Positions 1 through 64,000 of a DNA stretch of 64,000 nt are shown piece after piece. The stretch covers positions 124,001-188,000 of the forward strand of contig NZ_JAPZSK010000004.1 in NCBI RefSeq assembly GCF_027531815.1, written 5' to 3'. A program made the translations under genes and the position numbers. Source of the DNA: Gemmatimonas sp. (GTDB lineage Bacteria; Gemmatimonadota; Gemmatimonadetes; Gemmatimonadales; Gemmatimonadaceae). Under the pieces are notes generated by a model. The model was not told the origin of the DNA and searched no databases. It saw only the letters and a list, made by a program, of their open reading frames with translations. How positions within the stretch are numbered: the first letter of the stretch is position 1; each line of letters opens with the position of its first letter.

Positions 1-366
1 GCCCACGCAGGCCGTGTTGGTCTGCTCCAGCAGCTTGTCCGGGGTGAGCGTGGCGATGGTGTCGCGCGCGTCGCCATTGAACCGGTAATCGGCGAGCGCG
101 TTGTGGACGACGGTCGTGACCGGGCCCATCGTGCGCTCGATGGTATCGAACATCGCGCCCACCTGCGACGCATCGCGCACATCGGCTTGCAGCGCTACCG
201 TGCGCGGCCCCAGCGTGGCCGCCAACGCCTCGGCCTGGGCCCGACTGGCGCGATAATTCACGACGACCTGCGCGCCCTCGCGTGCGAACGCGGCGGCAAT
301 GGCGGCACCCAGTCCGCGACCGGCACCGGAGACAACGACGACCTGCTTGGAGAGAGAATGGGACAT
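1..366 (-). CDS. SDR-family oxidoreductase (partial, 3' end outside window)
   Basis: Short-chain dehydrogenase/reductase with an N-terminal Rossmann fold. The reading frame opens with MSHSLSKQVVVVSGAGRGLG, the glycine-rich NAD(P)-binding motif near residues 13-20. It continues with the N-Y-R cofactor-specificity region, a D-V pair (LQADVRD) and an HNA stretch equivalent to the family NAG motif. The catalytic Tyr-Lys lies beyond the window edge, so the substrate cannot be inferred. The ATG at 364-366 lies 2 bp after the thiD stop, so this is probably the last gene of the thiamine operon. Any role in thiamine metabolism is unproven. Confidence 0.85.
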   Translation of the reverse strand, partial: MSHSLSKQVVVVSGAGRGLGAAIAAAFAREGAQVVVNYRASRAQAEALAATLGPRTVALQADVRDASQVGAMFDTIERTMGPVTTVVHNALADYRFNGDARDTIATLTPDKLLEQTNTACVG

Positions 367-368
367 GA

Positions 369-1184
369 TCAGTCCTGCCAGAGCGTGTGGAAGTGGTGGG
401 TGGGACCGTGGCCGTGTCCCACCGTGAGCTGATGTGCCGCCCCGATGGCGGCCGTGACGTACGTCTTGGCCGTGTGCACCGCGTCGGGGAGCGAGGCGCC
501 GTGCGCGAGCTGTGCGGCGAGCGCGGCCGAGAGCGTGCACCCCGTGCCGTGCGTGTGCGTGGTGGGCAGGCGTGACGACTCGAACCAGTGCACGCCACCG
601 TCGAACACCAGACAGTCCGGGCTCTCGTTGGCGTCCAGGTGTCCGCCCTTGAGCAACACGGCCCGGGCTCCCAGCGCGAGCAGCGCTTGCGCGTGTGCCA
701 TCATCTCCGCGCGCGTGTCGGCTACGGTCGTGCCAAGGAGCCGCGCCCCCTCCGGCAGGTTTGGAGTGATGACGGTGGCCAGCGGTACGAGGCGCGTGCG
801 CACGGCGTCGATGGCGTCATCGCGCAGCAGGGGCGCCCCACCCTTGGCGATCATCACGGGGTCGAGGACGATCGGTACGCCGGGGTATGCCGAGAGCGAG
901 TCGGCGACGGCGCTGGCGATGTCGGCGGTGGCGATCATGCCGATCTTCACGGCGTCTACGCGAATGTCGTCGAAGATGGCGGCGATCTGCTGCTGCACGA
1001 ACGACGGCGGCACCAGATGCACACCCGACACGCCGCGCGTGTTCTGCGCCGTCAGCGCTGTGATCGCGGCCATGCCGTAGCAGCGCTGGGCCGCGAAGGT
1101 TTTGAGGTCGGCCTGGATGCCGGCACCGCCGGACGGGTCGGAGCCCGCGATCGAGAGCGCATTGGGAATGCGGGCGGGCGTCAC
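369..1184 (-). CDS. thiD: Hydroxymethylpyrimidine/phosphomethylpyrimidine kinase ThiD
   Basis: Phosphorylates HMP and HMP-phosphate to HMP-pyrophosphate for thiamine synthesis (ribokinase-like fold, cytosol). The N-terminus SIAGSDPSGGAGIQADLKTF (residues 11-30) is the family signature. An LKGGH motif and a C-terminal THTHGTGCT stretch with the catalytic GTGC anion hole are present. Length is 271 aa, typical. The longer frame up to 1511 is rejected because its extra N-terminus is thiE antisense-like sequence. The GTG at 1182-1184 overlaps the thiE TGA (GTGA), a usual coupling in this genome. Confidence 0.95.
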   Translation of the reverse strand: MTPARIPNALSIAGSDPSGGAGIQADLKTFAAQRCYGMAAITALTAQNTRGVSGVHLVPPSFVQQQIAAIFDDIRVDAVKIGMIATADIASAVADSLSAYPGVPIVLDPVMIAKGGAPLLRDDAIDAVRTRLVPLATVITPNLPEGARLLGTTVADTRAEMMAHAQALLALGARAVLLKGGHLDANESPDCLVFDGGVHWFESSRLPTTHTHGTGCTLSAALAAQLAHGASLPDAVHTAKTYVTAAIGAAHQLTVGHGHGPTHHFHTLWQD

Positions 1185-1843
1185 GAGAGGGTTTCCGGTG
1201 AGAAGGGGAGGGAGCGGGCGATCGTATCGCTGAGTGCCTGGGCTGCTGCCTGTACATCGGGCTGGCCGCAGATGGCGGAGACCACGGCTACGCCCGCCAC
1301 GCCGGTGGCCAGCACCGACGTGAGGTTCGTGCCGTGAATGCCGCCAATGGCGACCGCCGGCAGCGAGGTCGCGGCTCGCGCTGCGGCCAGGTCGTCCAGC
1401 CCCATGGCCGCGGCGTGATCGGGCTTGGTGCTCGTGGCGAACACGGGGCCGAGGCCAACGTAGTCCAGCACGGACCGGTCGGCCGCCACGGCGTGGGCAA
1501 CCGTTTCGCACGAGAGGCCCACGATCGCGTGCGGGCCTAGACGCGCGCGTGCCTGGTGCGGCAGCACATCCGATTGCCCCACGTGCACGCCGTGGGCGCC
1601 AATGGCGACGGCGGCCTCGAGGTCATCGTTGATCACGAGCGGGACGTTGGTCCCCGCGAGCACGTCCATGAGCGCCCGCCCCAATGCCACACGCTCCGCT
1701 GTGGTGGCGTCCTTGTCACGGAGTTGCACCATGGTCACTCCACCACGTACGGCATCGCGCACCGTGTCCACGACGCCCCGCGCGGCACACAGCGCGGGGT
1801 CGGTGACGAGATAGAGGCGCAGCTGTGGGGCGATCACCCCCAT
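1181..1843 (-). CDS. thiE: Thiamine-phosphate synthase ThiE
   Basis: Joins HMP-PP and thiazole phosphate to thiamine monophosphate (TIM barrel). Visible landmarks are LYLVTDP near the N-terminus, VQLRDKD, the INDD metal/pyrophosphate region, GVHVGQ, GLGPVFATSTKPD and AIGGI. With the ATG at 1841-1843 the protein is 220 aa, the usual size. The upstream extension to 1909 is arginine-rich and has no family similarity. The start lies 10 bp inside the end of thiM, so the two genes are translationally coupled. Confidence 0.95.
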   Translation of the reverse strand: MGVIAPQLRLYLVTDPALCAARGVVDTVRDAVRGGVTMVQLRDKDATTAERVALGRALMDVLAGTNVPLVINDDLEAAVAIGAHGVHVGQSDVLPHQARARLGPHAIVGLSCETVAHAVAADRSVLDYVGLGPVFATSTKPDHAAAMGLDDLAAARAATSLPAVAIGGIHGTNLTSVLATGVAGVAVVSAICGQPDVQAAAQALSDTIARSLPFSPETLS

Positions 1844-2634
1844 GTCACGCGCTCGGTGGCGGCGAGCTCCGCCGGGGAGGTCGCCGCCAGGGCATCGAGG
1901 AAGCGCCACCCGAACGATCCCGGGCCCTCGGCCTCGCGGCCAGCGCGCTCCCCCGCGTGCGCGAACAGTACGAGCGCCGCCACCGCCGCCTCGAGTGGCG
2001 CGGCGACGGCCGCGTACGAACCGATCAGGCAGGTCAGCGAGCAGCCGAGAGCGGTGACCTGCGGCATGAGCGGCGAGCCACCTGTGATGGTGGCCACACG
2101 GGCGCCGTCGGTGACGAGGTCGATGGCGCCCGTCACCACCACCACGCCGCCCGTCTGCATGGCAAGGGCGCGGGCCGCTGGCTCGGCGGCCATGACCGGA
2201 TCGGCCGCGTCGACCCCGCGGGCCGTGGTGTCACCACCGGCCAGGGCGAGGATTTCGCTGGCGTTGCCGCGCAGAATGGTGGGGCGCAGCGCCAGCAGCT
2301 CGCGTGCGGCCTGCGCCCGGTACGGCGAGGCGAAGTGCGCCACGGGATCGAGCACCCACGGCGTGCCCACCGCGTTCGCCGCCGTGGCGGCGGCCAGCAT
2401 GCCCTGCACCCACGCGGGGGAGAGCGTGCCGATGTTGATGGTCACGGCGCGCGCGATGCGCGCGAAGTCGCCACTCTCCTCCACGGTGTGCACCATGGCC
2501 GGCGCCGCGCCCGCGGCGAGCAGCGTGTTGGCGGCGATGTTCATCGCCACATAGTTGGTGATGCACTGGGTGAGTGGCGCTTCGGCGCGTAGTGCGCCGA
2601 GCGCGTCAGCCGGGGTCAGTGTGAGTCGTGGCAT
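1834..2634 (-). CDS. thiM: Hydroxyethylthiazole kinase ThiM
   Basis: Salvage kinase that phosphorylates the thiazole alcohol. It shows the family order: CITNYVAMN near residues 23-31, a GTPWVLDPVA segment, and a glycine-rich VVVTGAIDLVTDG region followed by TGGSPLMPQVTALGCSL, which holds the conserved G-C catalytic/anion-hole region. Length is 266 aa, standard. It is the first gene of the operon, 62 bp downstream of the TPP riboswitch, so it should be repressed when TPP is abundant. No thiC or thiG is seen here, which suggests a salvage unit. Confidence 0.95.
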   Translation of the reverse strand: MPRLTLTPADALGALRAEAPLTQCITNYVAMNIAANTLLAAGAAPAMVHTVEESGDFARIARAVTINIGTLSPAWVQGMLAAATAANAVGTPWVLDPVAHFASPYRAQAARELLALRPTILRGNASEILALAGGDTTARGVDAADPVMAAEPAARALAMQTGGVVVVTGAIDLVTDGARVATITGGSPLMPQVTALGCSLTCLIGSYAAVAAPLEAAVAALVLFAHAGERAGREAEGPGSFGWRFLDALAATSPAELAATERVTWG

Positions 2635-2696
2635 GAGGCCTCGGGCGACGCAGGCCGCCGCGCGCGCCGGGCCGCAACTGCGCCCATGGCGACCGC

Positions 2697-2773
2697 GACT
2701 CCCTACGCCAGCATGATCTGGGTCAGGTTCAAAGGGTGCTTCTCAGCCCCGCGCACTACGGGACGCCCCTGTC
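2697..2773 (-). ncRNA. TPP riboswitch (thi box)
   Basis: On the minus strand the conserved thi-box pieces appear in order: GGGGC at the 5' end, GGGGCTGAGAAGCACCC, then TTTGAACCTGACC and the closing GCTGGCGTAGGGA. CTGAGA and the ACCTGA/GCGTAGGGA blocks are the hallmark TPP-binding junctions, and the ends can pair as P1 (GAC/GTC). The element precedes thiM. An expression platform hiding the thiM ribosome-binding site within the following 62 nt is likely but was not folded. Confidence 0.95.
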
Positions 2774-2895
2774 GAGTGTGGGCAATCTAACGAACCGCAC
2801 ACGCCGAAACGAAACCCCGCTGGGCAAACTGTCGTTGGGACCGCCACCCCTACACATTCCACACATCGTCGGCTTCACGTCTTTCATCGGTCCGC

Positions 2896-3834
2896 ATGGC
2901 CGCACCGCTCATCACTGCCCGCTCGCTGACGCGTCGCTACGGCGCCGTCACGGCGCTCGATGCCCTGACCGTGGCCATCGAGCCGGGGATCACCGGCCTT
3001 GTCGGCGCCAACGGTGCCGGCAAGAGCACTTTCGTGAAGATCCTGCTCGGCATCGTCGATCCGTCGGAGGGGGACGCCGCGGTCATGGGGCACGATGTCG
3101 TCCGTGAGCGCGCGAACATCCGGGCGCTGGTGGGCTATATGCCCGAACACGATTGCCTGCCCCCCGACATGAGCGCCACCGAGTTCGTGAGCTTCATGGC
3201 GCGCTGCAGCGGCCTGCCGGTGACCGCCGCTCGCGAGCGCACCGCCGAGGTGCTGCGGCACGTGGGGCTCTTCGAGGAGCGCTATCGCCCCATGGGCGGC
3301 TACAGCACCGGCATGGCGCAGCGTGTGAAGCTGGCCCAGGCGCTGGTGCACGACCCCCGGCTGCTCATTCTCGACGAACCCACCAACGGCCTCGACCCCG
3401 AGGGGCGCGACGAGATGCTGGCCCTCGTGAGTCGCACTGGTCGCGAGTTCGGCATCTCGGTGCTGGTGTCGTCGCATCTCCTGGGTGAGCTCGAGCGCAT
3501 CTGCGAACGCATCGTGCTGATCGAACAGGGGCGGCTGTTGCGCGCCGAACAGGTGGGGGCACTCACGAGCGAAACCGCCACGCTGGTGGTGGAGCTTGAT
3601 GGTGACGCGGCGGCGTTGGCCGCGTTCGTGGCGCGGGTGGCCGCGGCGGGGCTGCTGGTGCAGGCCGAGCGGCAGCGCGTCCTGGTGGAACTGCCCGATA
3701 CGGCCACACCGGCAGCGCTCGACGCGGCCTACGATGCCGTGCGCGACGCCGCGGCCATGTCCGACACGGGTATCCTGCGCCTCGAGCGCCGGCGTGGGCA
3801 TCTGCAGGATCTGTTTACCGGGGCGGGCGCATGA
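2896..3834 (+). CDS. ABC transporter ATP-binding protein (exporter 1)
   Basis: ATPase of an ABC-2-type exporter. The Walker A is GANGAGKST (residues 37-45). The signature region is YSTGMAQRVKLAQAL, with the degenerate loop STGM in place of LSGGQ as is common in ABC-2 exporters. The Walker B is LLILDEPTNGLDP. The C-terminal ~90 residues are a typical extra dimerisation tail. Length is 312 aa. The gene is divergent from the thi operon and its stop overlaps the permease start by ATGA. The substrate is unknown. Confidence 0.9.
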   Translation: MAAPLITARSLTRRYGAVTALDALTVAIEPGITGLVGANGAGKSTFVKILLGIVDPSEGDAAVMGHDVVRERANIRALVGYMPEHDCLPPDMSATEFVSFMARCSGLPVTAARERTAEVLRHVGLFEERYRPMGGYSTGMAQRVKLAQALVHDPRLLILDEPTNGLDPEGRDEMLALVSRTGREFGISVLVSSHLLGELERICERIVLIEQGRLLRAEQVGALTSETATLVVELDGDAAALAAFVARVAAAGLLVQAERQRVLVELPDTATPAALDAAYDAVRDAAAMSDTGILRLERRRGHLQDLFTGAGA

Positions 3835-4700
3835 CCACCACCGATTCCACCATTCACGACCTCGGCTATCGCCGCTATGACGGCGAGCGCGAGGGCGCGC
3901 GCGGGGCGTTCCGCGCGCTGTACTGGCAGGGGTTCCGTGCCATGTTTGGCGTGGGGCGCCCCATGAAAACCAAGGCGGTGCCGGTGTTCGTGAGTGTGGT
4001 GACGATGCTGCCGGCGCTGGCGAGTGTGGCCGCCAGCGGTGCCACGCAGGGGCAACTGCCCATCACCTACGCGAATGTCATCGGCGCACAGGCACTGCTG
4101 TTCCTGCTGTTCAGTGCCGCACAGGCGCCGGAGATGCTCTGCCGCGATCAGCAGCACCGCGTGCTGCCCCTCCTGTTCACCCGCGACGTGACGCGCACAC
4201 ACTACGCGCTGGCGCGGCTGCTGGCGCTGTTCACGGCCATGTTCCTGGTGGCGCTCGCCCCGCTGCTTATTCTCTATCTCGGCGAGATCGGGGTGGCCAA
4301 GGACCCGGGCGCCACCTTCGCGAAGATGGGGAACAAGCTTGGGCCGGTGCTGCTCTTCGCCACGCTGCTGGCGTGGGTGATGAGCACGGTGAGCGCCTTT
4401 CTCTCCAGTCTCACCCCGCGTCGCGCGTACGCCACGGCCGCCGTGATTGGCGGCTTTCTGGGCACGGTGGTGATTTCGCAGGGGCTGCAGGATCTGGCGG
4501 GGATGTCGGAAGCGGCAACCAAGATGATCGATCCCATCGAAACGCTGCGGACCACGGCGATGCAGCTGTTCGGCGAAACGAAGCGCTGGATGGAACTCAC
4601 GCCGCCCCCCTCGGTTTGGGTACACGTGGCGGCGCTCACGGCGCTGGGTTTCGCGGCGGCGGCCGGACTCGTATGGCGCGTGCGGCGGGTACCGGTATGA
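3831..4700 (+). CDS. ABC-2 type transporter permease (exporter 1)
   Basis: Integral membrane subunit paired with the preceding ATPase. The N-terminus IHDLGYRRYDGER is the conserved opening of this permease family (HDLGYRRYEG). About six hydrophobic segments follow, including VPVFVSVVTMLPALASVAA, ALLFLLFSAAQ, FLVALAPLLILYL and TAAVIGGFLGTVVI. Length is 289 aa. It overlaps both neighbours by 4 bp (ATGA), so the four-gene run is one operon. Which ATPase it partners with is inferred only from order. Confidence 0.85.
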   Translation: MTTTDSTIHDLGYRRYDGEREGARGAFRALYWQGFRAMFGVGRPMKTKAVPVFVSVVTMLPALASVAASGATQGQLPITYANVIGAQALLFLLFSAAQAPEMLCRDQQHRVLPLLFTRDVTRTHYALARLLALFTAMFLVALAPLLILYLGEIGVAKDPGATFAKMGNKLGPVLLFATLLAWVMSTVSAFLSSLTPRRAYATAAVIGGFLGTVVISQGLQDLAGMSEAATKMIDPIETLRTTAMQLFGETKRWMELTPPPSVWVHVAALTALGFAAAAGLVWRVRRVPV

Positions 4701-5638
4701 GCGTGCCTTCGGTATCCCTCGGCGCCACGCCGCTCGTCTTCGACCACGTCTCGCACTGGTACGGCGAGGTGGTGGCCGTGAACGATGTCACGGCAGAGGT
4801 GCAGGCCGGGATTACCGGCCTGTTGGGTCCCAACGGCGCCGGGAAGACCACGCTGCTGCAACTGGCCGCGGGGTTGATGGGCCCGAGCGGCGGCGCGGTG
4901 CGAGTGTTCGGCGCGTCGCCGGTGCGCAACCCGGAGATCTTCCGTCACGTGGCGCTCGTGCCCGAGCGCGAGGCGTTGCCGGGCATGCTGTCGGCACGCG
5001 CTTTCGTGGAAGCGCGCGCCACACTGTTGGGGCTGCGTGATCCGCGCGCGGCGGCCCGGGCGGCGCTCGAAATGGTGGAGATGGACACGGTGGCCGACCG
5101 TGCGGTGTCGGGTTTCTCCAAGGGGATGCGCCAGCGCACGAAGCTGGCGGCGGCGCTCGTTCAGCAGCCGCGGCTGGTGCTGCTCGATGAGCCGTTCAAC
5201 GGCCTCGATCCGCGGCAGCGTCTGCACATGATGCAACTGCTGGAGGCGCGCGCGGCCGAAGGGACCGCGGTGCTGCTGTCCAGTCACATTCTCGAGGAAA
5301 TCGAAGGGGTGGCGTCGCGCATTCTGGTCATGATCGCGGGGCGCCTCGCCGCCAGCGGCGACCATCGCACGCTGCGACGCCTCATGACCGATCGTCCGCA
5401 TTCGGTGCGGATCCGCGCCAGCAACGTCCGCGCGTTGGCCGCGCAGCTCGTCGTGCAGGCGCCGGTGGTGAGTGTGGAGGTGGATGGGGCCGACGCGCTC
5501 ACTGTGCGGACGACCGACTACACCGCCTTCTCGCGCCTGCTGGTGCAGTCTGCGCGTGGCGCCGCGGTGACGCTGTACGATGTGCAGCCCACCGACGAAT
5601 CACTCGAACACGTCTTCGCCTACCTGGTGCAGCGCTGA
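4697..5638 (+). CDS. ABC transporter ATP-binding protein (exporter 2)
   Basis: Second ATPase of the operon, 313 aa from the ATG at 4697 that overlaps the upstream stop (ATGA). The longer frame from 4373 lies in the permease gene and is rejected. Walker A GPNGAGKTT is at residues 44-52, signature FSKGMRQRTKLAAAL, Walker B LVLLDEPFNGLDP, and a switch histidine lies in SSHILEE. It is clearly paralogous to the first ATPase in the same operon. No substrate can be read from the sequence. Confidence 0.9.
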   Translation: MSVPSVSLGATPLVFDHVSHWYGEVVAVNDVTAEVQAGITGLLGPNGAGKTTLLQLAAGLMGPSGGAVRVFGASPVRNPEIFRHVALVPEREALPGMLSARAFVEARATLLGLRDPRAAARAALEMVEMDTVADRAVSGFSKGMRQRTKLAAALVQQPRLVLLDEPFNGLDPRQRLHMMQLLEARAAEGTAVLLSSHILEEIEGVASRILVMIAGRLAASGDHRTLRRLMTDRPHSVRIRASNVRALAAQLVVQAPVVSVEVDGADALTVRTTDYTAFSRLLVQSARGAAVTLYDVQPTDESLEHVFAYLVQR

Positions 5639-6429
5639 TGCCCACCGTCGCCACTTCCACTGCGCCGCCGTTCGGGCGCGTGTCGTTCCCGCGTACGGCC
5701 CTGGTGCTCATGCGCCTCGCGTGGGCCCGTACGGGCTCGCCGCTGCTCATGCTGGGGGTGCTGGTGGTGCTGTGCCTGCCGGTGCTCTTCTCGCTCATGT
5801 TCGCGAGTCGCGGCGCGCTGTCAGGCGACCCGATCGACTTCCTGCTGGCGCGCTACGATACCATCGTGGCGGGGCTGGCCACGCCGCTCATTGCGCTGCT
5901 GCTGGGCACCAGTGCGTTCAGCGCCGAGACCGACGATGGCACGCTGCTGTACCTGGTCACCACGACCACGCCCCGCTGGTGGATCGTGATGGCGCGGTTG
6001 CTCTTCGCGTCACTGCTGACGGGGGTGCTCACGAGCCTGTCGGTGTTCGCCTCCGGGGTCGTGGCGGTGGGCCTCAGTGACCCGGAGGGGATCGTCACGG
6101 CGTACACCGTGGCGGTGTTCTACGGCGGCGTGACGTATGCCGCGCTGTTCACGATGCTGGCGCTGCTCACTCGGCGCTCGCTTGTGGTGGGGCTCATTTA
6201 CGTGCTCTTCTGGGAGGGCGCCTTGAGCGACACCTTTCAGGCCATCCGCTATCTCAGCGTACGCCAGTGGATGAATGCCGTGGCCGAGCCGATGATCGCG
6301 GGTGGTGGCGATGGCGTGGGGCCGTCGGCCACTTACGCGCTGGTGGGCGCGGTCGTGGTGGTGGCAATCACGGTGTACGTGGGCGGCCGCCGACTGCACG
6401 AGCCGCGTATGGGGCGCATCGGGTCGTAG
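5638..6429 (+). CDS. ABC-2 type transporter permease (exporter 2)
   Basis: Polytopic membrane protein of 263 aa with about six hydrophobic helices, such as LLMLGVLVVLCLPVLFSLMF, GLATPLIALLLGTSAF, AALFTMLALLTRRSLVVGLI and YALVGAVVVVAITVYVG. The motif FSAETDDGTLLYLVTTTTPRW resembles the conserved E-x-E-x-GT-L region of ABC-2 permeases. The ATG shares a base with the upstream stop (TGATG). It is the last gene of the exporter operon and is followed by a hairpin. Confidence 0.85.
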   Translation: MPTVATSTAPPFGRVSFPRTALVLMRLAWARTGSPLLMLGVLVVLCLPVLFSLMFASRGALSGDPIDFLLARYDTIVAGLATPLIALLLGTSAFSAETDDGTLLYLVTTTTPRWWIVMARLLFASLLTGVLTSLSVFASGVVAVGLSDPEGIVTAYTVAVFYGGVTYAALFTMLALLTRRSLVVGLIYVLFWEGALSDTFQAIRYLSVRQWMNAVAEPMIAGGGDGVGPSATYALVGAVVVVAITVYVGGRRLHEPRMGRIGS

Positions 6430-6437
6430 CCGACGGG

Positions 6438-6484
6438 CGTGCAGGGTGTGGGGTGGGCGTGACATCAGCCCACAACCCTGCACG
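6438..6484. terminator. Bidirectional terminator-like inverted repeat
   Basis: Arms CGTGCAGGGTGTGGG and CCCACAACCCTGCACG form a long stem with one unpaired base and a loop of about 15 nt. It lies between two convergent genes, the ABC operon and the LON-domain gene. No T-run follows on either strand, so factor-independent termination is uncertain. Confidence 0.55.
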
Positions 6485-6549
6485 CACAACCCGTTACGCT
6501 GAACGGGTGTGCTGTCGGTCGCGCACGCCCAGGCTGTGGCGGCCTCGTG

Positions 6550-7185
6550 TCAGCTCTGTTTTCTCAGCGCCGCCTGCAGCTCGAGTTCCGGAATGGCCTT
6601 GCGCAGCACCGCATCGATGGTGGTAAGCCGGGCCGCGGGGTCGCGCTCGGCGAGCAGCCTATAGCGTGATTCCAGATCGAGGTCGATCATGGCCGCGATT
6701 GTCCAGGCCAGCTGCGTGGGGTCGTCCGGCAGTGGTGGTACGGGGCCGTCGTTGCCGTTGATGACGTGCACCGCCTTCACGACCTGCTTGAAGTGCTGGG
6801 CCACGTCATCGCTGCGCACGGCGAGCGCGACGGCATTCGCCGTGGCGATATCGGGCACGCTCGTCACGGACGCCACATGATAGGGCGCCTCGCTGTCGAG
6901 GAACTGCTCGAGGGCAAATCGCTCGCGTCCTACGACGACGATGTTGGCGCGGCCGTCGGGCATCATCTCCACCTCCGTCACTTCGGCCACGCACCCCATG
7001 CGTCCGGGCGGGAGGTCGCGCTCGGCCACCCCGCTCATGGCGGTGAGCACGCCGAAGCGCGAGTCGCCGGCGCGAACGTCGGCGAGCAGCTGCCGGTAGC
7101 GCGGCTCGAAGAGGTGCAGCGGGAGCGCCGTGCCCGGGTAGAGCACGACGCCCAGCGGAAAGATCGGGAGGGACGACCGTGACAT
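6550..7185 (-). CDS. LON substrate-binding domain protein
   Basis: A 211-aa stand-alone LON N-terminal domain without the AAA+ or protease parts of Lon. The opening LPIFPLGVVLYPGTALPLHLFEPRY is the domain hallmark. MGCVAEVTEVEMMPDGRANIVVVGRERF is the conserved GT-A-I...LPDGR...GRRRF stretch. The last ~70 residues are helical, as in the YcaM/CRBN-like bacterial forms. The function of these free LON domains is not established; substrate recognition or adaptor roles are proposed. Transcribed convergently to the ABC operon. Confidence 0.85.
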   Translation of the reverse strand: MSRSSLPIFPLGVVLYPGTALPLHLFEPRYRQLLADVRAGDSRFGVLTAMSGVAERDLPPGRMGCVAEVTEVEMMPDGRANIVVVGRERFALEQFLDSEAPYHVASVTSVPDIATANAVALAVRSDDVAQHFKQVVKAVHVINGNDGPVPPLPDDPTQLAWTIAAMIDLDLESRYRLLAERDPAARLTTIDAVLRKAIPELELQAALRKQS

Positions 7186-7313
7186 CAGAGAAATGTGGCG
7201 ACGCGATCGACGGCGTGCCGGCGTGAGCGGACCCCGTCGTCGACCTGAACGCCGAGCATGGCGATGGTGCTTGCGTTCGGGTCGGCCGGGAGATCGGAGT
7301 GCCCCACCCGAAG

Positions 7314-7799
7314 TCAGCTCCCGGAGTTACCGGAGTTGCCGGAGTTGCCGGAGCAATTGCGATGTACCCCCTGGAGCAGCTGCAGCAACTGTCGACGCTC
7401 GTTTTCGCTGAGCCCGGCGAACAGCGTCTGCTCCGCGTTGGCGACGGGTGGACCGGCCGCGGCGATGAGCGCGCGCCCCTGATCGGTGAGCTTTGCGTGC
7501 ACCACACGGCGATCTTTCTCATCGCGGTATCGGCTCACCAACAGCGCAGTCTCGAGCCTGTCGAGCATTCTGGTGACATCGGGGCCCGGTGCCGCGAGCT
7601 GTCGCCCCAGCTCGCTGCATCCCGCGTCGGACGCGGCGAGCCGGTCAACGACGAGCAGCAACTCGAACTGCGCGGCCGTGACGCCAAAGGGCTCGAGCAC
7701 CCGAGACAGGGCGCGTTCCACATGAGCGGCCGCAGCGCGCAGGGCAAAAACGGTGCTGCTGAGGCAAACCGCCGACCGGGGATCGGTTGAGGCATTCAT
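7314..7799 (-). CDS. MarR-family transcriptional regulator
   Basis: Winged-helix repressor of 161 aa. LSRVLEPFGVTAAQFELLLVV is helix 1-2, LGRQLAAPGPDVTRMLDRLE the recognition helix region, and SRYRDEKDRRVVHAKLTDQGRAL the wing with the conserved D-x-R-D/R-x-x-x-L-T-x-G motif. The ATG at 7797-7799 follows a promoter-like region with a palindrome. The C-terminus ends in repeated NSG units produced by a 9-bp tandem repeat. Frames that continue upstream through the tRNA are artefacts. The target genes are unknown; autoregulation is likely from the operator position. Confidence 0.9.
   Translation of the reverse strand: MNASTDPRSAVCLSSTVFALRAAAAHVERALSRVLEPFGVTAAQFELLLVVDRLAASDAGCSELGRQLAAPGPDVTRMLDRLETALLVSRYRDEKDRRVVHAKLTDQGRALIAAAGPPVANAEQTLFAGLSENERRQLLQLLQGVHRNCSGNSGNSGNSGS
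7321..7353. repeat. 9-bp tandem repeat (CCGGAGTTR)
   Basis: Three full copies of CCGGAGTT(A/G) plus a partial one encode the NSGNSGNSG tail of the MarR protein. Copy-number change would alter tail length without a frameshift. Confidence 0.8.
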
Positions 7800-7808
7800 C
7801 TTACTTCT

Positions 7809-7837
7809 ACGTTTACTGTTAAAACGAAGATTGTCAA
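7809..7837 (-). promoter_or_regulatory. Candidate sigma-70 promoter of the marR gene
   Basis: On the minus strand a perfect TTGACA (-35) sits at 7837-7832. A -10-like TAAACG or AAACGT follows at 16-17 bp spacing, inside the palindrome at 7810-7826. The -10 match is weak, so only the -35 is convincing. Confidence 0.5.
7810..7826. promoter_or_regulatory. Candidate MarR operator (inverted repeat)
   Basis: CGTTT-N7-AAACG inverted repeat, AT-rich in high-GC surroundings, 10 bp upstream of the marR ATG and overlapping the presumed -10 region. This is the classic place for autorepression by a MarR dimer. Confidence 0.5.
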
Positions 7838-7939
7838 GGAATTCAATACGGCAAAATGCCTTCTCCGCTACCCCTGACCGTTCGGGCGCCATACATTGCG
7901 TCTCCTCGACGGCCGCCGGTACGGGCCGCCGAGTGGTAC

Positions 7940-8010
7940 GGCGCCGTCGCCAAGTGGTAAGGCAGGAGACTGCAAATCTCCCACCGTCGGTTCGATTCCG
8001 ACCGGCGCCT
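7940..8010 (+). tRNA. tRNA-Cys (GCA)
   Basis: Full cloverleaf of 71 nt. The acceptor GGCGCCG pairs with CGGCGCC. The anticodon arm is GGAGA-CTGCAAA-TCTCC with anticodon GCA. The T arm is GTCGG-TTCGATT-CCGAC. The discriminator base is U73, the identity base of cysteine tRNAs. CCA is not encoded. It is followed by a terminator hairpin. Confidence 0.97.
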
Positions 8011-8018
8011 CTCGACGA

Positions 8019-8050
8019 CCCGTCGCCCCTTCGCGGGGCGGCGGGTTTCG
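8019..8050 (+). terminator. Intrinsic terminator of tRNA-Cys
   Basis: Stem CCCGTCGCCCC / GGGGCGGCGGG (one G-U) with a TTCGC loop, followed by TTTCG. It starts 9 bp after the tRNA 3' end. Confidence 0.75.
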
Positions 8051-8075
8051 TGTCTCCCTCCCCGAGTGGCCCGCC

Positions 8076-8777
8076 ATGCCCAGCCGCGACGACCAGATTC
8101 TCCGGACATGGGAGGCGAATGTGCGTCCATGGACCCAGGCCGTGCGCGCCGGGGACATTGCCAGCCGTGTGGCCGTGACCAACGGCGCGGTGCTGGGCGC
8201 GGTGCGGGCGCTTGCCCCGCGCCGGCTGCTCGACCTGGGCTGTGGCGAAGGGTGGATCTGCCACACCTTGGCGGCTGAGGGGGTCCATTGTGTGGGTACC
8301 GACGCCATTGCCGGGCTCATCGAGGCCGCGCGCGCCGGTCATCCGGTCACCGGCACGCCCGCCCACTACGAGGTGGTGCCGTACGCCGACGTGGCGGTCG
8401 GCGCGCTCGCCGCTCGCCACGCCGGCGCCTTCGATGTCATCGTGTGCAACTTTGCCCTGTTCGGCGCCGAGTCGGTGGAGGCGCTGGTGACCGCGCTGCC
8501 GCCGCTGCTGGCGCCTGAGGGCCACTTTGTCATGCAGACGCTCCATCCGGCCGCCGCCAGCACGGACGCGCCGTACACGGATGGCTGGCGCGAGGGGTCG
8601 TGGGCCGGCTTCAGCAGCGACTTTCGGGATCCGGCCCCCTGGTACTTCCGCACGATCGGCAGCTGGGTGGCGCTGCTTCATCGGTGTGGCTTTCAGCTGA
8701 CCGCGCTGCGGGAACCTGTGCATCCGCACACCGGAGCGCCCGCGTCGCTGCTGCTGGTGGCCGAACCCCGCCCCTGA
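8076..8777 (+). CDS. Class I SAM-dependent methyltransferase
   Basis: 233-aa Rossmann-fold methyltransferase. Motif I is LLDLGCGEGWICHTLA (residues ~50-65). An acidic residue follows in VGTDAI, and FDVIVCNFALFG is the motif-III-like strand. A WYFRTIGSWVALLHRCGFQL segment near the C-terminus resembles UbiE/Methyltransf_11 proteins. The ATG at 8076 is chosen because the upstream in-frame extension runs through the tRNA-Cys gene. The substrate is not predictable. It lies between the tRNA terminator and the SusC gene. Confidence 0.85.
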   Translation: MPSRDDQILRTWEANVRPWTQAVRAGDIASRVAVTNGAVLGAVRALAPRRLLDLGCGEGWICHTLAAEGVHCVGTDAIAGLIEAARAGHPVTGTPAHYEVVPYADVAVGALAARHAGAFDVIVCNFALFGAESVEALVTALPPLLAPEGHFVMQTLHPAAASTDAPYTDGWREGSWAGFSSDFRDPAPWYFRTIGSWVALLHRCGFQLTALREPVHPHTGAPASLLLVAEPRP

Positions 8778-8932
8778 CCTCCGACGCCCGGAGCGGCGGG
8801 GCGTGCTGTGCGCACAGGTGAGGGAATTAACGGGGTACCCAATTGCTGTGACTGCCGGGGCCAACTAGCGTCCGCACACAACTCGTTCTGCAGTTCCGTC
8901 CCGACGAGTGCCCCCCTCCTCGGAGTGTGTGC

Positions 8933-11900
8933 ATGCTCTTCCGATCGGTTCTGGGCCGCCTGGCTGTTCAAGGCGCCCTGTTGACCATACCCGTAGCCGG
9001 AGTACCGGCCCTTCTTGCTGCGCAGGCGGTCGCCCCCACGGGCACTGTGCGTGGCCGTGTGACCGACGGCGCGACCGGCCGCCCGCTGGCCGACGTGCAG
9101 TTGCTCGTGACCGGCACCCGCATAGGCGCCGTGACCAATGCCAGCGGTGACTTCACCCTTGTGGGGGCGCCCACCGGCCCGCGCACCGTGGTGTTCCGCC
9201 GGATCGGCTACCAGCCGGTGACGCGCGCCGTGACCGTGACCGCCGGCGGCACCGCGACGCTCGATGTCACGCTCACGGTGAGCGCCGTCAACCTGAGCGA
9301 AATCGTGGTGACCGGCTCCGCCGCACCGACCGAGAAGCGCAAGGTGGGTACGAGCATTGCCTCGCTCGACAGTACCATGATCAGCCGGGCGCAGGCGGTG
9401 ACGGTGGACCAGGCGCTGCAGGGTAAGATCGCCGGCGCGCAGATCTCACAGAACTCAGGTGGCCCGGGTGGTGGCGGCATTTCGGTGCGCCTGCGCGGCA
9501 CCAACTCCTTCATTTCTGGGTCCGACCCGCTGTACATCATCGACGGCGTGATCGTGGACAACGGCTCGGGACAGCTGGCCGACCTCGGTGGCCGCTCGAA
9601 TCCGCAGAACCGCCTGGCCGATCTCAACCCGCAGGACATCGAGCGGGTGGAAGTGATTCGTGGCGCGGCGGCAGCGGCGCTGTACGGCTCGCGCGCCAAC
9701 AACGGCGTGGTGCAGATCTTCACAAAGCGCGGCAGCATCGGCAAGCCGCGCTTCTCGCTCAACACCCGCTACGGGATCAACGAACTGCGCGAACAGCAGC
9801 CGTTCAACCTGTACCCGTTCGATGTGAACGGCCTGCCGGTGTCGCGCTTCAACTATCAGGACGACATCTTCCGCCGCTCGCCCAGCTCGGAGCAGAATCT
9901 CACGATCGAAGGCGGCAACGACCAGACCCGCTACTTCATCAGCGGCAACTACGCCGATGACCAGGGGATTCTGCGTTCCACCAGCTCGCAGCGCACGGGC
10001 GCGCGCATCAATCTCCAGCAGCAGCTGGCGAGCAACCTGGTGGCCAACGTCACGTCGAACTTCGTGACCACGAACAACCAGTTCCAGGCGTTCGGCGAAC
10101 AGAACGACTACGGCATCATGGGGTCGCTCTTCTTTGCCCCCACGAACGTGAACTTCCGCCCGGTCAACGGCGTGTATCCGCTGCCGCCGTCGCTGGGCAC
10201 CAACCCGCTGCTCGCTATCGATCGCATCCGCAATCCGCAGACGATCAACCGCTTCATCGGCAGCACGAAGCTCACCTGGACGCCGCGCAGCAACCTGCTG
10301 CTCGATTACACGCTGGGCGTGGACAACTCGAGTTTCGAGCAGCGCCAGTTCGTGCCGCGCAACGCGGTGCTGGGCACGAGCCCGTTGGCGACCGGCCGGT
10401 CGCAGTCGGTGTTCCAGGATACGCGCGTCATCAACCAGGACGGTGTGGGCTCGTACTCGTGGCGTCTGGGCGACGACTTCGGCATGCGCACCACGGCTGG
10501 CTTCAACTACACCTCGCAGCGGCTGCGCACCACCGTGGCCACGGCCAACGGCCTCGCCCCGGTGGGTGAGCTGGTGAGCGCCGGCTCGGTGTTCGCCGCC
10601 GGCCAGACGGACATCGAGCTGCGCACCCTCGGGTTCTATGCGCAGCAGGAAGTGGATTGGAACAACCGCCTCTTCTTCACGGGTGCGGTGCGCTACGACG
10701 CCTCCAGCACCTTTGCCCCCAGTGAGCGCTGGCAGGCGTTCCCCAAGCTGTCGTTGTCCTACGTGGCGTTGGAGAATCGCCCCGGTCTCGTGAACAGCCT
10801 GCGCCTGCGCACGGCCCTCGGCTGGGCGGGGTCGCAGCCGGGCATCGTGAACGCCTACTCGCAGTACATCACGTTTGCGCAGCTCCCCTTCGCCGGACGT
10901 CCGGGCTTCGTGAACGACGTGACCTTCGGCAACCCCACGCTGCGCAACGAGCGCGCGCGCGAGGCCGAAGTGGGCGCCGAGGCCGGATTCCTGAACGGCA
11001 AGGTGGGCGTGGAAGCCACCTACTACGACCGGCAGGTGAACGACCTGCTCTTCTTCCGTCCGCTGGCCACCAGCACCGGGTTCTCGCGCCAGTTCGCGCC
11101 CATCGGCTCGATGAGCAACAAGGGCGTGGAGCTGCTGGTGCGCACGGTGAATGTGGACCGCAAGAACCTCAAGTGGGAATCGACGGTCACCTACACGCGC
11201 AACCGCAATCTTGTGGAGAGCCTGAACATCCAGGACTTCCAGTCGGCCGGCGGGTATCCCAACCGCATCCGTGTGGGTGAGCCGGCCGGTGTGTTCTATG
11301 GGTCGTACGCGGCGCGCGACTGCGTGACGGGCAGGCTGCTGGTGGACTCGCTCGGGCGCTACCGGCGCAGCAACCAGGCGGCCGACATGGGCGCCACGCT
11401 CGCGCAGCGCCGCGCAATCAGCAACGGGACCTGCAATGACTCGCTCAACGCCGTGATCGGCGATCCGAATCCGGCGTGGATGGGCTCGTTGCTCAACGAG
11501 TTCACGATCGGCCGCAAGCTGCGGGTGCGCGTGCTGCTGGACGGTGTGTTCGGCAACGACGTGATGAATCTCTCCACGCGCGCGCAGAACGCCGGCATTG
11601 CGAGCAACTCGAAGACGTTCGAGAACGAGCTGCTGCCGTACGGCGACCCGCGGAAGTCGGCGCCGGGGTTCAACGCCCGCACGCAGGGGATCTTCGAATA
11701 CTGGGTGGAAGACGGCAGCTTCGTGAAGCTGCGCGAGCTCTCGGCCACCTACGCGGTGGAGTGGGCGCCGTTGCGCCGCGTCTTCAAGGAAGGGGTGGAC
11801 CTCACGCTGTCCGGCCGCAACCTCGCGGTGTGGACGAAGTACAGCGGCTACGATCCCGAGATCAACCTGTTCGGTACGAATGCCGGCGGTGTGGGTAGCG

Positions 11901-11989
11901 GGCAGACGACGGCGGCCGACCGTGGTTTCGACTTCGGCGGGTATCCCATTCCGCGCACGTGGTCGCTCAGCGCCCGCTTCACCTACTGA
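8933..11989 (+). CDS. SusC/RagA-family TonB-dependent outer-membrane transporter
   Basis: 1018-aa TonB-dependent receptor. There is a signal peptide ending near LLAAQA. A carboxypeptidase-regulatory-like domain (GTVRGRVTDGATGRPLADVQ ... RIGYQPVTR) covers residues ~35-115. The plug includes RLRGTNSFISGSDPLYIIDGV and NPQDIERVEVIRGAAAAALYGSRANNGVV, the SusC signature. A beta-barrel follows and ends in the aromatic LSARFTY. GGAG sits 7 nt before the ATG at 8933, which is preferred over the GTG at 8927. The SusD gene follows 19 bp later. It probably imports an oligosaccharide or peptide; the ligand is unknown and no polysaccharide-degrading enzyme is adjacent. Confidence 0.93.
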   Translation: MLFRSVLGRLAVQGALLTIPVAGVPALLAAQAVAPTGTVRGRVTDGATGRPLADVQLLVTGTRIGAVTNASGDFTLVGAPTGPRTVVFRRIGYQPVTRAVTVTAGGTATLDVTLTVSAVNLSEIVVTGSAAPTEKRKVGTSIASLDSTMISRAQAVTVDQALQGKIAGAQISQNSGGPGGGGISVRLRGTNSFISGSDPLYIIDGVIVDNGSGQLADLGGRSNPQNRLADLNPQDIERVEVIRGAAAAALYGSRANNGVVQIFTKRGSIGKPRFSLNTRYGINELREQQPFNLYPFDVNGLPVSRFNYQDDIFRRSPSSEQNLTIEGGNDQTRYFISGNYADDQGILRSTSSQRTGARINLQQQLASNLVANVTSNFVTTNNQFQAFGEQNDYGIMGSLFFAPTNVNFRPVNGVYPLPPSLGTNPLLAIDRIRNPQTINRFIGSTKLTWTPRSNLLLDYTLGVDNSSFEQRQFVPRNAVLGTSPLATGRSQSVFQDTRVINQDGVGSYSWRLGDDFGMRTTAGFNYTSQRLRTTVATANGLAPVGELVSAGSVFAAGQTDIELRTLGFYAQQEVDWNNRLFFTGAVRYDASSTFAPSERWQAFPKLSLSYVALENRPGLVNSLRLRTALGWAGSQPGIVNAYSQYITFAQLPFAGRPGFVNDVTFGNPTLRNERAREAEVGAEAGFLNGKVGVEATYYDRQVNDLLFFRPLATSTGFSRQFAPIGSMSNKGVELLVRTVNVDRKNLKWESTVTYTRNRNLVESLNIQDFQSAGGYPNRIRVGEPAGVFYGSYAARDCVTGRLLVDSLGRYRRSNQAADMGATLAQRRAISNGTCNDSLNAVIGDPNPAWMGSLLNEFTIGRKLRVRVLLDGVFGNDVMNLSTRAQNAGIASNSKTFENELLPYGDPRKSAPGFNARTQGIFEYWVEDGSFVKLRELSATYAVEWAPLRRVFKEGVDLTLSGRNLAVWTKYSGYDPEINLFGTNAGGVGSGQTTAADRGFDFGGYPIPRTWSLSARFTY

Positions 11990-12008
11990 CAACCGGAGAC
12001 TCCACCTC

Positions 12009-13367
12009 ATGCGCATGACATCTTCGCGCGCGGTGCTCTCCACCGCGCTTGCTTCCCTGGTGCTGGGTGCCTGCAGCCTCGACCTGCAGAACCCGAACTC
12101 CCCCACGGAAGTGCAGGTCACCACGAGCGCCGACGGCGTGATCGCACTCGCGACAGGGCTGCAGGGGCGCTTCGCCGCCTCGTACGGCAACTTCGCGTAC
12201 ATGGCCGGTCTTGTGACCGACGAGTTTGCCTCCACCAGCGCCGCGCTCATATCCATCAGCGATGCCGAACAGGGCGCCGTGGCACCCGGTACCGGCATTG
12301 CCGACAACGTGTTCAACTCGGTGTATCGCACCGTGCGTACCGCCGACGACCTGCTGGCAGGCGCCAACGCGCTGTCGTCGCAGTTCGACCCGGGTACGCG
12401 CAGCGGTCTGATCGCGCTGGCGCAGGCGCTCAAGGCAGAAGCCATTGGCGAGGCGCTGCAGAGCTACCAGCGCGTGCCGATCAACACGTTCGGCCAGACG
12501 ACGCCGCAGTACGTGACGCGCGCGGAGGCGCTGCCCTACGTGCGGGCGCTGCTCGACTCGGCGAACGCGCAGATCACGGGCACCCCGCCGAGTGCGTTCT
12601 TCACCGGCAGCATCCTCACCCCGGGGGTGAACCTCAACGGCATGATCCAGCTGTTCCGCGCGCGGTATGCGCGGATGGCGAACGATCATGGCAATGCGGT
12701 GACGTTCGCCAACCTCGTGCCGCGCAGTGGGCCGACGGCATTCTCGCTGCTGCAGTTCCCGGCTCCCACGGTGAACTTCTACGCGAATGTCACCGGTGGA
12801 ACGAACGGCATTGCGCCGCGCCGGCAGTGGCGGACCGGGATGGCGGCGGGCGATCAGCGCTTCACGTGGTTCGTGGCGCCGTCCACCACGCTCTCCGGGC
12901 GTGTCGGCGCGCTGCTGGACAACTGGAACCGCTATGCCAATGCGCAGGCGCCGTTGCCGGTGTACTTCCCCGACGAGGCGTTGCTGATCAAGGCCGAAGG
13001 GCTGGCGCTGCAGGGGCAGCCTGCGGCGGCGCAGGCGGCGCTCGACTCGGTGCGCACCGACTGCACCGGCGGCCGCGGGTTGGATGATCCCAAGGCGTGC
13101 CTGACTCCGCTCACGGGCTCGCTCACGCAGGCGCAACTGCTCGACGAGATCTACGTGCAGCGTCGCTACGAGCTGTTCGGAACCGGGCTGCGCTGGGAAG
13201 ACGCCCGCCGTCGCAACGCGGTGCGCGGTCCGGTCGCGGCGCCGAGCGTGCCGCTGGACGGTCAGCGGTGCTGGCTGCCGTACGCCATCGGCGATCGCAA
13301 TGCCAACCCGAATGTGCCAGCCGACCCGACGGAGCCGACGTCGTTCCCCACCGGCTGCCAGCCGTGA
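12009..13367 (+). CDS. SusD/RagB-family outer-membrane lipoprotein
   Basis: 452-aa partner of the SusC transporter. The lipobox is VLGAC with the cysteine near residue 19, then LDLQNPNSPTEVQ, a typical SusD beginning. The C-terminus has DEIYVQRRYELFGTGLRWEDARR, the conserved SusD R-x-x-E-L-x-x-E-G-x-R-x-x-D/E-x-x-R region. The TPR-like helices in between match the family (ALKAEAIGEALQ, EALLIKAEGLALQGQ). It lies on the cell surface over the SusC pore. Confidence 0.92.
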   Translation: MRMTSSRAVLSTALASLVLGACSLDLQNPNSPTEVQVTTSADGVIALATGLQGRFAASYGNFAYMAGLVTDEFASTSAALISISDAEQGAVAPGTGIADNVFNSVYRTVRTADDLLAGANALSSQFDPGTRSGLIALAQALKAEAIGEALQSYQRVPINTFGQTTPQYVTRAEALPYVRALLDSANAQITGTPPSAFFTGSILTPGVNLNGMIQLFRARYARMANDHGNAVTFANLVPRSGPTAFSLLQFPAPTVNFYANVTGGTNGIAPRRQWRTGMAAGDQRFTWFVAPSTTLSGRVGALLDNWNRYANAQAPLPVYFPDEALLIKAEGLALQGQPAAAQAALDSVRTDCTGGRGLDDPKACLTPLTGSLTQAQLLDEIYVQRRYELFGTGLRWEDARRRNAVRGPVAAPSVPLDGQRCWLPYAIGDRNANPNVPADPTEPTSFPTGCQP

Positions 13368-13378
13368 GGCCGCTCACC

Positions 13379-14164
13379 ATGAACAGACCTGCCATGATGA
13401 AGTCTTTCCGTCCCGTGCTGATGACGGCGATGGTGTCCCTGACCGCGGCGCTGGCTGCCTGCGGCACCACCGACGCCGCCGACCCGCTGGCCCCCACCGG
13501 ACCCACGGGGCGCGTGCGCTTCGTGAACGTGATCACCGATACCACGCGCGGGCGGGTGAACGCGATTCTGGAGAATGTCCCGTTCGGGGTGAACCTGACT
13601 TACACCCAGAGCACGCCCATTACGCTCGCGGCGCCCAACACGGGTAACTACTCGCCCATTCTCGCGGGGAGTCGCACGCTCGTGCTGCGGCGTACGGCCG
13701 ACACCAATACCGTGGTGTCCACGATCGGCTTCACGGTAACCGGCGGACAGGATCAGACGATCTATGCCACCGGCGGCGCCGGCGCGTCGGCCATCGGCAG
13801 CTACATCACCACCGATGACAACGCCCTGTCGGCCACGCAGGCGCGGGTGCGTGTGGTGCACCTGAGCCCCACCGCGGGCGCCGTGGATGTGTTCGTCACC
13901 GCGCCGGGTGCCGACCTGGCGGCCGCCACGCCCACACTCACCAACGTGACGGTGCGGAGTGCGTCAGCGTACCTCGCCGTCAACGCCGGCACCTACCAGG
14001 TGCGCGTGGTGCCGGCGGGCACGCCGCCGGCGGGTCGTGCTGCCGCCGTGGCCATCAACGTGGCGTCGCTCGCGCTGGCGGCCAACACGGTGCGTACGAT
14101 CGTGGCGGCCGACAACAACGTGGGCGGGGCGCCGCTGCGCGCGTTCGTGCTGCTCGATCGCTGA
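13379..14164 (+). CDS. DUF4397-domain lipoprotein
   Basis: 261-aa secreted lipoprotein with the lipobox LAAC after the signal peptide. Residues ~45-130 and ~155-255 form two beta-rich segments: RVRFVNVITDTTRGRVNAILENVPFG, and VRVVHLSPTAGAVDVFVTAPGADL, a typical DUF4397 opening. The gene begins 12 bp after the SusD gene and ends at a strong terminator, so it is the third cistron of the SusCD unit. Its function is unknown; surface display next to the SusCD complex is inferred from context. Confidence 0.85.
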   Translation: MNRPAMMKSFRPVLMTAMVSLTAALAACGTTDAADPLAPTGPTGRVRFVNVITDTTRGRVNAILENVPFGVNLTYTQSTPITLAAPNTGNYSPILAGSRTLVLRRTADTNTVVSTIGFTVTGGQDQTIYATGGAGASAIGSYITTDDNALSATQARVRVVHLSPTAGAVDVFVTAPGADLAAATPTLTNVTVRSASAYLAVNAGTYQVRVVPAGTPPAGRAAAVAINVASLALAANTVRTIVAADNNVGGAPLRAFVLLDR

Positions 14165-14180
14165 CGACGCTCCACGCGAG

Positions 14181-14222
14181 ACACGGCGGCCCCCCGGAGC
14201 GACTTTCCGGGGGGCCGCTGTG
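14181..14222 (+). terminator. Strong intrinsic terminator of the SusCD operon
   Basis: Stem ACACGGCGGCCCCCCGGA / TCCGGGGGGCCGCTGTGT (18 bp, one G-U) with a 7-nt loop, starting 16 bp after the stop of the DUF4397 gene and followed by TGTTG. It also faces the convergent secreted-protein gene and may serve both. Confidence 0.85.
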
Positions 14223-14269
14223 TTGTTGCGACGGGAAACCGTCCCGTCGTTCACGTGACCGTCGCGCGA

Positions 14270-15244
14270 TCAGTTCCAGAACGCGCTGAAGTCGTAAAAG
14301 CTGGCGCCGCCCTGCGGGTCGTAGATGCGGATGACGGCGGTAAAGTTGTTCCAGGCCGACGGCTGCTGCACAACCTGTACGTTGCCACGGCCGCTGTGAC
14401 GATCGACCGTGATGGTGAGATCGCGAGCCGGCAGGCCATTGCCTCGCACGCTGCTGTTCACGTCCTCCACTCGGCGCCCGCTGCGGGTGATGGCCTCCAC
14501 GCGGCGGCCGTTGATGCGCAGTTCGACCACGTCGTCGACGCGGCCGCTCCACCGCAGCAGGCCGCGGTCGTCGCGGTCGTCGCGATCGTCCCATCCCCCG
14601 CGATCGTTGCGGTCACGCGCGTCGTTGTCGCGCCTCGACCGGTCGTCGCAGTCGTCGCGGCGCCCGCCACGACCCCACCCCCAGCCGCGGCCGTTGTTGC
14701 CCGGGCGGCAGTCGTCGCGCTCCCAGCGATCATCACGATCACGATCACGGTCACGGTTACGATCACGGTCACGGTCGCGCCCGTCATTACGCCCGTCGTT
14801 CCAGTCGTCGCCCTGCCAGAAGGCGACCACCCGATAACTGTCGGCGCCGCCGCGCGGGTCGGCAATGCGGATAGTCGTGGTGAAGCCGTTGCGAGCGGAA
14901 GGTTGCTCCACCACGCGCACATCCCCGCGACCGTCGAGCAGACGCACCACCACATCTCCGCGATTGCGTGGCAACCCTTCGTTGACGCGCGCGCGGTTGG
15001 GCATTCCCGCATCGATGCCGCGCGTCCGCACATCACGCCCGCGCATGGTGATGAACACCTCGCGGTCTACACGCCCGGTCCAGGTGAACAGCTGTCGGTC
15101 CACCGGCGCCGCGTGCGCGGTGGCGGCGTGCGCCGTGGCGGCAGCGAGCAGTGTCGTGGCGGCCAACGCACTGGCCGCACGCAGGAGACGGGAACGGCCT
15201 GCGGTGGACGCGGGAACGACGCGGGTCGAACGATGCACAGTCAT
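14270..15244 (-). CDS. Secreted protein with duplicated domain and Arg/Asp-rich linker
   Basis: 324 aa from the ATG at 15242-15244, with GAGG just upstream. A signal peptide ends at ATAHAAP. Two homologous ~85-residue beta-rich domains flank the linker. Domain 1 runs from LFTWTGRVDREVFITMRG to YRVVAFWQ, and domain 2 from LLRWSGRVDDVVELRING to YDFSAFWN. Both share GLPRN/ARD, the V-V-x-Q-P-S-A block and the T-T/A-x-I-R-I-x-D-P-x-G-G-A motif. The linker (~75 aa) is dominated by RD and DR pairs plus a W-G-R patch with paired cysteines. The family is not recognised; secretion is the only supported property. Confidence 0.7.
   Translation of the reverse strand: MTVHRSTRVVPASTAGRSRLLRAASALAATTLLAAATAHAATAHAAPVDRQLFTWTGRVDREVFITMRGRDVRTRGIDAGMPNRARVNEGLPRNRGDVVVRLLDGRGDVRVVEQPSARNGFTTTIRIADPRGGADSYRVVAFWQGDDWNDGRNDGRDRDRDRNRDRDRDRDDRWERDDCRPGNNGRGWGWGRGGRRDDCDDRSRRDNDARDRNDRGGWDDRDDRDDRGLLRWSGRVDDVVELRINGRRVEAITRSGRRVEDVNSSVRGNGLPARDLTITVDRHSGRGNVQVVQQPSAWNNFTAVIRIYDPQGGASFYDFSAFWN
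14560..14790. repeat. Low-complexity Arg/Asp codon repeats
   Basis: Degenerate 6-bp units of the type CGATCA/CGGTCA and CGATCG repeat irregularly and encode the RD-rich linker of the secreted protein. They are likely prone to length variation. Confidence 0.65.
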
Positions 15245-15505
15245 GGTGTCCTCGTGGTGACAGGTGCTCGTCCGTAGCGCATTGGCAATGCCATGCGGGA
15301 CCGGTCGCCGGCCGTTGGGGTGCGCGACCCGCCCGTGCGAGGGCAAGAGTCTGTCGTTTCAACCGGTTACGCGTCGCGTGGGAGCGCGTACCCGTGATTG
15401 ACTGGTGCGGAACGACCGGCTTCGCTGTCCGGAATTGCGGACACTTGCGGCGAGCCAACGCGGACGATCATGACCACTCCCCTGCGGCTCATCGCCGCGC
15501 CGGCA

Positions 15506-16696
15506 TCATCCCACAGCGCCCGCCGACACCGCTGCGGACCGACGCGCCTGTCGCATGAGTACGGCCGCACCGAGGCTGCCGGTCAGCAGGGAGCCGCACA
15601 GCACGCCGATCTTGGCGGCATCGAGCTGGGGGCTCTCCCCAAAGGCCAGGCCCGCGATGAACAGCGCCATGGTGAAGCCGATGCCGCCGAGAATGGCCAC
15701 GCCGAAGAGGCCGCCCCAGGTGCAGTCGGCGGGGAGTTCCGCCCAGCGCACCTTCACGGCAAGCCATGCCGCGCCGAAGATGCCCAGTGGCTTGCCGATG
15801 AGCAGCCCGAGCATGGTAGCCGTGACCGCGGGCTGTGTGGCGAATGCGGCCACGTCGGCCGGCAGCGTCACGCCGGCGTTGGCCAGCGCGAAGATGGGCA
15901 CGATGCCGAAGTTGACCGGGCGTGCCAACACCTGTTCGATGCGGTGCTGCACACTGTGCTCGCCGCGCGACGGAATGGTGAAGGCCAGCAGGACGCCGGC
16001 AATGCTGGCGTGCACCCCGGACTTGTACACGGCGATCCAGAGCAGCAGCCCACCCAGCAGGTACGGCCACACGGCGTGCACCTGTCGCTTGTTGAGCCAG
16101 AAAAGCACCAGCATGATGACCACGATGGCGGCCAGCGCGAGGGTGGCGACGCTGGGGGTGTAGAACACCGCGATCACGAGTACGGCGCCAATGTCGTCGG
16201 CAATGGCAAGCGCGGCCAGGAAGATGCGGAGGGCGGCGGGGACGCGATTGCCGAGCAGGGCGACGATGCCCAGGGCAAAGGCAATGTCGGTGGCCATGGG
16301 AATGCCCCAGCCGCGAGCGGCCGGGGTGCCCATGGCCACGAGCGCGTAGATGGCGGCGGGGAGGAGCATGCCGCCGGCGGCGCCAACCACCGGCAGCGCG
16401 GCCTTGCGCACCGAGGAGAGCGCCCCTTCCTGCAGCTCATACTTGATTTCGAGGCCGACGAGCAGGAAGAAGACGGTCATGAGGCCGTCATTGATGACGT
16501 GCAGCGCCGACCACCCGGCGACCTCGGCACGGAGGAGCCCGTGATAGCTGGCCTGCGCCGACGAGTTGGCCCAAACGAGGGCCACCGCCGCGCACAGCAG
16601 CAGCAGCAGCCCGCTCAGCGCCTGACTTGGCGGCGGCGCCTTTTCGGAAACGTAGCCTTCCTCGATCACGGCTTCGGCAGCATCATGCATCGTCAC
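15506..16696 (-). CDS. nhaA: Na+/H+ antiporter NhaA
   Basis: Electrogenic sodium/proton exchanger of the inner membrane, 396 aa. Conserved segments are VFFLLVGLEIKYEL, RGWGIPMATDIAFALGI (the D-x-x-F-A helix IV region), FLAALAIADDIGAVLVIAVFYT with the paired transport aspartates, and GIGFTMALFIAGLAF near the C-terminus. The GTG at 16694-16696 has GAGGA 6 nt upstream; an ATG two codons later is the alternative. It is transcribed away from the S41 protease gene. Confidence 0.95.
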   Translation of the reverse strand: MTMHDAAEAVIEEGYVSEKAPPPSQALSGLLLLLCAAVALVWANSSAQASYHGLLRAEVAGWSALHVINDGLMTVFFLLVGLEIKYELQEGALSSVRKAALPVVGAAGGMLLPAAIYALVAMGTPAARGWGIPMATDIAFALGIVALLGNRVPAALRIFLAALAIADDIGAVLVIAVFYTPSVATLALAAIVVIMLVLFWLNKRQVHAVWPYLLGGLLLWIAVYKSGVHASIAGVLLAFTIPSRGEHSVQHRIEQVLARPVNFGIVPIFALANAGVTLPADVAAFATQPAVTATMLGLLIGKPLGIFGAAWLAVKVRWAELPADCTWGGLFGVAILGGIGFTMALFIAGLAFGESPQLDAAKIGVLCGSLLTGSLGAAVLMRQARRSAAVSAGAVG

Positions 16697-16833
16697 AAGC
16701 TATCCTCACACGCGGCCGCCGCCCATCGTGCGGTTGACGGATCTCCGCGTCGTGCGTTTGGTATGTAGAGGTTCCCGCGCGGAATCAATGAGCGATTTCC
16801 GCCCTCCGGTTCCGTGTCACGAGTGCTCCCGCG

Positions 16834-18351
16834 ATGTCGCTGCGCCGCGTCACCCACCCGATGGTTCTTGTTCCGCTCGCCGTCGTGGCGATCGGCGGTG
16901 CGTTCGCGGGCGGTATCCGGTACGAACGCGAGGCCACCCGGGCGCGCGACGAATGGGCGGATGCGCGCCTGCTGTCTACGGCCATTGATTCGGTTCGCGC
17001 CAACGCGCTCGATTCCCTGCCCAGCGACGAACTGATCCGCCGCGCCGTCTCGGGGATGTTGCGGGAGTTGCAGGATCCCTACGCGGCGCTGCTGCGACCC
17101 GACGGCTATGCCCGCTACCAGGGGACGCTCCAGGGAACGGGGCAGGGGATCGGACTCGTCTTGCGACGGGACGGGGACCGCTATCGGGTGACCCGTGTCG
17201 CCCTGGGGTCACCGGCACTGGCGGCCGGCGTGCGCGCGGGCGATCGCATTCTGGCGGCCGACGGTGTCCCGGTCTCGGCGGTGCGCGACACCAACGCACG
17301 CGTCGGCGACAGTACGCGCCTCTCCGCGCAGCAGGTGCGACTCACCCTCTGGCGCGCGCCGCACGGCGACACCGTGGACGTGAGCGTGCAGCGCGGCGCG
17401 TGGCACATGCCGGCCGTGAGTGAGCAGGGCATGCTGGCCGATTCGGTGGGATACGTGCGGCTCGCGACGATCTCTGCCGGTGCCGCCGACGAACTCGAGG
17501 AGGTGGTGGACGGTCTGCGCCACCGCGGCGCGCAGGCGCTGGTGCTCGATCTGCGTGGCAACGCGGGCGGACTCTTCGAGGACGGGGTGCGCGCGGCCGG
17601 CCTGTTCCTGCCGCGCGGCGCGCTCGTGTCCTCGCTGATGGGACGCGGCGGTGCCGACGTGCAGCCGTACCGGGTGCGGCATTCGCGCTGGAGTGAGCTC
17701 CCGCTCACCGTGCTGGTCGATGGCCGCACGGCGAGCGCGGCGGAGGTCATTGCGGCCGCGCTGCAGGATCACGGGCGTGCGCTGCTCGTGGGCGCCCCGA
17801 CGTACGGCAAGGGGCTCGTGCAACGCGTGGTCCGGTTGTCGCCGGAGCTGGCGGTGCGGCTGACCACGGCGCGGTGGCTCACGTCGCGCGGCGTGGCGCT
17901 GGAGCGACGCACGGGCAAGGGGGTGGCGGCCCGCGGCGGCCTCGCGCCCGATGTGCTGCTGGATGACGCATCGCGAGCCGATCCGGCCGGGGTGCCGGTC
18001 GGCTGGAGCGCGTCGGTATCGCGCCGGGCACAGGTGGTGGCGGATACGCTGGCCATGCGCGCCCTGCGTCACGGGTGGGCCAATCGTCCGTTGCCGCTGC
18101 TGGAATCGCACCTGCGTGATTCCATCACGATCATGGCACCGGCTCCCCGGAGTCGGCGCGCGGGTCGGCAGGCCACGGCGCGCGCCGCCTACGCGGAGTG
18201 GCTGGCCGTGACCACGCGGATGGCGATGGTGCGGGTGCTCGAAGTGCAACGCGAGAGCGAAGCCCTGCTGCGGTACGCCGTGCGCGAGGATGCCGCGCTG
18301 CGCGAGGGACTGGACGTGGTGGCGCCCGGCCTCACCCTTTCGCGACGATGA
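16834..18351 (+). CDS. S41-family C-terminal processing peptidase (CtpA-like)
   Basis: 505-aa periplasmic protease with an N-terminal signal anchor (VLVPLAVVAIGGAFAGG). The N-terminal helical cap contains LQDPYAALLRPDGY. The PDZ domain covers residues ~95-190 (GIGLVLRRDG ... AGVRAGDRILAADGVPV). The S41 core has LDLRGNAGGLFEDGV, then catalytic Ser301 in DGRTASAAEV and Lys326 in TYGKGLVQ. The 25-residue Ser-Lys spacing matches CtpA. It is the first gene of a long overlapping chain. Substrates are unknown. Confidence 0.92.
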   Translation: MSLRRVTHPMVLVPLAVVAIGGAFAGGIRYEREATRARDEWADARLLSTAIDSVRANALDSLPSDELIRRAVSGMLRELQDPYAALLRPDGYARYQGTLQGTGQGIGLVLRRDGDRYRVTRVALGSPALAAGVRAGDRILAADGVPVSAVRDTNARVGDSTRLSAQQVRLTLWRAPHGDTVDVSVQRGAWHMPAVSEQGMLADSVGYVRLATISAGAADELEEVVDGLRHRGAQALVLDLRGNAGGLFEDGVRAAGLFLPRGALVSSLMGRGGADVQPYRVRHSRWSELPLTVLVDGRTASAAEVIAAALQDHGRALLVGAPTYGKGLVQRVVRLSPELAVRLTTARWLTSRGVALERRTGKGVAARGGLAPDVLLDDASRADPAGVPVGWSASVSRRAQVVADTLAMRALRHGWANRPLPLLESHLRDSITIMAPAPRSRRAGRQATARAAYAEWLAVTTRMAMVRVLEVQRESEALLRYAVREDAALREGLDVVAPGLTLSRR

Positions 18352-18860
18352 TCCGGCGACGGCTCTCCGGGGCGCTCCTCTGGGGTAGCCTGATCCTGCC
18401 GGCGACGGGGCCCGCGAACGGGGGGAGTGACCGTCTCGATGCGTGGATCGTAACCCGCTTTCGCGGGGCGCAGCTGTTCCCTGATGCGGAGTTCACCGCC
18501 ACGTCGCTGGCCACCAGCGGACCACGTCCGCGCGTCGAAAGTGTGATCGCAGGTGGCCGCACGGACACCCTGCTGGCCGTGCACTTCAGCGCCATGTGGG
18601 CGGCCCCCGCGCTGGGCAAGGCGGTGCGGGTCCAGCTGGCCGGCCCGTCGGGCATGCTCACTCCGGTCACCGCCCGCATCGTGGGACGGCGAGCCTTTCG
18701 GGCGCCGCGAACCCCCGGCCCCTCCACCCTGCGCCCGGACTCCAACTGGCGCTACGGCTGGGCCTATCTTGCGATCATGCCGCACGACCCGACTCGCCCC
18801 GTTGCCCGACTGCGCGGCTGGCTGCTGCTCGCGCCCTCATCCTCCGCGTCGACTCCGTGA
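18348..18860 (+). CDS. Secreted hypothetical protein
   Basis: 170 aa starting with an ATG that overlaps the protease stop (ATGA). An N-terminal signal-like stretch (LSGALLWGSLILPATGPANG) is followed by one beta-rich domain. SDRLDAWIVTRFRGAQLFPD and LLAVHFSAMWAAPALGKAVRVQLAGP are visible, and GWAYLAIMPHDP lies near the end. No recognised family. Tight coupling to the protease and the following outer-membrane protein suggests an envelope role. Confidence 0.6.
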   Translation: MIRRRLSGALLWGSLILPATGPANGGSDRLDAWIVTRFRGAQLFPDAEFTATSLATSGPRPRVESVIAGGRTDTLLAVHFSAMWAAPALGKAVRVQLAGPSGMLTPVTARIVGRRAFRAPRTPGPSTLRPDSNWRYGWAYLAIMPHDPTRPVARLRGWLLLAPSSSASTP

Positions 18861-21131
18861 ATGTGTGACCCGAAGCTTCCCGCGCACCGTGTCTCGCTGG
18901 CCGGCGCGCGAGCAGGCGGGGCGCGATGTGCGCTGCTGGCCGGTGTCCTCGCGGTCGTCGCGCCAGCGCTCGCGCCAGCGCTCGCGGCCGAGGCGCAGGA
19001 GGCGGGGGCGGCGCGGTCCTCGCGCGTTGCCGGCGGCGTCTGGCGTGACCCGGCCGCCGATTCGCTGGTGGCGCGCGCCATCGCGCTGCGCGGACGGCAA
19101 CTGGCCGACAGCACCCTGCTCAGCTACCAGGCGGACGCCCGCGGATTCCTCGCGTTTCTGGCGCAGCTTGGTGAGGGCGTGGTGATCCCGCCGCGCGTGG
19201 TACAGAGTGAGCAGCTCGCCCTCAGGATCTCGTGGTGGCAGCCGGGGCGCAGTGCGCAGCGCCTGGTGGGACGCCGAGATACCACGCTGCTGCCCGCCGA
19301 TGTGGGCTACTACCGCGATCGCTACGGGGTGGTGCTTGACAACCTGCCCGATCGCATTCGTCTGGGTGACGGACAGGATGTGCGCGATGTGGCGCATCCG
19401 CTGGGAGCCACGGCGCCGCAGCAGTACGAGTACACCATGGGAAGCGCGGTGCGCATCGGCTTGCCAGGGCGCGACATTCTGGTGGACGAGGTGAAGTTCC
19501 GTCCGCGCGACGGCACGTTGCCCGGCGCGATCGGTTCGGTGTACCTCGACCGCGAAACGGCGGCGGTGGTTCGCCTGTCCATGACCTTCACGCGCGCTGC
19601 CATTCTCGACAAACGCATCGAGACCCTGGTGGTGACGCTCGAGAACGGCCTCGTGCGCGAGAAGTACTGGCTGCCGCGCCGTCAGGAAGTGGAAGTGTCG
19701 CGCGGCAGCACCTGGTTCGACATTCCGGCGCGCGGCATCGTGCGGGGCCGGTGGGAGATTGCCAACTACGACGTGAACGAGCGCATCCCCCCCGAAACCA
19801 TGCTGCTGCCACGATGGAGCTCGGCGCCGCGGGATTCGCTGCGGGCGCACCCCTTCGAAGGGCGGGTCGTGGACGCCCTGCCTCCCGAGATCCAGATGGC
19901 GAGCAGCGAGGAGGTGGTGCGCGCGCGCGTGGAGGCGGAAAACGCCGTGCGCGCCGCCATGCTGGTGCGTCCCGCCACGGGCTCGGTGAGCGGGCGCGGC
20001 CTCAGCGACTTCGCGCGCTACTCACGCGTTGAAGGACTCGCGCTTGGCATCGGCGGCGCCCACACGACGCGCTCGGGGCTCCTGCTGCAGGCGCGCGTCC
20101 GCGTGGGGTTCAGCGACGAGCAGCTCAAGGGGCAGCTCAGTCTGGCGCGCGTGCCGACGTTCGGGCGCGTTCCCCCGTGGCAGCTGTTCGTGGAGCGCGA
20201 GTACCGCGATCTCGCCCTCGCCGAACGCTCGGGGGTGGCGAACTCCCTGGCGGCGGGACTGTTCGGCGGCGACTACACGAACCAGGTGGACATGTGGGCC
20301 GCCGGTGTGCAATGGCGTACGCATCCCGCCAGCCGGTTCACGTGGCGCGTGGCGGCCGAGAGAGATCGCGCCACCGACGTCTGGTCGTCGGGCCCGCTCC
20401 GCGGACGCTTCGAACCAACGCTCAAGGCCTGGCCGCTCACGGGTGCTCGCGCCGAGGTGCGCGGAAGTGGGGGATGGGTTGCCGCCGAGCCGATGGGGTG
20501 GCGTGGAACATGGCAGATGTCGGCCAGCGCGGGAGCTTACCGCGGGCGCTTCACCACCACGCGCTCCACCGTGCTCGAAGCAGAGACGCGCACCGTGGAG
20601 CCCGTGGTGGGCCGGGTGCAGGGACTGCTGCAGATAACCAGGCCGCTTCCCCATGATCAGGCGCTCTTCTTCCAGAGCTTCGCCGGTCTCGGGGGGGGGC
20701 AGGTCGTGCCGCCGCAGTGGCGGCTGTTTGCCGGCGGCCCATGGTCGGCGCCGGGATACGATTACCTGTCGTTCTCGTCGGGGGCCATGGCCTCGCAGCG
20801 CGTGGAGTGGCGCCTGCCGGTGTGGGGGCCGTCGATTCCGCTGGGGCGATTCGGCAAGAGCCCGCCGCGCGTGGTGCTGGCGCCGTATGCGCAGCTGCTC
20901 GTCACCGCGCGCACGCGCGTCTTTGATGCCGGTGACCCGTCGTTCCTCATCACGCCGCAGAGTGACGGGCCAGCGCTGCGTACGCCGCGCGCGGCCGGTG
21001 GGTACGGGTCCGTGGGACTCGGCGCGCTCTTCTTCTACGACCTGGTGCGTGTGGATGTCGCGCGCGGACTGCGTGGCGGGACGTGGCGCTTCAACGTCGA
21101 CATCGATCGCAGCTTCTGGGGCATGTTGTGA
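18861..21131 (+). CDS. Outer-membrane beta-barrel protein (BamA/DUF5686-like C-terminus)
   Basis: 756-aa secreted protein with a signal peptide ending near LAAEAQ. The N-terminal half has the DUF5686-like pattern: ADSLVARAIALRGRQLADST, RETAAVVRLSMTFTRAAILD, ENGLVREKYWLPRRQEVEV. From about residue 390 alternating amphipathic strands form a barrel. RLFAGGPWSAPGYDYLSF resembles the lid-lock RGF region of BamA-type proteins, and the C-terminus is VDIDRSFWGML. The ATG directly follows the previous stop. Its function is not established. Confidence 0.7.
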   Translation: MCDPKLPAHRVSLAGARAGGARCALLAGVLAVVAPALAPALAAEAQEAGAARSSRVAGGVWRDPAADSLVARAIALRGRQLADSTLLSYQADARGFLAFLAQLGEGVVIPPRVVQSEQLALRISWWQPGRSAQRLVGRRDTTLLPADVGYYRDRYGVVLDNLPDRIRLGDGQDVRDVAHPLGATAPQQYEYTMGSAVRIGLPGRDILVDEVKFRPRDGTLPGAIGSVYLDRETAAVVRLSMTFTRAAILDKRIETLVVTLENGLVREKYWLPRRQEVEVSRGSTWFDIPARGIVRGRWEIANYDVNERIPPETMLLPRWSSAPRDSLRAHPFEGRVVDALPPEIQMASSEEVVRARVEAENAVRAAMLVRPATGSVSGRGLSDFARYSRVEGLALGIGGAHTTRSGLLLQARVRVGFSDEQLKGQLSLARVPTFGRVPPWQLFVEREYRDLALAERSGVANSLAAGLFGGDYTNQVDMWAAGVQWRTHPASRFTWRVAAERDRATDVWSSGPLRGRFEPTLKAWPLTGARAEVRGSGGWVAAEPMGWRGTWQMSASAGAYRGRFTTTRSTVLEAETRTVEPVVGRVQGLLQITRPLPHDQALFFQSFAGLGGGQVVPPQWRLFAGGPWSAPGYDYLSFSSGAMASQRVEWRLPVWGPSIPLGRFGKSPPRVVLAPYAQLLVTARTRVFDAGDPSFLITPQSDGPALRTPRAAGGYGSVGLGALFFYDLVRVDVARGLRGGTWRFNVDIDRSFWGML

Positions 21132-21751
21132 GCACGACGCGTCTTGCCAAGGCGTACGACGAGGCCTACTTCGACAAGTGGTATCGTCATCCGCGGCACC
21201 GCGTGAAATCGGCGGCGGAGTTGGCGCGTCAGGCCGCTTTCGTGCTGCGCACGGCGGAGTTCGTGCTGGGGCGCCCTGTGCGTACCGTGCTCGATGTGGG
21301 ATGTGGTGAAGGGCAATGGCGCGCCGCGCTGCGTCGGCATCGTCCGTCGGTGCACTACGATGGTGTGGATCCCAGCGAGTATGCCGTGGCCCGCCACGGT
21401 GCGCGTCGCCGCCTGCAGCTGGGGGGGATCGAGTCGCTCGACACGCTGGCCCTGCGGGACGCATACGATCTCGTGATCTGCTGTGGCATGCTGAACTACC
21501 TCGACGCCGTCGCACTCACCCGCGGGGTGGCGCAGGTGGCGCGCCGCACCGGGGGGGTGGCCTACCTCGAGCTCTTCGCGCGCGAGGACGCGTTCGAGGG
21601 GGATACCGACTGGCCGGCGCCGAAGCCGGCGCGGTGGTACCGCGACGTCATGCAGGAGGCGGGGCTATTGGCCATCGGTATGCAGTGCTACGTGACACAG
21701 GCGGCACGCGACCGTGTGTCGGCACTGGAACACATTGAGACGTCGGCGTGA
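21128..21751 (+). CDS. SAM-dependent methyltransferase
   Basis: 207-aa class I methyltransferase. Motif I is TVLDVGCGEGQWRAAL, the acidic end of strand 2 is YDGVDPSEYAV, motif III-like is DAYDLVICCGMLNYLD. YDEAYFDKWYRHPRHR at the N-terminus is typical of small UbiE-like methyltransferases. The start is the GTG at 21128, which overlaps the upstream stop (GTGA). Its end overlaps cysE in the same way. The substrate is unknown. Confidence 0.85.
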   Translation: MSTTRLAKAYDEAYFDKWYRHPRHRVKSAAELARQAAFVLRTAEFVLGRPVRTVLDVGCGEGQWRAALRRHRPSVHYDGVDPSEYAVARHGARRRLQLGGIESLDTLALRDAYDLVICCGMLNYLDAVALTRGVAQVARRTGGVAYLELFAREDAFEGDTDWPAPKPARWYRDVMQEAGLLAIGMQCYVTQAARDRVSALEHIETSA

Positions 21752-22587
21752 CCATGCAGAACGAGTCCCCGTCGTGGCGCGATTTCCTGGCGGCACGCAA
21801 GGCCGAGCGTCAGGCGTGCGACGCACCGCGCCCATTGCGGGCGCTGGCCGAAGAGTTCGCCTTTCGCACGCTCGCGCTGCTGTTCCCGCAGTTCGCGCAT
21901 CCATCGCGGCTGGGCGCCCTCGACGTGGACGACGAGGCGGCGCATCTGGAAGCGCTGCTGCGGGCCGCGATCACGCCGCTGGTGCCCCACGCCGAGGGCG
22001 TGGTGGACACCGTGCTGTCGCGGCTGCCTGCGGTGCACGCCGCGCTGGTGCTGGATGCCGAGGCCATCCTGCGCGGCGACCCGGCGGCAGAGAGCCTCGA
22101 GGAGGTCATCGTGGCGTATCCGGGCTTTCTGGCCACGGCGGTACACCGGGTGGCGCACGAGCTGTACCTGCTCGACGTGCCGTTGTTTCCGCGTGTGCTG
22201 TCGGAGTGGTCCCACCGGGAAACCGGCATCGACATTCACCCCGGGGCGCGTATCGGCACCGGGTTTGCCATCGACCATGGCACCGGCGTGGTGATCGGCG
22301 AGACGAGTGAGATTGGTGATCGGGTGCGCCTGTATCAGGGCGTCACGCTGGGGGCGCTGGCCGTGAGTAAGAAGCTGGCGAACCGCAAGCGGCATCCGAC
22401 GATCGGCCACGACGTGGTGATCTACGCCAATGCCACGATCCTGGGGGGCGATACGGTGGTCGGCGAAGGGTCGGTGATCGGCGGCAACGTGTGGCTCACC
22501 ACCTCGGTGCCGCCGCGCAGTGTGGTGCAGTTCAGCAGCCGTGTCGAGCAGCGCGGCGGCGATGATGGATTGGAGTTCCACATCTGA
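21748..22587 (+). CDS. cysE: Serine O-acetyltransferase
   Basis: Makes O-acetylserine from serine and acetyl-CoA, the substrate for the following cysteine synthase. 279 aa. The C-terminal left-handed beta helix of hexapeptide repeats contains [26 protein letters not shown] with the catalytic His-Asp region, then [10 protein letters not shown] and [20 protein letters not shown]. The N-terminal helical half is the longer type seen in EpsC-like proteins. The GTG start overlaps the methyltransferase stop. The C-terminus lacks the extended tail of E. coli CysE but ends in isoleucine, which would allow CysK binding. Confidence 0.95.
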
Positions 22588-22615
22588 CGGGCCACCTTCG
22601 ACGCGGGACCGGGTG

Positions 22616-23533
22616 ATGAAGGCACGCAGCATTCTGGAGACGATCGGCCACACGCCGCATGTGCGGTTGCAACGCCTGTTCGATGCTCGGATCGAGGTGT
22701 GGATGAAGCTGGAGCGTGCGAATCCCGGCGGCAGCATCAAGGATCGCATTGCCCTGGCGATGATCGAGGATGCCGAGCAACGGGGCGTGCTCACGCGGGA
22801 AAGCGTGATCATCGAACCCACATCGGGGAACACCGGGATCGGTCTGGCCATGGTGGCGGCGGTGAAGGGCTACCGGCTCGTGCTCGTGATGCCGGAAAGC
22901 ATGAGCATCGAGCGGCGGCGCATCATGGCCGCGTACGGCGCCACCTTCGACCTCACGCCGCGCGAAAAAGGCATGAAGGGGGCCATTGCCCGCGCGCACG
23001 AGCTGGTGGCGCAGACCCCCGGCGCGTGGATGCCGTCGCAGTTCGACAATCCGGCCAATGTGCAGGCGCATGCCGACACGACCGCCCGGGAGATCGTGGC
23101 CGACTTCCCGGAGGGCTTCGACTACCTCATCACGGGGGTGGGAACCGGTGGGCACATTACCGCCGTGAGTGATGTGCTCAAGGCGCAGTGGCCCTCGCTG
23201 CAGACCCTGGCCGTTGAGCCCGCGAAGAGCGCGGTCATCAGCGGGGGCGCGCCCAGCCCGCACCGCATTCAGGGCGTGGGGCCGGGGTTCATTCCGGGCA
23301 ACCTGCGTCTGGCGACGTTGAACGGCACCGTGTTGGTGAGTGAGGAGGACGCGTTCACCTACGCCCAGCGGGCGGCGCGGGAGGAGGGGCTGTTCATCGG
23401 CATTTCGAGTGGGGCCTCGCTGGCCGCCGTGGCGCAGACGGCGGCGGAGATGCCGGATGGTGCGCGCGTGCTTACGTTCTGCTACGACACCGGGGAGCGG
23501 TATCTGTCCATCGAGGGCCTCTTCCCGGCGTGA
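22616..23533 (+). CDS. cysK: Cysteine synthase (O-acetylserine sulfhydrylase)
   Basis: PLP enzyme converting O-acetylserine and sulfide to cysteine. 305 aa. The PLP lysine is K42 in [11 protein letters not shown], the substrate loop is [12 protein letters not shown] (residues 68-79), the phosphate cup is [12 protein letters not shown], and GISSGAS binds the pyridine nitrogen serine. The ATG at 22616 is preferred; a GTG one codon earlier also exists. It forms a pathway pair with cysE 28 bp upstream. Confidence 0.96.
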
Positions 23534-24009
23534 TTCCCTCCCCGGTCGAAGATGCCGTCGTAATGCCCACTGCCCAGCACCAGCTCGATACGTACCTCGA
23601 CAAGTTCGCCCCGGAGATTGCCGCGCACGCGCGCGCGGTGCTCGACCGTGCCCGGTGCTTCGTCCCCGGTGCGATCGAGTTGGTCTACGACAACTATCAT
23701 GCCCTGGTGGTAAGCTTCGGGCCCACGACGCGTGCCGCCGACGCGGTGCTGTCGGTGGCCGTGTATCCGCGGTGGGTCACCCTGTTCCTCATGCACGGCG
23801 CGGCGGTGGATGATCCGTTCAACCTGCTGCACGGGACGGGGAGCGCGGTGCGCGGGGTGCGCATCGCGTCGCTGGCGCAGTTCGACGACGAGCACCTGCA
23901 GATGCTCGTGGAGGCGGCGGTCGCCATGGCCCCCAAACCGATCGACGAGAAGCGGGAGCGCCTGCTGGTCATCAAGTCGGTGTCGGAGAAGCAGCGGCCG
24001 CGTCGCTGA
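23530..24009 (+). CDS. Small DUF1801-like protein
   Basis: 159 aa with a GTG start overlapping the cysK stop (GTGA); an internal ATG at 23563 is an alternative. The sequence has [42 protein letters not shown] and [20 protein letters not shown]. This pattern (amphipathic helix, then a small beta sheet with aromatic strand ends) is like DUF1801/YdhG proteins. The function is unknown. Position suggests co-transcription with the cysteine genes. Confidence 0.7.
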
Positions 24010-24057
24010 GGTCGCTCCCGCGTGGTGCGGCATTTGTCAGCCCGGCGTGTAGACTGC

Positions 24058-25209
24058 ATGCCCATGGATATCCTGACCGCACTGTTGTTGGTTGCCGCGG
24101 GCGCGCTGCTGGGCGCGCTCGTGGCCTGGACCGTGACCCGGCGCGTGGCCCGGGCGGAGCAGGCGCGTGCGCTGAGTGAGGCCCAGGCCAGGGCGCGGTC
24201 GGAGGAAACCGTGCTGCGCGAGCAGCTGGCCCGCCACGAGGCGGAAGCGGCGCTCACGGCGCGCCACGGCAATGTGGCGGAGTTGCTCGCGCCCATTCGC
24301 GACACGCTGACGCGCTACGACGATGCGCTCGGACAGCTCGGGCGCGCGCAGGCACAGATCGCCGGACAGATCGGCGAGCGCCTCGAATCGGTCGTGCTCT
24401 CCGGTGAGCAGTTGCGGCGCGAAACGCAGCAGCTGTCGCAGGCGCTCCGCGCGCCAACGGTGCGTGGGCAGTGGGGGGAATTGCAGCTCCGTCGAGTGTG
24501 CGAGCTGGCCGGCATGCTGGCGTACTGTGACTTCGAACCGCAGGTCACCGTGCGGGGAGACGACGGCGCGCTACGCCCCGATCTCGTCGTGCGATTGCCG
24601 GGGGCGCGTCGGCTGGTGGTCGACGCGAAGGCCCCCCTCAGCGCGTATCTGGAGGCGTCGGCTGCTGCCGACGAGCGGACACGTGCGGCGCGGTTGAGCG
24701 AGCATGCCGCGCAGGTCAAGAATCACGTGCAGAAGCTCAGCGCGAAGCGTTACTGGGCACAGTTCCCCGACGCGCCCGACTTCGTGGTGCTGTTTCTCCC
24801 CGGCGAGGCGTTCTTCGCGGCGGCGCTCGATGCCGACCCGACCCTGCTGGAAAGCGCGCTGGGTGAGCGCGTGCTGTTGGCCACGCCGACGACGCTCATC
24901 GCCCTGCTCAAGGCAGCCGCCTACGGATGGCGTCAGGAGCGGGTCGCTGAAGAAGCGGAGCAGGTCGCGCTGTTGGGGCGTGAGCTGCATGATCGCCTGG
25001 CCGTGTTTGATGACCAGTTGACGGAACTCGGCAAGGGACTGCAGCGCGCTGTGACGAGCTACAACCGCGCCCTCGGCAGTCTCGAAACGCGGGTGCTGGT
25101 GACCGCACGCAAGCTGGGAGCGCGCGCCGGGGTGGAGTCTGTGCTCGCACCACTGGCGCCGCTCGATGCCGACGTGCGTAGCCTCGGGGACGCGCACGAC
25201 GCACAGTGA
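24058..25209 (+). CDS. rmuC: RmuC-family DNA recombination protein
   Basis: 383 aa, membrane-anchored. A transmembrane helix (ILTALLLVAAGALLGALVAW) is followed by a coiled coil up to residue ~110 and then the nuclease-like RmuC domain. Visible blocks are RGQWGELQLRRVCELAGM, LRPDLVVRLPGARRLVVDAKAPL with the PD-(D/E)XK-like acidic/lysine pattern, VKNHVQKLSAKRYW and FVVLFLPGEAFFAAAL. The family limits DNA inversions and is a putative nuclease. The ATG at 24058 or 24064 is the start; the extension to 24022 crosses the intergenic gap. Confidence 0.92.
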   Translation: MPMDILTALLLVAAGALLGALVAWTVTRRVARAEQARALSEAQARARSEETVLREQLARHEAEAALTARHGNVAELLAPIRDTLTRYDDALGQLGRAQAQIAGQIGERLESVVLSGEQLRRETQQLSQALRAPTVRGQWGELQLRRVCELAGMLAYCDFEPQVTVRGDDGALRPDLVVRLPGARRLVVDAKAPLSAYLEASAAADERTRAARLSEHAAQVKNHVQKLSAKRYWAQFPDAPDFVVLFLPGEAFFAAALDADPTLLESALGERVLLATPTTLIALLKAAAYGWRQERVAEEAEQVALLGRELHDRLAVFDDQLTELGKGLQRAVTSYNRALGSLETRVLVTARKLGARAGVESVLAPLAPLDADVRSLGDAHDAQ

Positions 25210-25306
25210 ATGGACGGACGCGCGCGGAATGTGTTCCCTGTCTGCACATTCATCGTGGCGTCGAGACCATCCTGCGCCCCGCCGCTGTGTCGTGTCGGGC
25301 CTCTGC

Positions 25307-25933
25307 TCAGAGCGAACCGAGCAGGTCGTCGATGGCCTTGCGATCGGCATCTTCCAGCGACTCGGCGCCGTGAATGATGCGTTGCAGGATGTCCACGGCC
25401 TCCGCTGCCAGATCATCCGGGTGGCGACGATCCCTGGCGAATCGCACGATATGGCCGAGCAGGATCGTTTCGAAGGGTGTCTCCTCTCCCTCCTCGTCCT
25501 CGTCGTCCTCCTCGTCGTCCTCGTCATCGTCGCCGGCGCCGCCGCCGAGCGACGCCTCATAGCTGGGCACGCTTTCCTTCCACGGCTCGGCGTTGTGCAC
25601 GTCGGCCTCGAGCAGTGAGCGCGGCACGAGGGCAAAGAGCCGGCATTGCAGCCCCGGGGCCTCTTCGTATGCGAAGAGGCCGAGCGGCACCGGCTCATCG
25701 AAGAGCCGCAACTCGACGAGGCGCGCAATTGCCTCGGCCGGCATGGCGCTGCGGGCCACCATGCGGCCGTCGATGTACGCGGCGAGCGCCGACGATTCGG
25801 GCGCCCGCGGATCGTCAAGCTGGGCGATACTCACCGACACGGGCTCGCGCGTTGTCACGAAGACCGCGGGGCGAGCCTCGCTTTCGTCGGACGTGGGCGT
25901 GTCGTCGGTGGGATCGAATTCGTCAGCGGACAT
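25307..25933 (-). CDS. Hypothetical protein with acidic tract
   Basis: 208 aa, no family recognised. An acidic N-terminus is followed by a compact domain around residues 25-120 (VSVSIAQLDDPRAPESSALAAYIDGRMV, LRLFDEPVPLGLFAYEEAPG). Then comes a run of Asp/Glu encoded by GAC/GAG repeats, and a helical tail (ILQRIIHGAESLEDADRKAIDDLLGSL). No signal peptide or membrane segment is visible, so it is probably cytosolic. It lies between rmuC and an ABC exporter gene, transcribed with the latter's strand. Confidence 0.6.
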   Translation of the reverse strand: MSADEFDPTDDTPTSDESEARPAVFVTTREPVSVSIAQLDDPRAPESSALAAYIDGRMVARSAMPAEAIARLVELRLFDEPVPLGLFAYEEAPGLQCRLFALVPRSLLEADVHNAEPWKESVPSYEASLGGGAGDDDEDDEEDDEDEEGEETPFETILLGHIVRFARDRRHPDDLAAEAVDILQRIIHGAESLEDADRKAIDDLLGSL

Positions 25934-26022
25934 CGGCAGAAACCGTCTCAGGCGCGGGGGTACCAGCTACCCTCGCAGGTTAGGCACCTGACCGTCGCCC
26001 CGGAAGGGGAGAGCACACGGTC

Positions 26023-27777
26023 TCAGGCGGCCGGCGCCACCTCGTTCACATCCGTCTGCTCGAACACCGTGCCCAGCCAGTGCAGGACGGGCCACAGCTC
26101 CACGGCGATGATCGTTGCCGCGACCATCGTGCCGGCGAGGACTGACCAGCCGCCCCAGTCGTTGGCCAGCCAGAGCACGAGTGCGCCGGCGCCCACCGGA
26201 AAGACCAGCGCGACCGCGGCCACCAGCGTGGTCGCCGCGGTGGTGAGCAGGTTCTGGCCCATGGTTTCGAAGCCGCGACTTTCGGTGCCGAGGCGTACCC
26301 AGGCAGGGAACAACAGCGCCGTACCGTTCTGGATTGTGAACATGAGCGCGTTGAACGCCGGCACGCCCACCATGACGGAGACGAGCATGGGCGCGGTGGC
26401 GCCGCTTTGCACCAGCAATCCCGGGTCCTGCAGGAACATGACCACCGGCACCAGCAGCAACGCCCAGATGGTGATGGAGTGCAGGATGGTCACGGCCGCG
26501 ATTTCGGCCGCGACAATGCGCCACCCGTCGAGCGGGTAGGTCTTGAGGACGGCGAGCCGCGGGAGGTCGAGCCGCAGATCGAAGCGCATCCAGAGGGGGC
26601 CAATGAACAGCAGCATGGCGCCCCACCCGATGGCCACCCCCATGAAGGCATCACCGGCGCGCGGCGACGCCTGACGGGTGACCACGGCGAGCACGGACAG
26701 CCCGACCACGAACGCGATCAGTTGGCTCTTCCAGGAGCCACCGCGCAGCGCTGCCGCGACATTCTTCCAGGCGATCGCCACTTCCGGACGTCCATGCAGC
26801 GCGAGCGCAGGTACCGAGACCAGCTTGCCCTTTCGGGATCGCGCCTGCCCCATTTGCGACGCGCGGAATCGCTCCAGCCGTTCGGCCCGGTGCTGTGTGG
26901 CCTCCAGCGCCGCCTCCTCGAAGGCGGTATCGAGACGCACGAGCCACAGATAATGCCCCAGCGCGATGAGCCCACCCCAGAGGAGCGCCAGTGACCACGC
27001 GGGCGTGCCGGCGCGTACGATGGGGTCGATGAGCAGGCGTACCGGAAACAGGGCAGCCGCCGGAATGGGCGACTGCAGCGCGTCGGTGAGTGTCCGCACG
27101 ATCTCCATGATGCCGCCATCGCCGGCACCACGCAGTTCGGGGATGGCCGTCACGATCCCGTAGACCACGGCACCGACGAGTCCCGCGAAGATGGTGGCGG
27201 GAACCAGCACACGTCGCCACCCGGCACGGCCGTGCTCGACGGCGCTCGCGCGCACGATCGACGCCCCCACGCGGTGCATGGAGAGCGTGGAGAAGAGCAG
27301 CCACCACCCCAGCGCGCGCTCCCAGGTGGCCAGGTCACTGGCGTTGCCGCGGAAGATGACGCTGAAGACGATCGTGTTCACGAAGATGGCCAGCTGCATG
27401 CGCAGCAGCTTCGTGTGTACGAGACCACGCCGGCTGATGGGGGCGGGGAACAGGAACTGCACTTCGGGCAGCGTGAAGGCGAGCACACTGCGATCGGCGC
27501 CAAAGATCCACCAGCGCGCCGACGACAGCAGTACCAGGGTACTCACGAGGACCACCGTGCTGTCGGAACGCAGCAGCTGCGTGAGCGACGTCCCGTTTGC
27601 CTGCGTGTTGCGAAAGAGCGCCCAGTACAGATACAGCACGCCGAGTACGACGGCGATGATGTAGCGCGGGTTCCGGATTCGCGCCGCCTGGGAGCGCACC
27701 CGGTTCATGAAGCTGCGTGCATACAGGAACAGCAGGGCCGCCGCGGGAGCGGGGTGACGCTCGCGCTCGTCGATCAC
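26023..27777 (-). CDS. Putative ABC exporter permease
   Basis: 584-aa membrane protein with roughly ten hydrophobic segments in two groups. RIRNPRYIIAVVLGVLYLYW near the N-terminus and FTLPEVQFLFPAPISRRGLV are typical of the large ABC_export permease family. In the middle there is a soluble region (ATQHRAERLERFRASQMGQ). The GTG start overlaps the stop of the ATPase gene upstream (GTGA), so the two form an exporter. The substrate is unknown. Confidence 0.85.
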   Translation of the reverse strand: MIDERERHPAPAAALLFLYARSFMNRVRSQAARIRNPRYIIAVVLGVLYLYWALFRNTQANGTSLTQLLRSDSTVVLVSTLVLLSSARWWIFGADRSVLAFTLPEVQFLFPAPISRRGLVHTKLLRMQLAIFVNTIVFSVIFRGNASDLATWERALGWWLLFSTLSMHRVGASIVRASAVEHGRAGWRRVLVPATIFAGLVGAVVYGIVTAIPELRGAGDGGIMEIVRTLTDALQSPIPAAALFPVRLLIDPIVRAGTPAWSLALLWGGLIALGHYLWLVRLDTAFEEAALEATQHRAERLERFRASQMGQARSRKGKLVSVPALALHGRPEVAIAWKNVAAALRGGSWKSQLIAFVVGLSVLAVVTRQASPRAGDAFMGVAIGWGAMLLFIGPLWMRFDLRLDLPRLAVLKTYPLDGWRIVAAEIAAVTILHSITIWALLLVPVVMFLQDPGLLVQSGATAPMLVSVMVGVPAFNALMFTIQNGTALLFPAWVRLGTESRGFETMGQNLLTTAATTLVAAVALVFPVGAGALVLWLANDWGGWSVLAGTMVAATIIAVELWPVLHWLGTVFEQTDVNEVAPAA

Positions 27778-28520
27778 GCGGCGGAGAGGTCGGTGCTCGC
27801 GGTATCGCCGGTGAGCGCGATGAAGATCTCCTCCAGCGTGCGGCCGGCCAGTGCAGGGCGTTCGGCGACGATCTCGGCGATGGTGCCCAGTGCGACCATT
27901 TGCCCGCGTCGGATGACGAGGAGGCGCGTGCAGAGCTCCTCGACCAGGTGCAGGAGGTGGGAGCTGAGAATGACGGCCGTGCCTTCGCGCGCCCGCGCCG
28001 TGATGGTCTCCTTCATGCGACGAATGCCCACGGGGTCGAGGCCGGTGAGTGGTTCGTCGAGCAGCAGCGCGGCCGGCCGATGCAGCAGGCCGCAGGCGAT
28101 CGCCAGCTTCTGCTTCATGCCGCGCGACAGCTCGGGCGGGAGGGCATCGCGCTTGCCGGTGAGTTCGAGTTCCTCGAGCAGCCGCGGAATTTGCGGCGCC
28201 GCGTCGTGTACGCCGTAGAGGCGCGCCACGAACTGCAGGTGTTCGGTCACGGTGAGGTAGTCGAACAGCTGCGGTTCATCAGGGATGAACGCGAGGCGGG
28301 CCTTGGCGGCCACGGGATCACGCTGCAGGTCGATGCCGTCGATGGCGATGCGCCCCGAGGTGGGCTGCAGGATGCCCGCCAGGGCGCGCAAGGTGGTGGT
28401 CTTGCCGGCACCGTTTGGCCCCACCAGCCCCAGCACATCTCCGGGTGCCACCTGAAACGAAAGCGACTGCACCGCCACGGTGTCGCCGTAGAGCTTCGTG
28501 TACCCGGAAACGTCGATCAC
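27774..28520 (-). CDS. ABC transporter ATP-binding protein (exporter 3)
   Basis: 248-aa ATPase. Walker A GPNGAGKTTTLRALAG is at residues ~34-49. The signature region is LSRGMKQKLAIACGL, Walker B is ALLLDEPLTGLDP and the switch histidine lies in SSHLLHLVEE. It starts with a GTG at 28518-28520. It is coupled to the large permease downstream. Confidence 0.92.
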   Translation of the reverse strand: MIDVSGYTKLYGDTVAVQSLSFQVAPGDVLGLVGPNGAGKTTTLRALAGILQPTSGRIAIDGIDLQRDPVAAKARLAFIPDEPQLFDYLTVTEHLQFVARLYGVHDAAPQIPRLLEELELTGKRDALPPELSRGMKQKLAIACGLLHRPAALLLDEPLTGLDPVGIRRMKETITARAREGTAVILSSHLLHLVEELCTRLLVIRRGQMVALGTIAEIVAERPALAGRTLEEIFIALTGDTASTDLSAA

Positions 28521-28555
28521 TTAGTAGAGACGGCGGAGGGGAACCCGGCAACGAC

Positions 28556-29476
28556 TCATGGGGCGGGCGGCAGCGACACCGACGCTGAGAGAGTGGCGGT
28601 CAAGGTAGCGCCTGGGGCGAGGCATCGCTCGGTGGTTCGGGCGCGGGCGGCCATGACCGTCCCGGCGGCAGCGCCTCCGGCCGCACCGATAATGGCGCCG
28701 CGCGTGCCTCCTCCCATGACCCGCCCCATGATGCCGCCGATGATGGCCCCGGTGATGACTTTGCCCTTGTCGCTGCCACCCGTGGAGACCTGCCGATCGG
28801 TGACGCTGGATGCGGTGACGCGTACCGAGCCCTCGGCGGGAATGAATTCGCCGTTGAGCTGCAGCCCGCGGAGCCGGAACTGCACCTCGCCGTTGAGGGA
28901 ATCCACCTGCGTGACTTCGACCAGCACCGGCGTTCCGGCCATGAGGGTGACGCCATCGGGGGCGGTGACCTCGCGCCCCAGCGACACGACGAGGCGATCA
29001 CCGCGGCGATACGTCATGGTACAGATGGCCTCCCGGGTGACGCCGGACAGCTCGGTGCCCGCCGCCAGCGTGCGCCCGCGCCCGGCGGGTGCCGGCGTGT
29101 CGGCCACTCTGCCGCTGTCCACCGGCGATGGTTCGGCGGCGGCCGGCGCGGGCGCCCCGGCCGGCGGCTTCGGCTGTGGCAGGGGCTGAGGCACGGGACG
29201 CGGCGGCGCCGCGGCGGGGGCCGGCGCCCGTTGCGGACTCGAGGCGCTGGCCGTGACTGGCGCCGGCCCCGAGAGAGTGGGGCTGGACACCGCGGTATCG
29301 CCGATGGCGACGGTCGAGGTGGCCGATGCCGCCAGCGTAAGGTCGCGCGCGAGCGATGAATCGGTGGCGTCGTCTGCCGGACGCGACTCGCGACACCCGA
29401 TCAGCAAGACCAACCCCAGCAGGGGCGTGGCCCCGAAGTGGAGGATTCCGCCGCGCCGAAAGTGAAGTTGCGCCAT
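28556..29476 (-). CDS. Glycine-zipper lipoprotein
   Basis: 306 aa. A signal peptide with lipobox LLIGC is followed by a proline/alanine-rich periplasmic spacer (residues ~70-130). Next is a beta domain (LAAGTELSGVTREAICTMTYRRGDRLVVSLG). A glycine zipper near the C-terminus contains ITGAIIGGIMGRVMGGGTRG and AIIGAAGGAAAGTVMAARAR. Such zippers are found in 17-kDa-antigen/SlyB-like lipoproteins. The function is unknown; envelope association is likely. Confidence 0.75.
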   Translation of the reverse strand: MAQLHFRRGGILHFGATPLLGLVLLIGCRESRPADDATDSSLARDLTLAASATSTVAIGDTAVSSPTLSGPAPVTASASSPQRAPAPAAAPPRPVPQPLPQPKPPAGAPAPAAAEPSPVDSGRVADTPAPAGRGRTLAAGTELSGVTREAICTMTYRRGDRLVVSLGREVTAPDGVTLMAGTPVLVEVTQVDSLNGEVQFRLRGLQLNGEFIPAEGSVRVTASSVTDRQVSTGGSDKGKVITGAIIGGIMGRVMGGGTRGAIIGAAGGAAAGTVMAARARTTERCLAPGATLTATLSASVSLPPAP

Positions 29477-29565
29477 GTGGAAGACGATAGTCGAAAACAG
29501 GAGTGCCGCGCCACCGCTTCGTACGCCGGGGTGCGGCTCGCGTTCCCCTAGCCCCTTCTTGGTCG

Positions 29566-30825
29566 ATGCCGTCCACCACCGTCGACGTGACGACGCCCAC
29601 CCCGGTACAGCAGGTCTTTGTTGCCCGCCAGCCGATCTTCGACGCCCAGGACACCCGCGTAGCCTACGAACTGCTGTACCGGGCTACCCGCGAGGCGACG
29701 CACGCTCACGAGGGTCCGCCGTCCCAGCCCCTCATGTGCGGGGATACCGCCCTCCACGCGATGCTGTCCATCGGCCTGGAGCGACTGGCGGGGGGAACGA
29801 CGGCCTTCGTGAACATGACCGAAGAGCACCTGCTGGGAGGACTGCACAAGATTTTCGACCCGCGCACGGTGGTGCTCGAATTGCTGGAAACGATCGACGG
29901 GACGCCGGCCGTTGTGGCGGCCTGCGAGGCAGCGGTGGCCGAGGGGTACACCCTGGCGCTCGATGACTACGACGGACGGGCGTCCCTGGACGTCCTGTTG
30001 CCATTCGCGACGATCGTGAAGGTGGACGTGCTGGACCGCGACCCGCAGGCGCTGGCCCCCATGATCCGGGGCCTGCTGGCGCGCGGCCTCGTGGTGCTGG
30101 CGGAACGGGTGGAGTCGCACGAGATGCTGTCGGCGATGCGCGCACTGGGGTGCACGCTCTTTCAGGGGTACGTGTACAGTCGGCCGGAGACGCTCGGAGG
30201 GCGCACCGTCAACGTGCACCAGGCGGCGATCTTCCAGATCATGGCCTTGCTGAACAAGCCGGAGACCCCCGAAGCGGCGCTGGACGAGGCGTTTCGTAGT
30301 CACCCGTCGCTCTCCCTGTCGCTCCTGCGCCTCGTCAACTCGGCGTCGTTCGGCGGGCGGGGGGTGGACTCCATTCCCTATGCCCTCCGCGTCGTGGGCC
30401 GTGAGGCGCTGTCGCGCTGGATGCTCGTCATGCTGGCGGTGAGCGTCAGCAGCCGCAGCGCCGTGGCCCATGAGGCCGTCCTGCAGGCCCTCGTGCGCGG
30501 ACGGTTCTGCGAATTGGTCACGGCGCGCGGTGCCAACGGCGACCCTGGACCGCGCTTCCTGGTGGGGTTGCTCAGCCGCATGGATACGCTGCTGGGCCTC
30601 CCCATGGATCAGGTGCTCGACCGCCTGCCGGTGAGCGACGACGTACGCGCGGCGCTCCTGAACCGGACGGGAGTCCATGCCGAGACGCTCCGTCTGGCCG
30701 ACGCCTACGACAGCGGCGACTGGGCGGTCGTGGACTCGCTCGGCGGGGATGCGGCGCTCTCCGCGTTGTATACGGAGGCGGTGCTCTGGGCGCACGACCG
30801 CCTGTCGCCGGAGATGCCGTCGTAA
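29566..30825 (+). CDS. EAL-HDOD signalling protein (YuxH/CdgJ-like)
   Basis: 419 aa from the ATG at 29566. The N-terminal EAL-like domain starts FVARQPIFDAQDTRVAYELLYR, continues with VVLELLETIDG and LALDDYDG, and ends in HEMLSAMRALGCTLFQGYVYSRP. The canonical E-A-L and metal residues are changed, so c-di-GMP hydrolysis is doubtful. The C-terminal HDOD domain starts at ~210 (LSLSLLRLVNSASFGGRGVDSIPYAL). Proteins with this architecture affect motility in other bacteria. It is divergent from the flagellar locus and its end faces motB. Confidence 0.88.
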   Translation: MPSTTVDVTTPTPVQQVFVARQPIFDAQDTRVAYELLYRATREATHAHEGPPSQPLMCGDTALHAMLSIGLERLAGGTTAFVNMTEEHLLGGLHKIFDPRTVVLELLETIDGTPAVVAACEAAVAEGYTLALDDYDGRASLDVLLPFATIVKVDVLDRDPQALAPMIRGLLARGLVVLAERVESHEMLSAMRALGCTLFQGYVYSRPETLGGRTVNVHQAAIFQIMALLNKPETPEAALDEAFRSHPSLSLSLLRLVNSASFGGRGVDSIPYALRVVGREALSRWMLVMLAVSVSSRSAVAHEAVLQALVRGRFCELVTARGANGDPGPRFLVGLLSRMDTLLGLPMDQVLDRLPVSDDVRAALLNRTGVHAETLRLADAYDSGDWAVVDSLGGDAALSALYTEAVLWAHDRLSPEMPS

Positions 30826-30873
30826 CCTGCCGGCCAGCGCCCACGCTCGAGCGGCGCCGTCGTCACGCGTCCG

Positions 30874-31743
30874 TCAATACGCTTTCTTGAGCGGCGTCGA
30901 CAGGGTGGTGACCAGCGAGTCGCGCTTCTGCGTGGCGAACGCCTCGGCACTGGGGGCGCTTTCGGGCGTTTGGGAATAGGGGAGCAGAATGGAGATGCGG
31001 CGGTTGCTGGGGGCCATGCGATCATCCGGCACCCGCGGGTGCGTGTCGGCATAGCCGCGCACTTCCACCACGCGACCGGGCGCCACGCCTGCGGACTGCA
31101 GGATGCGGCGTGCGGCATTGGCGCGATCGGTCGAGAGCTCCCAGTTGGTGTACGCCGCATCCTGCCCGAACTTCGCCCCGTCGGTGTGTCCCTCCAGCAC
31201 CACTGGATGGCCGCTGGCGGCCAGCTCCGTTCCCACCAGCTGCAGCGCGAGCATGGTCGCGGCATTCATGCGCGCCGAGCCGAGCGGGAAATACACGTCA
31301 CCACGCCCTGATTCCACCAACTCGATGCGCAACCCCTCGCGGGTCACCTGCACATCCACCACGGCATTGAGCCGCTTCATCGAATCGCTGGCGGCCAGCT
31401 TGTCGAGGATCGACGTGCGCAACTGCTCGAAGCTGCGCTGCTCGGTGGTCCGCAGCATCATGCGCATGGGCGTCCGCTGGATGGGAGTCGGCGTCGTGCC
31501 GACGCTGAGCGGACTCGATCCCGCGCCGAACCCCTTCTTGTAGCCGACGGGGTTGGAGAAGTAGCCCTCGACGGCCTGCTTCGTCTTCTCGTCCATGCCC
31601 AGGATCCACATCACCATGAAGAAGGCCATCATGGCCGTCACGAAGTCGGCGTACGCGACCTTCCACGAGCCACCGTGATGTCCGCCGCCACCGACCACTT
31701 TCTTCTTGACGATGATGATCTTCTTGCCGCCGCGCGCCGCCAT
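30874..31743 (-). CDS. motB: Flagellar motor stator protein MotB
   Basis: 289-aa stator subunit. The single transmembrane helix contains WKVAYADFVTAMMAFFMVMW with the proton-accepting Asp33. The linker/plug follows, and the C-terminal OmpA-like peptidoglycan-binding domain has LEGHTDGAKFGQDAAYTNW and STDRANAARRIL. The N-terminus is lysine-rich (KKIIIVKKK), usual for MotB. The gene starts 3 bp after the motA stop. Confidence 0.96.
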   Translation of the reverse strand: MAARGGKKIIIVKKKVVGGGGHHGGSWKVAYADFVTAMMAFFMVMWILGMDEKTKQAVEGYFSNPVGYKKGFGAGSSPLSVGTTPTPIQRTPMRMMLRTTEQRSFEQLRTSILDKLAASDSMKRLNAVVDVQVTREGLRIELVESGRGDVYFPLGSARMNAATMLALQLVGTELAASGHPVVLEGHTDGAKFGQDAAYTNWELSTDRANAARRILQSAGVAPGRVVEVRGYADTHPRVPDDRMAPSNRRISILLPYSQTPESAPSAEAFATQKRDSLVTTLSTPLKKAY

Positions 31744-31746
31744 GGA

Positions 31747-32604
31747 TCAGGCCACTCTCTTGCGCGTGAGTTCCTCGAGCTCGGCGAAGCTGGGCCGCTC
31801 ATGGGGCTCGATGTTGCGGCGCGAGAACTCCACCGCCGTCATGGGCGCATCGCCACGCGCAAACGACAGCAGCGCCGTGCGGACGCACAGCATGTAGTCG
31901 TGCTCTGCGTGGATGCGCGTTTCCATGGCCTTGGCGATGGGACCGAACACGCCGTACGCCAGCAGGATGCCGATGAACGTGCCCACGAGCGCCGCGGCCA
32001 CCTTCTCACCGATCTCGGAGGCAGCGCCGCCGATCGAGCCCATCGTGATGATGACGCCGAGGACGGCAGCGACGATGCCGAACCCCGGCATGGCATCGCC
32101 CACGGTGGTGATGGCGTGCGGCGCCAGCATCTGCTCGTGGTGATGCTTTTCCAGATCGACATCCAGAATGTCCGCGAGGTTATGGTCCTCCACCGTGCCG
32201 GTCAGCAGCACCTTCAGCGTATCGCAAAGCAGCGCCGTGGCGTGGTGATTGGCCAGGAAGGACGGATACTTCTGGAAGATGTCGCTCTTCTCGGGGTCCT
32301 CGATGTGCGCTTCCAGCCCCACCAGGCCGTCCTTGCGCACTTTCTGGAAGACCTCGTAGAGTACCTCCAGCAATTCCGCGTACGCCTTGGCGCCATACGG
32401 GTTGGGCTTGAGCAGTCCGAGCAGCTGCGCCACGCATGCTTTCAGCACCGCTGGTGGGTTGCCAATGATGAGCGTCCCGAGCCCTGCGCCGCCGATAATG
32501 ATGAACTCGGTCGGCTGCCAGAGCACCGCGACTTCGCCATGGTGCATGACGTAGCCACCGATGACTGAGCCGAAGACGATCACCAGACCGATGATGACGA
32601 ACAC
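31747..32604 (-). CDS. motA: Flagellar motor stator protein MotA
   Basis: 285-aa inner-membrane stator subunit with four hydrophobic helices: IIGLVIVFGSVIGGYVM, IIIGGAGLGTLIIG, MPGFGIVAAVLGVIITMGSI, and LVGTFIGILLAYGVFGPIA. The cytoplasmic loop includes the charged KVRKDGLVGLEAHIEDPE stretch that contacts FliG, and the P-G-F-G proline is conserved. It starts with a GTG at 32602-32604. Only 15 bp separate it from a divergent kinase-like gene, so its promoter must overlap that gene. Confidence 0.96.
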   Translation of the reverse strand: MFVIIGLVIVFGSVIGGYVMHHGEVAVLWQPTEFIIIGGAGLGTLIIGNPPAVLKACVAQLLGLLKPNPYGAKAYAELLEVLYEVFQKVRKDGLVGLEAHIEDPEKSDIFQKYPSFLANHHATALLCDTLKVLLTGTVEDHNLADILDVDLEKHHHEQMLAPHAITTVGDAMPGFGIVAAVLGVIITMGSIGGAASEIGEKVAAALVGTFIGILLAYGVFGPIAKAMETRIHAEHDYMLCVRTALLSFARGDAPMTAVEFSRRNIEPHERPSFAELEELTRKRVA

Positions 32605-32619
32605 GCGAGCGATTCCGGG

Positions 32620-33306
32620 GTGCGGGTGAAGGGGGCAGCGAGCGTGGCGCCCAGCGCGGAAACCGGGGCCGAGCGCTGGCTCTCGATTCAGGACGATTTA
32701 CTGCGCAGTCTGGCACATACGATCAGCAACCGGCTGGCGACGGTCAGTGGCGTGGCCAGCCTGCTGGAGGGCGGCACGGTGCCGGATGCCCGGATGCTCG
32801 ATGGGCTGCGGCAGGATGCGGAGCGGCTCGAGCGCGTCCTGGACCGGCTGCGGCAGCTGCCGCGCCGTCCGGATGCCGCGCCTGAGCCCATGCTGCTGGC
32901 CGATGGTCTCGAGGCTGCGCTGCAGCTCGTTGCGGAGCACCCGCTGCTGCAGGGACGCACCGTGGGCCGGGTGGTCGTCGGTGAGGTCCTGCCGGTGCGG
33001 GCCGAACCCCAGTCGGTGGTGCACGCGGCGTGCGTGGCGCTGCTGGCGGCGGCCCGTCGTGGTCCCGGGGCGCTGGTGGTGTCGCTGGAGACGGTGGCTG
33101 ACCGTGTGCACCTCACGGTGCACCGGGACGGGTCGCCTGACGCGGACACGGCCGTCCCGGAGGGCGAAACCGCTCCCGCGCCGCCGGCCGATGCCCCCGT
33201 CCTCGCCTGGCTCCTGGCAGCCAGCTATGGACACGCGCTTGCCGTGCCCCACGGATGTGGATTCTCGCTCCCCACGCTGGCGGCCGTGCGGCGACGCGGG
33301 GGGTGA
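32620..33306 (+). CDS. Histidine-phosphotransfer/kinase-like protein (ChpT-like)
   Basis: 228 aa, or 220 from a GTG at 32644. An N-terminal DHp-like helix contains DLLRSLAHTISNRLATVSGVASLL with a candidate phosphoacceptor His (AHTISN). A second helix is QDAERLERVLDRLRQL. The C-terminal half has a CA-like fold (VVHAACVALLAAARRGPGALVVSLET, VHLTVHRDGSPD) but lacks the N, G1 and G2 ATP boxes. This is the layout of ChpT-like phosphotransferases. It is divergent from motA and ends 2 bp from csrA. A role in flagellar or CheY-like signalling is inferred from position. Confidence 0.6.
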   Translation: MRVKGAASVAPSAETGAERWLSIQDDLLRSLAHTISNRLATVSGVASLLEGGTVPDARMLDGLRQDAERLERVLDRLRQLPRRPDAAPEPMLLADGLEAALQLVAEHPLLQGRTVGRVVVGEVLPVRAEPQSVVHAACVALLAAARRGPGALVVSLETVADRVHLTVHRDGSPDADTAVPEGETAPAPPADAPVLAWLLAASYGHALAVPHGCGFSLPTLAAVRRRGG

Positions 33307-33308
33307 CC

Positions 33309-33581
33309 CTACGCCGTGGCTTTGGGGCCGGCGGAGGGCCCGGGGGGTACTGCGGCACCCGGTGGGCCGAGGGTGGCGAGCCACGCCCCGGCCGCCGAGC
33401 CACTCGCGGCACGCTGGTTCTGCTGTGCCACCTGCTGGGCAATCTCGCCGCGGAGAATCTTGACGTCGGCCGGAGCCTCAATACCCAGGCGCACCCCGCC
33501 GCGATCGCACGAGACGACCACGATGCGGATGCCGCCGTCGATCAGAATGGAGTCGCCCTCGCGGCGTCCGAGAATGAGCAT
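33309..33581 (-). CDS. csrA: Carbon storage regulator CsrA
   Basis: RNA-binding regulator. MLILGRREGDSILIDGGIRIVVV is the family start, followed by the RLGIEAPADVKILRGEI core. Length is 90 aa against the usual ~60-75, owing to a proline/alanine/glycine-rich C-terminal extension (~30 aa). In flagellated bacteria CsrA represses flagellin mRNA and is titrated by FliW. Here it ends the flgF-flgK operon without fliW next to it. Confidence 0.95.
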   Translation of the reverse strand: MLILGRREGDSILIDGGIRIVVVSCDRGGVRLGIEAPADVKILRGEIAQQVAQQNQRAASGSAAGAWLATLGPPGAAVPPGPSAGPKATA

Positions 33582-33583
33582 GG

Positions 33584-35032
33584 TCAGACCAGATTGACGA
33601 GCGTATCCAGCATCTCTTCCGCTACCTTGATCATCTTGGCCGCCGCTTGGAAGGACTGCTGGGCACGCAGCATCTTCACGAGCTCCTCGTCGGTGCTCAC
33701 GCCGCTCACAGCCTGGCGGCGCAGATCGGCCTGATCCGTGAGGGTCGTCGCCACGGTGGCCTCGTCGTTGGCCGACGCGGTCTGCAGGCCGACCCGCGTC
33801 ACGAGTCCGCGAAAGAAGCCGACGAACGAGCCGGTCTCCGTGGCGCCGGTGGGCGTGGTGAAGGAGACGGTATTCTCCGCGGTGCGCAGCGCCGAGAGCG
33901 CCTGCGCGACCGTGTTATCGGTCGGGGCGCTGGCATTACCGGAGGCCGCAATCTTCGACGGGTCGGCGATGATCGTGCTGTGCAGCTTCAGCGTGGCGGC
34001 CGAGACCGGCACGGCCAGGGTGCCGGGGTCGAAGAAGTTGCCGGCCGCGACGCCGGGGATCGCGCTGCCGGTGAAGGTGAAGCCCCCGCTGTGCGCCGTG
34101 TTCACGGCGCTCACCAGCTGGCTGGCCATGGCGTCGAGCCGGGTGCGCACGCCGGGGATTTCGGAGTTGACCACCGTGGCCAAGGCCTTCAGCTCCCCGG
34201 CCAGCGGGAACAGCCGGTCGGGCGGATTGCCGAGTTGAATACGGACTGGCAGGTCGGTGAGCGGTGTCGCCGGGAGCGGGTTGGGGGTCTCCAACTGCAG
34301 GGACACCGACACCGCGGTCGCGCCGTCCACGAGCAAGGAGTTGCCGATGAGCACCGACACCGAACCGTCGGGCTGCTGCAGCGCTCGCGCGCCCGCGAGC
34401 TTCGAAAGCTCGTCGAGCTTGAGATCGCGCAGGTCCCGCAGGTCGTTGGCACTGTTGCCGCTCGACTCTGCGCCCACGATGCGCACATTCAGGTCGGCCA
34501 CCTGGGTGGCCAGCGCCGAGATGCGCTCCACCGTGTTGCCGAGCCGTTCGAGGGTGCTCGTGCGCAGCGTGGTGAGCTGCGTGTCGTAGCCATTGAACAG
34601 CTGGCCCAGCTGCCGGCCTCGCTGCTGCACGACGGCGCGCGCGGCGAGGCTGCTCGGCTGGGCCGAGAGATCGCTCCACGCATTCCAGAACTGGTCGAGT
34701 GCGTTGGACATGCCAGCGTCGCTCGGTTCGCCAAAGACCGCCTCGAGCTCCTGCATGAGGTCACGGCGCATCCCGGCATCGCCCGCCTGCCCGTTGGCGT
34801 TTCGGAAGGACTCGTCGAGGAGAAGGTCGCGCTTGCGGACCACGGTGGACACGTTGACGCCGGTGCCCACGTTCCCGTAGGGCATGCGCAGCGGCGTGTT
34901 CGGCGCGAGCACGGCCTCCTGTCGCGAATAGCCCGGTGTCTCCGCGTTCGCGACATTCTGCGCGATGGTCTGGAGGGCAGTCTGGTGCGCGACGAGCGCG
35001 GAGCGCGCGATGCTGAGGAGGCCGTTATTCAT
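33584..35032 (-). CDS. flgK: Flagellar hook-associated protein FlgK (HAP1)
   Basis: 482-aa first hook-filament junction protein. The N-terminus MNNGLLSIARSALVAHQTALQTIAQNVANAETPGYSRQ is the rod/hook/HAP signature (ANxxTPGYSRQ). The C-terminus ends LLRAQQSFQAAAKMIKVAEEMLDTLVNLV, the coiled terminal helix typical of FlgK. The central domain D2/D3 is present. No flgL follows, contrary to the usual order. Confidence 0.96.
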   Translation of the reverse strand: MNNGLLSIARSALVAHQTALQTIAQNVANAETPGYSRQEAVLAPNTPLRMPYGNVGTGVNVSTVVRKRDLLLDESFRNANGQAGDAGMRRDLMQELEAVFGEPSDAGMSNALDQFWNAWSDLSAQPSSLAARAVVQQRGRQLGQLFNGYDTQLTTLRTSTLERLGNTVERISALATQVADLNVRIVGAESSGNSANDLRDLRDLKLDELSKLAGARALQQPDGSVSVLIGNSLLVDGATAVSVSLQLETPNPLPATPLTDLPVRIQLGNPPDRLFPLAGELKALATVVNSEIPGVRTRLDAMASQLVSAVNTAHSGGFTFTGSAIPGVAAGNFFDPGTLAVPVSAATLKLHSTIIADPSKIAASGNASAPTDNTVAQALSALRTAENTVSFTTPTGATETGSFVGFFRGLVTRVGLQTASANDEATVATTLTDQADLRRQAVSGVSTDEELVKMLRAQQSFQAAAKMIKVAEEMLDTLVNLV

Positions 35033-35035
35033 GGG

Positions 35036-35581
35036 TCAGGCCCGGCGATTGACGAGCACGCCGCGCGGCGCGCCCGGCCCCGGGGGCACGAGTCCCTCGG
35101 TGGCGTAGGTGGCCGGACTGGCCGATCCGCCGACGAGCGTCTGCACATGCTGGTCGGTACTGGTGAGCGCTTCCCGGAGCAGCCGGCGGTTCATGCTCAC
35201 CTCCCGGCTGAGCGTGTCGGCGGCCTGCTGCAGGTGCAGCCGCGCCTCGCGGAACCGATCGTCCACCAGGTCGCCGAGCACATCCTCAACCTCGCGCAGG
35301 GTCATTTCCTCGGAGCCACCGACCAGCACGTTGAGCTGGCGGCGCCGCTGTCGCGCCTGCCCCAGCGTGGCGAGGATGCGGTGCGTGGCGAAGGTGCTGT
35401 CGTCGACGCCCTGGATGTCGTCGCTGCCGACGGCGGCCCGCTGCCGACGCATCTGCGCGATGAGATCATCGAGCAGGCGCCGTTCACTGACCAGCGCGTC
35501 GTGCAGCGCGGCGATCAGCGCCGAGGATTGCAGTCCGGCGCGGGGCGCGGGTTCCTGGGCATACATGGTCAAGGGCGACAT
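35036..35581 (-). CDS. flgN: Flagellar chaperone FlgN-like protein
   Basis: 181 aa starting at the ATG that shares a base with the flgJ stop (TGATG). A mostly helical protein: ALHDALVSERRLLDDLIAQMRRQRAAV, ILATLGQARQRRRQLNVLV, ARLHLQQAADTLSREVSMNRRLLREAL. Its N-terminal helix and length match FlgN, the export chaperone of FlgK/FlgL. It lies directly upstream of flgK, the expected client. Sequence similarity is weak, as usual for this family. Confidence 0.75.
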   Translation of the reverse strand: MSPLTMYAQEPAPRAGLQSSALIAALHDALVSERRLLDDLIAQMRRQRAAVGSDDIQGVDDSTFATHRILATLGQARQRRRQLNVLVGGSEEMTLREVEDVLGDLVDDRFREARLHLQQAADTLSREVSMNRRLLREALTSTDQHVQTLVGGSASPATYATEGLVPPGPGAPRGVLVNRRA

Positions 35582-35928
35582 CAGCGATTCGTGGAACTGG
35601 AAGTCGATGAGGACGGGGTGGCCGCCACGCGGCCACGCAGTTGGCGATACACGGACTCGGCGAGCCCGCCCTCCCATTGGTTGGGAGTCTCGGCAGCCAG
35701 ATGCTGATCCATCAGTCCCGTGAACATGTCTTCGCCGGCGTTGGCCGAAACGATGCCGTCTTGCTGGGGAACGGTTTCACGCATCGCCTTGAAGAGCTGT
35801 TGGACGAACAGCCCCTCGAGCTGCTTGGCGGTCTCGCGCAGTGCACGATCGGTCGCCGGGGGAATGGGGGGCGCCACCGGGGGCGTGACCGTCACCAGGG
35901 AGGCCCGGGGGCGTACGGGATCGGTCAC
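35581..35928 (-). CDS. flgJ: Rod-binding protein FlgJ (single-domain)
   Basis: 115 aa containing only the N-terminal rod-binding domain: RALRETAKQLEGLFVQQLFKAMRETVP, GEDMFTGLMDQHLA. The C-terminal glucosaminidase domain of enterobacterial FlgJ is absent. The GTG start overlaps the flgI stop (GTGA). A peptidoglycan hydrolase for rod assembly must come from elsewhere; the M15 domain of the FliK protein in this locus is a candidate. Confidence 0.9.
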   Translation of the reverse strand: MTDPVRPRASLVTVTPPVAPPIPPATDRALRETAKQLEGLFVQQLFKAMRETVPQQDGIVSANAGEDMFTGLMDQHLAAETPNQWEGGLAESVYRQLRGRVAATPSSSTSSSTNR

Positions 35929-37025
35929 CGGACGATGATCTCCGCGGTCAGGGCGCCCACTTCACGCAGGGCGGCGAAGATGGCCGCGATCTCGCTGGCG
36001 GGGGTCTGGACGGCGTGCAGGGCCGAGGCGACGCGCTGGACGGGGATGCCGGCGGGGAGGCGAACGCTACCCGGAATGGCGGCCGTGTCGTTGGGCTCGA
36101 GGGCGCCGATGGCGAGCGTAATGGCCCCGTGACTGACTGTAGCGGCGCCCACCACCATATCGCCGCCCGCGACCACGGTGCCGTCGCGCCCGTCGATGAT
36201 GATGCGGGGGCGCGCCTCCGGGGCCACGGCGAGATCCCGGATCCTGGCCATGGCGACCGGCTTGGCCAGGGAGTCGGCGAGCGTGACGATCACGGCCCCC
36301 TCGTCCTCGACGATCGCGGTCTTCTCCCCCATCGCGCCGTTGATCGCCGTGGCAATGCGGCTGGCCAGCCCAAGATCGGGTTCACGCAGCAGGAGCCGCG
36401 AGGTGGCGCCGATGGTCGGACGCGGGAGGTCGGCCTCGAGGACACCGCCCGTGGGAATTCGCGCGGCGGTCTCGTGCGTCGGCGCGTAGCGCGTGGTGCT
36501 GCCGCCCTGACTGATGAGGAGGGCCCCCTGTGCGCTCGCGAGTGGCGGCCCGCTCGGGTCGGCCACCAGCGGCGTCATGAACAACGTGCCGCCCTTGAGT
36601 GATCGCGCATCCCCCATGCTGGACACCTGCACTTCGAAGCGTCCCCCGGCGCGGAGGAACGGGGACACCTCGGCCGTCACGAGCACTGCCGCGACGTTGC
36701 GCATGCGAATGAGGTCGGCAGGGACTTCCACGTTGAAGCGGCGGAGGATGTTGATGACGCTCTGCACCGTGGGGCCGCCGGTCTGTCCCCCGATGGCCCG
36801 GTCACCGGTGTTGTCGAGCCCCACGGCGAGCCCATACCCCACCAGGCGCACCGGCAGGGCCCCCTCGGCCTGCGTCAGGTCCCGGATCTTGACGTCGTTC
36901 TGCGCGACCGCGAGCGACGGCATGAGGAGCAGCAGGGCGATGGCCGCAGCGACGGTGCGGAGCAGGCGGACGGTGTCGTGGGCCACAACGCGGACCCTGC
37001 GCGAGCGGAGCAGCAACGTGTTCAC
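35925..37025 (-). CDS. flgI: Flagellar P-ring protein FlgI
   Basis: 366-aa periplasmic ring protein. Signal peptide AAAIALLLLMPSLAVAQ, then VKIRDLTQAEGALPVRLVGYGLAVGLDNTGD and NVAAVLVTAEVSPFLRAGGRFEVQVSSMGDARSLKGG, all conserved. The GTG at 37023-37025 overlaps the flgH stop (GTGA); the ORF's upstream extension is out of context. Together with FlgH it shows a two-membrane envelope. Confidence 0.96.
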   Translation of the reverse strand: MNTLLLRSRRVRVVAHDTVRLLRTVAAAIALLLLMPSLAVAQNDVKIRDLTQAEGALPVRLVGYGLAVGLDNTGDRAIGGQTGGPTVQSVINILRRFNVEVPADLIRMRNVAAVLVTAEVSPFLRAGGRFEVQVSSMGDARSLKGGTLFMTPLVADPSGPPLASAQGALLISQGGSTTRYAPTHETAARIPTGGVLEADLPRPTIGATSRLLLREPDLGLASRIATAINGAMGEKTAIVEDEGAVIVTLADSLAKPVAMARIRDLAVAPEARPRIIIDGRDGTVVAGGDMVVGAATVSHGAITLAIGALEPNDTAAIPGSVRLPAGIPVQRVASALHAVQTPASEIAAIFAALREVGALTAEIIVR

Positions 37026-37696
37026 GGCCACACCATCCCGAGGACCTTGCTGATGATGCCCTGCTTGGGTTTCCCGAGCGGGCCCGGCGAGGCGTAGCCC
37101 AGTTGGGCGTCGGCCACGCGGCTCGACTCGATGAGGTTGGTGACGGAGACGTCCTGCGCCCGCACCCACCCGGTGAAGACGATGTCCTGCATGGCCCGGT
37201 CCACGTCGATCTTCTTGGTGCCCTTCACCTGCAGCAGGCCGTTGGGCCCCACGGCGACCACGCGCACACTCATTTCGTTCTGGAACCGGTTTTCGCGCCG
37301 CGCCTGGCCGCGTTGTGTTTGGTCAGCGTTGTTGCGGGCGTCGATGTTTGCGGACTGGCTGCTGCCGGGGACGCGCGCGTTCAGTCCGAAACCGCGATTG
37401 CGGAGGTCCTGATTGAGGTTCTCCTTGACCGCCGTGCTGATCGTGTAGTCGTCGATGAGTACGGTGATGATGTCGCCGACGGCAAACTGGCGACGGTCGC
37501 TGACCCAGGCGTTGCGCGGCGGAGGGGCGGGGATGGCCGGGGCGTTGGCCGCCGGGGCGTTGGCTGCCGGGGCGTTGGCTGCCGGAGCCGTGGCCGCCTG
37601 ACTACCGGGGGGTTGGGATGCCGCCTGCGCCGACACCGTAAACGGGGCGAACGCGAGGGCGGCGGCGAGGGCCAGTGGCGAGCGCTGACGGGACAT
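37022..37696 (-). CDS. flgH: Flagellar L-ring protein FlgH
   Basis: 224 aa. A signal peptide is followed by a low-complexity alanine/asparagine/proline stretch (ANAP units from a 15-bp repeat). The conserved C-terminal region has VGDIITVLIDDYTISTAV and SVRVVAVGPNGLLQVKGTKKIDVDRAMQDIVFTGWVR. No clear lipobox cysteine appears after the signal, so it may not be acylated as the classical FlgH is. It ends with the GTGA overlap to flgI. Confidence 0.93.
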   Translation of the reverse strand: MSRQRSPLALAAALAFAPFTVSAQAASQPPGSQAATAPAANAPAANAPAANAPAIPAPPPRNAWVSDRRQFAVGDIITVLIDDYTISTAVKENLNQDLRNRGFGLNARVPGSSQSANIDARNNADQTQRGQARRENRFQNEMSVRVVAVGPNGLLQVKGTKKIDVDRAMQDIVFTGWVRAQDVSVTNLIESSRVADAQLGYASPGPLGKPKQGIISKVLGMVWP

Positions 37697-37704
37697 GAGG
37701 AGTC

Positions 37705-38244
37705 TCAGCGAAGGCGAACGGTATTCGGCGCCACGGCGACGCCGTCGAGCCGGCGGGTACGATTGATGCGGACGCCCACGGGGGCGCCGAGGGCGGCGCT
37801 GTTGGTGGCAACGCCGCTCAGGACGAGCGTGAGCAGGCCATCCCGCCACACGGCGGTCACGGGTGTTCCGCTCGCAATGACGGGCGGCGGCGTGACGGCC
37901 GGGAGCCGAAGCCGTTCGCCGACGGCGATGGGCCGCCGCGCGATCCACCCGACCTGCGCTCGCGTGGTGTCGGGGGCCATGCCGTTCCAGCGCCAGGTGA
38001 TCACGGTGTCTGCCACGCCGATGTCTTCGGCGCGCAGCGTGTCCCCCCGTCCGAGCTGGCGGAGCGCGACGGCAACGGATACCCGGCGCTGGTCGGCGCG
38101 CAGCGCGCCGGCCGTGTCCGGCCGCGCGCGTGGCGCCTGCGCCGCGAGCCCCAGGGGCAGCAGCCCCGCGAGTCCCGCGATCGCGCGGAGTGACCACCGG
38201 GATGCGGTGCCGTGCGCGGCCGGGCGATGGGTTGGCGAGTACAT
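37705..38244 (-). CDS. flgA: Flagellar P-ring assembly chaperone FlgA
   Basis: 179-aa periplasmic chaperone. A signal peptide (LAGLLPLGLAAQA) precedes the SAF domain: LGRGDTLRAEDIGVADTVITW, the VGWIARRPIAVGERLRL conserved block, and GAPVGVRINRTRRLDGVAVAPNTVRL. It assists FlgI polymerisation. It sits between flgG and flgH, as in many proteobacterial operons. Confidence 0.92.
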   Translation of the reverse strand: MYSPTHRPAAHGTASRWSLRAIAGLAGLLPLGLAAQAPRARPDTAGALRADQRRVSVAVALRQLGRGDTLRAEDIGVADTVITWRWNGMAPDTTRAQVGWIARRPIAVGERLRLPAVTPPPVIASGTPVTAVWRDGLLTLVLSGVATNSAALGAPVGVRINRTRRLDGVAVAPNTVRLR

Positions 38245-38268
38245 CAGGAAGTCCGTGTCCGGTGCGGC

Positions 38269-39057
38269 TTAGTTCACGATGTTGTTGGCGATCTGGCCCA
38301 TCTCGTCGGCCGTCTTGATGGACTTGGAGTTGATTTCGTAGGCGCGCTGCGCGGCGATCATCTCCACCATCTCCTGCACGATCTGCACGTTCGAGCCCTC
38401 GAGGCTTCCCTGCTGCAGGCGTCCCATGCCGTCTTCGTTGGCGAAGCCAAGGATGGGCTGGCCCGACGCCGTCGTGGCCGTGAGCATGTTCTGGCCGAGG
38501 TTGAGCAGGCCGCTTGGATTGGCGAAGCGCGCGAGCTCGATGCGTCCCACCTCGGTGGGGAGCAGGTCGGTTCCGCGCTTGACACTCACCACCCCGGCAC
38601 TGGAGATGGTGAGCTCGCTGCTGTCCACCGGAATGCGCACCGGCGGCTGAACGGCGTAGCCGGCGCTCGTGACGAGGACGCCCTGATCGCTGATCTGGAA
38701 GCTGCCGTCGCGCGAGTATCCGAGTTCGCCGTTGGGCAGCTGCACCTGGAAGAAGCCCTCGCCTTCGATGGCCACGTCGAGGTTGCGCCCGGTCTGTTCG
38801 ATGGGGCCCTGCTCGTGCAGTCGCTGGACGCCGGAGAGCCGGGTGCCGCGGCCGACCTGAATGGCCGGCAGCGTCTCTGCCTCCGTGCCGCCGATGACCT
38901 GCTGTCCCTGAATGGTCTGGTAGAGCAGGTCCTCGAACTGCGCGCGGCTGCGCTTGAAGCCGGCCGTGTTCACGTTGGCGAGGTTGTTGGCGATGACTTC
39001 GGTGCGGGTCTGCTGCGCCATCATGCCGGTTGCGGCGGCGCGAAGTGCGGGATTCAT
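38269..39057 (-). CDS. flgG: Flagellar distal rod protein FlgG
   Basis: 262 aa. N-terminus MNPALRAAATGMMAQQTRTEVIANNLANVNTAGFKRSRAQFEDLLYQ and C-terminus EMVEMIAAQRAYEINSKSIKTADEMGQIANNIVN are textbook FlgG, including the A-N-N-L-A-N-x-N-T-x-G-F-K-R motif. Length is the standard ~260 aa. The neighbour flgF precedes it by ~37 bp. Confidence 0.97.
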   Translation of the reverse strand: MNPALRAAATGMMAQQTRTEVIANNLANVNTAGFKRSRAQFEDLLYQTIQGQQVIGGTEAETLPAIQVGRGTRLSGVQRLHEQGPIEQTGRNLDVAIEGEGFFQVQLPNGELGYSRDGSFQISDQGVLVTSAGYAVQPPVRIPVDSSELTISSAGVVSVKRGTDLLPTEVGRIELARFANPSGLLNLGQNMLTATTASGQPILGFANEDGMGRLQQGSLEGSNVQIVQEMVEMIAAQRAYEINSKSIKTADEMGQIANNIVN

Positions 39058-39094
39058 GGGTCAGGTCTCCGGTGCGTGCCCGTGGCGGGCGTGC

Positions 39095-39802
39095 TCAAAC
39101 GGGCTTGGCGAGGTCGGTCACGGCGATGCCGCGCACCGCATCGATGGTGGACAGCGTCTTCTGGGCGGCCTGATAGCGGTGCAGCACGCTCAGCATGTCG
39201 GTCATGGCCGTCATCGGGTTCACGTTCGACTCCTCGAGGAACCCCTGCTGCACCCGCCGTTCGGCGGACGGGATGGCCTGCCGGGAGGCATCGGGCACAA
39301 ACAGCGTGCCCCCTTCGTGCTGCAGGTCGGTGCCAGTCGGGACGCGCTCGAGGCGCAGGCGGGCCAGTGGCTTGCCATTCACGGCGATCTGACCGGCGGC
39401 GTCGATCTCCACCACGCCGGTGGGCGGCATGGTGATCGGCCCGTCTTCGCCCAGGACCGGATTACCGCGGCCGTCGACCAGCTGGCGTTCGGGACTGAGG
39501 CGAAAGCTGCCGTTGCGCACGAACCGTTCCCCCCCGGGCGTGTTCACCACGAAGAATCCGTCCCCCTCGACCGCGAGGTCGAACGGGTTATGGGTCTGGG
39601 TGAGCGTGCCGGCCGTGAGGTCAACGGCGGTGTCGGTGGACGCCAGGGCGTTGTCCATGAGCCGCGAGAAGGCCATTTCCGCCTTGAAGCCGCGGGTGGA
39701 CGCATTGGCGAGGTTGTTGGCCAGCACCGCCTGTCGGCGCTCCAGCATCTGGAGCGCGGCAGCCGCACTGCTCATTCCGTTGGTTTGGACGGGACCTGGC
39801 AT
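39095..39802 (-). CDS. flgF: Flagellar proximal rod protein FlgF
   Basis: 235 aa from the ATG at 39800-39802. N-terminal block MLERRQAVLANNLANASTRGFKAEMAF, then GDGFFVVNTPGGERFVRNGSF and the C-terminal SNVNPMTAMTDMLSVLHRYQAAQKTLSTID. It is a shorter FlgF-type rod protein. First gene of the flgF-flgG-flgA-flgH-flgI-flgJ-flgN-flgK-csrA operon and headed by a sigma-54 promoter. The longer frame to 39889 would cross the promoter and is rejected. Confidence 0.93.
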   Translation of the reverse strand: MPGPVQTNGMSSAAAALQMLERRQAVLANNLANASTRGFKAEMAFSRLMDNALASTDTAVDLTAGTLTQTHNPFDLAVEGDGFFVVNTPGGERFVRNGSFRLSPERQLVDGRGNPVLGEDGPITMPPTGVVEIDAAGQIAVNGKPLARLRLERVPTGTDLQHEGGTLFVPDASRQAIPSAERRVQQGFLEESNVNPMTAMTDMLSVLHRYQAAQKTLSTIDAVRGIAVTDLAKPV

Positions 39803-39842
39803 GTCGTAGTCGGTAAGGGGACTCGAACTCGCCAGGGAGAAA

Positions 39843-39858
39843 AGCAATGGTCGGGCCA
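39843..39858 (-). promoter_or_regulatory. Sigma-54 promoter of flgF operon
   Basis: Minus strand TGGCCC-N5-TTGCT, with GG and GC exactly in the -24/-12 register. The -12 GC lies 42 bp from the flgF ATG, giving a leader of about 30 nt. Supported by equivalent promoters upstream of fliQ and fliL at the same relative distance from a dyad element. Confidence 0.85.
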
Positions 39859-39871
39859 CGCGGGCCCGACC
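39849..39871 (-). terminator. Hairpin overlapping the flgF promoter
   Basis: GGTCGGGCC / GGCCCGACC 9-bp perfect stem with a 5-nt loop, followed on the minus strand by ATTGCTTTTC. It looks like an intrinsic terminator for the preceding fliA operon that shares its bases with the -24/-12 elements. Confidence 0.6.
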
Positions 39872-39885
39872 TGATGAAGTTGATA

Positions 39886-39912
39886 GCAAGATCTTGTATT
39901 ACAACGACTTGC
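39886..39912. promoter_or_regulatory. Flagellar dyad element A (upstream of flgF)
   Basis: 27-bp symmetric site GCAAG-N3-TTGTA-N-TACAA-N3-CTTGC, a perfect dyad in all twenty defined bases. Centre 39899 is 41 bp from the -24 edge and 54 bp from the -12 GC. Candidate binding site of the flagellar enhancer-binding protein; AT-rich in ~67% GC surroundings. Confidence 0.8.
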
Positions 39913-40014
39913 CGTTTCTTCGCGGCCGCGTGTCGGCGGTCCGGGCCCGACCGTCGGCACGGCAATTCGTGCCGGATCCCAGCGGGGGCGGCCGCTATTG
40001 CCGTGCGGGAGGCG

Positions 40015-40455
40015 CTACCGTACCGCGAGGGCTCCGCCGTGGATCTCGAGCAGCATCGAGACGGCGTCAAGCGGGAGACCGGTCTTCCAGGCGATCTCGG
40101 TCGGGGCGGCGCCAGCGGCTGCCAGCGCCCGCACGGTGCGCGGGGTCTTGCCCCCCCGTCCACCGCGCAGGGAGATCGTTGGGGGCGCGGCCGTCGCCGG
40201 GCGCGGTGCGGCATGGCGAGTGTGGGCCAGCGCACTGCGGCGCCCCCGCCGTTTCCGGAGGGCGCTTCCCACGCGGCGCAGTGGCTCGATGAGCAGCGCG
40301 GCGGCGGTCGCCGCTCCCAACGCGGCGAAGGCCACGAGCCGCTGGTCCGGCGACACGGCGGGCGACATCAGGAGTGCACCGATGGCCAGCCCGACGATGC
40401 TGACGCCGACGCCAAGGGCGGTCATCTGCAGGACTTCCTTCCAGACCTTCGACAT
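40015..40455 (-). CDS. DUF6115/DUF2802-like membrane protein with HTH-like tail
   Basis: 146 aa from the ATG at 40453-40455 with GGAG 8 nt upstream. Two hydrophobic segments near the N-terminus (LGVGVSIVGLAIGALLM, LVAFAALGAATAAALLI), then a basic region. The C-terminal RALAAAGAAPTEIAWKTGLPLDAVSMLLEI resembles the HTH-like end of the YlxL/DUF6115-type proteins that follow sigD in Bacillus. Here too it follows fliA. The function is unknown; last gene of the fliQ operon. Confidence 0.65.
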   Translation of the reverse strand: MSKVWKEVLQMTALGVGVSIVGLAIGALLMSPAVSPDQRLVAFAALGAATAAALLIEPLRRVGSALRKRRGRRSALAHTRHAAPRPATAAPPTISLRGGRGGKTPRTVRALAAAGAAPTEIAWKTGLPLDAVSMLLEIHGGALAVR

Positions 40456-40504
40456 GCGGGGACTCCGTGGTAGGGTCAAGAACGTGCGCGAGGCGAGTCG
40501 TGCG

Positions 40505-41254
40505 TCAGGCGTCGCGGAGCGGCTTGAGCTCCACGCGCAGCTTGCTCAGCGCCTTGCTGCGTATCTGCGAGACGCGGCTTTCGGTGAGCTCGAGCACCTT
40601 GGCGATCTCGTGCAGCTTGAGCTCCTCGAAGTAGTAGAGCGAGAGGACGATCCGCTCCTGCTCCTTGAGCCGGAGGATCGCATCCTTGAGATGGGCGACC
40701 TCCTGCTCGTGCGTGAGCGACGCCTCGACGTCGCTGTCTTGCTCACTGGTCAGTGTTTCCGCCGGAACGGGCGCCGTGCTTTCCCGATCGCCTGGGGCCC
40801 GGTCGAGCGGCATGTGATGGGCGCCTTCGACGTCCGCCTGCCAACGCCAGAGCGTGTCGAGGTCCACGCCCAGCTGCGCGGCCAGTTCGCGATCCTCCGG
40901 CGCGCGGCCATGCGCTCGCCGAAAGGCCTCCCGTGCGCCGGTGATTTCGCGGGTCTTGCGCCGGACAGAGCGCGGCACGTGATCCTGCTTGCGCAGCTCG
41001 TCGAGAATCGCGCCGCGAATGCGGGGTGCCGCGAAGGTGCTGAAGGCGAGGCCACGGGTGGCATCGAAGCCTTCGAGGGCCGTCATGAGGCCGATCGTCC
41101 CGGCGCTCACGAGTTCATCGAAGTCGGTACGCGCGGCGAGCGTCCGTGAGACCTGCCGGGCCACGTGATGCACGAGACCGAGGTGCTCTTCGAGCAAACG
41201 GTCGCGGGCAACCACATTACCCGCCCGATAGGACTGCCAGAGGTTTGCGTTCAT
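40505..41254 (-). CDS. fliA: Flagellar sigma factor FliA (sigma-28)
   Basis: 249 aa from the ATG at 41252-41254, which gives the usual start ...MNANLWQSYR. A TTG at 41293 overlapping the flhG stop and a GTG at 41287 are alternatives. Region 2 has HLGLVHHVARQVSRTLAARTDFDELVSAGTIGLMTALEGFDATRG, then FSTFAAPRIRGAILDELRKQDHVPRSVR. Region 4 has LKEQERIVLSLYYFEELKLHEIAKVLELTESRVSQIRSKAL. It would direct late flagellar genes, none of which lie in the window. Confidence 0.95.
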   Translation of the reverse strand: MNANLWQSYRAGNVVARDRLLEEHLGLVHHVARQVSRTLAARTDFDELVSAGTIGLMTALEGFDATRGLAFSTFAAPRIRGAILDELRKQDHVPRSVRRKTREITGAREAFRRAHGRAPEDRELAAQLGVDLDTLWRWQADVEGAHHMPLDRAPGDRESTAPVPAETLTSEQDSDVEASLTHEQEVAHLKDAILRLKEQERIVLSLYYFEELKLHEIAKVLELTESRVSQIRSKALSKLRVELKPLRDA

Positions 41255-41289
41255 GGCTGTGGAACCGGAGGGGGCAGCGAGAGACACGA

Positions 41290-42165
41290 TCAAGTACCGG
41301 GGCGGGAGAGGGGTCGTTCGGCCAGCACGCGCATCACGACGTGGTGCGCGGCGATGGCGGCCGGCGATCCGGCGGCTGCGTCAGGAAAGGGCATGCCCGC
41401 GCGCAGCGCGGCATCAAGGGTGGGGTCGGCCGGAATGGCCCCAGCGAGGCGTGGCGTGAAGCCGAGGAACTGCCGGGCCCCCGCCTCGATGGCGTCAAAG
41501 CAGCGAGCCGCTTCACTCCCTTCATGCCGGTTGACGAGCACCTCGACCGGCAGGGCCGGGCGGGCAAGCCCGACGGCTTTGCAGAGGGCATAGGTCGCCG
41601 CGAGGCCCACGGGATCACTGCCGGCGGAGACGGCCAAGAGCCGCTCACTGCCAGCGGGTGTAACGGCGCCGAGCACATGGTCAAGGCGGGCACCGCAGTC
41701 GAGGACCACGAGGTCCATCGTTTCGGCAAGCGTGCTCACCCGGCGCATGCAGGCCTTGCGTTCGGCCGCGCTCATTGGCGCCGCGCTGCGCGGGGCATCG
41801 GCGAGCCGCGGGGGGCCGCCGGCCACCAGGGTGAGTGTTGCACTGACCGGCGTGGCAACATCCGCCGGCACGGCGCGCCCGGCACGCAGGTCGGTCCAGC
41901 TGCCGCGCGGGGTGACCCCGAGTGTCAGCGCCAGCGCGCCCACGAAGTCATCGGTGTCCACCAGCAGCACGCGCCGACCCTCGCCGGCGGCACTCACGGC
42001 CAGCAGCGCCGACAGCAGCGTGGCCCCGGCGCCGCCGCGCCCGCTCGCAACCAGCAGCGTGGGTGCCGCCCCGTTGCGGGCGTCGCCGGCGCTGCGCGTG
42101 CTGCGGATGCCATCGGCTTGCGTCGGTGGTGCCGCTCCGCGCGGCACGGTCAGGAGCAGCGACAT
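41290..42165 (-). CDS. flhG: FlhG/YlxH-type MinD-like protein, degenerate Walker A
   Basis: 291 aa from the ATG sharing a base with the flhF stop (TGATG). N-terminal TQADGIR resembles the FlhF-activating DQAxxLR motif. The MinD-like fold is clear (RVLLVDTDDFVGALALTLGV, LVVLDCGARLD, VLVNRHEG). The deviant Walker A is SGRGGAGATLL at residues 41-51, where both lysines of K-G-G-x-G-K-T are lost (R and A). ATP hydrolysis is therefore doubtful. The family controls flagellar number together with FlhF. Confidence 0.85.
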   Translation of the reverse strand: MSLLLTVPRGAAPPTQADGIRSTRSAGDARNGAAPTLLVASGRGGAGATLLSALLAVSAAGEGRRVLLVDTDDFVGALALTLGVTPRGSWTDLRAGRAVPADVATPVSATLTLVAGGPPRLADAPRSAAPMSAAERKACMRRVSTLAETMDLVVLDCGARLDHVLGAVTPAGSERLLAVSAGSDPVGLAATYALCKAVGLARPALPVEVLVNRHEGSEAARCFDAIEAGARQFLGFTPRLAGAIPADPTLDAALRAGMPFPDAAAGSPAAIAAHHVVMRVLAERPLSRPGT

Positions 42166-43022
42166 CAGGCCGGTGCCCAGTCGGATTCGGCGTCGGCCGC
42201 CAGGCCCCACGTGCGCAGCAGCCGCGGCACCCCGGGCTTGAGGTCGGCGGGCACGTCCTGGCCATCGGTGATCCAGCGGGTGGGCATCTCGAGCGACAGC
42301 GCCAAATCGGTGACACCCGATTCCCGCGGCACCTCGTCGAGCTTGGACAGCAGGAGATGCGTGGCGCCGCAGTGGGCGCGCGACGGGGCATAGGCACGGG
42401 CGATGTCCACCGCGAGGTCGGCGCGCAAGCTGGCCGGCAGGATCAGGTGCACCTCGTCGGGGGCGATGGCATCGAGCAAGGTGCGCCATCGCTCCGTGAG
42501 CTCCGTACTTGCTGGGCTGCGCCCCGGCGTGTCGATGAGAATCACGTCACAGTCGGCCGAGAGCCGCTTCATGGTGGTCTCGATCTCGCGCGCATCGTAG
42601 ACGACCTCGAACGGGATGTCGGCGAGCTCGGCGTAGGTGGCCAGCTGCTCCATGCCGCCCACGCGGTAGGTGTCGAGCGTGAGGAGTCCCGGGCGCGCGG
42701 CCCCGAACATGCCGCGGCGCACCGCCAGTTTGGCGGCGGTGGTCGTCTTGCCGGCCCCGGTGGGGCCCACCAGCGCGATGCCATAGGGGCGGCCGTCGGC
42801 CTTGCGCAGCGTGGGCGGCAACGGCGCCGCTTCGAGGCGCGCACGGACGGCATCGAGGGCGTGGCTCGGCGTTGCGAGCACCTCCACCATCGGCACCCCG
42901 CCGTCGCGCACGGTGCGCGTGTGGAGAATCATCACGTCGTCGCCCAGCGTGCGCCGCGCGCGATCGGCCACGCGCGACAGGTCGACGCCGCGGAATCGTT
43001 CGACCGGCAGCAGACTAGCCAT
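42165..43022 (-). CDS. flhF: Flagellar SRP-like GTPase FlhF
   Basis: 285 aa, shorter than the usual ~370-450 because the N-terminal B domain is reduced. The GTPase has G1 ALVGPTGAGKTTTAAKLAV (near residues 90-107), LTLDTYRVGGMEQLATYAELADIPFEVVYD, G3 VILIDTPGRSP and G4 LLLSKLDE. The ATG at 43020-43022 overlaps the flhA end by 8 bp. It sets the site of flagellum assembly. Confidence 0.93.
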   Translation of the reverse strand: MASLLPVERFRGVDLSRVADRARRTLGDDVMILHTRTVRDGGVPMVEVLATPSHALDAVRARLEAAPLPPTLRKADGRPYGIALVGPTGAGKTTTAAKLAVRRGMFGAARPGLLTLDTYRVGGMEQLATYAELADIPFEVVYDAREIETTMKRLSADCDVILIDTPGRSPASTELTERWRTLLDAIAPDEVHLILPASLRADLAVDIARAYAPSRAHCGATHLLLSKLDEVPRESGVTDLALSLEMPTRWITDGQDVPADLKPGVPRLLRTWGLAADAESDWAPA

Positions 43023-45108
43023 TCGGCATCTCCCAGGTGGCAACGCTGCTCAGCGTGATCTGCGCGGGGAGCTCGGCGAGCGAGACGACCGGGAGGCTGG
43101 GCAGCACGGGTTCAATCAGGCGTCGCACCCCCACGCGCAGTGACGGCGGCGTGATGAGCGGCAGCGGACGGCCATCCACCGCGTAGGTGGTGGCGAGGTG
43201 GTTCAGGTCCCGCAGCATTCCTGCGAGGGATTCGGGGGTGAGCATCGGCGTGGTCGCCTGCGCCGTGCGCGGCGAGAAGAGCCCCAGCAGGGCGCTTTCG
43301 AGACGCGCCCCGATGGTGATGCCCCGGATGGTGCCCGTGGGGTCGGCAAAGAGCCGGGCGATCACGTTGGTGAGCGCCTTGCGGACCACTTCCGTCAGCA
43401 CCTCGGGATCCTTCGTCGCCTCCGCGCCGTCGCCGATCGCCTCGAGAATCGTGACGAGGTCGCGAATGGGGACACGCTCGCGCAGCAGGCGCTGGAGCAC
43501 GCGGTGCAGCACGCTCAGGGACACCTTTCCGGGAATGATCTCTTCCACCAGCGCTGGGTGCGACTTCTTGAGCGTCTCCACCATCTCCTGCACCTCCTGG
43601 CGACCCAGGAGCTCGGCGGCGCTCCCCTTCAGTGTCTCGAGCAGGTGGGTGGCGACCACGGTCGTGGGTTCCACGACCACGTAGCCCAGCGCTTCCGCCT
43701 CGGCACGGCGCGAGGCCGCGACCCAGCGTGCCGGCATGCCGAAGCTCGGGTCGATGGTGTCCATCCCGTCGATCTCCGCCACCACCGCACCGGTGTTGAG
43801 GGCCATCATGAAGCGCGGCAGCACTTCCGCGCGGGCAACCTCACTGCCGCGCAGCTTGATCACGTATTCGTTGGCGGGCAGGCGGATGTCGTCGCGGATG
43901 CGGATGGGCGGCACGAGGATGCCCAGTTCGAGCGCCGCCTGCTTGCGCAGCAGCGAGATGCGTTCGAGCAGATCGCCGCCCTGCCCCTCGTCCACGAGCG
44001 GGATGAGGGCATACCCCACCTCGAGTTCGATCGGGTCGATCTGCAGCAGGTCCTGCATCGGATCGGGTGTGGCTGAGACCTCGGGGGCGTCACTCACCGT
44101 GGGCGACAGCATCAGCGCCTCGGCGGTGCGCTGCGCCTCGGCCTGCGTCGACAGCTTTGCCAGCACGGCGGTCCCCGCGGCCATGGCGAGGAAGGGAAAC
44201 ATCGGGAGCGCGGGAATGAGCGAGAAGGCGCCGAGCACGCCCGCCACCATCCACATGGCGCGCGGATGGCCGCCAAGCTGCCGACTGAGCACGGTGCCGA
44301 TCCGGTCGGTGCTCGTCGCCGCCGTGACCATGATGCCGGCCGCGGTGGAGATGATGAGCGCCGGGACCTGGGAGACGAGCCCGTCACCCACCGTGAGGAT
44401 GGTGTACGTGCTCGCCGCCTTGCCCACATCCATGCCGCGCTGGATGACGCCAATGAAGATGCCGCCGACGATGTTCACGATCACGACGAGAATGCCGAGA
44501 ATCGCGTCGCCCTTCACGTACTTCGAGGCACCGTCCATCGCGCCGTAGAAGTCGGCGGTGCGGGAAATCTCGTCGCGGCGGGTGCGGGCCTCCTTCTCGT
44601 CGATCAGGCCGGCGGAGAGGTCGGCGTCAATCGCCATCTGCTTGCCGGGCATGGCATCGAGGGTGAAGCGCGCCGCCACTTCGGCGATGCGGCCGGCACC
44701 CTTGGTGATGACGATGAAGTTGATGCCGATGAGGATGAGGAAGATGACGATCCCAACGGCGTAGTTGCCGCCGATGACGAACTGGCCGAAGGCCTCGATC
44801 ACCTTGCCCGCATGCGCCTGGGTGAGAATGAGGCGGGTGGACGAGACGTTGAGGCCGATGCGGAACAGCGTGAGCAGCAGGAGCAGTGCGGGGAAGCTGC
44901 TGAAGTCGAGCGGGTTCGTGGTGTAGAGGGCGACCAGCAGCACGACCAGCGACGAGCCGATGCTCGCGGCGAGGAAGAGGTCGAGCAGCACCGGCGGTAG
45001 CGGGACGATGATGAGCGCGAGAATCATCACCACCACGAGGGCGACGGCGATCTCGGCGATGCGCATCTTCGGCGCGCCGGGGTTGAGGGGCAGGGCAGCA
45101 GAGGTCAT
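43015..45108 (-). CDS. flhA: Flagellar export gate protein FlhA
   Basis: 697-aa export-gate component with ~8 N-terminal helices (IAVALVVVMILALIIVPLPPVLLD), the FHIPEP motif region LNVSSTRLILTQAHAGKVIEAFGQFVIGGN, GDAILGILVVIVNIVGGIFIGVIQRGM, and a ~340-residue cytoplasmic C-terminus ending ITLSSVATWEMPNG. The ATG at 45106-45108 has GAGGAG upstream; the longer frame is rejected. Confidence 0.97.
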   Translation of the reverse strand: MTSAALPLNPGAPKMRIAEIAVALVVVMILALIIVPLPPVLLDLFLAASIGSSLVVLLVALYTTNPLDFSSFPALLLLLTLFRIGLNVSSTRLILTQAHAGKVIEAFGQFVIGGNYAVGIVIFLILIGINFIVITKGAGRIAEVAARFTLDAMPGKQMAIDADLSAGLIDEKEARTRRDEISRTADFYGAMDGASKYVKGDAILGILVVIVNIVGGIFIGVIQRGMDVGKAASTYTILTVGDGLVSQVPALIISTAAGIMVTAATSTDRIGTVLSRQLGGHPRAMWMVAGVLGAFSLIPALPMFPFLAMAAGTAVLAKLSTQAEAQRTAEALMLSPTVSDAPEVSATPDPMQDLLQIDPIELEVGYALIPLVDEGQGGDLLERISLLRKQAALELGILVPPIRIRDDIRLPANEYVIKLRGSEVARAEVLPRFMMALNTGAVVAEIDGMDTIDPSFGMPARWVAASRRAEAEALGYVVVEPTTVVATHLLETLKGSAAELLGRQEVQEMVETLKKSHPALVEEIIPGKVSLSVLHRVLQRLLRERVPIRDLVTILEAIGDGAEATKDPEVLTEVVRKALTNVIARLFADPTGTIRGITIGARLESALLGLFSPRTAQATTPMLTPESLAGMLRDLNHLATTYAVDGRPLPLITPPSLRVGVRRLIEPVLPSLPVVSLAELPAQITLSSVATWEMPNG

Positions 45109-45118
45109 GCAGGTCTCC

Positions 45119-46216
45119 TCAGGCGGCGGCCGTACCGCGCCAGCCGGCGCCATGGCGCTGCTTCTCACGCATTACGAAGGCCAGCACCTCCGCGATGGCC
45201 AGATACATCTCCACCGGAATCATGGTGCCGACCTTCGCGATCTTGATGAGGGCCCGGGCGAGCGGCTTGTTTTCGATCACGGGCACGCCATGCTGAAAGG
45301 CCAGCTCCTTGATCCGCTGCGCGATCTTGCGTTCGCCCAGCGCGACGATGTACGGTGCCGGCGCCACCGCGGGGTCGTACTTGATGGCAATCGCGATGTG
45401 CGTAGGGTTCACCAGCACCACGTCGGCGGTCTTCACGCTCGCGAACATCGTGCGCCGCACGCGCTCGCGCGCGACCTGGCGGCGACGCCCCTTCATTTCG
45501 GCGTTGCCTTCCTGCGACTTCATTTCCTCCTTGACTTCCTGCTTCGTCATCTTGAGGTCCTCGTTCGTCTTCCAGCGCTGGAAGCCGTAATCGGCGAGCG
45601 CAAGAACGAGGAACATGAAGCCGGCATTGCGGAGCAACGCGAAGCTGTAGGCGTTCACGAGCTCCATGAGCGCCATCGGGGACGGGGACACGGCGAGGGC
45701 CAGGACGTCGGGCCACGCGTCCTGCAGCGTGGCGTACACGGCATAGCTCACGATGACCATCTTGAGCATCCCCTTCGCCAGCTCCACCCATCCCTGCAGG
45801 CCGAGCATGCGCTTGACGCCGCTGATCGGGTTGAGACGCTCGAACTTGGGCTCGAGGGTCTTCGTGGTGAGGAGGCCACCGGTCTGCAGGGCCTGCACGG
45901 CGATGGCGATCACGGCGAGTGAGGCCATGGCCGACACGATGCTCACGATGACGCGGAAGCTGAGCGCCTGGAGGTAGGTGATGAGGCCGACCCCCTCGTG
46001 TGCGCCGTCCCCCGCTGTGGCGAGCGTCCCGCCGACGGTCTCCACGAGAAAGCGCCACAGCGGTGGTCCCGCAAAGGAAAAGACCACGAGGGAGCCAAGG
46101 AGGAAGGCGGCCGTGACGAACTCGGGGCTCTTGGCGATTTGCCCCTTCTCCCGCGCGTCATCGAGGCGTTTGCCAGTGGGTTCTTCGGTCTTTTCGCCGG
46201 ACTCGTTCTCTGCCAT
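45119..46216 (-). CDS. flhB: Flagellar export apparatus protein FlhB
   Basis: 365-aa substrate-specificity switch. N-terminus ESGEKTEEPTGKRLDDAREKGQIAKSPE is canonical. Four helices follow, and the autocleavage motif is NPTH at residues 270-273 in VVLVNPTHIAIAIKYDP. C-terminal ERKIAQRIKELAFQHGVPVIENKPLARAL is conserved. FliK normally triggers its switch. Confidence 0.97.
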   Translation of the reverse strand: MAENESGEKTEEPTGKRLDDAREKGQIAKSPEFVTAAFLLGSLVVFSFAGPPLWRFLVETVGGTLATAGDGAHEGVGLITYLQALSFRVIVSIVSAMASLAVIAIAVQALQTGGLLTTKTLEPKFERLNPISGVKRMLGLQGWVELAKGMLKMVIVSYAVYATLQDAWPDVLALAVSPSPMALMELVNAYSFALLRNAGFMFLVLALADYGFQRWKTNEDLKMTKQEVKEEMKSQEGNAEMKGRRRQVARERVRRTMFASVKTADVVLVNPTHIAIAIKYDPAVAPAPYIVALGERKIAQRIKELAFQHGVPVIENKPLARALIKIAKVGTMIPVEMYLAIAEVLAFVMREKQRHGAGWRGTAAA

Positions 46217-46222
46217 CGGTCG

Positions 46223-47047
46223 TTATCGCGACGCCCCCGTCGCCGGCGCCGGGGCCACCAGGGCCGCCCGCGCAAAGGAGTCGAGGGTCTGATGGTACGG
46301 CGTGGTCCAGCCGCTGAGCGCTTGCACCACGAGACCGATGGAGCCCGCGAAGGTGAGTAGGCCGACGCCGATCTGCAGCGGGAAGGCAAGACTCATGACC
46401 TGCAGCTGCGGTGCCGCGCGCCCGAGCACGGCCAGCGCGATGTTGGTCAGCAGGATGGCGGCGATGATGGGCGCGGCGAACTGCAGGCCACTGGCGAAGA
46501 TCTGCGCGCCCGCCTTCACGAGCGGCAGGAGGCCGCGATCGAGGGCGAGCGGTCCGCCGAGCGGCATCACGTGGAAGCTCTTCGCCACGGCCTCGATCAT
46601 CAGCAGGTGTCCGCCGGCGAGCAGCAGCAGCGTGACGGCGAGCAGCTGCATGAAGCTCGCGAACAGCGCGCCCTGGGTATTGCTGAGCGGGTCGAAGATC
46701 GCCGCGCCGGAGAGACCGATGGTGTTGGTGGCGAGTTCCCCTGCAAACTCGACTCCGGCGACCACGAGGGCGGCCGCGAACCCGAGCGCGAACCCCACGA
46801 CCGTCTCCGCGAGAAACGTGGCAGGGGTGATCGCGAGCCCCGTGGGATCGGCAGATTCAAGTGCCGCGGGCAGCAGGAGCACGGCGAACATCACGATGAG
46901 TGCCGCGCGCAGTCGCATGGGCACGGACTTGGCCGACCAGGCGGGTGCCACCAGCAACAGCCCACCCACGCGTAGCGCCGTCAGCACCGTGGCGGTCGCG
47001 ACGCCGGGCGCGAAGAGGTCGGGGAGGCCGAAGATCAGCGAGTTCAC
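46223..47047 (-). CDS. fliR: Flagellar export apparatus protein FliR
   Basis: 274 aa from the GTG at 47045-47047 (25 bp after fliQ). Conserved pieces: LFAPGVATATVLTALRVGGLLLVAPAW, VEFAGELATNTIGLSGAAIFDPLSNTQG and the C-terminal LAVLGRAAPQLQVMSLAFPLQIGVGLL. The longer frame to 47263 antisense-reads fliQ. Confidence 0.94.
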   Translation of the reverse strand: MNSLIFGLPDLFAPGVATATVLTALRVGGLLLVAPAWSAKSVPMRLRAALIVMFAVLLLPAALESADPTGLAITPATFLAETVVGFALGFAAALVVAGVEFAGELATNTIGLSGAAIFDPLSNTQGALFASFMQLLAVTLLLLAGGHLLMIEAVAKSFHVMPLGGPLALDRGLLPLVKAGAQIFASGLQFAAPIIAAILLTNIALAVLGRAAPQLQVMSLAFPLQIGVGLLTFAGSIGLVVQALSGWTTPYHQTLDSFARAALVAPAPATGASR

Positions 47048-47072
47048 GGGCCGGTCGACGGGTGGAGACGGC

Positions 47073-47342
47073 TCAGGCGACCATCGCGGGAATCCCGCGG
47101 ATGATCGAGGACGTGAACTTGATGAGGATCTGGAGCAGCCACGGCATGCCGACGATGAAGGCGCCACCCACCAGAATGAGCTTGGGCACGAACGTGAGCG
47201 TCTGTTCCTGGATCTGCGTGACGGATTGCATGATCGAGACGACGAGCCCGACCCCCAGCGCAATGAGCAACAGGGGGGCCGCGATCATGAGGGCGGTCAT
47301 GATGGCGTCGCGGGTGAGATCGATGACGAGTTGATGGGACAC
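47073..47342 (-). CDS. fliQ: Flagellar export apparatus protein FliQ
   Basis: 89 aa from the GTG at 47340-47342. Two helices: IMTALMIAAPLLLIALGVGLVVSIMQSVTQIQEQTLTFVPKLI and AFIVGMPWLLQILIKF, with the conserved Q-x-Q-E-x-T-L-x-F-x-P-K-L motif. First gene of the fliQ-fliR-flhB-flhA-flhF-flhG-fliA operon, headed by a sigma-54 promoter and dyad element. Confidence 0.96.
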   Translation of the reverse strand: MSHQLVIDLTRDAIMTALMIAAPLLLIALGVGLVVSIMQSVTQIQEQTLTFVPKLILVGGAFIVGMPWLLQILIKFTSSIIRGIPAMVA

Positions 47343-47389
47343 AGGCGGTCGGGCTTCAGGAGTCGAGCGAGGCTGCCGAGACCACCTTG

Positions 47390-47405
47390 TGCAGGGATGG
47401 TGCCA
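47390..47405 (-). promoter_or_regulatory. Sigma-54 promoter of fliQ operon
   Basis: Minus strand TGGCAC-N5-CTGCA, canonical -24 with GG and GC in register. The -12 GC is 49 bp from the fliQ GTG. Dyad B centre lies 53 bp upstream of that GC. Confidence 0.88.
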
Positions 47406-47431
47406 GCATGGTGATGAGCCCGCGGGAGTGC

Positions 47432-47458
47432 GTATCAGCTTGTATTGCAATGTGTTAC
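47432..47458. promoter_or_regulatory. Flagellar dyad element B (upstream of fliQ)
   Basis: GTATC-N3-TTGTA-N-TGCAA-N3-GTTAC: inner and outer arms match in 8 of 10 pairs. It shares TTGTNYTRCAA with the elements upstream of flgF and fliL. Centre 47445 lies 40 bp from the -24 edge. Confidence 0.75.
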
Positions 47459-47492
47459 GAGATCGCTGGCGACGCGGATCCAGGCGCGGTGT

Positions 47493-47511
47493 CCCGGCAA
47501 GTCTTGCCGGG
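47493..47511. repeat. Perfect 9-bp inverted repeat
   Basis: CCCGGCAAG-T-CTTGCCGGG between the fliOP stop and dyad B. It may be the terminator of the fliL operon, but no T-run follows on the minus strand. Confidence 0.5.
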
Positions 47512-47636
47512 TCTGATGCATCGCGCCGCGCCTACCAGACGGCGGACGGTAATTGCTGCACGGTGTGCACCCGGCCTCGGGGCCCGTCGGGCACCCCGCC
47601 CGGGCGCAGCCCCGTCCGGGGCGCGGTGGGAGCGGG

Positions 47637-49397
47637 CTACTTGAAGCTCTGTACCAGGCTCGTGATGGTGAGGCTCCATCCGTCGACGAGCACGAAGAGC
47701 AGCAGCTTGAACGGCAGCGAGATCATCGCTGGGGGCAGCATGAACATGCCCATGCTCATGAGTACGCTCGCCACCACGGTGTCGATGATGATGAACGGCA
47801 AGTAGATCGCGAAGCCAATCTGGAAGGCCGTACGCAGTTCGCTCGCCACGAACGCGGACATCAGGACATGCAGCGGCACGTCGTCCACAGTGGCGGGGCG
47901 CGGCAGGCGACTCAGTTCGACAAAGGTCCGGACGTCGCTCTCCCGCGTCTGCTTGAGCATGAAGGTGCGCATCGGCTTCACGCCTGCCGACATCATTTCC
48001 ACCTGGGTCATCTTGCCATCAAGCCAGGGCGTGATGGCCGTGCGATTCATCTCGGCGAGCGTGGGCCCCATGACGAAGCCGGTCAGCAGCAACGCCATGG
48101 CCGCGAGCAGCTGGCCGGGCGGCGCGCTCTGTGTACCCATGGCCTGCTTGAGGAACTGCAGCACGATGAGAATGCGGGTGAAGCCCGTCATCATGAGCAG
48201 CAACGTCGGGAGCAGCGTGAGCAGCCCCATCATGATGACAATGCCAACGGTGCCGTTCAGGCGCAGTCCCCCGTTTTCGGCGTCGCCGCCCAGCTGGACA
48301 TCCATCTGCGGCATCATGCGCATGATGGCCTCATCAGCGGCGATGGGCGCCGGTGACGCGCTCTGGGCCTTGGGTGGCACGTCGGTGGCGCTGTCCAGCA
48401 CCACGCGGTTCATGGGCTGACGGGGCGCGGTGGCCTGCGCCGTCACGGCGGCCCCATTGCCTGGACGTGGAACCGGCGGCGGTTGGGTGGCGGGCCCGAT
48501 GGCGCGGGGGGTCGTGAGGCGCGCGGCCGGGCGCGGCGGCGCGGCCGGCGGCTGGCCGATCGTGATGGGGACGAGCGGCGCGAGGTCGAGCTTTGGTATG
48601 TCGATCACGAGCGGCGCGGTCGCCGGGGTCGCCGTACGGATGGCCGTGGGGGGCGTCGAGGCGGACGCCGGCGGCACCACGGGCGGCTGCACCACGGGCG
48701 GCTGCGTCGCGGGGGTCTGGGCCACGAGCGTCGAGGCGGACGCCATCGTGACGCCGGCGAGCAGGGCCGCCACTCGGGCGGCCCCACCCAGCGACAGGTC
48801 GAACAGAGACCCGAAGTCACGAGCGGCGGACGACCGTCGGACGGGCGACGCGTACGTCAGCGGGGTCCCACGGCTCGTGGTAAGGGGCGCCGTGAGAAAG
48901 CGCGGGATCTCGGCGCGCTCGGTGAGGGACAGGGGCGCGAAGGCCGGGCCCCCCACTGGCGCCGCCGTGTCGGGGCGCGCCACCTCGTGAGCAGGGCCAG
49001 CCTCCGTCTCGAGCTGTTGGCCAAGCAGGCGCCCGAACTGGCCGGCAAAGAAGGCCGGCACGAGCGGGCGGTACGCGGCCGCCGCCTGAGCGCTCGACCG
49101 GTGCGGCACCGGCACGGCGCTACTCGCAATCACCTGCTGCCGATCACGCTCGTCGAGCTCGAAGAGCGTGGTGACCCCGCCTTCTCCCACGGCAAGCGCC
49201 ACGACCTTTTCGCCGACGCGCACGACGGTCAGCCCGGTCTTCGGCCCCAATGGGACCCGCTGGACCACTTCCACGGGAACGCGCGTCTTGGCCGACAGGG
49301 ACCCCATGCCCCAGCGCTTCAGCGCCCACAGGCACACGGCCCCGAGGCCGAGGACGAAGGCGAGGGCGGCGATCACCCCGAGTGACGCGATCAGCAT
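47637..49397 (-). CDS. fliP: Fused FliO-FliP export apparatus protein
   Basis: 586 aa. The N-terminal ~95 residues are FliO-like: one helix (LIASLGVIAALAFVLGLGAVCLWALKRW) and VPVEVVQRVPLGPKTGLTVVRVGEKVVALAVGEGGVTTLFEL. A proline-rich spacer follows with an internal signal-peptide-like stretch (ARVAALLAGVTMASASTLVAQ near residue 220). FliP covers residues ~350-586: IVIMMGLLTLLPTLLLMMTGFTRILIVLQFLKQAMG, GPTLAEMNRTAI, and the C-terminal SMGMFMLPPAMISLPFKLLLFVLVDGW. FliO and FliP are normally separate genes. Confidence 0.92.
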   Translation of the reverse strand: MLIASLGVIAALAFVLGLGAVCLWALKRWGMGSLSAKTRVPVEVVQRVPLGPKTGLTVVRVGEKVVALAVGEGGVTTLFELDERDRQQVIASSAVPVPHRSSAQAAAAYRPLVPAFFAGQFGRLLGQQLETEAGPAHEVARPDTAAPVGGPAFAPLSLTERAEIPRFLTAPLTTSRGTPLTYASPVRRSSAARDFGSLFDLSLGGAARVAALLAGVTMASASTLVAQTPATQPPVVQPPVVPPASASTPPTAIRTATPATAPLVIDIPKLDLAPLVPITIGQPPAAPPRPAARLTTPRAIGPATQPPPVPRPGNGAAVTAQATAPRQPMNRVVLDSATDVPPKAQSASPAPIAADEAIMRMMPQMDVQLGGDAENGGLRLNGTVGIVIMMGLLTLLPTLLLMMTGFTRILIVLQFLKQAMGTQSAPPGQLLAAMALLLTGFVMGPTLAEMNRTAITPWLDGKMTQVEMMSAGVKPMRTFMLKQTRESDVRTFVELSRLPRPATVDDVPLHVLMSAFVASELRTAFQIGFAIYLPFIIIDTVVASVLMSMGMFMLPPAMISLPFKLLLFVLVDGWSLTITSLVQSFK

Positions 49398-49445
49398 GGA
49401 CGGCCGAGATTCAGGTGGGAAGGTGAACGACGACGGTCATGCGCC

Positions 49446-49886
49446 TCAGGCCGCGCTCGCGGGAGCGGCGGTCGCGGCAGCGCTTGGCGTTGCCAGGATG
49501 CGCGTGATGCGCACCCCGAAGTGCTCGCCGAGCACCACGACCTCGCCCTCGGCAAAGCGACGATCGCCCACGAAGATGTCGATCGGTTCGCCGGCGAGGC
49601 GGTCCAGCTGGATGACCGAGCCCCGGCCCAGGCGCAGGATCTCCTGCACCATCATGCTCGTCCGTCCGAGTTCGATGGAGACGGGCAGGGTGAGATCGAG
49701 CAACATGCTGATCGGCACCTCGGTGCCACCCAGCATGGTCTGCTTGAAATCGGCAAATTGGGGCGCGTGCATAGCCGGCGCGACGGTGGCCGCGCCCGCG
49801 TCGGGCATGATAGTCGAGATCGGCTGCCCGGCAGCCTTGGCGGCCTGCGCGCTCGCGACCAGGGCATCAATTTCGGCGGTGTTCAT
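49446..49886 (-). CDS. fliN: Flagellar motor switch protein FliN
   Basis: 146 aa from the ATG at 49884-49886; the long frame to 50249 is antisense-like. The C-terminal SpoA domain: LLDLTLPVSIELGRTSMMVQEILRLGRGSVIQLDRLAGEPIDIFVGDRRFAEGEVVVLGEHFGVRITRI. A short alanine-rich N-terminal extension precedes it. Part of the C-ring with FliM and FliG. Confidence 0.95.
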   Translation of the reverse strand: MNTAEIDALVASAQAAKAAGQPISTIMPDAGAATVAPAMHAPQFADFKQTMLGGTEVPISMLLDLTLPVSIELGRTSMMVQEILRLGRGSVIQLDRLAGEPIDIFVGDRRFAEGEVVVLGEHFGVRITRILATPSAAATAAPASAA

Positions 49887-49897
49887 CGGCAGAGGGG

Positions 49898-50905
49898 TCA
49901 GGAATTCGACGGGGGAGAGGGGAGCGCGTCCAGGATGCGCACCGCGAGATTGCCGTTCACGCGTCCGGCGTGCCCGATGAAGCGGTCCTGCGTACCGGCG
50001 CGTACAATCACGCGCGCGTCCTTCGGGATACCCGTGGGGATGATGCTCCCCTCGATGATCTGCGACAGGTCGCGCATGCTGAGCCGGAAGTCGGGCAGGC
50101 GCGCCGTGAGCGGCACCTTGGTCGCGCGCAGCGCGGCTTCGCTGCGCTGGCGTGTCTGCTCGCGTTCCCGATCGTTGGTGGAGAGCAGGGCCAGACGCTG
50201 CTGACCGCTCGACGTGAAGAACTTGTCGAGGACGGTCAGGGGAAGGCACAGCAGCAGCAGGCTGCTGACGTTGCCGGTGCTGAACTCGAGGTTGGCCACG
50301 AGCACCGGATCCTCGCGGTTGATCACCTGCAGGATTTCCGGCGAGGACTCGAACCCCGTGATGCTGAGGTCCAACGGCACGTGGTCCTGCCAGATCTCCT
50401 CCAGCAGCGCGGTGATCTTGTCAGCCACGCTGCGCACGGCCATGCGCTCGATGGGGGTGAGCACCCGCGTCAGCGACGCGCCGGCTCCCTCTCCACCGAA
50501 AAAGCGGTCGACCAGGAACGTGCTGAACTCGGGGCCGATATCGAGGACGCCTTTCTGGCCCGTGCCGGTGATGTCGAAGATGTACGAGGTGCAGGGCATC
50601 GGCAGTGAGAGCGTGAACTCGGCGAAGGAGAACTGCTCCACACTCTGCAGCCGCACCTCGATCTGGCCGCGCATGCGCGAGATGAGCCACATCTCGAGCC
50701 CCTTCACGAGGCGCTCGTACATGGCCTCCAGAGTGCGCAGACGTTCCTTCGACACGCGGTGCGGACGACGAAAGTCGTACACCTGCACATCGAATGGCGA
50801 CGGTGCGAGCGCCGCGACCGGCGCGTCCAGCGCACCGTCTGTTCGGGGCGCGTTCCCGCCGAGCAGGCGATCGATGTCGTTCTGGGAGAGGGCTTCCGTG
50901 CTCAT
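49898..50905 (-). CDS. fliM: Flagellar motor switch protein FliM
   Basis: 335 aa. N-terminal LSQNDIDRLLGG (residues 6-17) is the CheY-binding motif, so a chemotaxis system is expected elsewhere. Then the CheC-like middle domain (YDFRRPHRVSKERLRTLEAMYE, ALSNADTFALVDLLFGG-type FLVDRFFGGEGAGASLTRVLTPIE) and a SpoA C-terminus (PLTARLPDFRLSMRDLSQIIEGSIIP). Confidence 0.96.
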   Translation of the reverse strand: MSTEALSQNDIDRLLGGNAPRTDGALDAPVAALAPSPFDVQVYDFRRPHRVSKERLRTLEAMYERLVKGLEMWLISRMRGQIEVRLQSVEQFSFAEFTLSLPMPCTSYIFDITGTGQKGVLDIGPEFSTFLVDRFFGGEGAGASLTRVLTPIERMAVRSVADKITALLEEIWQDHVPLDLSITGFESSPEILQVINREDPVLVANLEFSTGNVSSLLLLCLPLTVLDKFFTSSGQQRLALLSTNDREREQTRQRSEAALRATKVPLTARLPDFRLSMRDLSQIIEGSIIPTGIPKDARVIVRAGTQDRFIGHAGRVNGNLAVRILDALPSPPSNS

Positions 50906-50931
50906 TGCGGTCGAATCGACATGAAGGGCGC

Positions 50932-51495
50932 TTACTGGACGACGAACTGCGGGAAGTAGAGGCTCTTCACGGCCTTCTTGCCGAACTTCGCGTTGATGAC
51001 GGTCAGCAGCTCGGCCTTGAACTGTTCGCGGCTTGCGATCTCCGTCAGCTCCTCCACCGTCTTCACCCCCAACGCGGTGAGGATGAGGTCGCGCAGCTCC
51101 GCATCACGGGCCGCGAACTCCTCGCTCGCCTTGCTGCTGCCGGCTTCGATAGCCACCGAGAACAGCAGGTAACGGCCGCCGCCGCTGGCGGCGGGATTGA
51201 GCACGAGGTTCTCGAGCAGCAGCAGCGCAGGGACTTCTCCCTCCGCCGGTGCCTCGCCGCCCTCGGATGTCGCAGCGGCCTCGTCGGCGGTGCTATCCGC
51301 ATGCTCGCCATCGGCGTGTGCCACGACGGGAGCGCTCTTGCCCATCTTCTTGGCAACGATCGGGCCGACAAAGGCGGCGCCGGTGCCACCCCCCACCAGC
51401 AACCCCACGGCCACCATGCCGATGAGGACAGGGAGCTTGGGCTTAGCCGGGGCAGCGGCGGCGGCGTCGGGTGCCGGAGTCTGTTGATTAGCCAT
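50932..51495 (-). CDS. fliL: Flagellar basal body-associated protein FliL
   Basis: 187 aa. One transmembrane helix (LPVLIGMVAVGLLVGGGTGAAFVGPIVA) after a short cytoplasmic tail, then an acidic spacer. The FliL periplasmic domain is LLLLENLVLNPAASGGGRYLLFSVAIE and ends VKSLYFPQFVVQ. It stabilises stators near the motor. First gene of fliL-fliM-fliN-fliOP, with a sigma-54 promoter upstream. Confidence 0.94.
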   Translation of the reverse strand: MANQQTPAPDAAAAAPAKPKLPVLIGMVAVGLLVGGGTGAAFVGPIVAKKMGKSAPVVAHADGEHADSTADEAAATSEGGEAPAEGEVPALLLLENLVLNPAASGGGRYLLFSVAIEAGSSKASEEFAARDAELRDLILTALGVKTVEELTEIASREQFKAELLTVINAKFGKKAVKSLYFPQFVVQ

Positions 51496-51536
51496 GGAAC
51501 GGTGCGGGCGGAGGTGAAGACGTCACGCCCAGGGAA

Positions 51537-51552
51537 AGCAGGGGTCGTGCCA
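51537..51552 (-). promoter_or_regulatory. Sigma-54 promoter of fliL operon
   Basis: Minus strand TGGCAC-N5-CTGCT, GG and GC in canonical register. The -12 GC is 43 bp from the fliL ATG; predicted start ~30 nt upstream of the codon. Confidence 0.9.
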
Positions 51553-51579
51553 CGCGTGTGTATCTCCGCCGGTGGCATC

Positions 51580-51606
51580 GTAAAATGTTGTCCTGCAATA
51601 TCTTGC
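51580..51606. promoter_or_regulatory. Flagellar dyad element C (upstream of fliL)
   Basis: GTAAA-N3-TTGTC-N-TGCAA-N3-CTTGC, partly symmetric (6 of 10 pairs), same layout and spacing as elements A and B. Centre 51593 lies 41 bp from the -24 edge and 54 bp from the -12 GC. Confidence 0.72.
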
Positions 51607-51658
51607 GTTATTTTCGCGAGGGCCGGCCATCGGCTGGTTTCAGCGGAATGCACCCGGC

Positions 51659-51686
51659 AAAAACCGCACGGCCTCGTCGAGGCGGC
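51659..51686 (-). terminator. Candidate terminator of the flgB-flgE operon
   Basis: Minus strand GCCTC-GAC-GAGGC hairpin flanked by CCGC/GCGG and followed by TTTTT, about 180 bp after the flgE stop. Confidence 0.6.
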
Positions 51687-51863
51687 AAGAAATTCCGCCG
51701 AGCGCTCGCATTCTGGATTAAGGAAATCATTCGGCACCCCGATCGCGGCAATGGCGACCGTGCGCCAACCGCGGCATTGGCCCCTGCCCCCTGCCCCCCG
51801 CCCCCCAAGAGGGAGCGGCGGGCAGACGGCAAGGTGCCTATCCTGCTGCCTACGGCCTACTCA

Positions 51864-53384
51864 TTACCGCTTCAAGTTGATCAGCTCCTGCAGAAGCTCG
51901 TCGCTGGTCGAGACGACTTTGCCGTTCGCCTGGAACCCGCGCTGCGCCACGATCATGTTCGCGAATTCCTGTGCCAGGTCCACGTTGGACATTTCGAGGG
52001 CGCCGCTGGTGAGCTGCGACTGCGCGCCCTCGAGGGCGAAGCCGAGCACCCCCGAACCCGAGTTGGCCGATTCCTGGTACATGTTGTCGCCAATGCGGAG
52101 CAGGCCCGACGGATTGTTGAAGTCGGCCAGCACGATGCGCGCGAGGGGATTCGTGGTGCCGTTCGTGAAGAAGCCGGTGATGAGACCGAGCCGATCGATC
52201 GAGAAGTCCTGCAGGGTCCCGGCCGTGAAGCCGTTCTGGTCGCGCAACACGGCGGTGCTGGCGGTGGAGGCGAACTGCGTGAGGCCATTCACCCCGCCCC
52301 CCAACTTGAGGTCGATGCGCACTGCGTTGGCGCCCGGCACGGCGAAATTGAGCGACGCGACGACGTCCGTGTTGAGAATGCCCGACTGGTCGAAGTCGAA
52401 CGTCCCGCTGTTCTCGCTCGGCGTGGCCGTGGTGGGGCTCATGAAGTACCCCACGCGGATCACGGCGTTCGAGGGCATGCTGCTCGTGAACTGCAGGGCC
52501 GGCGGTGGGCCGGCAGTGAAGGAGAAGTCGGCAGGGGAGGCGTACTCCACGCCTGCCGGGCTGGACACCCGTACGTTCGCGGGCAGGATCTCGTAGCCGG
52601 CCGGTGGGACGGGCAGAGGGACGTTGCCCGGCGGCGAGCTGCCGTTCGTTTCGACTTCGAAGGTCTGTGCTGACGCCTTGGGATCGATCCGCCAATTCCA
52701 GGTGTTCGGGCCCGTCTTCCACATCTGCAGCTTCACGTCGTGCCGCGTGCCCTGTGAATCGAACACGCCGATCTGCGTCTCGGTCCACGCCTTCTCGTTG
52801 ATCGGATCGGCGCGGACCAGCGGATCATTGAAGTTGCCCTGGAAGATCGTCGCCGAGGCGTTGAGGTTACCGGCGAGCGTGGCTTCGGTGGTGGGCTTGG
52901 CCGACACCCGCTGGCCAAAGGGCAGCTTGATGTCCCGCATGCCATCCAGTGGCAAGCCGTTCTCGTACATGCGCCCCTGTACGATGAAGCCGTTCGCCGG
53001 GCTCACCAGCTGGCCGATGGCGTCGATCTGGAAATTGCCGGCGCGCGTGTAGAAGCTCTGGTTGCCTTTGCGCACCACGAAGAACGAGTCGCCCTGAATC
53101 GCGATGTCGGTGTTGAGCCCCGTCGTTTCGATGTTGCCCTGATTGAAGATCTGGTCGATGGAGCCGACCTGCATCCCGAGGCCGATCTGGATGGGATTGA
53201 TACCACCCTGATCACCGGGGGGACGGCTCGCACCCTGCAGGAGCTGCGCGAAGCCTTCCTTGAACGTGACGCGACCTGCCTTGAAGGCCACCGTGTTGAC
53301 GTTGGCGATGTTGTTGCCGATGACGTCCATGCGCACCTGGCTGTTGCGCAGGCCGGAGACGCCGGCGAAGAGAGAGCGAAGCAT
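51864..53384 (-). CDS. flgE: Flagellar hook protein FlgE
   Basis: 506-aa hook subunit. N-terminus MLRSLFAGVSGLRNSQVRMDVIGNNIANVNTVAFKAGRVTFKEGFAQLLQGASRPP and C-terminus LAQEFANMIVAQRGFQANGKVVSTSDELLQELINLKR are canonical. Longer than E. coli FlgE (402 aa) because of an enlarged central domain, as is common in diderms outside Proteobacteria. Follows flgD. Confidence 0.96.
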   Translation of the reverse strand: MLRSLFAGVSGLRNSQVRMDVIGNNIANVNTVAFKAGRVTFKEGFAQLLQGASRPPGDQGGINPIQIGLGMQVGSIDQIFNQGNIETTGLNTDIAIQGDSFFVVRKGNQSFYTRAGNFQIDAIGQLVSPANGFIVQGRMYENGLPLDGMRDIKLPFGQRVSAKPTTEATLAGNLNASATIFQGNFNDPLVRADPINEKAWTETQIGVFDSQGTRHDVKLQMWKTGPNTWNWRIDPKASAQTFEVETNGSSPPGNVPLPVPPAGYEILPANVRVSSPAGVEYASPADFSFTAGPPPALQFTSSMPSNAVIRVGYFMSPTTATPSENSGTFDFDQSGILNTDVVASLNFAVPGANAVRIDLKLGGGVNGLTQFASTASTAVLRDQNGFTAGTLQDFSIDRLGLITGFFTNGTTNPLARIVLADFNNPSGLLRIGDNMYQESANSGSGVLGFALEGAQSQLTSGALEMSNVDLAQEFANMIVAQRGFQANGKVVSTSDELLQELINLKR

Positions 53385-53397
53385 GTGTGAGTGATCC

Positions 53398-54237
53398 TCA
53401 GGCGCGGATTTGCGTGAGTTGCGACATCGGCAGGGTGAGCGAGTCGCCGATGATTAGGATGGGGTTGCCGTTCTCATACTTCATACCGGTGATCCGGCCG
53501 GCCGTGAACGTCTTGACGGCCTGGAACGGGCCGCCGGTGGCAGCGACCTCGAACTTGTAGGTGTACTGCCCGGCCGGGAGCTTGGGGTTGGAGAACAGGT
53601 TGCCCAGTTCGAACGACTGCTGGCCGGCCTTCGTGACCTCGACATTCGCGGTGCCGACGACCTCGCCCTTGCTGTTGGTCACCGTGACGCGTCCGGTGCC
53701 GACGCGGGTCCCCGTGTCCACCACGAGTGGCCCCAGGCCGTCACGATCGACGAAGACGGTGTTGCCCGGCGTCACCCCGATCTTGCCGACAGTGCCCATC
53801 GCCATCTGCCCCTCGATGAGTTGCGCGAGCTCGTCGGCCCGGGACTCCTGGGTTTCGCCAAGCGTCGTGATGGCGTCGACGATCTCCGCATCGCGGGTCG
53901 CCTGGGCCTCCAAGCTCTTGTTGATCTGGAGCAGTTGCTCGACGGAAGAGAACTGCGCCAGCTGCGCAGCCATATCCTTGCCATCCATCGGATTGAGCGG
54001 ATCCTGATTCTTGAGTTGGGAGACGAGCAGCTTGAGAAACTCGTCGCGCCCCATGGCTTTCGGATTCGCCGGCAGCGCCCGGGGTGCGGAAGGCTGGGCT
54101 GGACCAACCGGTGGCTGAGCGGGAGTGGCTGGACCAACCGGTGGCTGAGCGGGAGTCGTGGGGGTGGTAGGGGGGGGGGTCGGGCCGGTCGTATTGAACG
54201 CCGGCGGCGCGAACGGGGGGCGAACGGCACTGATCAT
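53398..54237 (-). CDS. flgD: Hook-cap protein FlgD
   Basis: 279-aa hook scaffolding cap. The N-terminal ~60 residues are Pro-rich with a perfectly repeated TPAQPPVGPA unit. The FlgD core follows: MGRDEFLKLLVSQLKNQDPLNPMDGKDMAAQLAQFSSVEQLLQINKSLE. Next come the FLG-FnIII/TUDOR parts (ATGGPFQAVKTFTAGRITGMKYENG). The ATG overlaps the fliK stop. A C10 tract in the Pro-rich part can cause slippage. Confidence 0.93.
   Translation of the reverse strand: MISAVRPPFAPPAFNTTGPTPPPTTPTTPAQPPVGPATPAQPPVGPAQPSAPRALPANPKAMGRDEFLKLLVSQLKNQDPLNPMDGKDMAAQLAQFSSVEQLLQINKSLEAQATRDAEIVDAITTLGETQESRADELAQLIEGQMAMGTVGKIGVTPGNTVFVDRDGLGPLVVDTGTRVGTGRVTVTNSKGEVVGTANVEVTKAGQQSFELGNLFSNPKLPAGQYTYKFEVAATGGPFQAVKTFTAGRITGMKYENGNPILIIGDSLTLPMSQLTQIRA
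54097..54156. repeat. Perfect 30-bp tandem duplication in flgD
   Basis: Two identical 30-bp copies encode TPAQPPVGPA twice. In-frame, so the count can vary without frameshift. Confidence 0.9.
54170..54179. repeat. Homopolymer G10 (C10 on coding strand) in flgD
   Basis: Ten consecutive guanines near the 5' end of flgD, encoding P-P-P. Such tracts slip; any change not divisible by three would truncate the hook cap. Confidence 0.85.
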
Positions 54238-56306
54238 GTTGGCGTACCGAAGAGGAAGTCGGGGCGCGGGCGCTGGCGATCCTGCTGCTGATCGCGCTGC
54301 TCCCGCTGATCACGGGCGCGCGCGCCCTGCTCGCGGCGCGTCTGCTCCTGGTCCCACTCGCGCGCAGGGTTGCGTTCACGTTGCCCGTTGGCGTTGGAAC
54401 CATCCTGCGCATTGGCCGACGTGGCGACCGTCACCTTCGCGGGATCCCGGTCGCTGCTCACCGCCCGTAGGGTCTCGGTGGTATCCGGCGGCATGCGTCC
54501 GCTGATCGTCACCGAATCACTTTCGAGACCATGCCGGCCCAGCGCGTCCTGCAGGTCGGCCGTGCGCAGCCGGAGGCGGTCGGCCGTCGCGGCGTCGGTG
54601 CTGATCTGCGTGCTCACGACGCTGCCGCGCAGGTCCACCGTGACCTGTTGCGTCACGCCGTTGGCACCTTCGACGTTGAGCGTCATGCGACTGAGTGGCG
54701 ATGCCGGAGCGTCGGCCCGCAGTGCCTGAATCTCCGACACGCGCTGCGCCTGCGTACCAGTGATGCTTGCCGACGCACTGGGGGCTGCAGACGACCCGAG
54801 GCGCTCGCTGGCGGCCATCGCGTGGGCGCCGAGCGACAACGCGCCATAGCTGTCGGCGCCCTCGCTCCGCGTCGCGCGCTCGGCTTTGCGGCTGCTGGCG
54901 AGCGACGAGGCGTGCTCGCCGTGGCCACCCTGTCCGGACGACTGTCCGTGGGGCTGCTGGTCGGTGTGAGTGGCGAGCGACGCGCCGGTCGCACTGGAGA
55001 CCGCGCCCGCCACGACCGGAGTCGTCGGACCGGCCGCGTCGGCAGGACGGGCAGTACTGGCCACCTGGGCTACGCCGGCCACCTGGGCGACCCCGGCGGC
55101 ACTCGACGGGCCGACGACGGCGGCACTCCGCGCCGACGTTGCGGCGCGCTGCGCGTCCACGCGCGCGGTCAGGTCGGCGGGCATGTCCGGCCCCTTCGCC
55201 AGTTCGAGATGGCCAGGATCCTTCATGCCGAGTGTTCGCAGTCCTTCCTCGCGGGCGATGCGCTGCAGTCGCGCGTACCCGGTCGGGCTGTCCCACGAGC
55301 CGTCGATGATCACGTCCACGGCCTCGCCGCGCGTGTGCGCCGAGTCGCGGGTCCAGGTGACCACCGGTCCGCTGCGTGTGCGCCCCTGTGCGTACAGCCA
55401 ATCCTGGCGCTCCTGGGAGCGGGTAGACTCCACGACCTGCACATCGTGGCCGTACTCGTTCCTCATGCGATCGATCACGCGTTGCACACGGCCGCGCAGT
55501 TCGGCCGAGACCGCCTCGAGATCGCGCGTGGGCGAGGTCGGTTCGGTGGCGCTGGCCACAGGTGCAGCGACCCGTGCCCCTTCCGCGAGGGTACCGGCCG
55601 CCGCGAGTGAGCCGCTATCGACTTCCGCCAAGAGCTCTCGCGCCAGCGCCTTGGCGCTTTTGCGCGCACCCGCCGTGTCTGCGAGCTGTAGACCGGCACT
55701 GGTGCCGGCCTGCGCGAGCATGGCATCGAGGGCGGCGCGGACGTCCGCCCCGCGGGCGTCGCCGACCGCCAGCAGCTGCTCCACGGAGGCGCCGCGCCCC
55801 GTGGATGCCCCCACGAAGGCATCAAGGGGGCGCGCATCAGTGACCGGTGCGGCGAACATAGGCGCCGCCACCACTGGCGCGGCCATCATTGGCGCGGCCA
55901 CCACTGGCGCGGCCACCACTGGCGCGGCAGCGGCGCTGCTCGGGTGCAGGATGTCGCTGCGCGCCTCCCGGGGTAGTTGCAGCAGACCATGCCGCAGGGC
56001 CTCCTCCGCCGCAGTGCCGTCCTCGGGCCCTGCCCCGAAGCCCAGGGAGAGCTCCTGCTCCGGGAGTGGCGGCACGGGATCGGCGCGCCGCACGTCGCTC
56101 TGGCCAGCCAGCAGGGCCAGCAGCTGCGCAAATGCCGTCCGGCCGGTAGGCGGGGTCCCATCGTTGTCGGCGAGCGACGGGCCATCGACCACGCCGTCGC
56201 GGCGACCGACGCGCTCGGCGCCGGGCGCCAGACCAAGGCGGTCGGTACGTGGGGGCTGGTGGGTGTCCGCCCGGTGCGTCGGCGACATCAAAAGCAGGTC
56301 GCTCAT
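54234..56306 (-). CDS. fliK: Hook-length control protein FliK with internal M15-like endopeptidase domain
   Basis: 690 aa. The N-terminal ~260 residues are low complexity and include a 15-bp repeat (AAPVV units). Residues ~266-372 form an M15-type D,D/L,D-endopeptidase-like domain. It contains STRSQERQDWLYAQGRTR (CwlK-like), then SAHTRGEAVDV with H324 and D331, and MKDPGHLEL with D363 and H366. This matches the H-x6-D plus D-x2-H zinc/catalytic pattern. The C-terminal Flg_hook domain (residues ~530-605: PLSRMTLNVEGANG, VSTQISTDAATADRLRLRTADL) marks FliK. A hydrolase inside FliK is not part of the usual family. Confidence 0.85.
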   Translation of the reverse strand: MSDLLLMSPTHRADTHQPPRTDRLGLAPGAERVGRRDGVVDGPSLADNDGTPPTGRTAFAQLLALLAGQSDVRRADPVPPLPEQELSLGFGAGPEDGTAAEEALRHGLLQLPREARSDILHPSSAAAAPVVAAPVVAAPMMAAPVVAAPMFAAPVTDARPLDAFVGASTGRGASVEQLLAVGDARGADVRAALDAMLAQAGTSAGLQLADTAGARKSAKALARELLAEVDSGSLAAAGTLAEGARVAAPVASATEPTSPTRDLEAVSAELRGRVQRVIDRMRNEYGHDVQVVESTRSQERQDWLYAQGRTRSGPVVTWTRDSAHTRGEAVDVIIDGSWDSPTGYARLQRIAREEGLRTLGMKDPGHLELAKGPDMPADLTARVDAQRAATSARSAAVVGPSSAAGVAQVAGVAQVASTARPADAAGPTTPVVAGAVSSATGASLATHTDQQPHGQSSGQGGHGEHASSLASSRKAERATRSEGADSYGALSLGAHAMAASERLGSSAAPSASASITGTQAQRVSEIQALRADAPASPLSRMTLNVEGANGVTQQVTVDLRGSVVSTQISTDAATADRLRLRTADLQDALGRHGLESDSVTISGRMPPDTTETLRAVSSDRDPAKVTVATSANAQDGSNANGQRERNPAREWDQEQTRREQGARARDQREQRDQQQDRQRPRPDFLFGTPT
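55861..55930. repeat. 15-bp tandem repeat in fliK
   Basis: Four and two-thirds near-identical copies of a GGCGCGGCCACCACT-like unit encode the VVAAP/MMAAP stretch (residues ~126-155) of FliK. Confidence 0.85.
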
Positions 56307-56962
56307 GGCTTGACGACGCCCTTGGTGATGGCAGCCGAGCGTGCTGCCGGCAGCGTGGAGAGGATGGCCGCGGCCTGACGGTCGCTCATCATGGCGAGGA
56401 TGGCGCGAATGTCCCCGTCGGTCATCTGTTCGAGCACCTTGGCCGCGTCCTTGGGCGTCATGGCGCCGAAGATCTTGGCGAGCCGGGCCTCCGGGAGCGT
56501 GGTCTGTAACGCCTGATCCCGCGCCGCCTTTGCCGAGGCCGCCGCGTTGGCCGTGCTCGCCACCGGCTTCGCGTCGGGGGCCGGCTTCGTGACGGGCGCG
56601 GGCTTCGCCTCCGGTGCCGCGTGCGACGCCTCGGCGGCGGCCCGGGCCACGGCGGCCGGGCCCTTCTCTGGGGCGCCGTGCACGGCCGGCGCGTGGACCG
56701 TCCCGCTCTGTCGCGCGGCTTCGAGTGCCCGCAGGCTGTCGGCCGGCGTCATCAGCGCCTGCTCGGCCAACGATGCGCTGTCGCCGCTGGCGGCATGGCC
56801 GACACTATCGTGCGCCGCCGAGTCCGCCTTCGCCTCGGCCATCGCCGCGCGGCGCGTCGAATCGGCGACGAACGTGGCGGAGGCCTTCATGTACGCGTAC
56901 CCCGACCCGCCGCCAAGTCCGGCCAGCAGTCCGATCGCTATCGGGATGAGCATCGCCTTCAT
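56303..56962 (-). CDS. motE: MotE/MgtE-N-like flagellar protein
   Basis: 219 aa from the ATG at 56960-56962 (a TTG one codon upstream is possible). An N-terminal membrane helix (LIPIAIGLLAGLGGGSGYAYM), an Ala/Lys/Pro-rich spacer, and a C-terminal helical domain LAKIFGAMTPKDAAKVLEQMTDGDIRAILAMMSDRQAAAILSTL. This is the MgtE-N/MotE fold seen in flagellar operons next to fliJ/fliK and in the MotC chaperone. The stop overlaps the fliK start (ATGA). Confidence 0.8.
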   Translation of the reverse strand: MKAMLIPIAIGLLAGLGGGSGYAYMKASATFVADSTRRAAMAEAKADSAAHDSVGHAASGDSASLAEQALMTPADSLRALEAARQSGTVHAPAVHGAPEKGPAAVARAAAEASHAAPEAKPAPVTKPAPDAKPVASTANAAASAKAARDQALQTTLPEARLAKIFGAMTPKDAAKVLEQMTDGDIRAILAMMSDRQAAAILSTLPAARSAAITKGVVKP

Positions 56963-56986
56963 CAAATCATTCCGTTCGTGGAGGGG

Positions 56987-57463
56987 TCATCCGGCATTCT
57001 CTGCCGGGGCAGTGGTCGTTTCTTCCTGCTTGCGCGCAAACTGCGTGAGGGCCGCTTCGTCCATCTGCGCCCGGTCCCGAGCCGCTGTTTCCGCACGCCA
57101 CACCTCGGTGTGACGCTCCTTCAGTCGGTCGAGAACGCGCCGGTCCCGCGCCGCTTCCTCGAGTGTCATCCTGGCCTTGTGGACCCCTGCGTCCGCCAGC
57201 TCGCAGACGTCGGTGGCGACCACCAATCGTTCGTCGAGAGAAGCGAGAACCGTGCCAAGCTGCTGGAGATGGCCGATCCGTGTTTCACGCCGCGCGACGT
57301 GGTGCAAGTGGGCGTGCGAGTCGGCGCGCAGGGCGGCGATGGCCTCCCGGGCCTGCACCGCTTGCACCGCCACGTCCTGTGCAGCCGCGAGCTCGCGCGC
57401 CTTCGCCTGTTCGTGTTGTTCGCGCAGCTCGAGGAGGCGCTGCAGTCGGAACCGGAAGTTCAC
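56987..57463 (-). CDS. fliJ: Flagellar export protein FliJ
   Basis: 158 aa. Starts FRFRLQRLLELREQHEQAKARELAAAQ, the FliJ opening, followed by a continuous antiparallel coiled coil (LKERHTEVWRAETAARDRAQMDEAALTQFARKQ). GTG start at 57461-57463. It is the ATPase-complex stalk that couples FliI to the export gate; it lies right after fliI. Confidence 0.9.
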   Translation of the reverse strand: MNFRFRLQRLLELREQHEQAKARELAAAQDVAVQAVQAREAIAALRADSHAHLHHVARRETRIGHLQQLGTVLASLDERLVVATDVCELADAGVHKARMTLEEAARDRRVLDRLKERHTEVWRAETAARDRAQMDEAALTQFARKQEETTTAPAENAG

Positions 57464-57473
57464 CGATCGTTGC

Positions 57474-58862
57474 CTAGCGGCGGCGCACGGACGCGTCGAT
57501 CGCCTCGGCGATCTGCGTCAGCTGGGCGTACGTGTCGCCGTAGTGGGTGATCTCATCGGGGCGCTGCTGCAGGAACTCGAGGACCTTGTGCCGATAGGCA
57601 ATGGCGGCGTCCACGTACGGGTCACTGCCCTGCTGATAGGCGCCGACCATGATGAGGTCCTCCTTTTCCCGATACGCTGCCTCCAGGCGCAACATGGCCC
57701 CGCCGGCCCGCCGCTGGGTCTCGTTGATGATGTGATCCTTCACGCGGCTCTTGGAATCGAGCACGTCGATGGCAGGAAAGTGATTCTGCGCCGCCAACCG
57801 CCGGGTGAGCACGATGTGGCCATCGAGGATCGACCGTGTGGCGTCGGCCACCGGCTCGTTGAAATCGTCGCCGTCCACGAGGACCGTGTAGATGCCGGTG
57901 ATGCCCCCGCGCTCGCCGTTGCCGGCCCGCTCGAGCAGCCGCGGCAGGTTGGCGAACACGGATGGCGGATAGCCCTTGGTCGTGGGCGGTTCACCGGTGG
58001 CGAGACCGATTTCGCGCCACGCCATCGCGACGCGCGTGACCGAGTCCACCATGAGCAGCACCTGCTTGCCCTGATCGCGGAAGTATTCCGCGATGGCCGT
58101 GGCCACGAGCGCCCCGCGGGCGCGCACGAGCGCCGCCTGATCGCCGGTCGCGACGATGACGACGGAGCGGGCGAGGCCTTCCGCGCCGAGCGAGTGTTCA
58201 AGGAACTCGCGCACCTCACGGCCACGCTCACCAAGCAGGGCGATCACGTTCACATCGGCCTGCGCATGCCGCGCGATCATGCCCAGCATGGTGCTCTTGC
58301 CCACCCCGGACCCGGCGAAGATACCGACACGCTGGCCGCTGCCGATCGTGAGCAGTCCGTCGATGGCGCGCACGCCGGTTTCCAGGGGCCGCTCGATCGT
58401 TTCGCGCTGGAGGGGATTGGGGGGCTCGGCGGAGAGCGGCACGCGCTCCACCGTGTCGAGTTTGCCCTTGCCGTCGATGGGATGGCCGAGCCCATTGAGG
58501 ACGCGACCAAGGAGGCCGGGGCCGACGTCGACACCGAAGGAGCGCCCGAGCGGCTGCACGCTCGCGCCGGCGTGCAGTCCGTCGAGTTCGCCGAGCGGCA
58601 TGAGCAGGACGCTGCGCTCGTTGAACCCCACCACTTCGGCGAGCACCGAACGATCGCGGGAGTGGCTGGTGATGCGGCACAGCGATCCGAGTCCCGCGTC
58701 GATGCCGGTGGCTTCGACCACGAGGCCGACGACGCGGGTGACGCGGCCGTACTCGGCAAAGCGTTCGGTGTGCGCGACGCGGTCGATGAGCAGGTCGAGG
58801 GTGGGGGTGCCGGGGGCGTGGTGGTCAGCGACGAGGTCGGGGGTGACGAACGCGGGAAGCAT
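57474..58862 (-). CDS. fliI: Flagellar export ATPase FliI
   Basis: 462-aa hexameric ATPase. Walker A FAGSGVGKST is at residues 182-191. SVTRVAMAWREIGLATGEPPTTKGYPPSVFANLPRLLERAGN is the conserved catalytic region, with VLVDGDDFNEPVAD nearby. It energises export of rod, hook and filament subunits. Works with FliH (next gene upstream) and FliJ. Confidence 0.97.
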   Translation of the reverse strand: MLPAFVTPDLVADHHAPGTPTLDLLIDRVAHTERFAEYGRVTRVVGLVVEATGIDAGLGSLCRITSHSRDRSVLAEVVGFNERSVLLMPLGELDGLHAGASVQPLGRSFGVDVGPGLLGRVLNGLGHPIDGKGKLDTVERVPLSAEPPNPLQRETIERPLETGVRAIDGLLTIGSGQRVGIFAGSGVGKSTMLGMIARHAQADVNVIALLGERGREVREFLEHSLGAEGLARSVVIVATGDQAALVRARGALVATAIAEYFRDQGKQVLLMVDSVTRVAMAWREIGLATGEPPTTKGYPPSVFANLPRLLERAGNGERGGITGIYTVLVDGDDFNEPVADATRSILDGHIVLTRRLAAQNHFPAIDVLDSKSRVKDHIINETQRRAGGAMLRLEAAYREKEDLIMVGAYQQGSDPYVDAAIAYRHKVLEFLQQRPDEITHYGDTYAQLTQIAEAIDASVRRR

Positions 58863-58874
58863 GAGCCGTCTCCG

Positions 58875-59534
58875 TCAGGCCTGGATGCGGGCGATGCTGC
58901 GATACAGGCGTTCAAGCGCCGTATCCACGCGGCCGTCGACGATGCGCTCCCGCCCTTCGGTGAGGCAGCCACCGCGCTCGATCGAGGCGTCGCCGATCCA
59001 GCGCAGGGCTCGCGCCCCGCTACCGTCGGTGTCCGTGTCGAGAACGGCCTGGCACGTGGCGAGGTCCTCCGGTGCCACGCGAATCGTGATTTCCTGATCC
59101 AGCGGATACTGCGCGACCGCGTGTCGAACGAGCGTCGTCACGAAAGACGGATCGACGATGACCTCGTGGTGCACGAGGTGGCGGGCCACGCTCACGGCGA
59201 GCGCCGCGATGTTCTCCTCGATGTTGCCAACCCAGCGGGACTCGTGAATCCGCACCGACTGTGCGGCTTCATGGAGCATGCCGAGGGCGGTGCGCAACGC
59301 TGGCTCGACCATGGCCCGGGCCGCGCGCTCACCGTCGGCGCGGCCACGGGCGTAGGCATCTGCCTCGAGACGGGCCCGCTCGGCGGCGAGGCGGACCTCG
59401 CGTTCCGCCTCCAGGGCGCCGGGATCCCGCTCCTCGCCGCTCGGGCTGGACTCGGCAGTGGACGTCGACGCGAAGAACACGTCGTGGACCACGAACTCGT
59501 CGAGGGACCAGGGGGTCGCGTGCATGCGGTTCAT
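58875..59534 (-). CDS. fliH: Flagellar assembly protein FliH
   Basis: 219 aa. An N-terminal coiled region (LEAEREVRLAAERARLEADAYARGRADGERAA) is followed by the C-terminal FliH/YscL domain VSVARHLVHHEVIVDPSFVTTLVRHAVAQYPLDQEITIRVAPEDL and GGCLTEGRERIVDGRVDTALERL. It regulates FliI. The order fliG-fliH-fliI supports the call. Confidence 0.92.
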   Translation of the reverse strand: MNRMHATPWSLDEFVVHDVFFASTSTAESSPSGEERDPGALEAEREVRLAAERARLEADAYARGRADGERAARAMVEPALRTALGMLHEAAQSVRIHESRWVGNIEENIAALAVSVARHLVHHEVIVDPSFVTTLVRHAVAQYPLDQEITIRVAPEDLATCQAVLDTDTDGSGARALRWIGDASIERGGCLTEGRERIVDGRVDTALERLYRSIARIQA

Positions 59535-59535
59535 C

Positions 59536-60576
59536 TCAGACGAGCAAGTCGTCGGAGCCGCCGCTCAGCACGATCTCGCCCGTCTCCTCGAGCGCGCGGA
59601 CCTTGCTGACGATGTCGGTCTGCGCAGCCTCCACGTCGCGCATCCTGACGGGGCCGAGGAACTCCATGGCCTCCTTGAGGCCGGCCACGGCGCGCTGCGA
59701 CATGGTACCCATGATCTTGGTTTTGAGTTCGGGGCTCGCCGCCTTGAGGGCGAGGGAGAGCTGCTTGATGTCCACCTCGCGGAGCAGGCGTTGCAGCGAC
59801 TTGTCGTCGAGCGAGCCGAGATCCTCGAAGACGAACATGAGATTCTTGATCTGGTCGCTGAGCTGCGTGTCCTTCTCGGAAACCTGGTCGAGCACTTCCT
59901 TTTCGAGCGAGCTGCTGACGAGGTTGAGGACCGCGGCCACGGCGGCGGGACCGCCAACGGTCGACATGCCCTGCGAAAAGGACAGATCGGCCTCGTTGCC
60001 GATGAAGCGCTCCACGAGCGAGATCATCTCGGGCGAGACCTTCTCCATCTTGGCGACGCGATACATGACCTCGCCGCTCAGCACCGGATCGAACTCGCGG
60101 ATGATGGCGGAGACGTGGGCCGGATCGAGGTGGGCCAGGATGAGGGCGATCGTCTGGGGGTGCTCGCCGCGCAGCGTGTTGCCAAGCTGCTGCGGGTCGG
60201 CCCGCCGCAGGCGTCCGAAGCGATCGCTGTCGGCAATCTGCCCCTGGATGCGCTTGAGGATCTGCTGCGCCTTGGCCACGCCGAAGGCCTTCTCGAGCAC
60301 GTCCTTGGCGAGTTCGACACCGCCGGTAGTCAGCGAGTCCACGCCAATGGTGGTCTCCATCCACTCGCCCAGCACAAACTCCACCGTCTCAGGCGGTACG
60401 CGGTCGAGCTGCGCCATTTCGAGCGCTACGATCTCGGCTTCCTCGGGGGCCAGATTGCCGGTGAGCTTGGCGGCCACTTCGGCGCCGATCACCATGCAGA
60501 CGATGGCGACCTTCTGACGTCCAGTCAGGCGTTCCGGCGCCCAACGGTCAGCGGAATGTTTGGCGAGAGCAATCAT
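59536..60576 (-). CDS. fliG: Flagellar motor switch protein FliG
   Basis: 346-aa rotor protein. N-terminal KVAIVCMVIGAEVAAKLTGNLAPEEAEIVALEMAQLD and the FliG-M EHPQTIALILAHLDPAHVSAIIREFDP (EHPQ). The C-terminal torque domain has VFEDLGSLDDKSLQRLLREVDIKQLSLALKAASPELKTKIMGTMSQRAV. Charged stator-contact residues are conserved. The gene starts 15 bp after the fliF stop. Confidence 0.97.
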   Translation of the reverse strand: MIALAKHSADRWAPERLTGRQKVAIVCMVIGAEVAAKLTGNLAPEEAEIVALEMAQLDRVPPETVEFVLGEWMETTIGVDSLTTGGVELAKDVLEKAFGVAKAQQILKRIQGQIADSDRFGRLRRADPQQLGNTLRGEHPQTIALILAHLDPAHVSAIIREFDPVLSGEVMYRVAKMEKVSPEMISLVERFIGNEADLSFSQGMSTVGGPAAVAAVLNLVSSSLEKEVLDQVSEKDTQLSDQIKNLMFVFEDLGSLDDKSLQRLLREVDIKQLSLALKAASPELKTKIMGTMSQRAVAGLKEAMEFLGPVRMRDVEAAQTDIVSKVRALEETGEIVLSGGSDDLLV

Positions 60577-60591
60577 GGTGGGAAACCTGGC

Positions 60592-61722
60592 TTACTGGCG
60601 CAGCCACTGGCGCGCGACGCGCAGCGCGGCGGCGGGGCGCTGCTCAACGATGGCGACGGCCTGTTCACGTCCGGGGGTCGTCGGAATCGGCGGCAACCGG
60701 TACGGCAGGCGTACGGCCTCCTCGGACGCGTCGTCGCCTTCGTTCTGGTCACCGGACGTCTCCGGGCCATCCCCCAGCGCCAGCTGCGCCTGGGTGCCGG
60801 CTGCGAGTTCAGGATAGCCGCTGCCGCGCGCGAGGGCGTCCGGTGGCGACGAATCGCCCACGGCCTTCACCTTCTTCGGGCGCAGGATGATCACGGCCAC
60901 GAGGCCGAGCACGAGCAGCACCGCCAACGCCGCGAGCGCCACCACCGGCTTGGGATTGGCCTGGATCCGCCCGATCAGGTCGGTCGCGGTGACGGCCGTA
61001 TCGGCCTTCGAGACGACGGGTGGCGGCATGTCGAACGGCGCACTCACCACCGAAATGAGGTCACCGCGCGTGCTGTCCACCCCGAGCGCATTGCGCACGA
61101 GCGCCTCGATGCGCGCGATTTCCTCGGGTGTGCGCGCGGTGATGACGGGTGCCGGTGGCGTGACCGGCGCGGTGGTATCGGCCGGTGCCGCCCCGGCCGG
61201 CGCCGGGAAGGTCACCTTGTCGGCCACGAGCACCGCCACGGTGAGCTTCTTCACGTTGCCGATGGCGCCGCTGAAGTTCTCGACACTCTTGGTGTTCTCG
61301 TACGACGTGGCCGACGTGCTGTAGCCGGCCCCCTGCTGCGGTGTGCTCGGGGTGACCTCGGCCTTCTGCTCTGTGGCCAGGGCCTGCTTCTCGGGGTCCA
61401 CCGCCTGCACGGTCCGTTCGATCTTGTCGAAGTTGATCACCGCGGCGACCTGCACCCGCGCGTTGCCGGTGCCCACGAGGCTGGTGAGCAGGTTGTTCGC
61501 CTTCTCCTCCATGTACGTCTCGACTTCCTTCTGCACGGCCAGTTGGCGGCTCGTGAGCCCCGCGAGAGACCCTTCGTCCTGCCTGGTCAACGCCTGGCCC
61601 CGCTCGTCCACGATCGTGACGTGCTCGGGCTCGAGTCCGCCCACGCTGCTCGCGACGAGCTGCGCGATCCCCTGCACCGTCTCCTGCCCCGGACGCGAGC
61701 CGCCCTGCATGGTGAGCGTCAC
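60592..61722 (-). CDS. fliF: FliF C-terminal part (after an in-frame TAG)
   Basis: 376 aa beginning with the GTG at 61720-61722. It continues the FliF frame with no shift: RPSKASVTLTMQGGSRPGQETVQGIAQLVASSVGGL, then RBM3-like VTIVDERGQAL, the second transmembrane helix (VALAALAVLLVLGLVAVIIL) and the cytoplasmic FliG-binding tail. AAGGCGAG lies just before the GTG, so reinitiation after the TAG 18 nt upstream is possible. MS-ring function needs the N-terminal part as well. Confidence 0.85.
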   Translation of the reverse strand: MTLTMQGGSRPGQETVQGIAQLVASSVGGLEPEHVTIVDERGQALTRQDEGSLAGLTSRQLAVQKEVETYMEEKANNLLTSLVGTGNARVQVAAVINFDKIERTVQAVDPEKQALATEQKAEVTPSTPQQGAGYSTSATSYENTKSVENFSGAIGNVKKLTVAVLVADKVTFPAPAGAAPADTTAPVTPPAPVITARTPEEIARIEALVRNALGVDSTRGDLISVVSAPFDMPPPVVSKADTAVTATDLIGRIQANPKPVVALAALAVLLVLGLVAVIILRPKKVKAVGDSSPPDALARGSGYPELAAGTQAQLALGDGPETSGDQNEGDDASEEAVRLPYRLPPIPTTPGREQAVAIVEQRPAAALRVARQWLRQ

Positions 61723-61740
61723 GCTCGCCTTGCTCGGCCG

Positions 61741-62223
61741 CTAGTTGCTCGTGAACGCCTTCTCGTCCTCGAGCGCGAGGTGGACCTTCACCGCCTCGAC
61801 TTCCTTCATCTTGCCGATGGTCCGCTCGAGTTCCCCCTCGAGGGCCCGGCGGTAGTTCACCTTCTGCGTGAAGTCCGTCATGCCCCACGTGGGCTTGTCG
61901 AACAGCTCGAGGCCCGGACGGCCCGCGTTGGGCACGTCGCCGGCGGCGAGGTCCACGCGCGCCCGCGCGAGATCCCCGCTGCCGACCATGATCGTGGTTC
62001 CCGTGCGATCGAGTTCGTAGGCGATCCCCGACTCAGTGAGCTTGTCGGTCATGGCCTTCACGCTCTCCACCGGAACGTCGGCGTAGAGCGGAACCATCGT
62101 GGGCGCCGTGGCCCAGCGCGAGACGCCGAAGACCAGGGCGGTGACGATCACCCCGACGGCGATGATGGCAAGCTGCCGGCCGCCACCCAGGCGGCCCAAG
62201 AGACTGTCGAGAAGCGAATTCAT
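61741..62223 (-). CDS. fliF: FliF N-terminal part, ends at in-frame TAG
   Basis: 160 aa with the first transmembrane helix (LAIIAVGVIVTALVFGVSRW) and the RBM1/RBM2 start (MVPLYADVPVESVKAMTDKLTESGIAYEL, VNYRRALEGELERTIGKMKEVEAVKVHLA). It stops with TAG after EDEKAFTSN. The next codons CGG-CCG-AGC-AAG-GCG-AGC-GTG continue the FliF sequence in the same frame. A single base change (for example CAG to TAG) would explain it; sequencing error or suppression are alternatives. Confidence 0.85.
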   Translation of the reverse strand: MNSLLDSLLGRLGGGRQLAIIAVGVIVTALVFGVSRWATAPTMVPLYADVPVESVKAMTDKLTESGIAYELDRTGTTIMVGSGDLARARVDLAAGDVPNAGRPGLELFDKPTWGMTDFTQKVNYRRALEGELERTIGKMKEVEAVKVHLALEDEKAFTSN

Positions 62224-62236
62224 CGTGTGGCGCTGC

Positions 62237-62548
62237 TCAGGACTGCATGGCGATCACACTGCGATAGGCCTCGACGACCTTGTTGCGCAGCTCGATGATC
62301 AAATCGAGGGCCACGCCGGCTTCCTCACTCGCCGCCATGACCTGATGCAGCTCGACGTTCTCGCCGGCGGCGAACCGCTTGGTGAGATCGCCGGAGCGAT
62401 CCCGGGCGTCGGACACTTCGTTGAGCACCCGGGTGAACGTGTCGCCGAAGCTGTTGTCGCTCTCACCAGTGATGGGGACTGCCGTCGCGAGCGGCCGGTC
62501 CTGTCCGAGGGTGAGATTGCGGGTGTAGAGATCGAGGCGGGTCTGCAT
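62237..62548 (-). CDS. fliE: Flagellar hook-basal body complex protein FliE
   Basis: 103 aa from the ATG at 62546-62548. The conserved C-terminal block: ENVELHQVMAASEEAGVALDLIIELRNKVVEAYRSVIAMQS, plus SFGDTFTRVLNEVSDARDRSGDLTKRFAAGE. It links the MS-ring to the rod. It precedes fliF on the transcript. Confidence 0.93.
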   Translation of the reverse strand: MQTRLDLYTRNLTLGQDRPLATAVPITGESDNSFGDTFTRVLNEVSDARDRSGDLTKRFAAGENVELHQVMAASEEAGVALDLIIELRNKVVEAYRSVIAMQS

Positions 62549-62575
62549 GGGGGAATCCGGAGAGCGGAGCGTCAA

Positions 62576-62956
62576 TCAGGCGCGCACATCGAGGCGCACG
62601 CCGCGCGCCGCCGGGGGCGTCTGCGCGGTCGTGGCATCCTTGAAGCGACTGTAGGTGAGGGGCCCGAGACTCGCCGTCTTGGCGAAGAAGTTCCGCTCCT
62701 CGGCGGTGAGCACCCCCCAGAAGGCCGGGTCGGTACCCGGGGGCGCCTCGGCGGGCACGGCCGACTGGGCGGCCCCTTGTCCGGCGATCGGCATTTGCGG
62801 CTTGAGCGCATTCGCGGTGGCCGACGTGCGGGGCTGCGGCAGTCCCGGCTGCGACACGACGCCGTTGTTGCCGGCGTTCGCGGGGCGCGCCGTGTCGGTG
62901 CGGGTGGCACCGAGGTTGGGAAGCAGCGGAGTGGAGTTGATGCCGTTGATGCTCAT
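62576..62956 (-). CDS. Hypothetical protein of the flgC-fliE interval
   Basis: 126 aa, no known family. The N-terminal half is Pro/Ala/Asn-rich. A compact C-terminal motif is DPAFWGVLTAEERNFFAKTASLGPLTYSRF. Such a tryptophan/aromatic helical motif suggests a small flagellar-associated protein. Both neighbours are flagellar rod/base genes and spacing is tight (2 bp to fliE's TTG alternative). Confidence 0.65.
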   Translation of the reverse strand: MSINGINSTPLLPNLGATRTDTARPANAGNNGVVSQPGLPQPRTSATANALKPQMPIAGQGAAQSAVPAEAPPGTDPAFWGVLTAEERNFFAKTASLGPLTYSRFKDATTAQTPPAARGVRLDVRA

Positions 62957-63091
62957 GGACGGGACTTACAGCGAAAGAGGGAAGCGGCGGGCCGGGACCC
63001 GAAGCGATGTCGGAGAGGAGGAAACGGAGGAGGAAGTGACCTCGAACCGAGTCCCGGACCCGCCGCCACGACGGCGGCGATCAGGTGTGGC

Positions 63092-63715
63092 TCAGATGTC
63101 CAGCGCGGCGCGGAGCATGGATTTCGCGGTGCTGAACACCGCCGCGTTGGCTTCGTAGATGCGTTTGGCGTCCATGAGCTTCACGAGTTCCTGCGTGGTG
63201 TCGATGTCGGGGTAGCGCACGTAGCCGGCCTCGTTCGCGTCGGGATGGCCGGGCTCGTACACGAGCCGGCCCTGTCCCTGGTCTTCGGCGATGCCGGCAA
63301 CACGCACACCGTACTCGCCGCCGAGGGGGCCGTTCACACCACCGGCAGCACTCAGCACGGGCACTTCGATGGGTTTGGGCCCGTCTGCCGTCACCGGTAC
63401 GTCGAAGGCCGGCGAGCCGAAGACGCCATTGCTGGCGACGCTCGAGCCCATGGCCTGGGCCGCCGGCGTCCCCGGGTTGTAGACGGCGGTCTGCGACGTG
63501 GCTGCCTCAAGCACGACGTCGCGGCGCCGGTACGGCTGGCCGTCGGGACCGCGCGTGACGTCGGCGTTGGCAATGTTCTGCGCGATGACCTCCATGCGCT
63601 GACGCTGGGCGGCGATGCCGCTGGCGGCGATGCCCATGGATTTGAACATGGGGCGCACCACCTGCTGCCCGGGGACGGGCAGGAGGGCGGGCTGGCGGAT
63701 CGGCTTGATCGGCAT
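63092..63715 (-). CDS. flgC: Flagellar proximal rod protein FlgC
   Basis: 207 aa, with the ATG sharing a base with the flgB stop (TGATG). N-terminal FKSMGIAASGIAAQRQRMEVIAQNIANADVTRGPDGQPYRRRDVVLE and C-terminal GYVRYPDIDTTQELVKLMDAKRIYEANAAVFSTAKSMLRAALDI are FlgC hallmarks. An insertion in the middle makes it longer than the usual ~135 aa. Confidence 0.95.
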   Translation of the reverse strand: MPIKPIRQPALLPVPGQQVVRPMFKSMGIAASGIAAQRQRMEVIAQNIANADVTRGPDGQPYRRRDVVLEAATSQTAVYNPGTPAAQAMGSSVASNGVFGSPAFDVPVTADGPKPIEVPVLSAAGGVNGPLGGEYGVRVAGIAEDQGQGRLVYEPGHPDANEAGYVRYPDIDTTQELVKLMDAKRIYEANAAVFSTAKSMLRAALDI

Positions 63716-64000
63716 CAGCCGTTACCTCCCTTGATGGCGGTGCGGAGACTGGCGTAGGTCTTTTCGAGGAGGCGCGACGTCGCGAGGAAGCGGAGCTGCT
63801 CGTCGGCGAGCGCCACCATTTCGTCTTCCACGTTGACCGGGTTCAGCTGGGGCTGGGGCGTGCCGGCCTTGGCCTCGAGGGCAAAGCCGTCGCCATTCTG
63901 CAGCGTGGCCTTGGAAACGCGATCGGCAATGCCGCGCGAGCGCTCGACGCTGCGATCGAGCGACGATTTGAGCTGCGGCGCCGAGGTGACGCGATCGATG
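63715..64000 (-). CDS. flgB: Flagellar proximal rod protein FlgB (partial, 5' end outside window)
   Basis: The C-terminal ~94 residues are present: the NGDGFALEAKAG stretch, NPVNVEDEMVALADEQLRF and SRLLEKTYASLRTAIKGGNG before the TGA. The NPVNVEDEMVALA-type motif is the classical FlgB ending. Most of the N-terminus lies beyond base 64000. Confidence 0.9.
   Translation of the reverse strand, partial: IDRVTSAPQLKSSLDRSVERSRGIADRVSKATLQNGDGFALEAKAGTPQPQLNPVNVEDEMVALADEQLRFLATSRLLEKTYASLRTAIKGGNG

Follow-up and report, generated by a model that had tools for sequence, protein, structure and literature searches.

A flagellar FlhG without Walker A lysines in Gemmatimonas, and lysine-less FlhGs across Gemmatimonadota and Planctomycetia

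In a species of Gemmatimonas, both lysines of the Walker A motif of the flagellar protein FlhG have been replaced, while the glutamine of the N-terminal helix through which FlhG activates its partner GTPase, FlhF, is still present. The gene lies in a 64,000-nucleotide stretch of contig NZ_JAPZSK010000004.1 (hereafter the window, meaning the whole of that stretch), and its product belongs to a large clade of Gemmatimonadota FlhGs that have lost the P-loop lysine. By the evidence of a joint tree, the corresponding loss in Planctomycetia is independent. We lean, with some reserve, towards the reading that the window FlhG regulates FlhF and has given up cycling ATP. In reviews, FlhG figures as an ATPase that cycles with nucleotide and in which all functionally important residues of MinD are conserved (PMC7226244, PMC12826062), and the glutamine of its N-terminal helix is the co-catalytic residue for GTP hydrolysis by FlhF (PMC12826062). 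Our literature search found no paper on lysine-less FlhG, nor on FlhG in Gemmatimonadetes or Planctomycetes.

The gene occupies the customary position of flhG, directly after flhF and ahead of fliA, in a flagellar cluster whose genes run end to end on the minus strand in the order flhA-flhF-flhG-fliA. The ATG of flhG overlaps the stop codon of flhF. The segment 42013-42165, read on the minus strand from 42165 to 42013, codes exactly for FlhG residues 1-51 (MSLLLTVPRGAAPPTQADGIRSTRSAGDARNGAAPTLLVASGRGGAGATLL). The window also encodes a FliM with an N-terminal SQNDIDRLL motif. The genes of the locus and the diagnostic sites of FlhG are as follows.

40505..41293, minus strand: fliA-like sigma factor (Sigma70_r2/r3/r4), overlapping flhG at its downstream side
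41290..42165, minus strand: flhG, a degenerate FlhG/FleN orthologue of 291 aa (open reading frame, PDB sequence matches, AlphaFold2 model)
42165..43022, minus strand: flhF, SRP-type GTPase with intact G1-G4 motifs and a short N-terminal part (N domain apparently missing)
43015..45168, minus strand: flhA, the upstream neighbour (PF00771, E 1e-252)
42103..42123, minus strand: TQADGIR, FlhG residues 15-21, residual FlhF-activating (enhancer) helix with Gln16, aligned with DQAxxLR of the sister family and of other phyla
42013..42045, minus strand: SGRGGAGATLL, Walker A, residues 41-51, with the signature lysine changed to Arg43 and the P-loop lysine to Ala48
41950..41958, minus strand: D70-T-D72, Walker A' and catalytic Asp positions, kept (D72 corresponds to Vibrio D60 by spacing)
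41686..41700, minus strand: D156-CGA-R160, Walker B Asp kept, switch II Gly changed to Arg
41596..41598, minus strand: A190, at the position of V. alginolyticus FlhG D171 and E. coli MinD D152

Sequence, phylogeny, fold, gene position and N-terminal motif concur that the window gene is a true FlhG orthologue. Its best sequence matches in the PDB are FleN (5j1j, E 8e-16) and FlhG (4rz2, E 3e-11). An AlphaFold2 model built from an alignment of 67 relatives (pLDDT 90, pTM 0.86) likewise finds its closest structural matches in FleN (5j1j, Z 29.2) and FlhG (4rz3, Z 29.0), with MinD lower at 24.7. In a tree computed without the Walker A columns, the protein falls together with the sister family's canonical FlhGs. 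Pointing the other way, its best NCBIfam match is the CpaE-like TIGR03815, and a TadZ has been reported with a lysine-poor Walker A (PMC10482377), which could suggest a CpaE/TadZ-type protein inserted into the operon. The match, however, reaches 44 bits against a cut-off of 154, and FleN and FlhG lead the PDB matches by both sequence and fold; the grouping with canonical sister-family FlhGs, the retained N-terminal motif and the place between flhF and fliA further render this replacement very improbable. We accordingly rejected it as unsupported by profile score, PDB matches and the tree, the last of which was built without CpaE/TadZ references. A second FlhG that might rescue the first was also sought, and a survey of the genome with the FlhG query returned one FlhG-like gene and a weak match in an 859-aa frame. 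The MinD/ParA-family paralogues read from the genome (ParA, a second ParA, Mrp, BchX and BchL) keep their lysines. The BchX and BchL genes (L004 and L006, on contig C6) score over the NCBIfam cut-offs, so that bacteriochlorophyll synthesis genes are present. A FleQ-type master activator was not found in the window's genome, which is weak evidence of its absence given that the Pfam model used also matches in E. coli and Caulobacter.

An earlier note on this DNA had read the Walker A motif as having both lysines replaced, and the open reading frame bears this out: where the MinD-type consensus is KGGxGK[ST], the window FlhG has R43-GGAG-A48-T49. The protein shares with FlhG/FleN/YlxH its place in flhA-flhF-flhG-fliA, the fold, the N-terminal FlhF-activating motif, Walker B and the glycine loop. 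It differs in the loss of the P-loop lysine, the change of the signature lysine to arginine, the alanine at the D171 position (a register checked by spacing, the Asp of this column lying 140 residues from the signature lysine, as D171 does from K31), the arginine in place of the switch II glycine, and the lack of a C-terminal membrane helix: beyond its final predicted helix the chain continues for just 9 residues, and these contain no amphipathic segment.

To place these changes in the phylum, the window FlhG was searched in 298 genomes of Gemmatimonadota and the matching loci were read. The P-loop lysine is absent from all examined FlhGs of a 47-row clade. Against 29 canonical FlhGs, all of which have lysine in this column, none of 44 members of the lysine-less clade does (T in 36, A in 7, S in 1). 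The signature position, in contrast, is K or R in 43 of the 44, so the signature lysine has been conservatively replaced and the P-loop lysine alone is truly lost. The closest relative, 93% identical, has the window's own RGGAGAT, and the other examined members of the genus have RGGSG[T/S/A][T/S]. In the rest of the family, Gemmatimonadaceae, KGGxGTS prevails, whereas in f4 and f5 the motif opens with KGG or RGG and goes on as xG[T/A]S. KGGVGKS is retained in the sister family, f2, alone, where a recognizable DQAxxLR-type motif is present in most members. The comparison across the phylum that the earlier note proposed thus has a divided outcome, the clade having lost the P-loop lysine and the sister family having kept it. 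The case that would have undone the observation, a sequencing error exposed by relatives with both lysines, did not materialize. Given the identical motif in the 93% identical relative, the same type of motif in all other examined members of the genus, the intact frames and the dN/dS values given below, both sequencing error and pseudogene are rejected as vanishingly improbable.

The lysine-less FlhGs form one clade with support of 100/100, whose stem measures 0.73 changes per site (again without the Walker A columns), and the FlhF tree contains the same split, although the side comprising f1, f4, f5 and f7 is less well supported there (84/68). The simplest reading of these trees is that the P-loop lysine was lost once, in the clade's ancestor. 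In both the FlhF and the FlhG trees f2 falls outside f1, f4 and f5, and since f2 and f1 belong taxonomically to one order, the flagellar genes disagree with species taxonomy; horizontal transfer of the flagellar locus is a possible explanation of the placement of f2.

The loss is accompanied by further changes, as judged from the same 44 lysine-less and 29 canonical sequences. The D171 position (the Asp of TDAYxxxK) holds aspartate in 29/29 canonical FlhGs and in 0/44 of the lysine-less clade, though the joint change of P-loop lysine and D171 position rests on only three independent pairs. The switch II residue is glycine in all 29 canonical proteins and arginine in 33 of the 44. A C-terminal amphipathic segment, looked for in the tail after the last domain helix, occurs in 14/16 of the FlhGs from other phyla, in 0/9 from f2 and in 2/20 from the lysine-less clade; since it is missing from the lysine-bearing f2 as well, the absence of the membrane helix probably predates the loss of the lysine. 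The remainder of the pocket has been maintained. GG, G, [S/T], D70, D156 and K196 vary little or not at all in the lysine-less clade, the adenine-side Asn N212 is found in 40/44, and twelve pocket positions taken as a set greatly exceed randomly drawn sets of domain positions in conservation, even with the inclusion of the unconserved positions 246 and 248, which were placed off by one or two residues. Constraint has been newly gained in the clade at P245, L67, R142, E135, R/K137, R136, R141 and R213. Within the genus, dN/dS of FlhG is 0.05-0.13 for the listed close pairs, and its median is 0.20, compared with 0.13 for FlhF. FlhG is under purifying selection, with ratios of 0.05-0.20, and is a working protein.

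The N-terminal TQADGIR, which the earlier note had likened to the FlhF-stimulating DQAxxLR helix, stands up to comparison. Its glutamine is present in 14 of 14 aligned members of the genus and the DQAxxLR of the sister family lies at the same place, which marks the motif as positionally homologous and no chance match. The AlphaFold2 model predicts a helix over residues 16-28; the Asp of the motif is Thr in the window FlhG and S or T throughout the genus, where the Arg is not invariant either. The FlhF proteins of the genus keep G1 to G4. Among lysine-less Gemmatimonadota FlhGs, the glutamine occurs in 35/46 of those with FlhF versus 0/7 of those without (Fisher p 2e-4), a test in which the species are not independent, phylogeny is uncorrected and the glutamine was called by eye from the loci read. 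Eleven lysine-less FlhGs have lost the glutamine with FlhF still present, and FlhF activation therefore cannot be the sole retained function.

The two partners have met varied fates elsewhere in the phylum. In the window FlhF (42165-43022) the GTPase domain starts at residue 83, and residues 76-168 match positions 194-286 of the TIGR03499 profile; to judge by such alignments, the N domain appears to be missing from the FlhF of the phylum's main class. The FlhF of class f11 is long. In family f11 (L073-L078) this long canonical FlhF has no FlhG gene nearby in 6/6, and in the loci read (L073, L076) it is followed by a protein of ~115 aa with a hydrophobic N-terminus and a sigma factor. Genus g18 (L079, L080) has the order flhA-flhF-fliA without flhG, its FlhF being intact and FlhG apparently lost. 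A profile search of FlhG-lacking genomes gave only low-score ParA/Mrp-like matches among those read. Conversely, genus g20 (L085-L087) has lost FlhF and kept an FlhG without the activating glutamine, and genus g4 (L088, L089, L092) lacks FlhF and has an FlhG remnant of 190 aa without the Walker A' region. In genus g8, FlhG lacks even the glycine loop and the motifs of FlhF are degenerate too.

Outside the phylum, an FlhF-based scan of named genomes yielded 80 loci from many phyla, with FlhG beside FlhF in 75. KGGxGK[ST] is present in 74 of these 75 FlhGs, and the exception, an Isosphaeraceae bacterium (L103), led the search to Planctomycetia. All 22 FlhGs read from the family Isosphaeraceae combine KGGVGTS with DQAxxLR, and other Planctomycetia FlhGs have KGGVGTT, KGGVGAT, KGGLGVT or KGGVGRS. 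DQAxxLR is kept in 33/33 lysine-less planctomycete FlhGs. Six FlhGs of Planctomycetia (L233-L238), each encoded directly downstream of flhF, have lost both Walker A lysines (GGSxxVGTT) and carry an invariant RDQATLLRM. In a joint tree of Gemmatimonadota and Planctomycetia from which the Walker A columns were left out, the supported branches require the lysine state to have changed three times, and loss of the P-loop lysine is consequently recurrent. The planctomycete proteins resemble those of Gemmatimonadota in the change of the P-loop Lys to Thr (or Ala, Val) with the activating motif kept. They differ in their separate origin on the tree and in that many retain the Asp of the D171 position and the C-terminal amphipathic segment, the latter being found in 17/32.

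Two groups of proteins offer points of comparison in the literature. In Vibrio, FlhG is inactivated by mutation of the ATP-binding residues of Walker A, including K31A (PMC7226244); K31 is the signature lysine by spacing. D60A abolishes ATPase activity, allows ATP binding and leaves the protein nearly functional, D171A of V. alginolyticus activates the ATPase sevenfold and increases polar localization, and FlhG binds C-ring proteins independently of nucleotide (PMC7226244). The K31 and D171 positions altered in the laboratory in V. alginolyticus vary naturally here, and D60A separates hydrolysis from function there; however, K31A abolishes function and D171A hyperactivates, whereas the window FlhG has both positions and the P-loop lysine changed and the D60 position kept. 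TadZ of Eubacterium rectale, another localization protein of the MinD/ParA family, has naturally lost both Walker A lysines and is reported to hydrolyse ATP through another lysine (PMC10482377, citing Xu et al. 2012). This atypical ATPase belongs to a Tad pilus system and has no FlhF-type partner.

How might an FlhG without its P-loop lysine work? In the reading towards which we lean, the window FlhG would have abandoned the MinD-type cycle of ATP binding, membrane dimerization, hydrolysis and release, so that hydrolysis and cycling would be gone. The job kept would be to present the N-terminal helix to the FlhF GTPase, Gln16 still stimulating hydrolysis of GTP, and the protein would probably contact the C-ring proteins FliM/FliN meanwhile; it would thus act as a standing activator of FlhF and a C-ring contact. 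The observed pattern is that expected if FlhF activation needs no FlhG ATPase cycle, a proposition that is partly supported. Against an abandoned cycle count the high constraint on the non-lysine residues of the pocket, which is odd without a bound nucleotide, and, by analogy, both the inactivity of Vibrio Walker A mutants and the reported activity of TadZ; against activation as the whole story count the eleven glutamine-less FlhGs that accompany FlhF and the loosened Asp and Arg of the genus motif. Because the signature position holds an arginine, the glycine loop and Walker B persist and activity has been reported for TadZ, residual nucleotide binding is possible, and a nucleotide may sit statically in the lysine-less pocket. 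The ATP-independent FlhF regulator envisaged by the earlier note is therefore favoured in part, by the clade-wide loss, the purifying selection and the convergent loss with the helix kept, while the constrained pocket and the TadZ precedent leave room for some use of nucleotide. Only tentatively, we would extend the reading to both phyla: on two occasions or more, once in Gemmatimonadota and once in Planctomycetia at the least, FlhG may have become a constitutive pseudo-ATPase, a standing GTPase-activating protein for FlhF whose pocket persists for structural reasons or to hold a static nucleotide.

The main rival is that ATP is still bound and hydrolysed, another basic residue having taken the role of the P-loop lysine. 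Candidates are R160 of switch II, the arginines of helix 133-149 (R136, R/K137, R141, R142) and the signature Arg43. Conservation in the clade is highest at positions that include R43, the glycine loop, T49, D70, D156 and N212, several arginines have come under constraint there, the canonical glycine has become R160 in 33/44, and TadZ provides a reported precedent (PMC10482377). The new arginines, however, are not universal, those of the helix are partly present already in the lysine-bearing sister family, and with both membrane helix and D171 position gone as well, the cycle could not take its customary course, and we regard compensation as unlikely, if by no means negligible. A slow decay, in which the FlhF/FlhG switch is coming apart across the phylum, the lysine was lost at an early step and little function is left, would accommodate the genera without FlhG (L079, L080) or FlhF (L085-L087), the 190-aa remnants without FlhF and the degenerate motifs of both proteins in g8. 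It is nevertheless improbable, as selection on the genus FlhG is close to that on FlhF, the motifs of FlhF are intact, and the same Lys to Thr change occurred independently in Planctomycetia with DQAxxLR kept.

What began as an observation on one protein now concerns a variant that recurs in two phyla, and because a second phylum underwent this loss on its own, the flagellar switch seems to have been genuinely reworked. Natural FlhGs that lack the P-loop lysine, some of them lacking either lysine, and that have kept the helix make it possible to ask which function of FlhG needs ATP; they are, in effect, ready-made separation-of-function proteins. Moreover, the graded series within Gemmatimonadota, from canonical through lysine-less and motif-less FlhGs to the loss of either partner, can be used to study how a flagellar switch is rewired.
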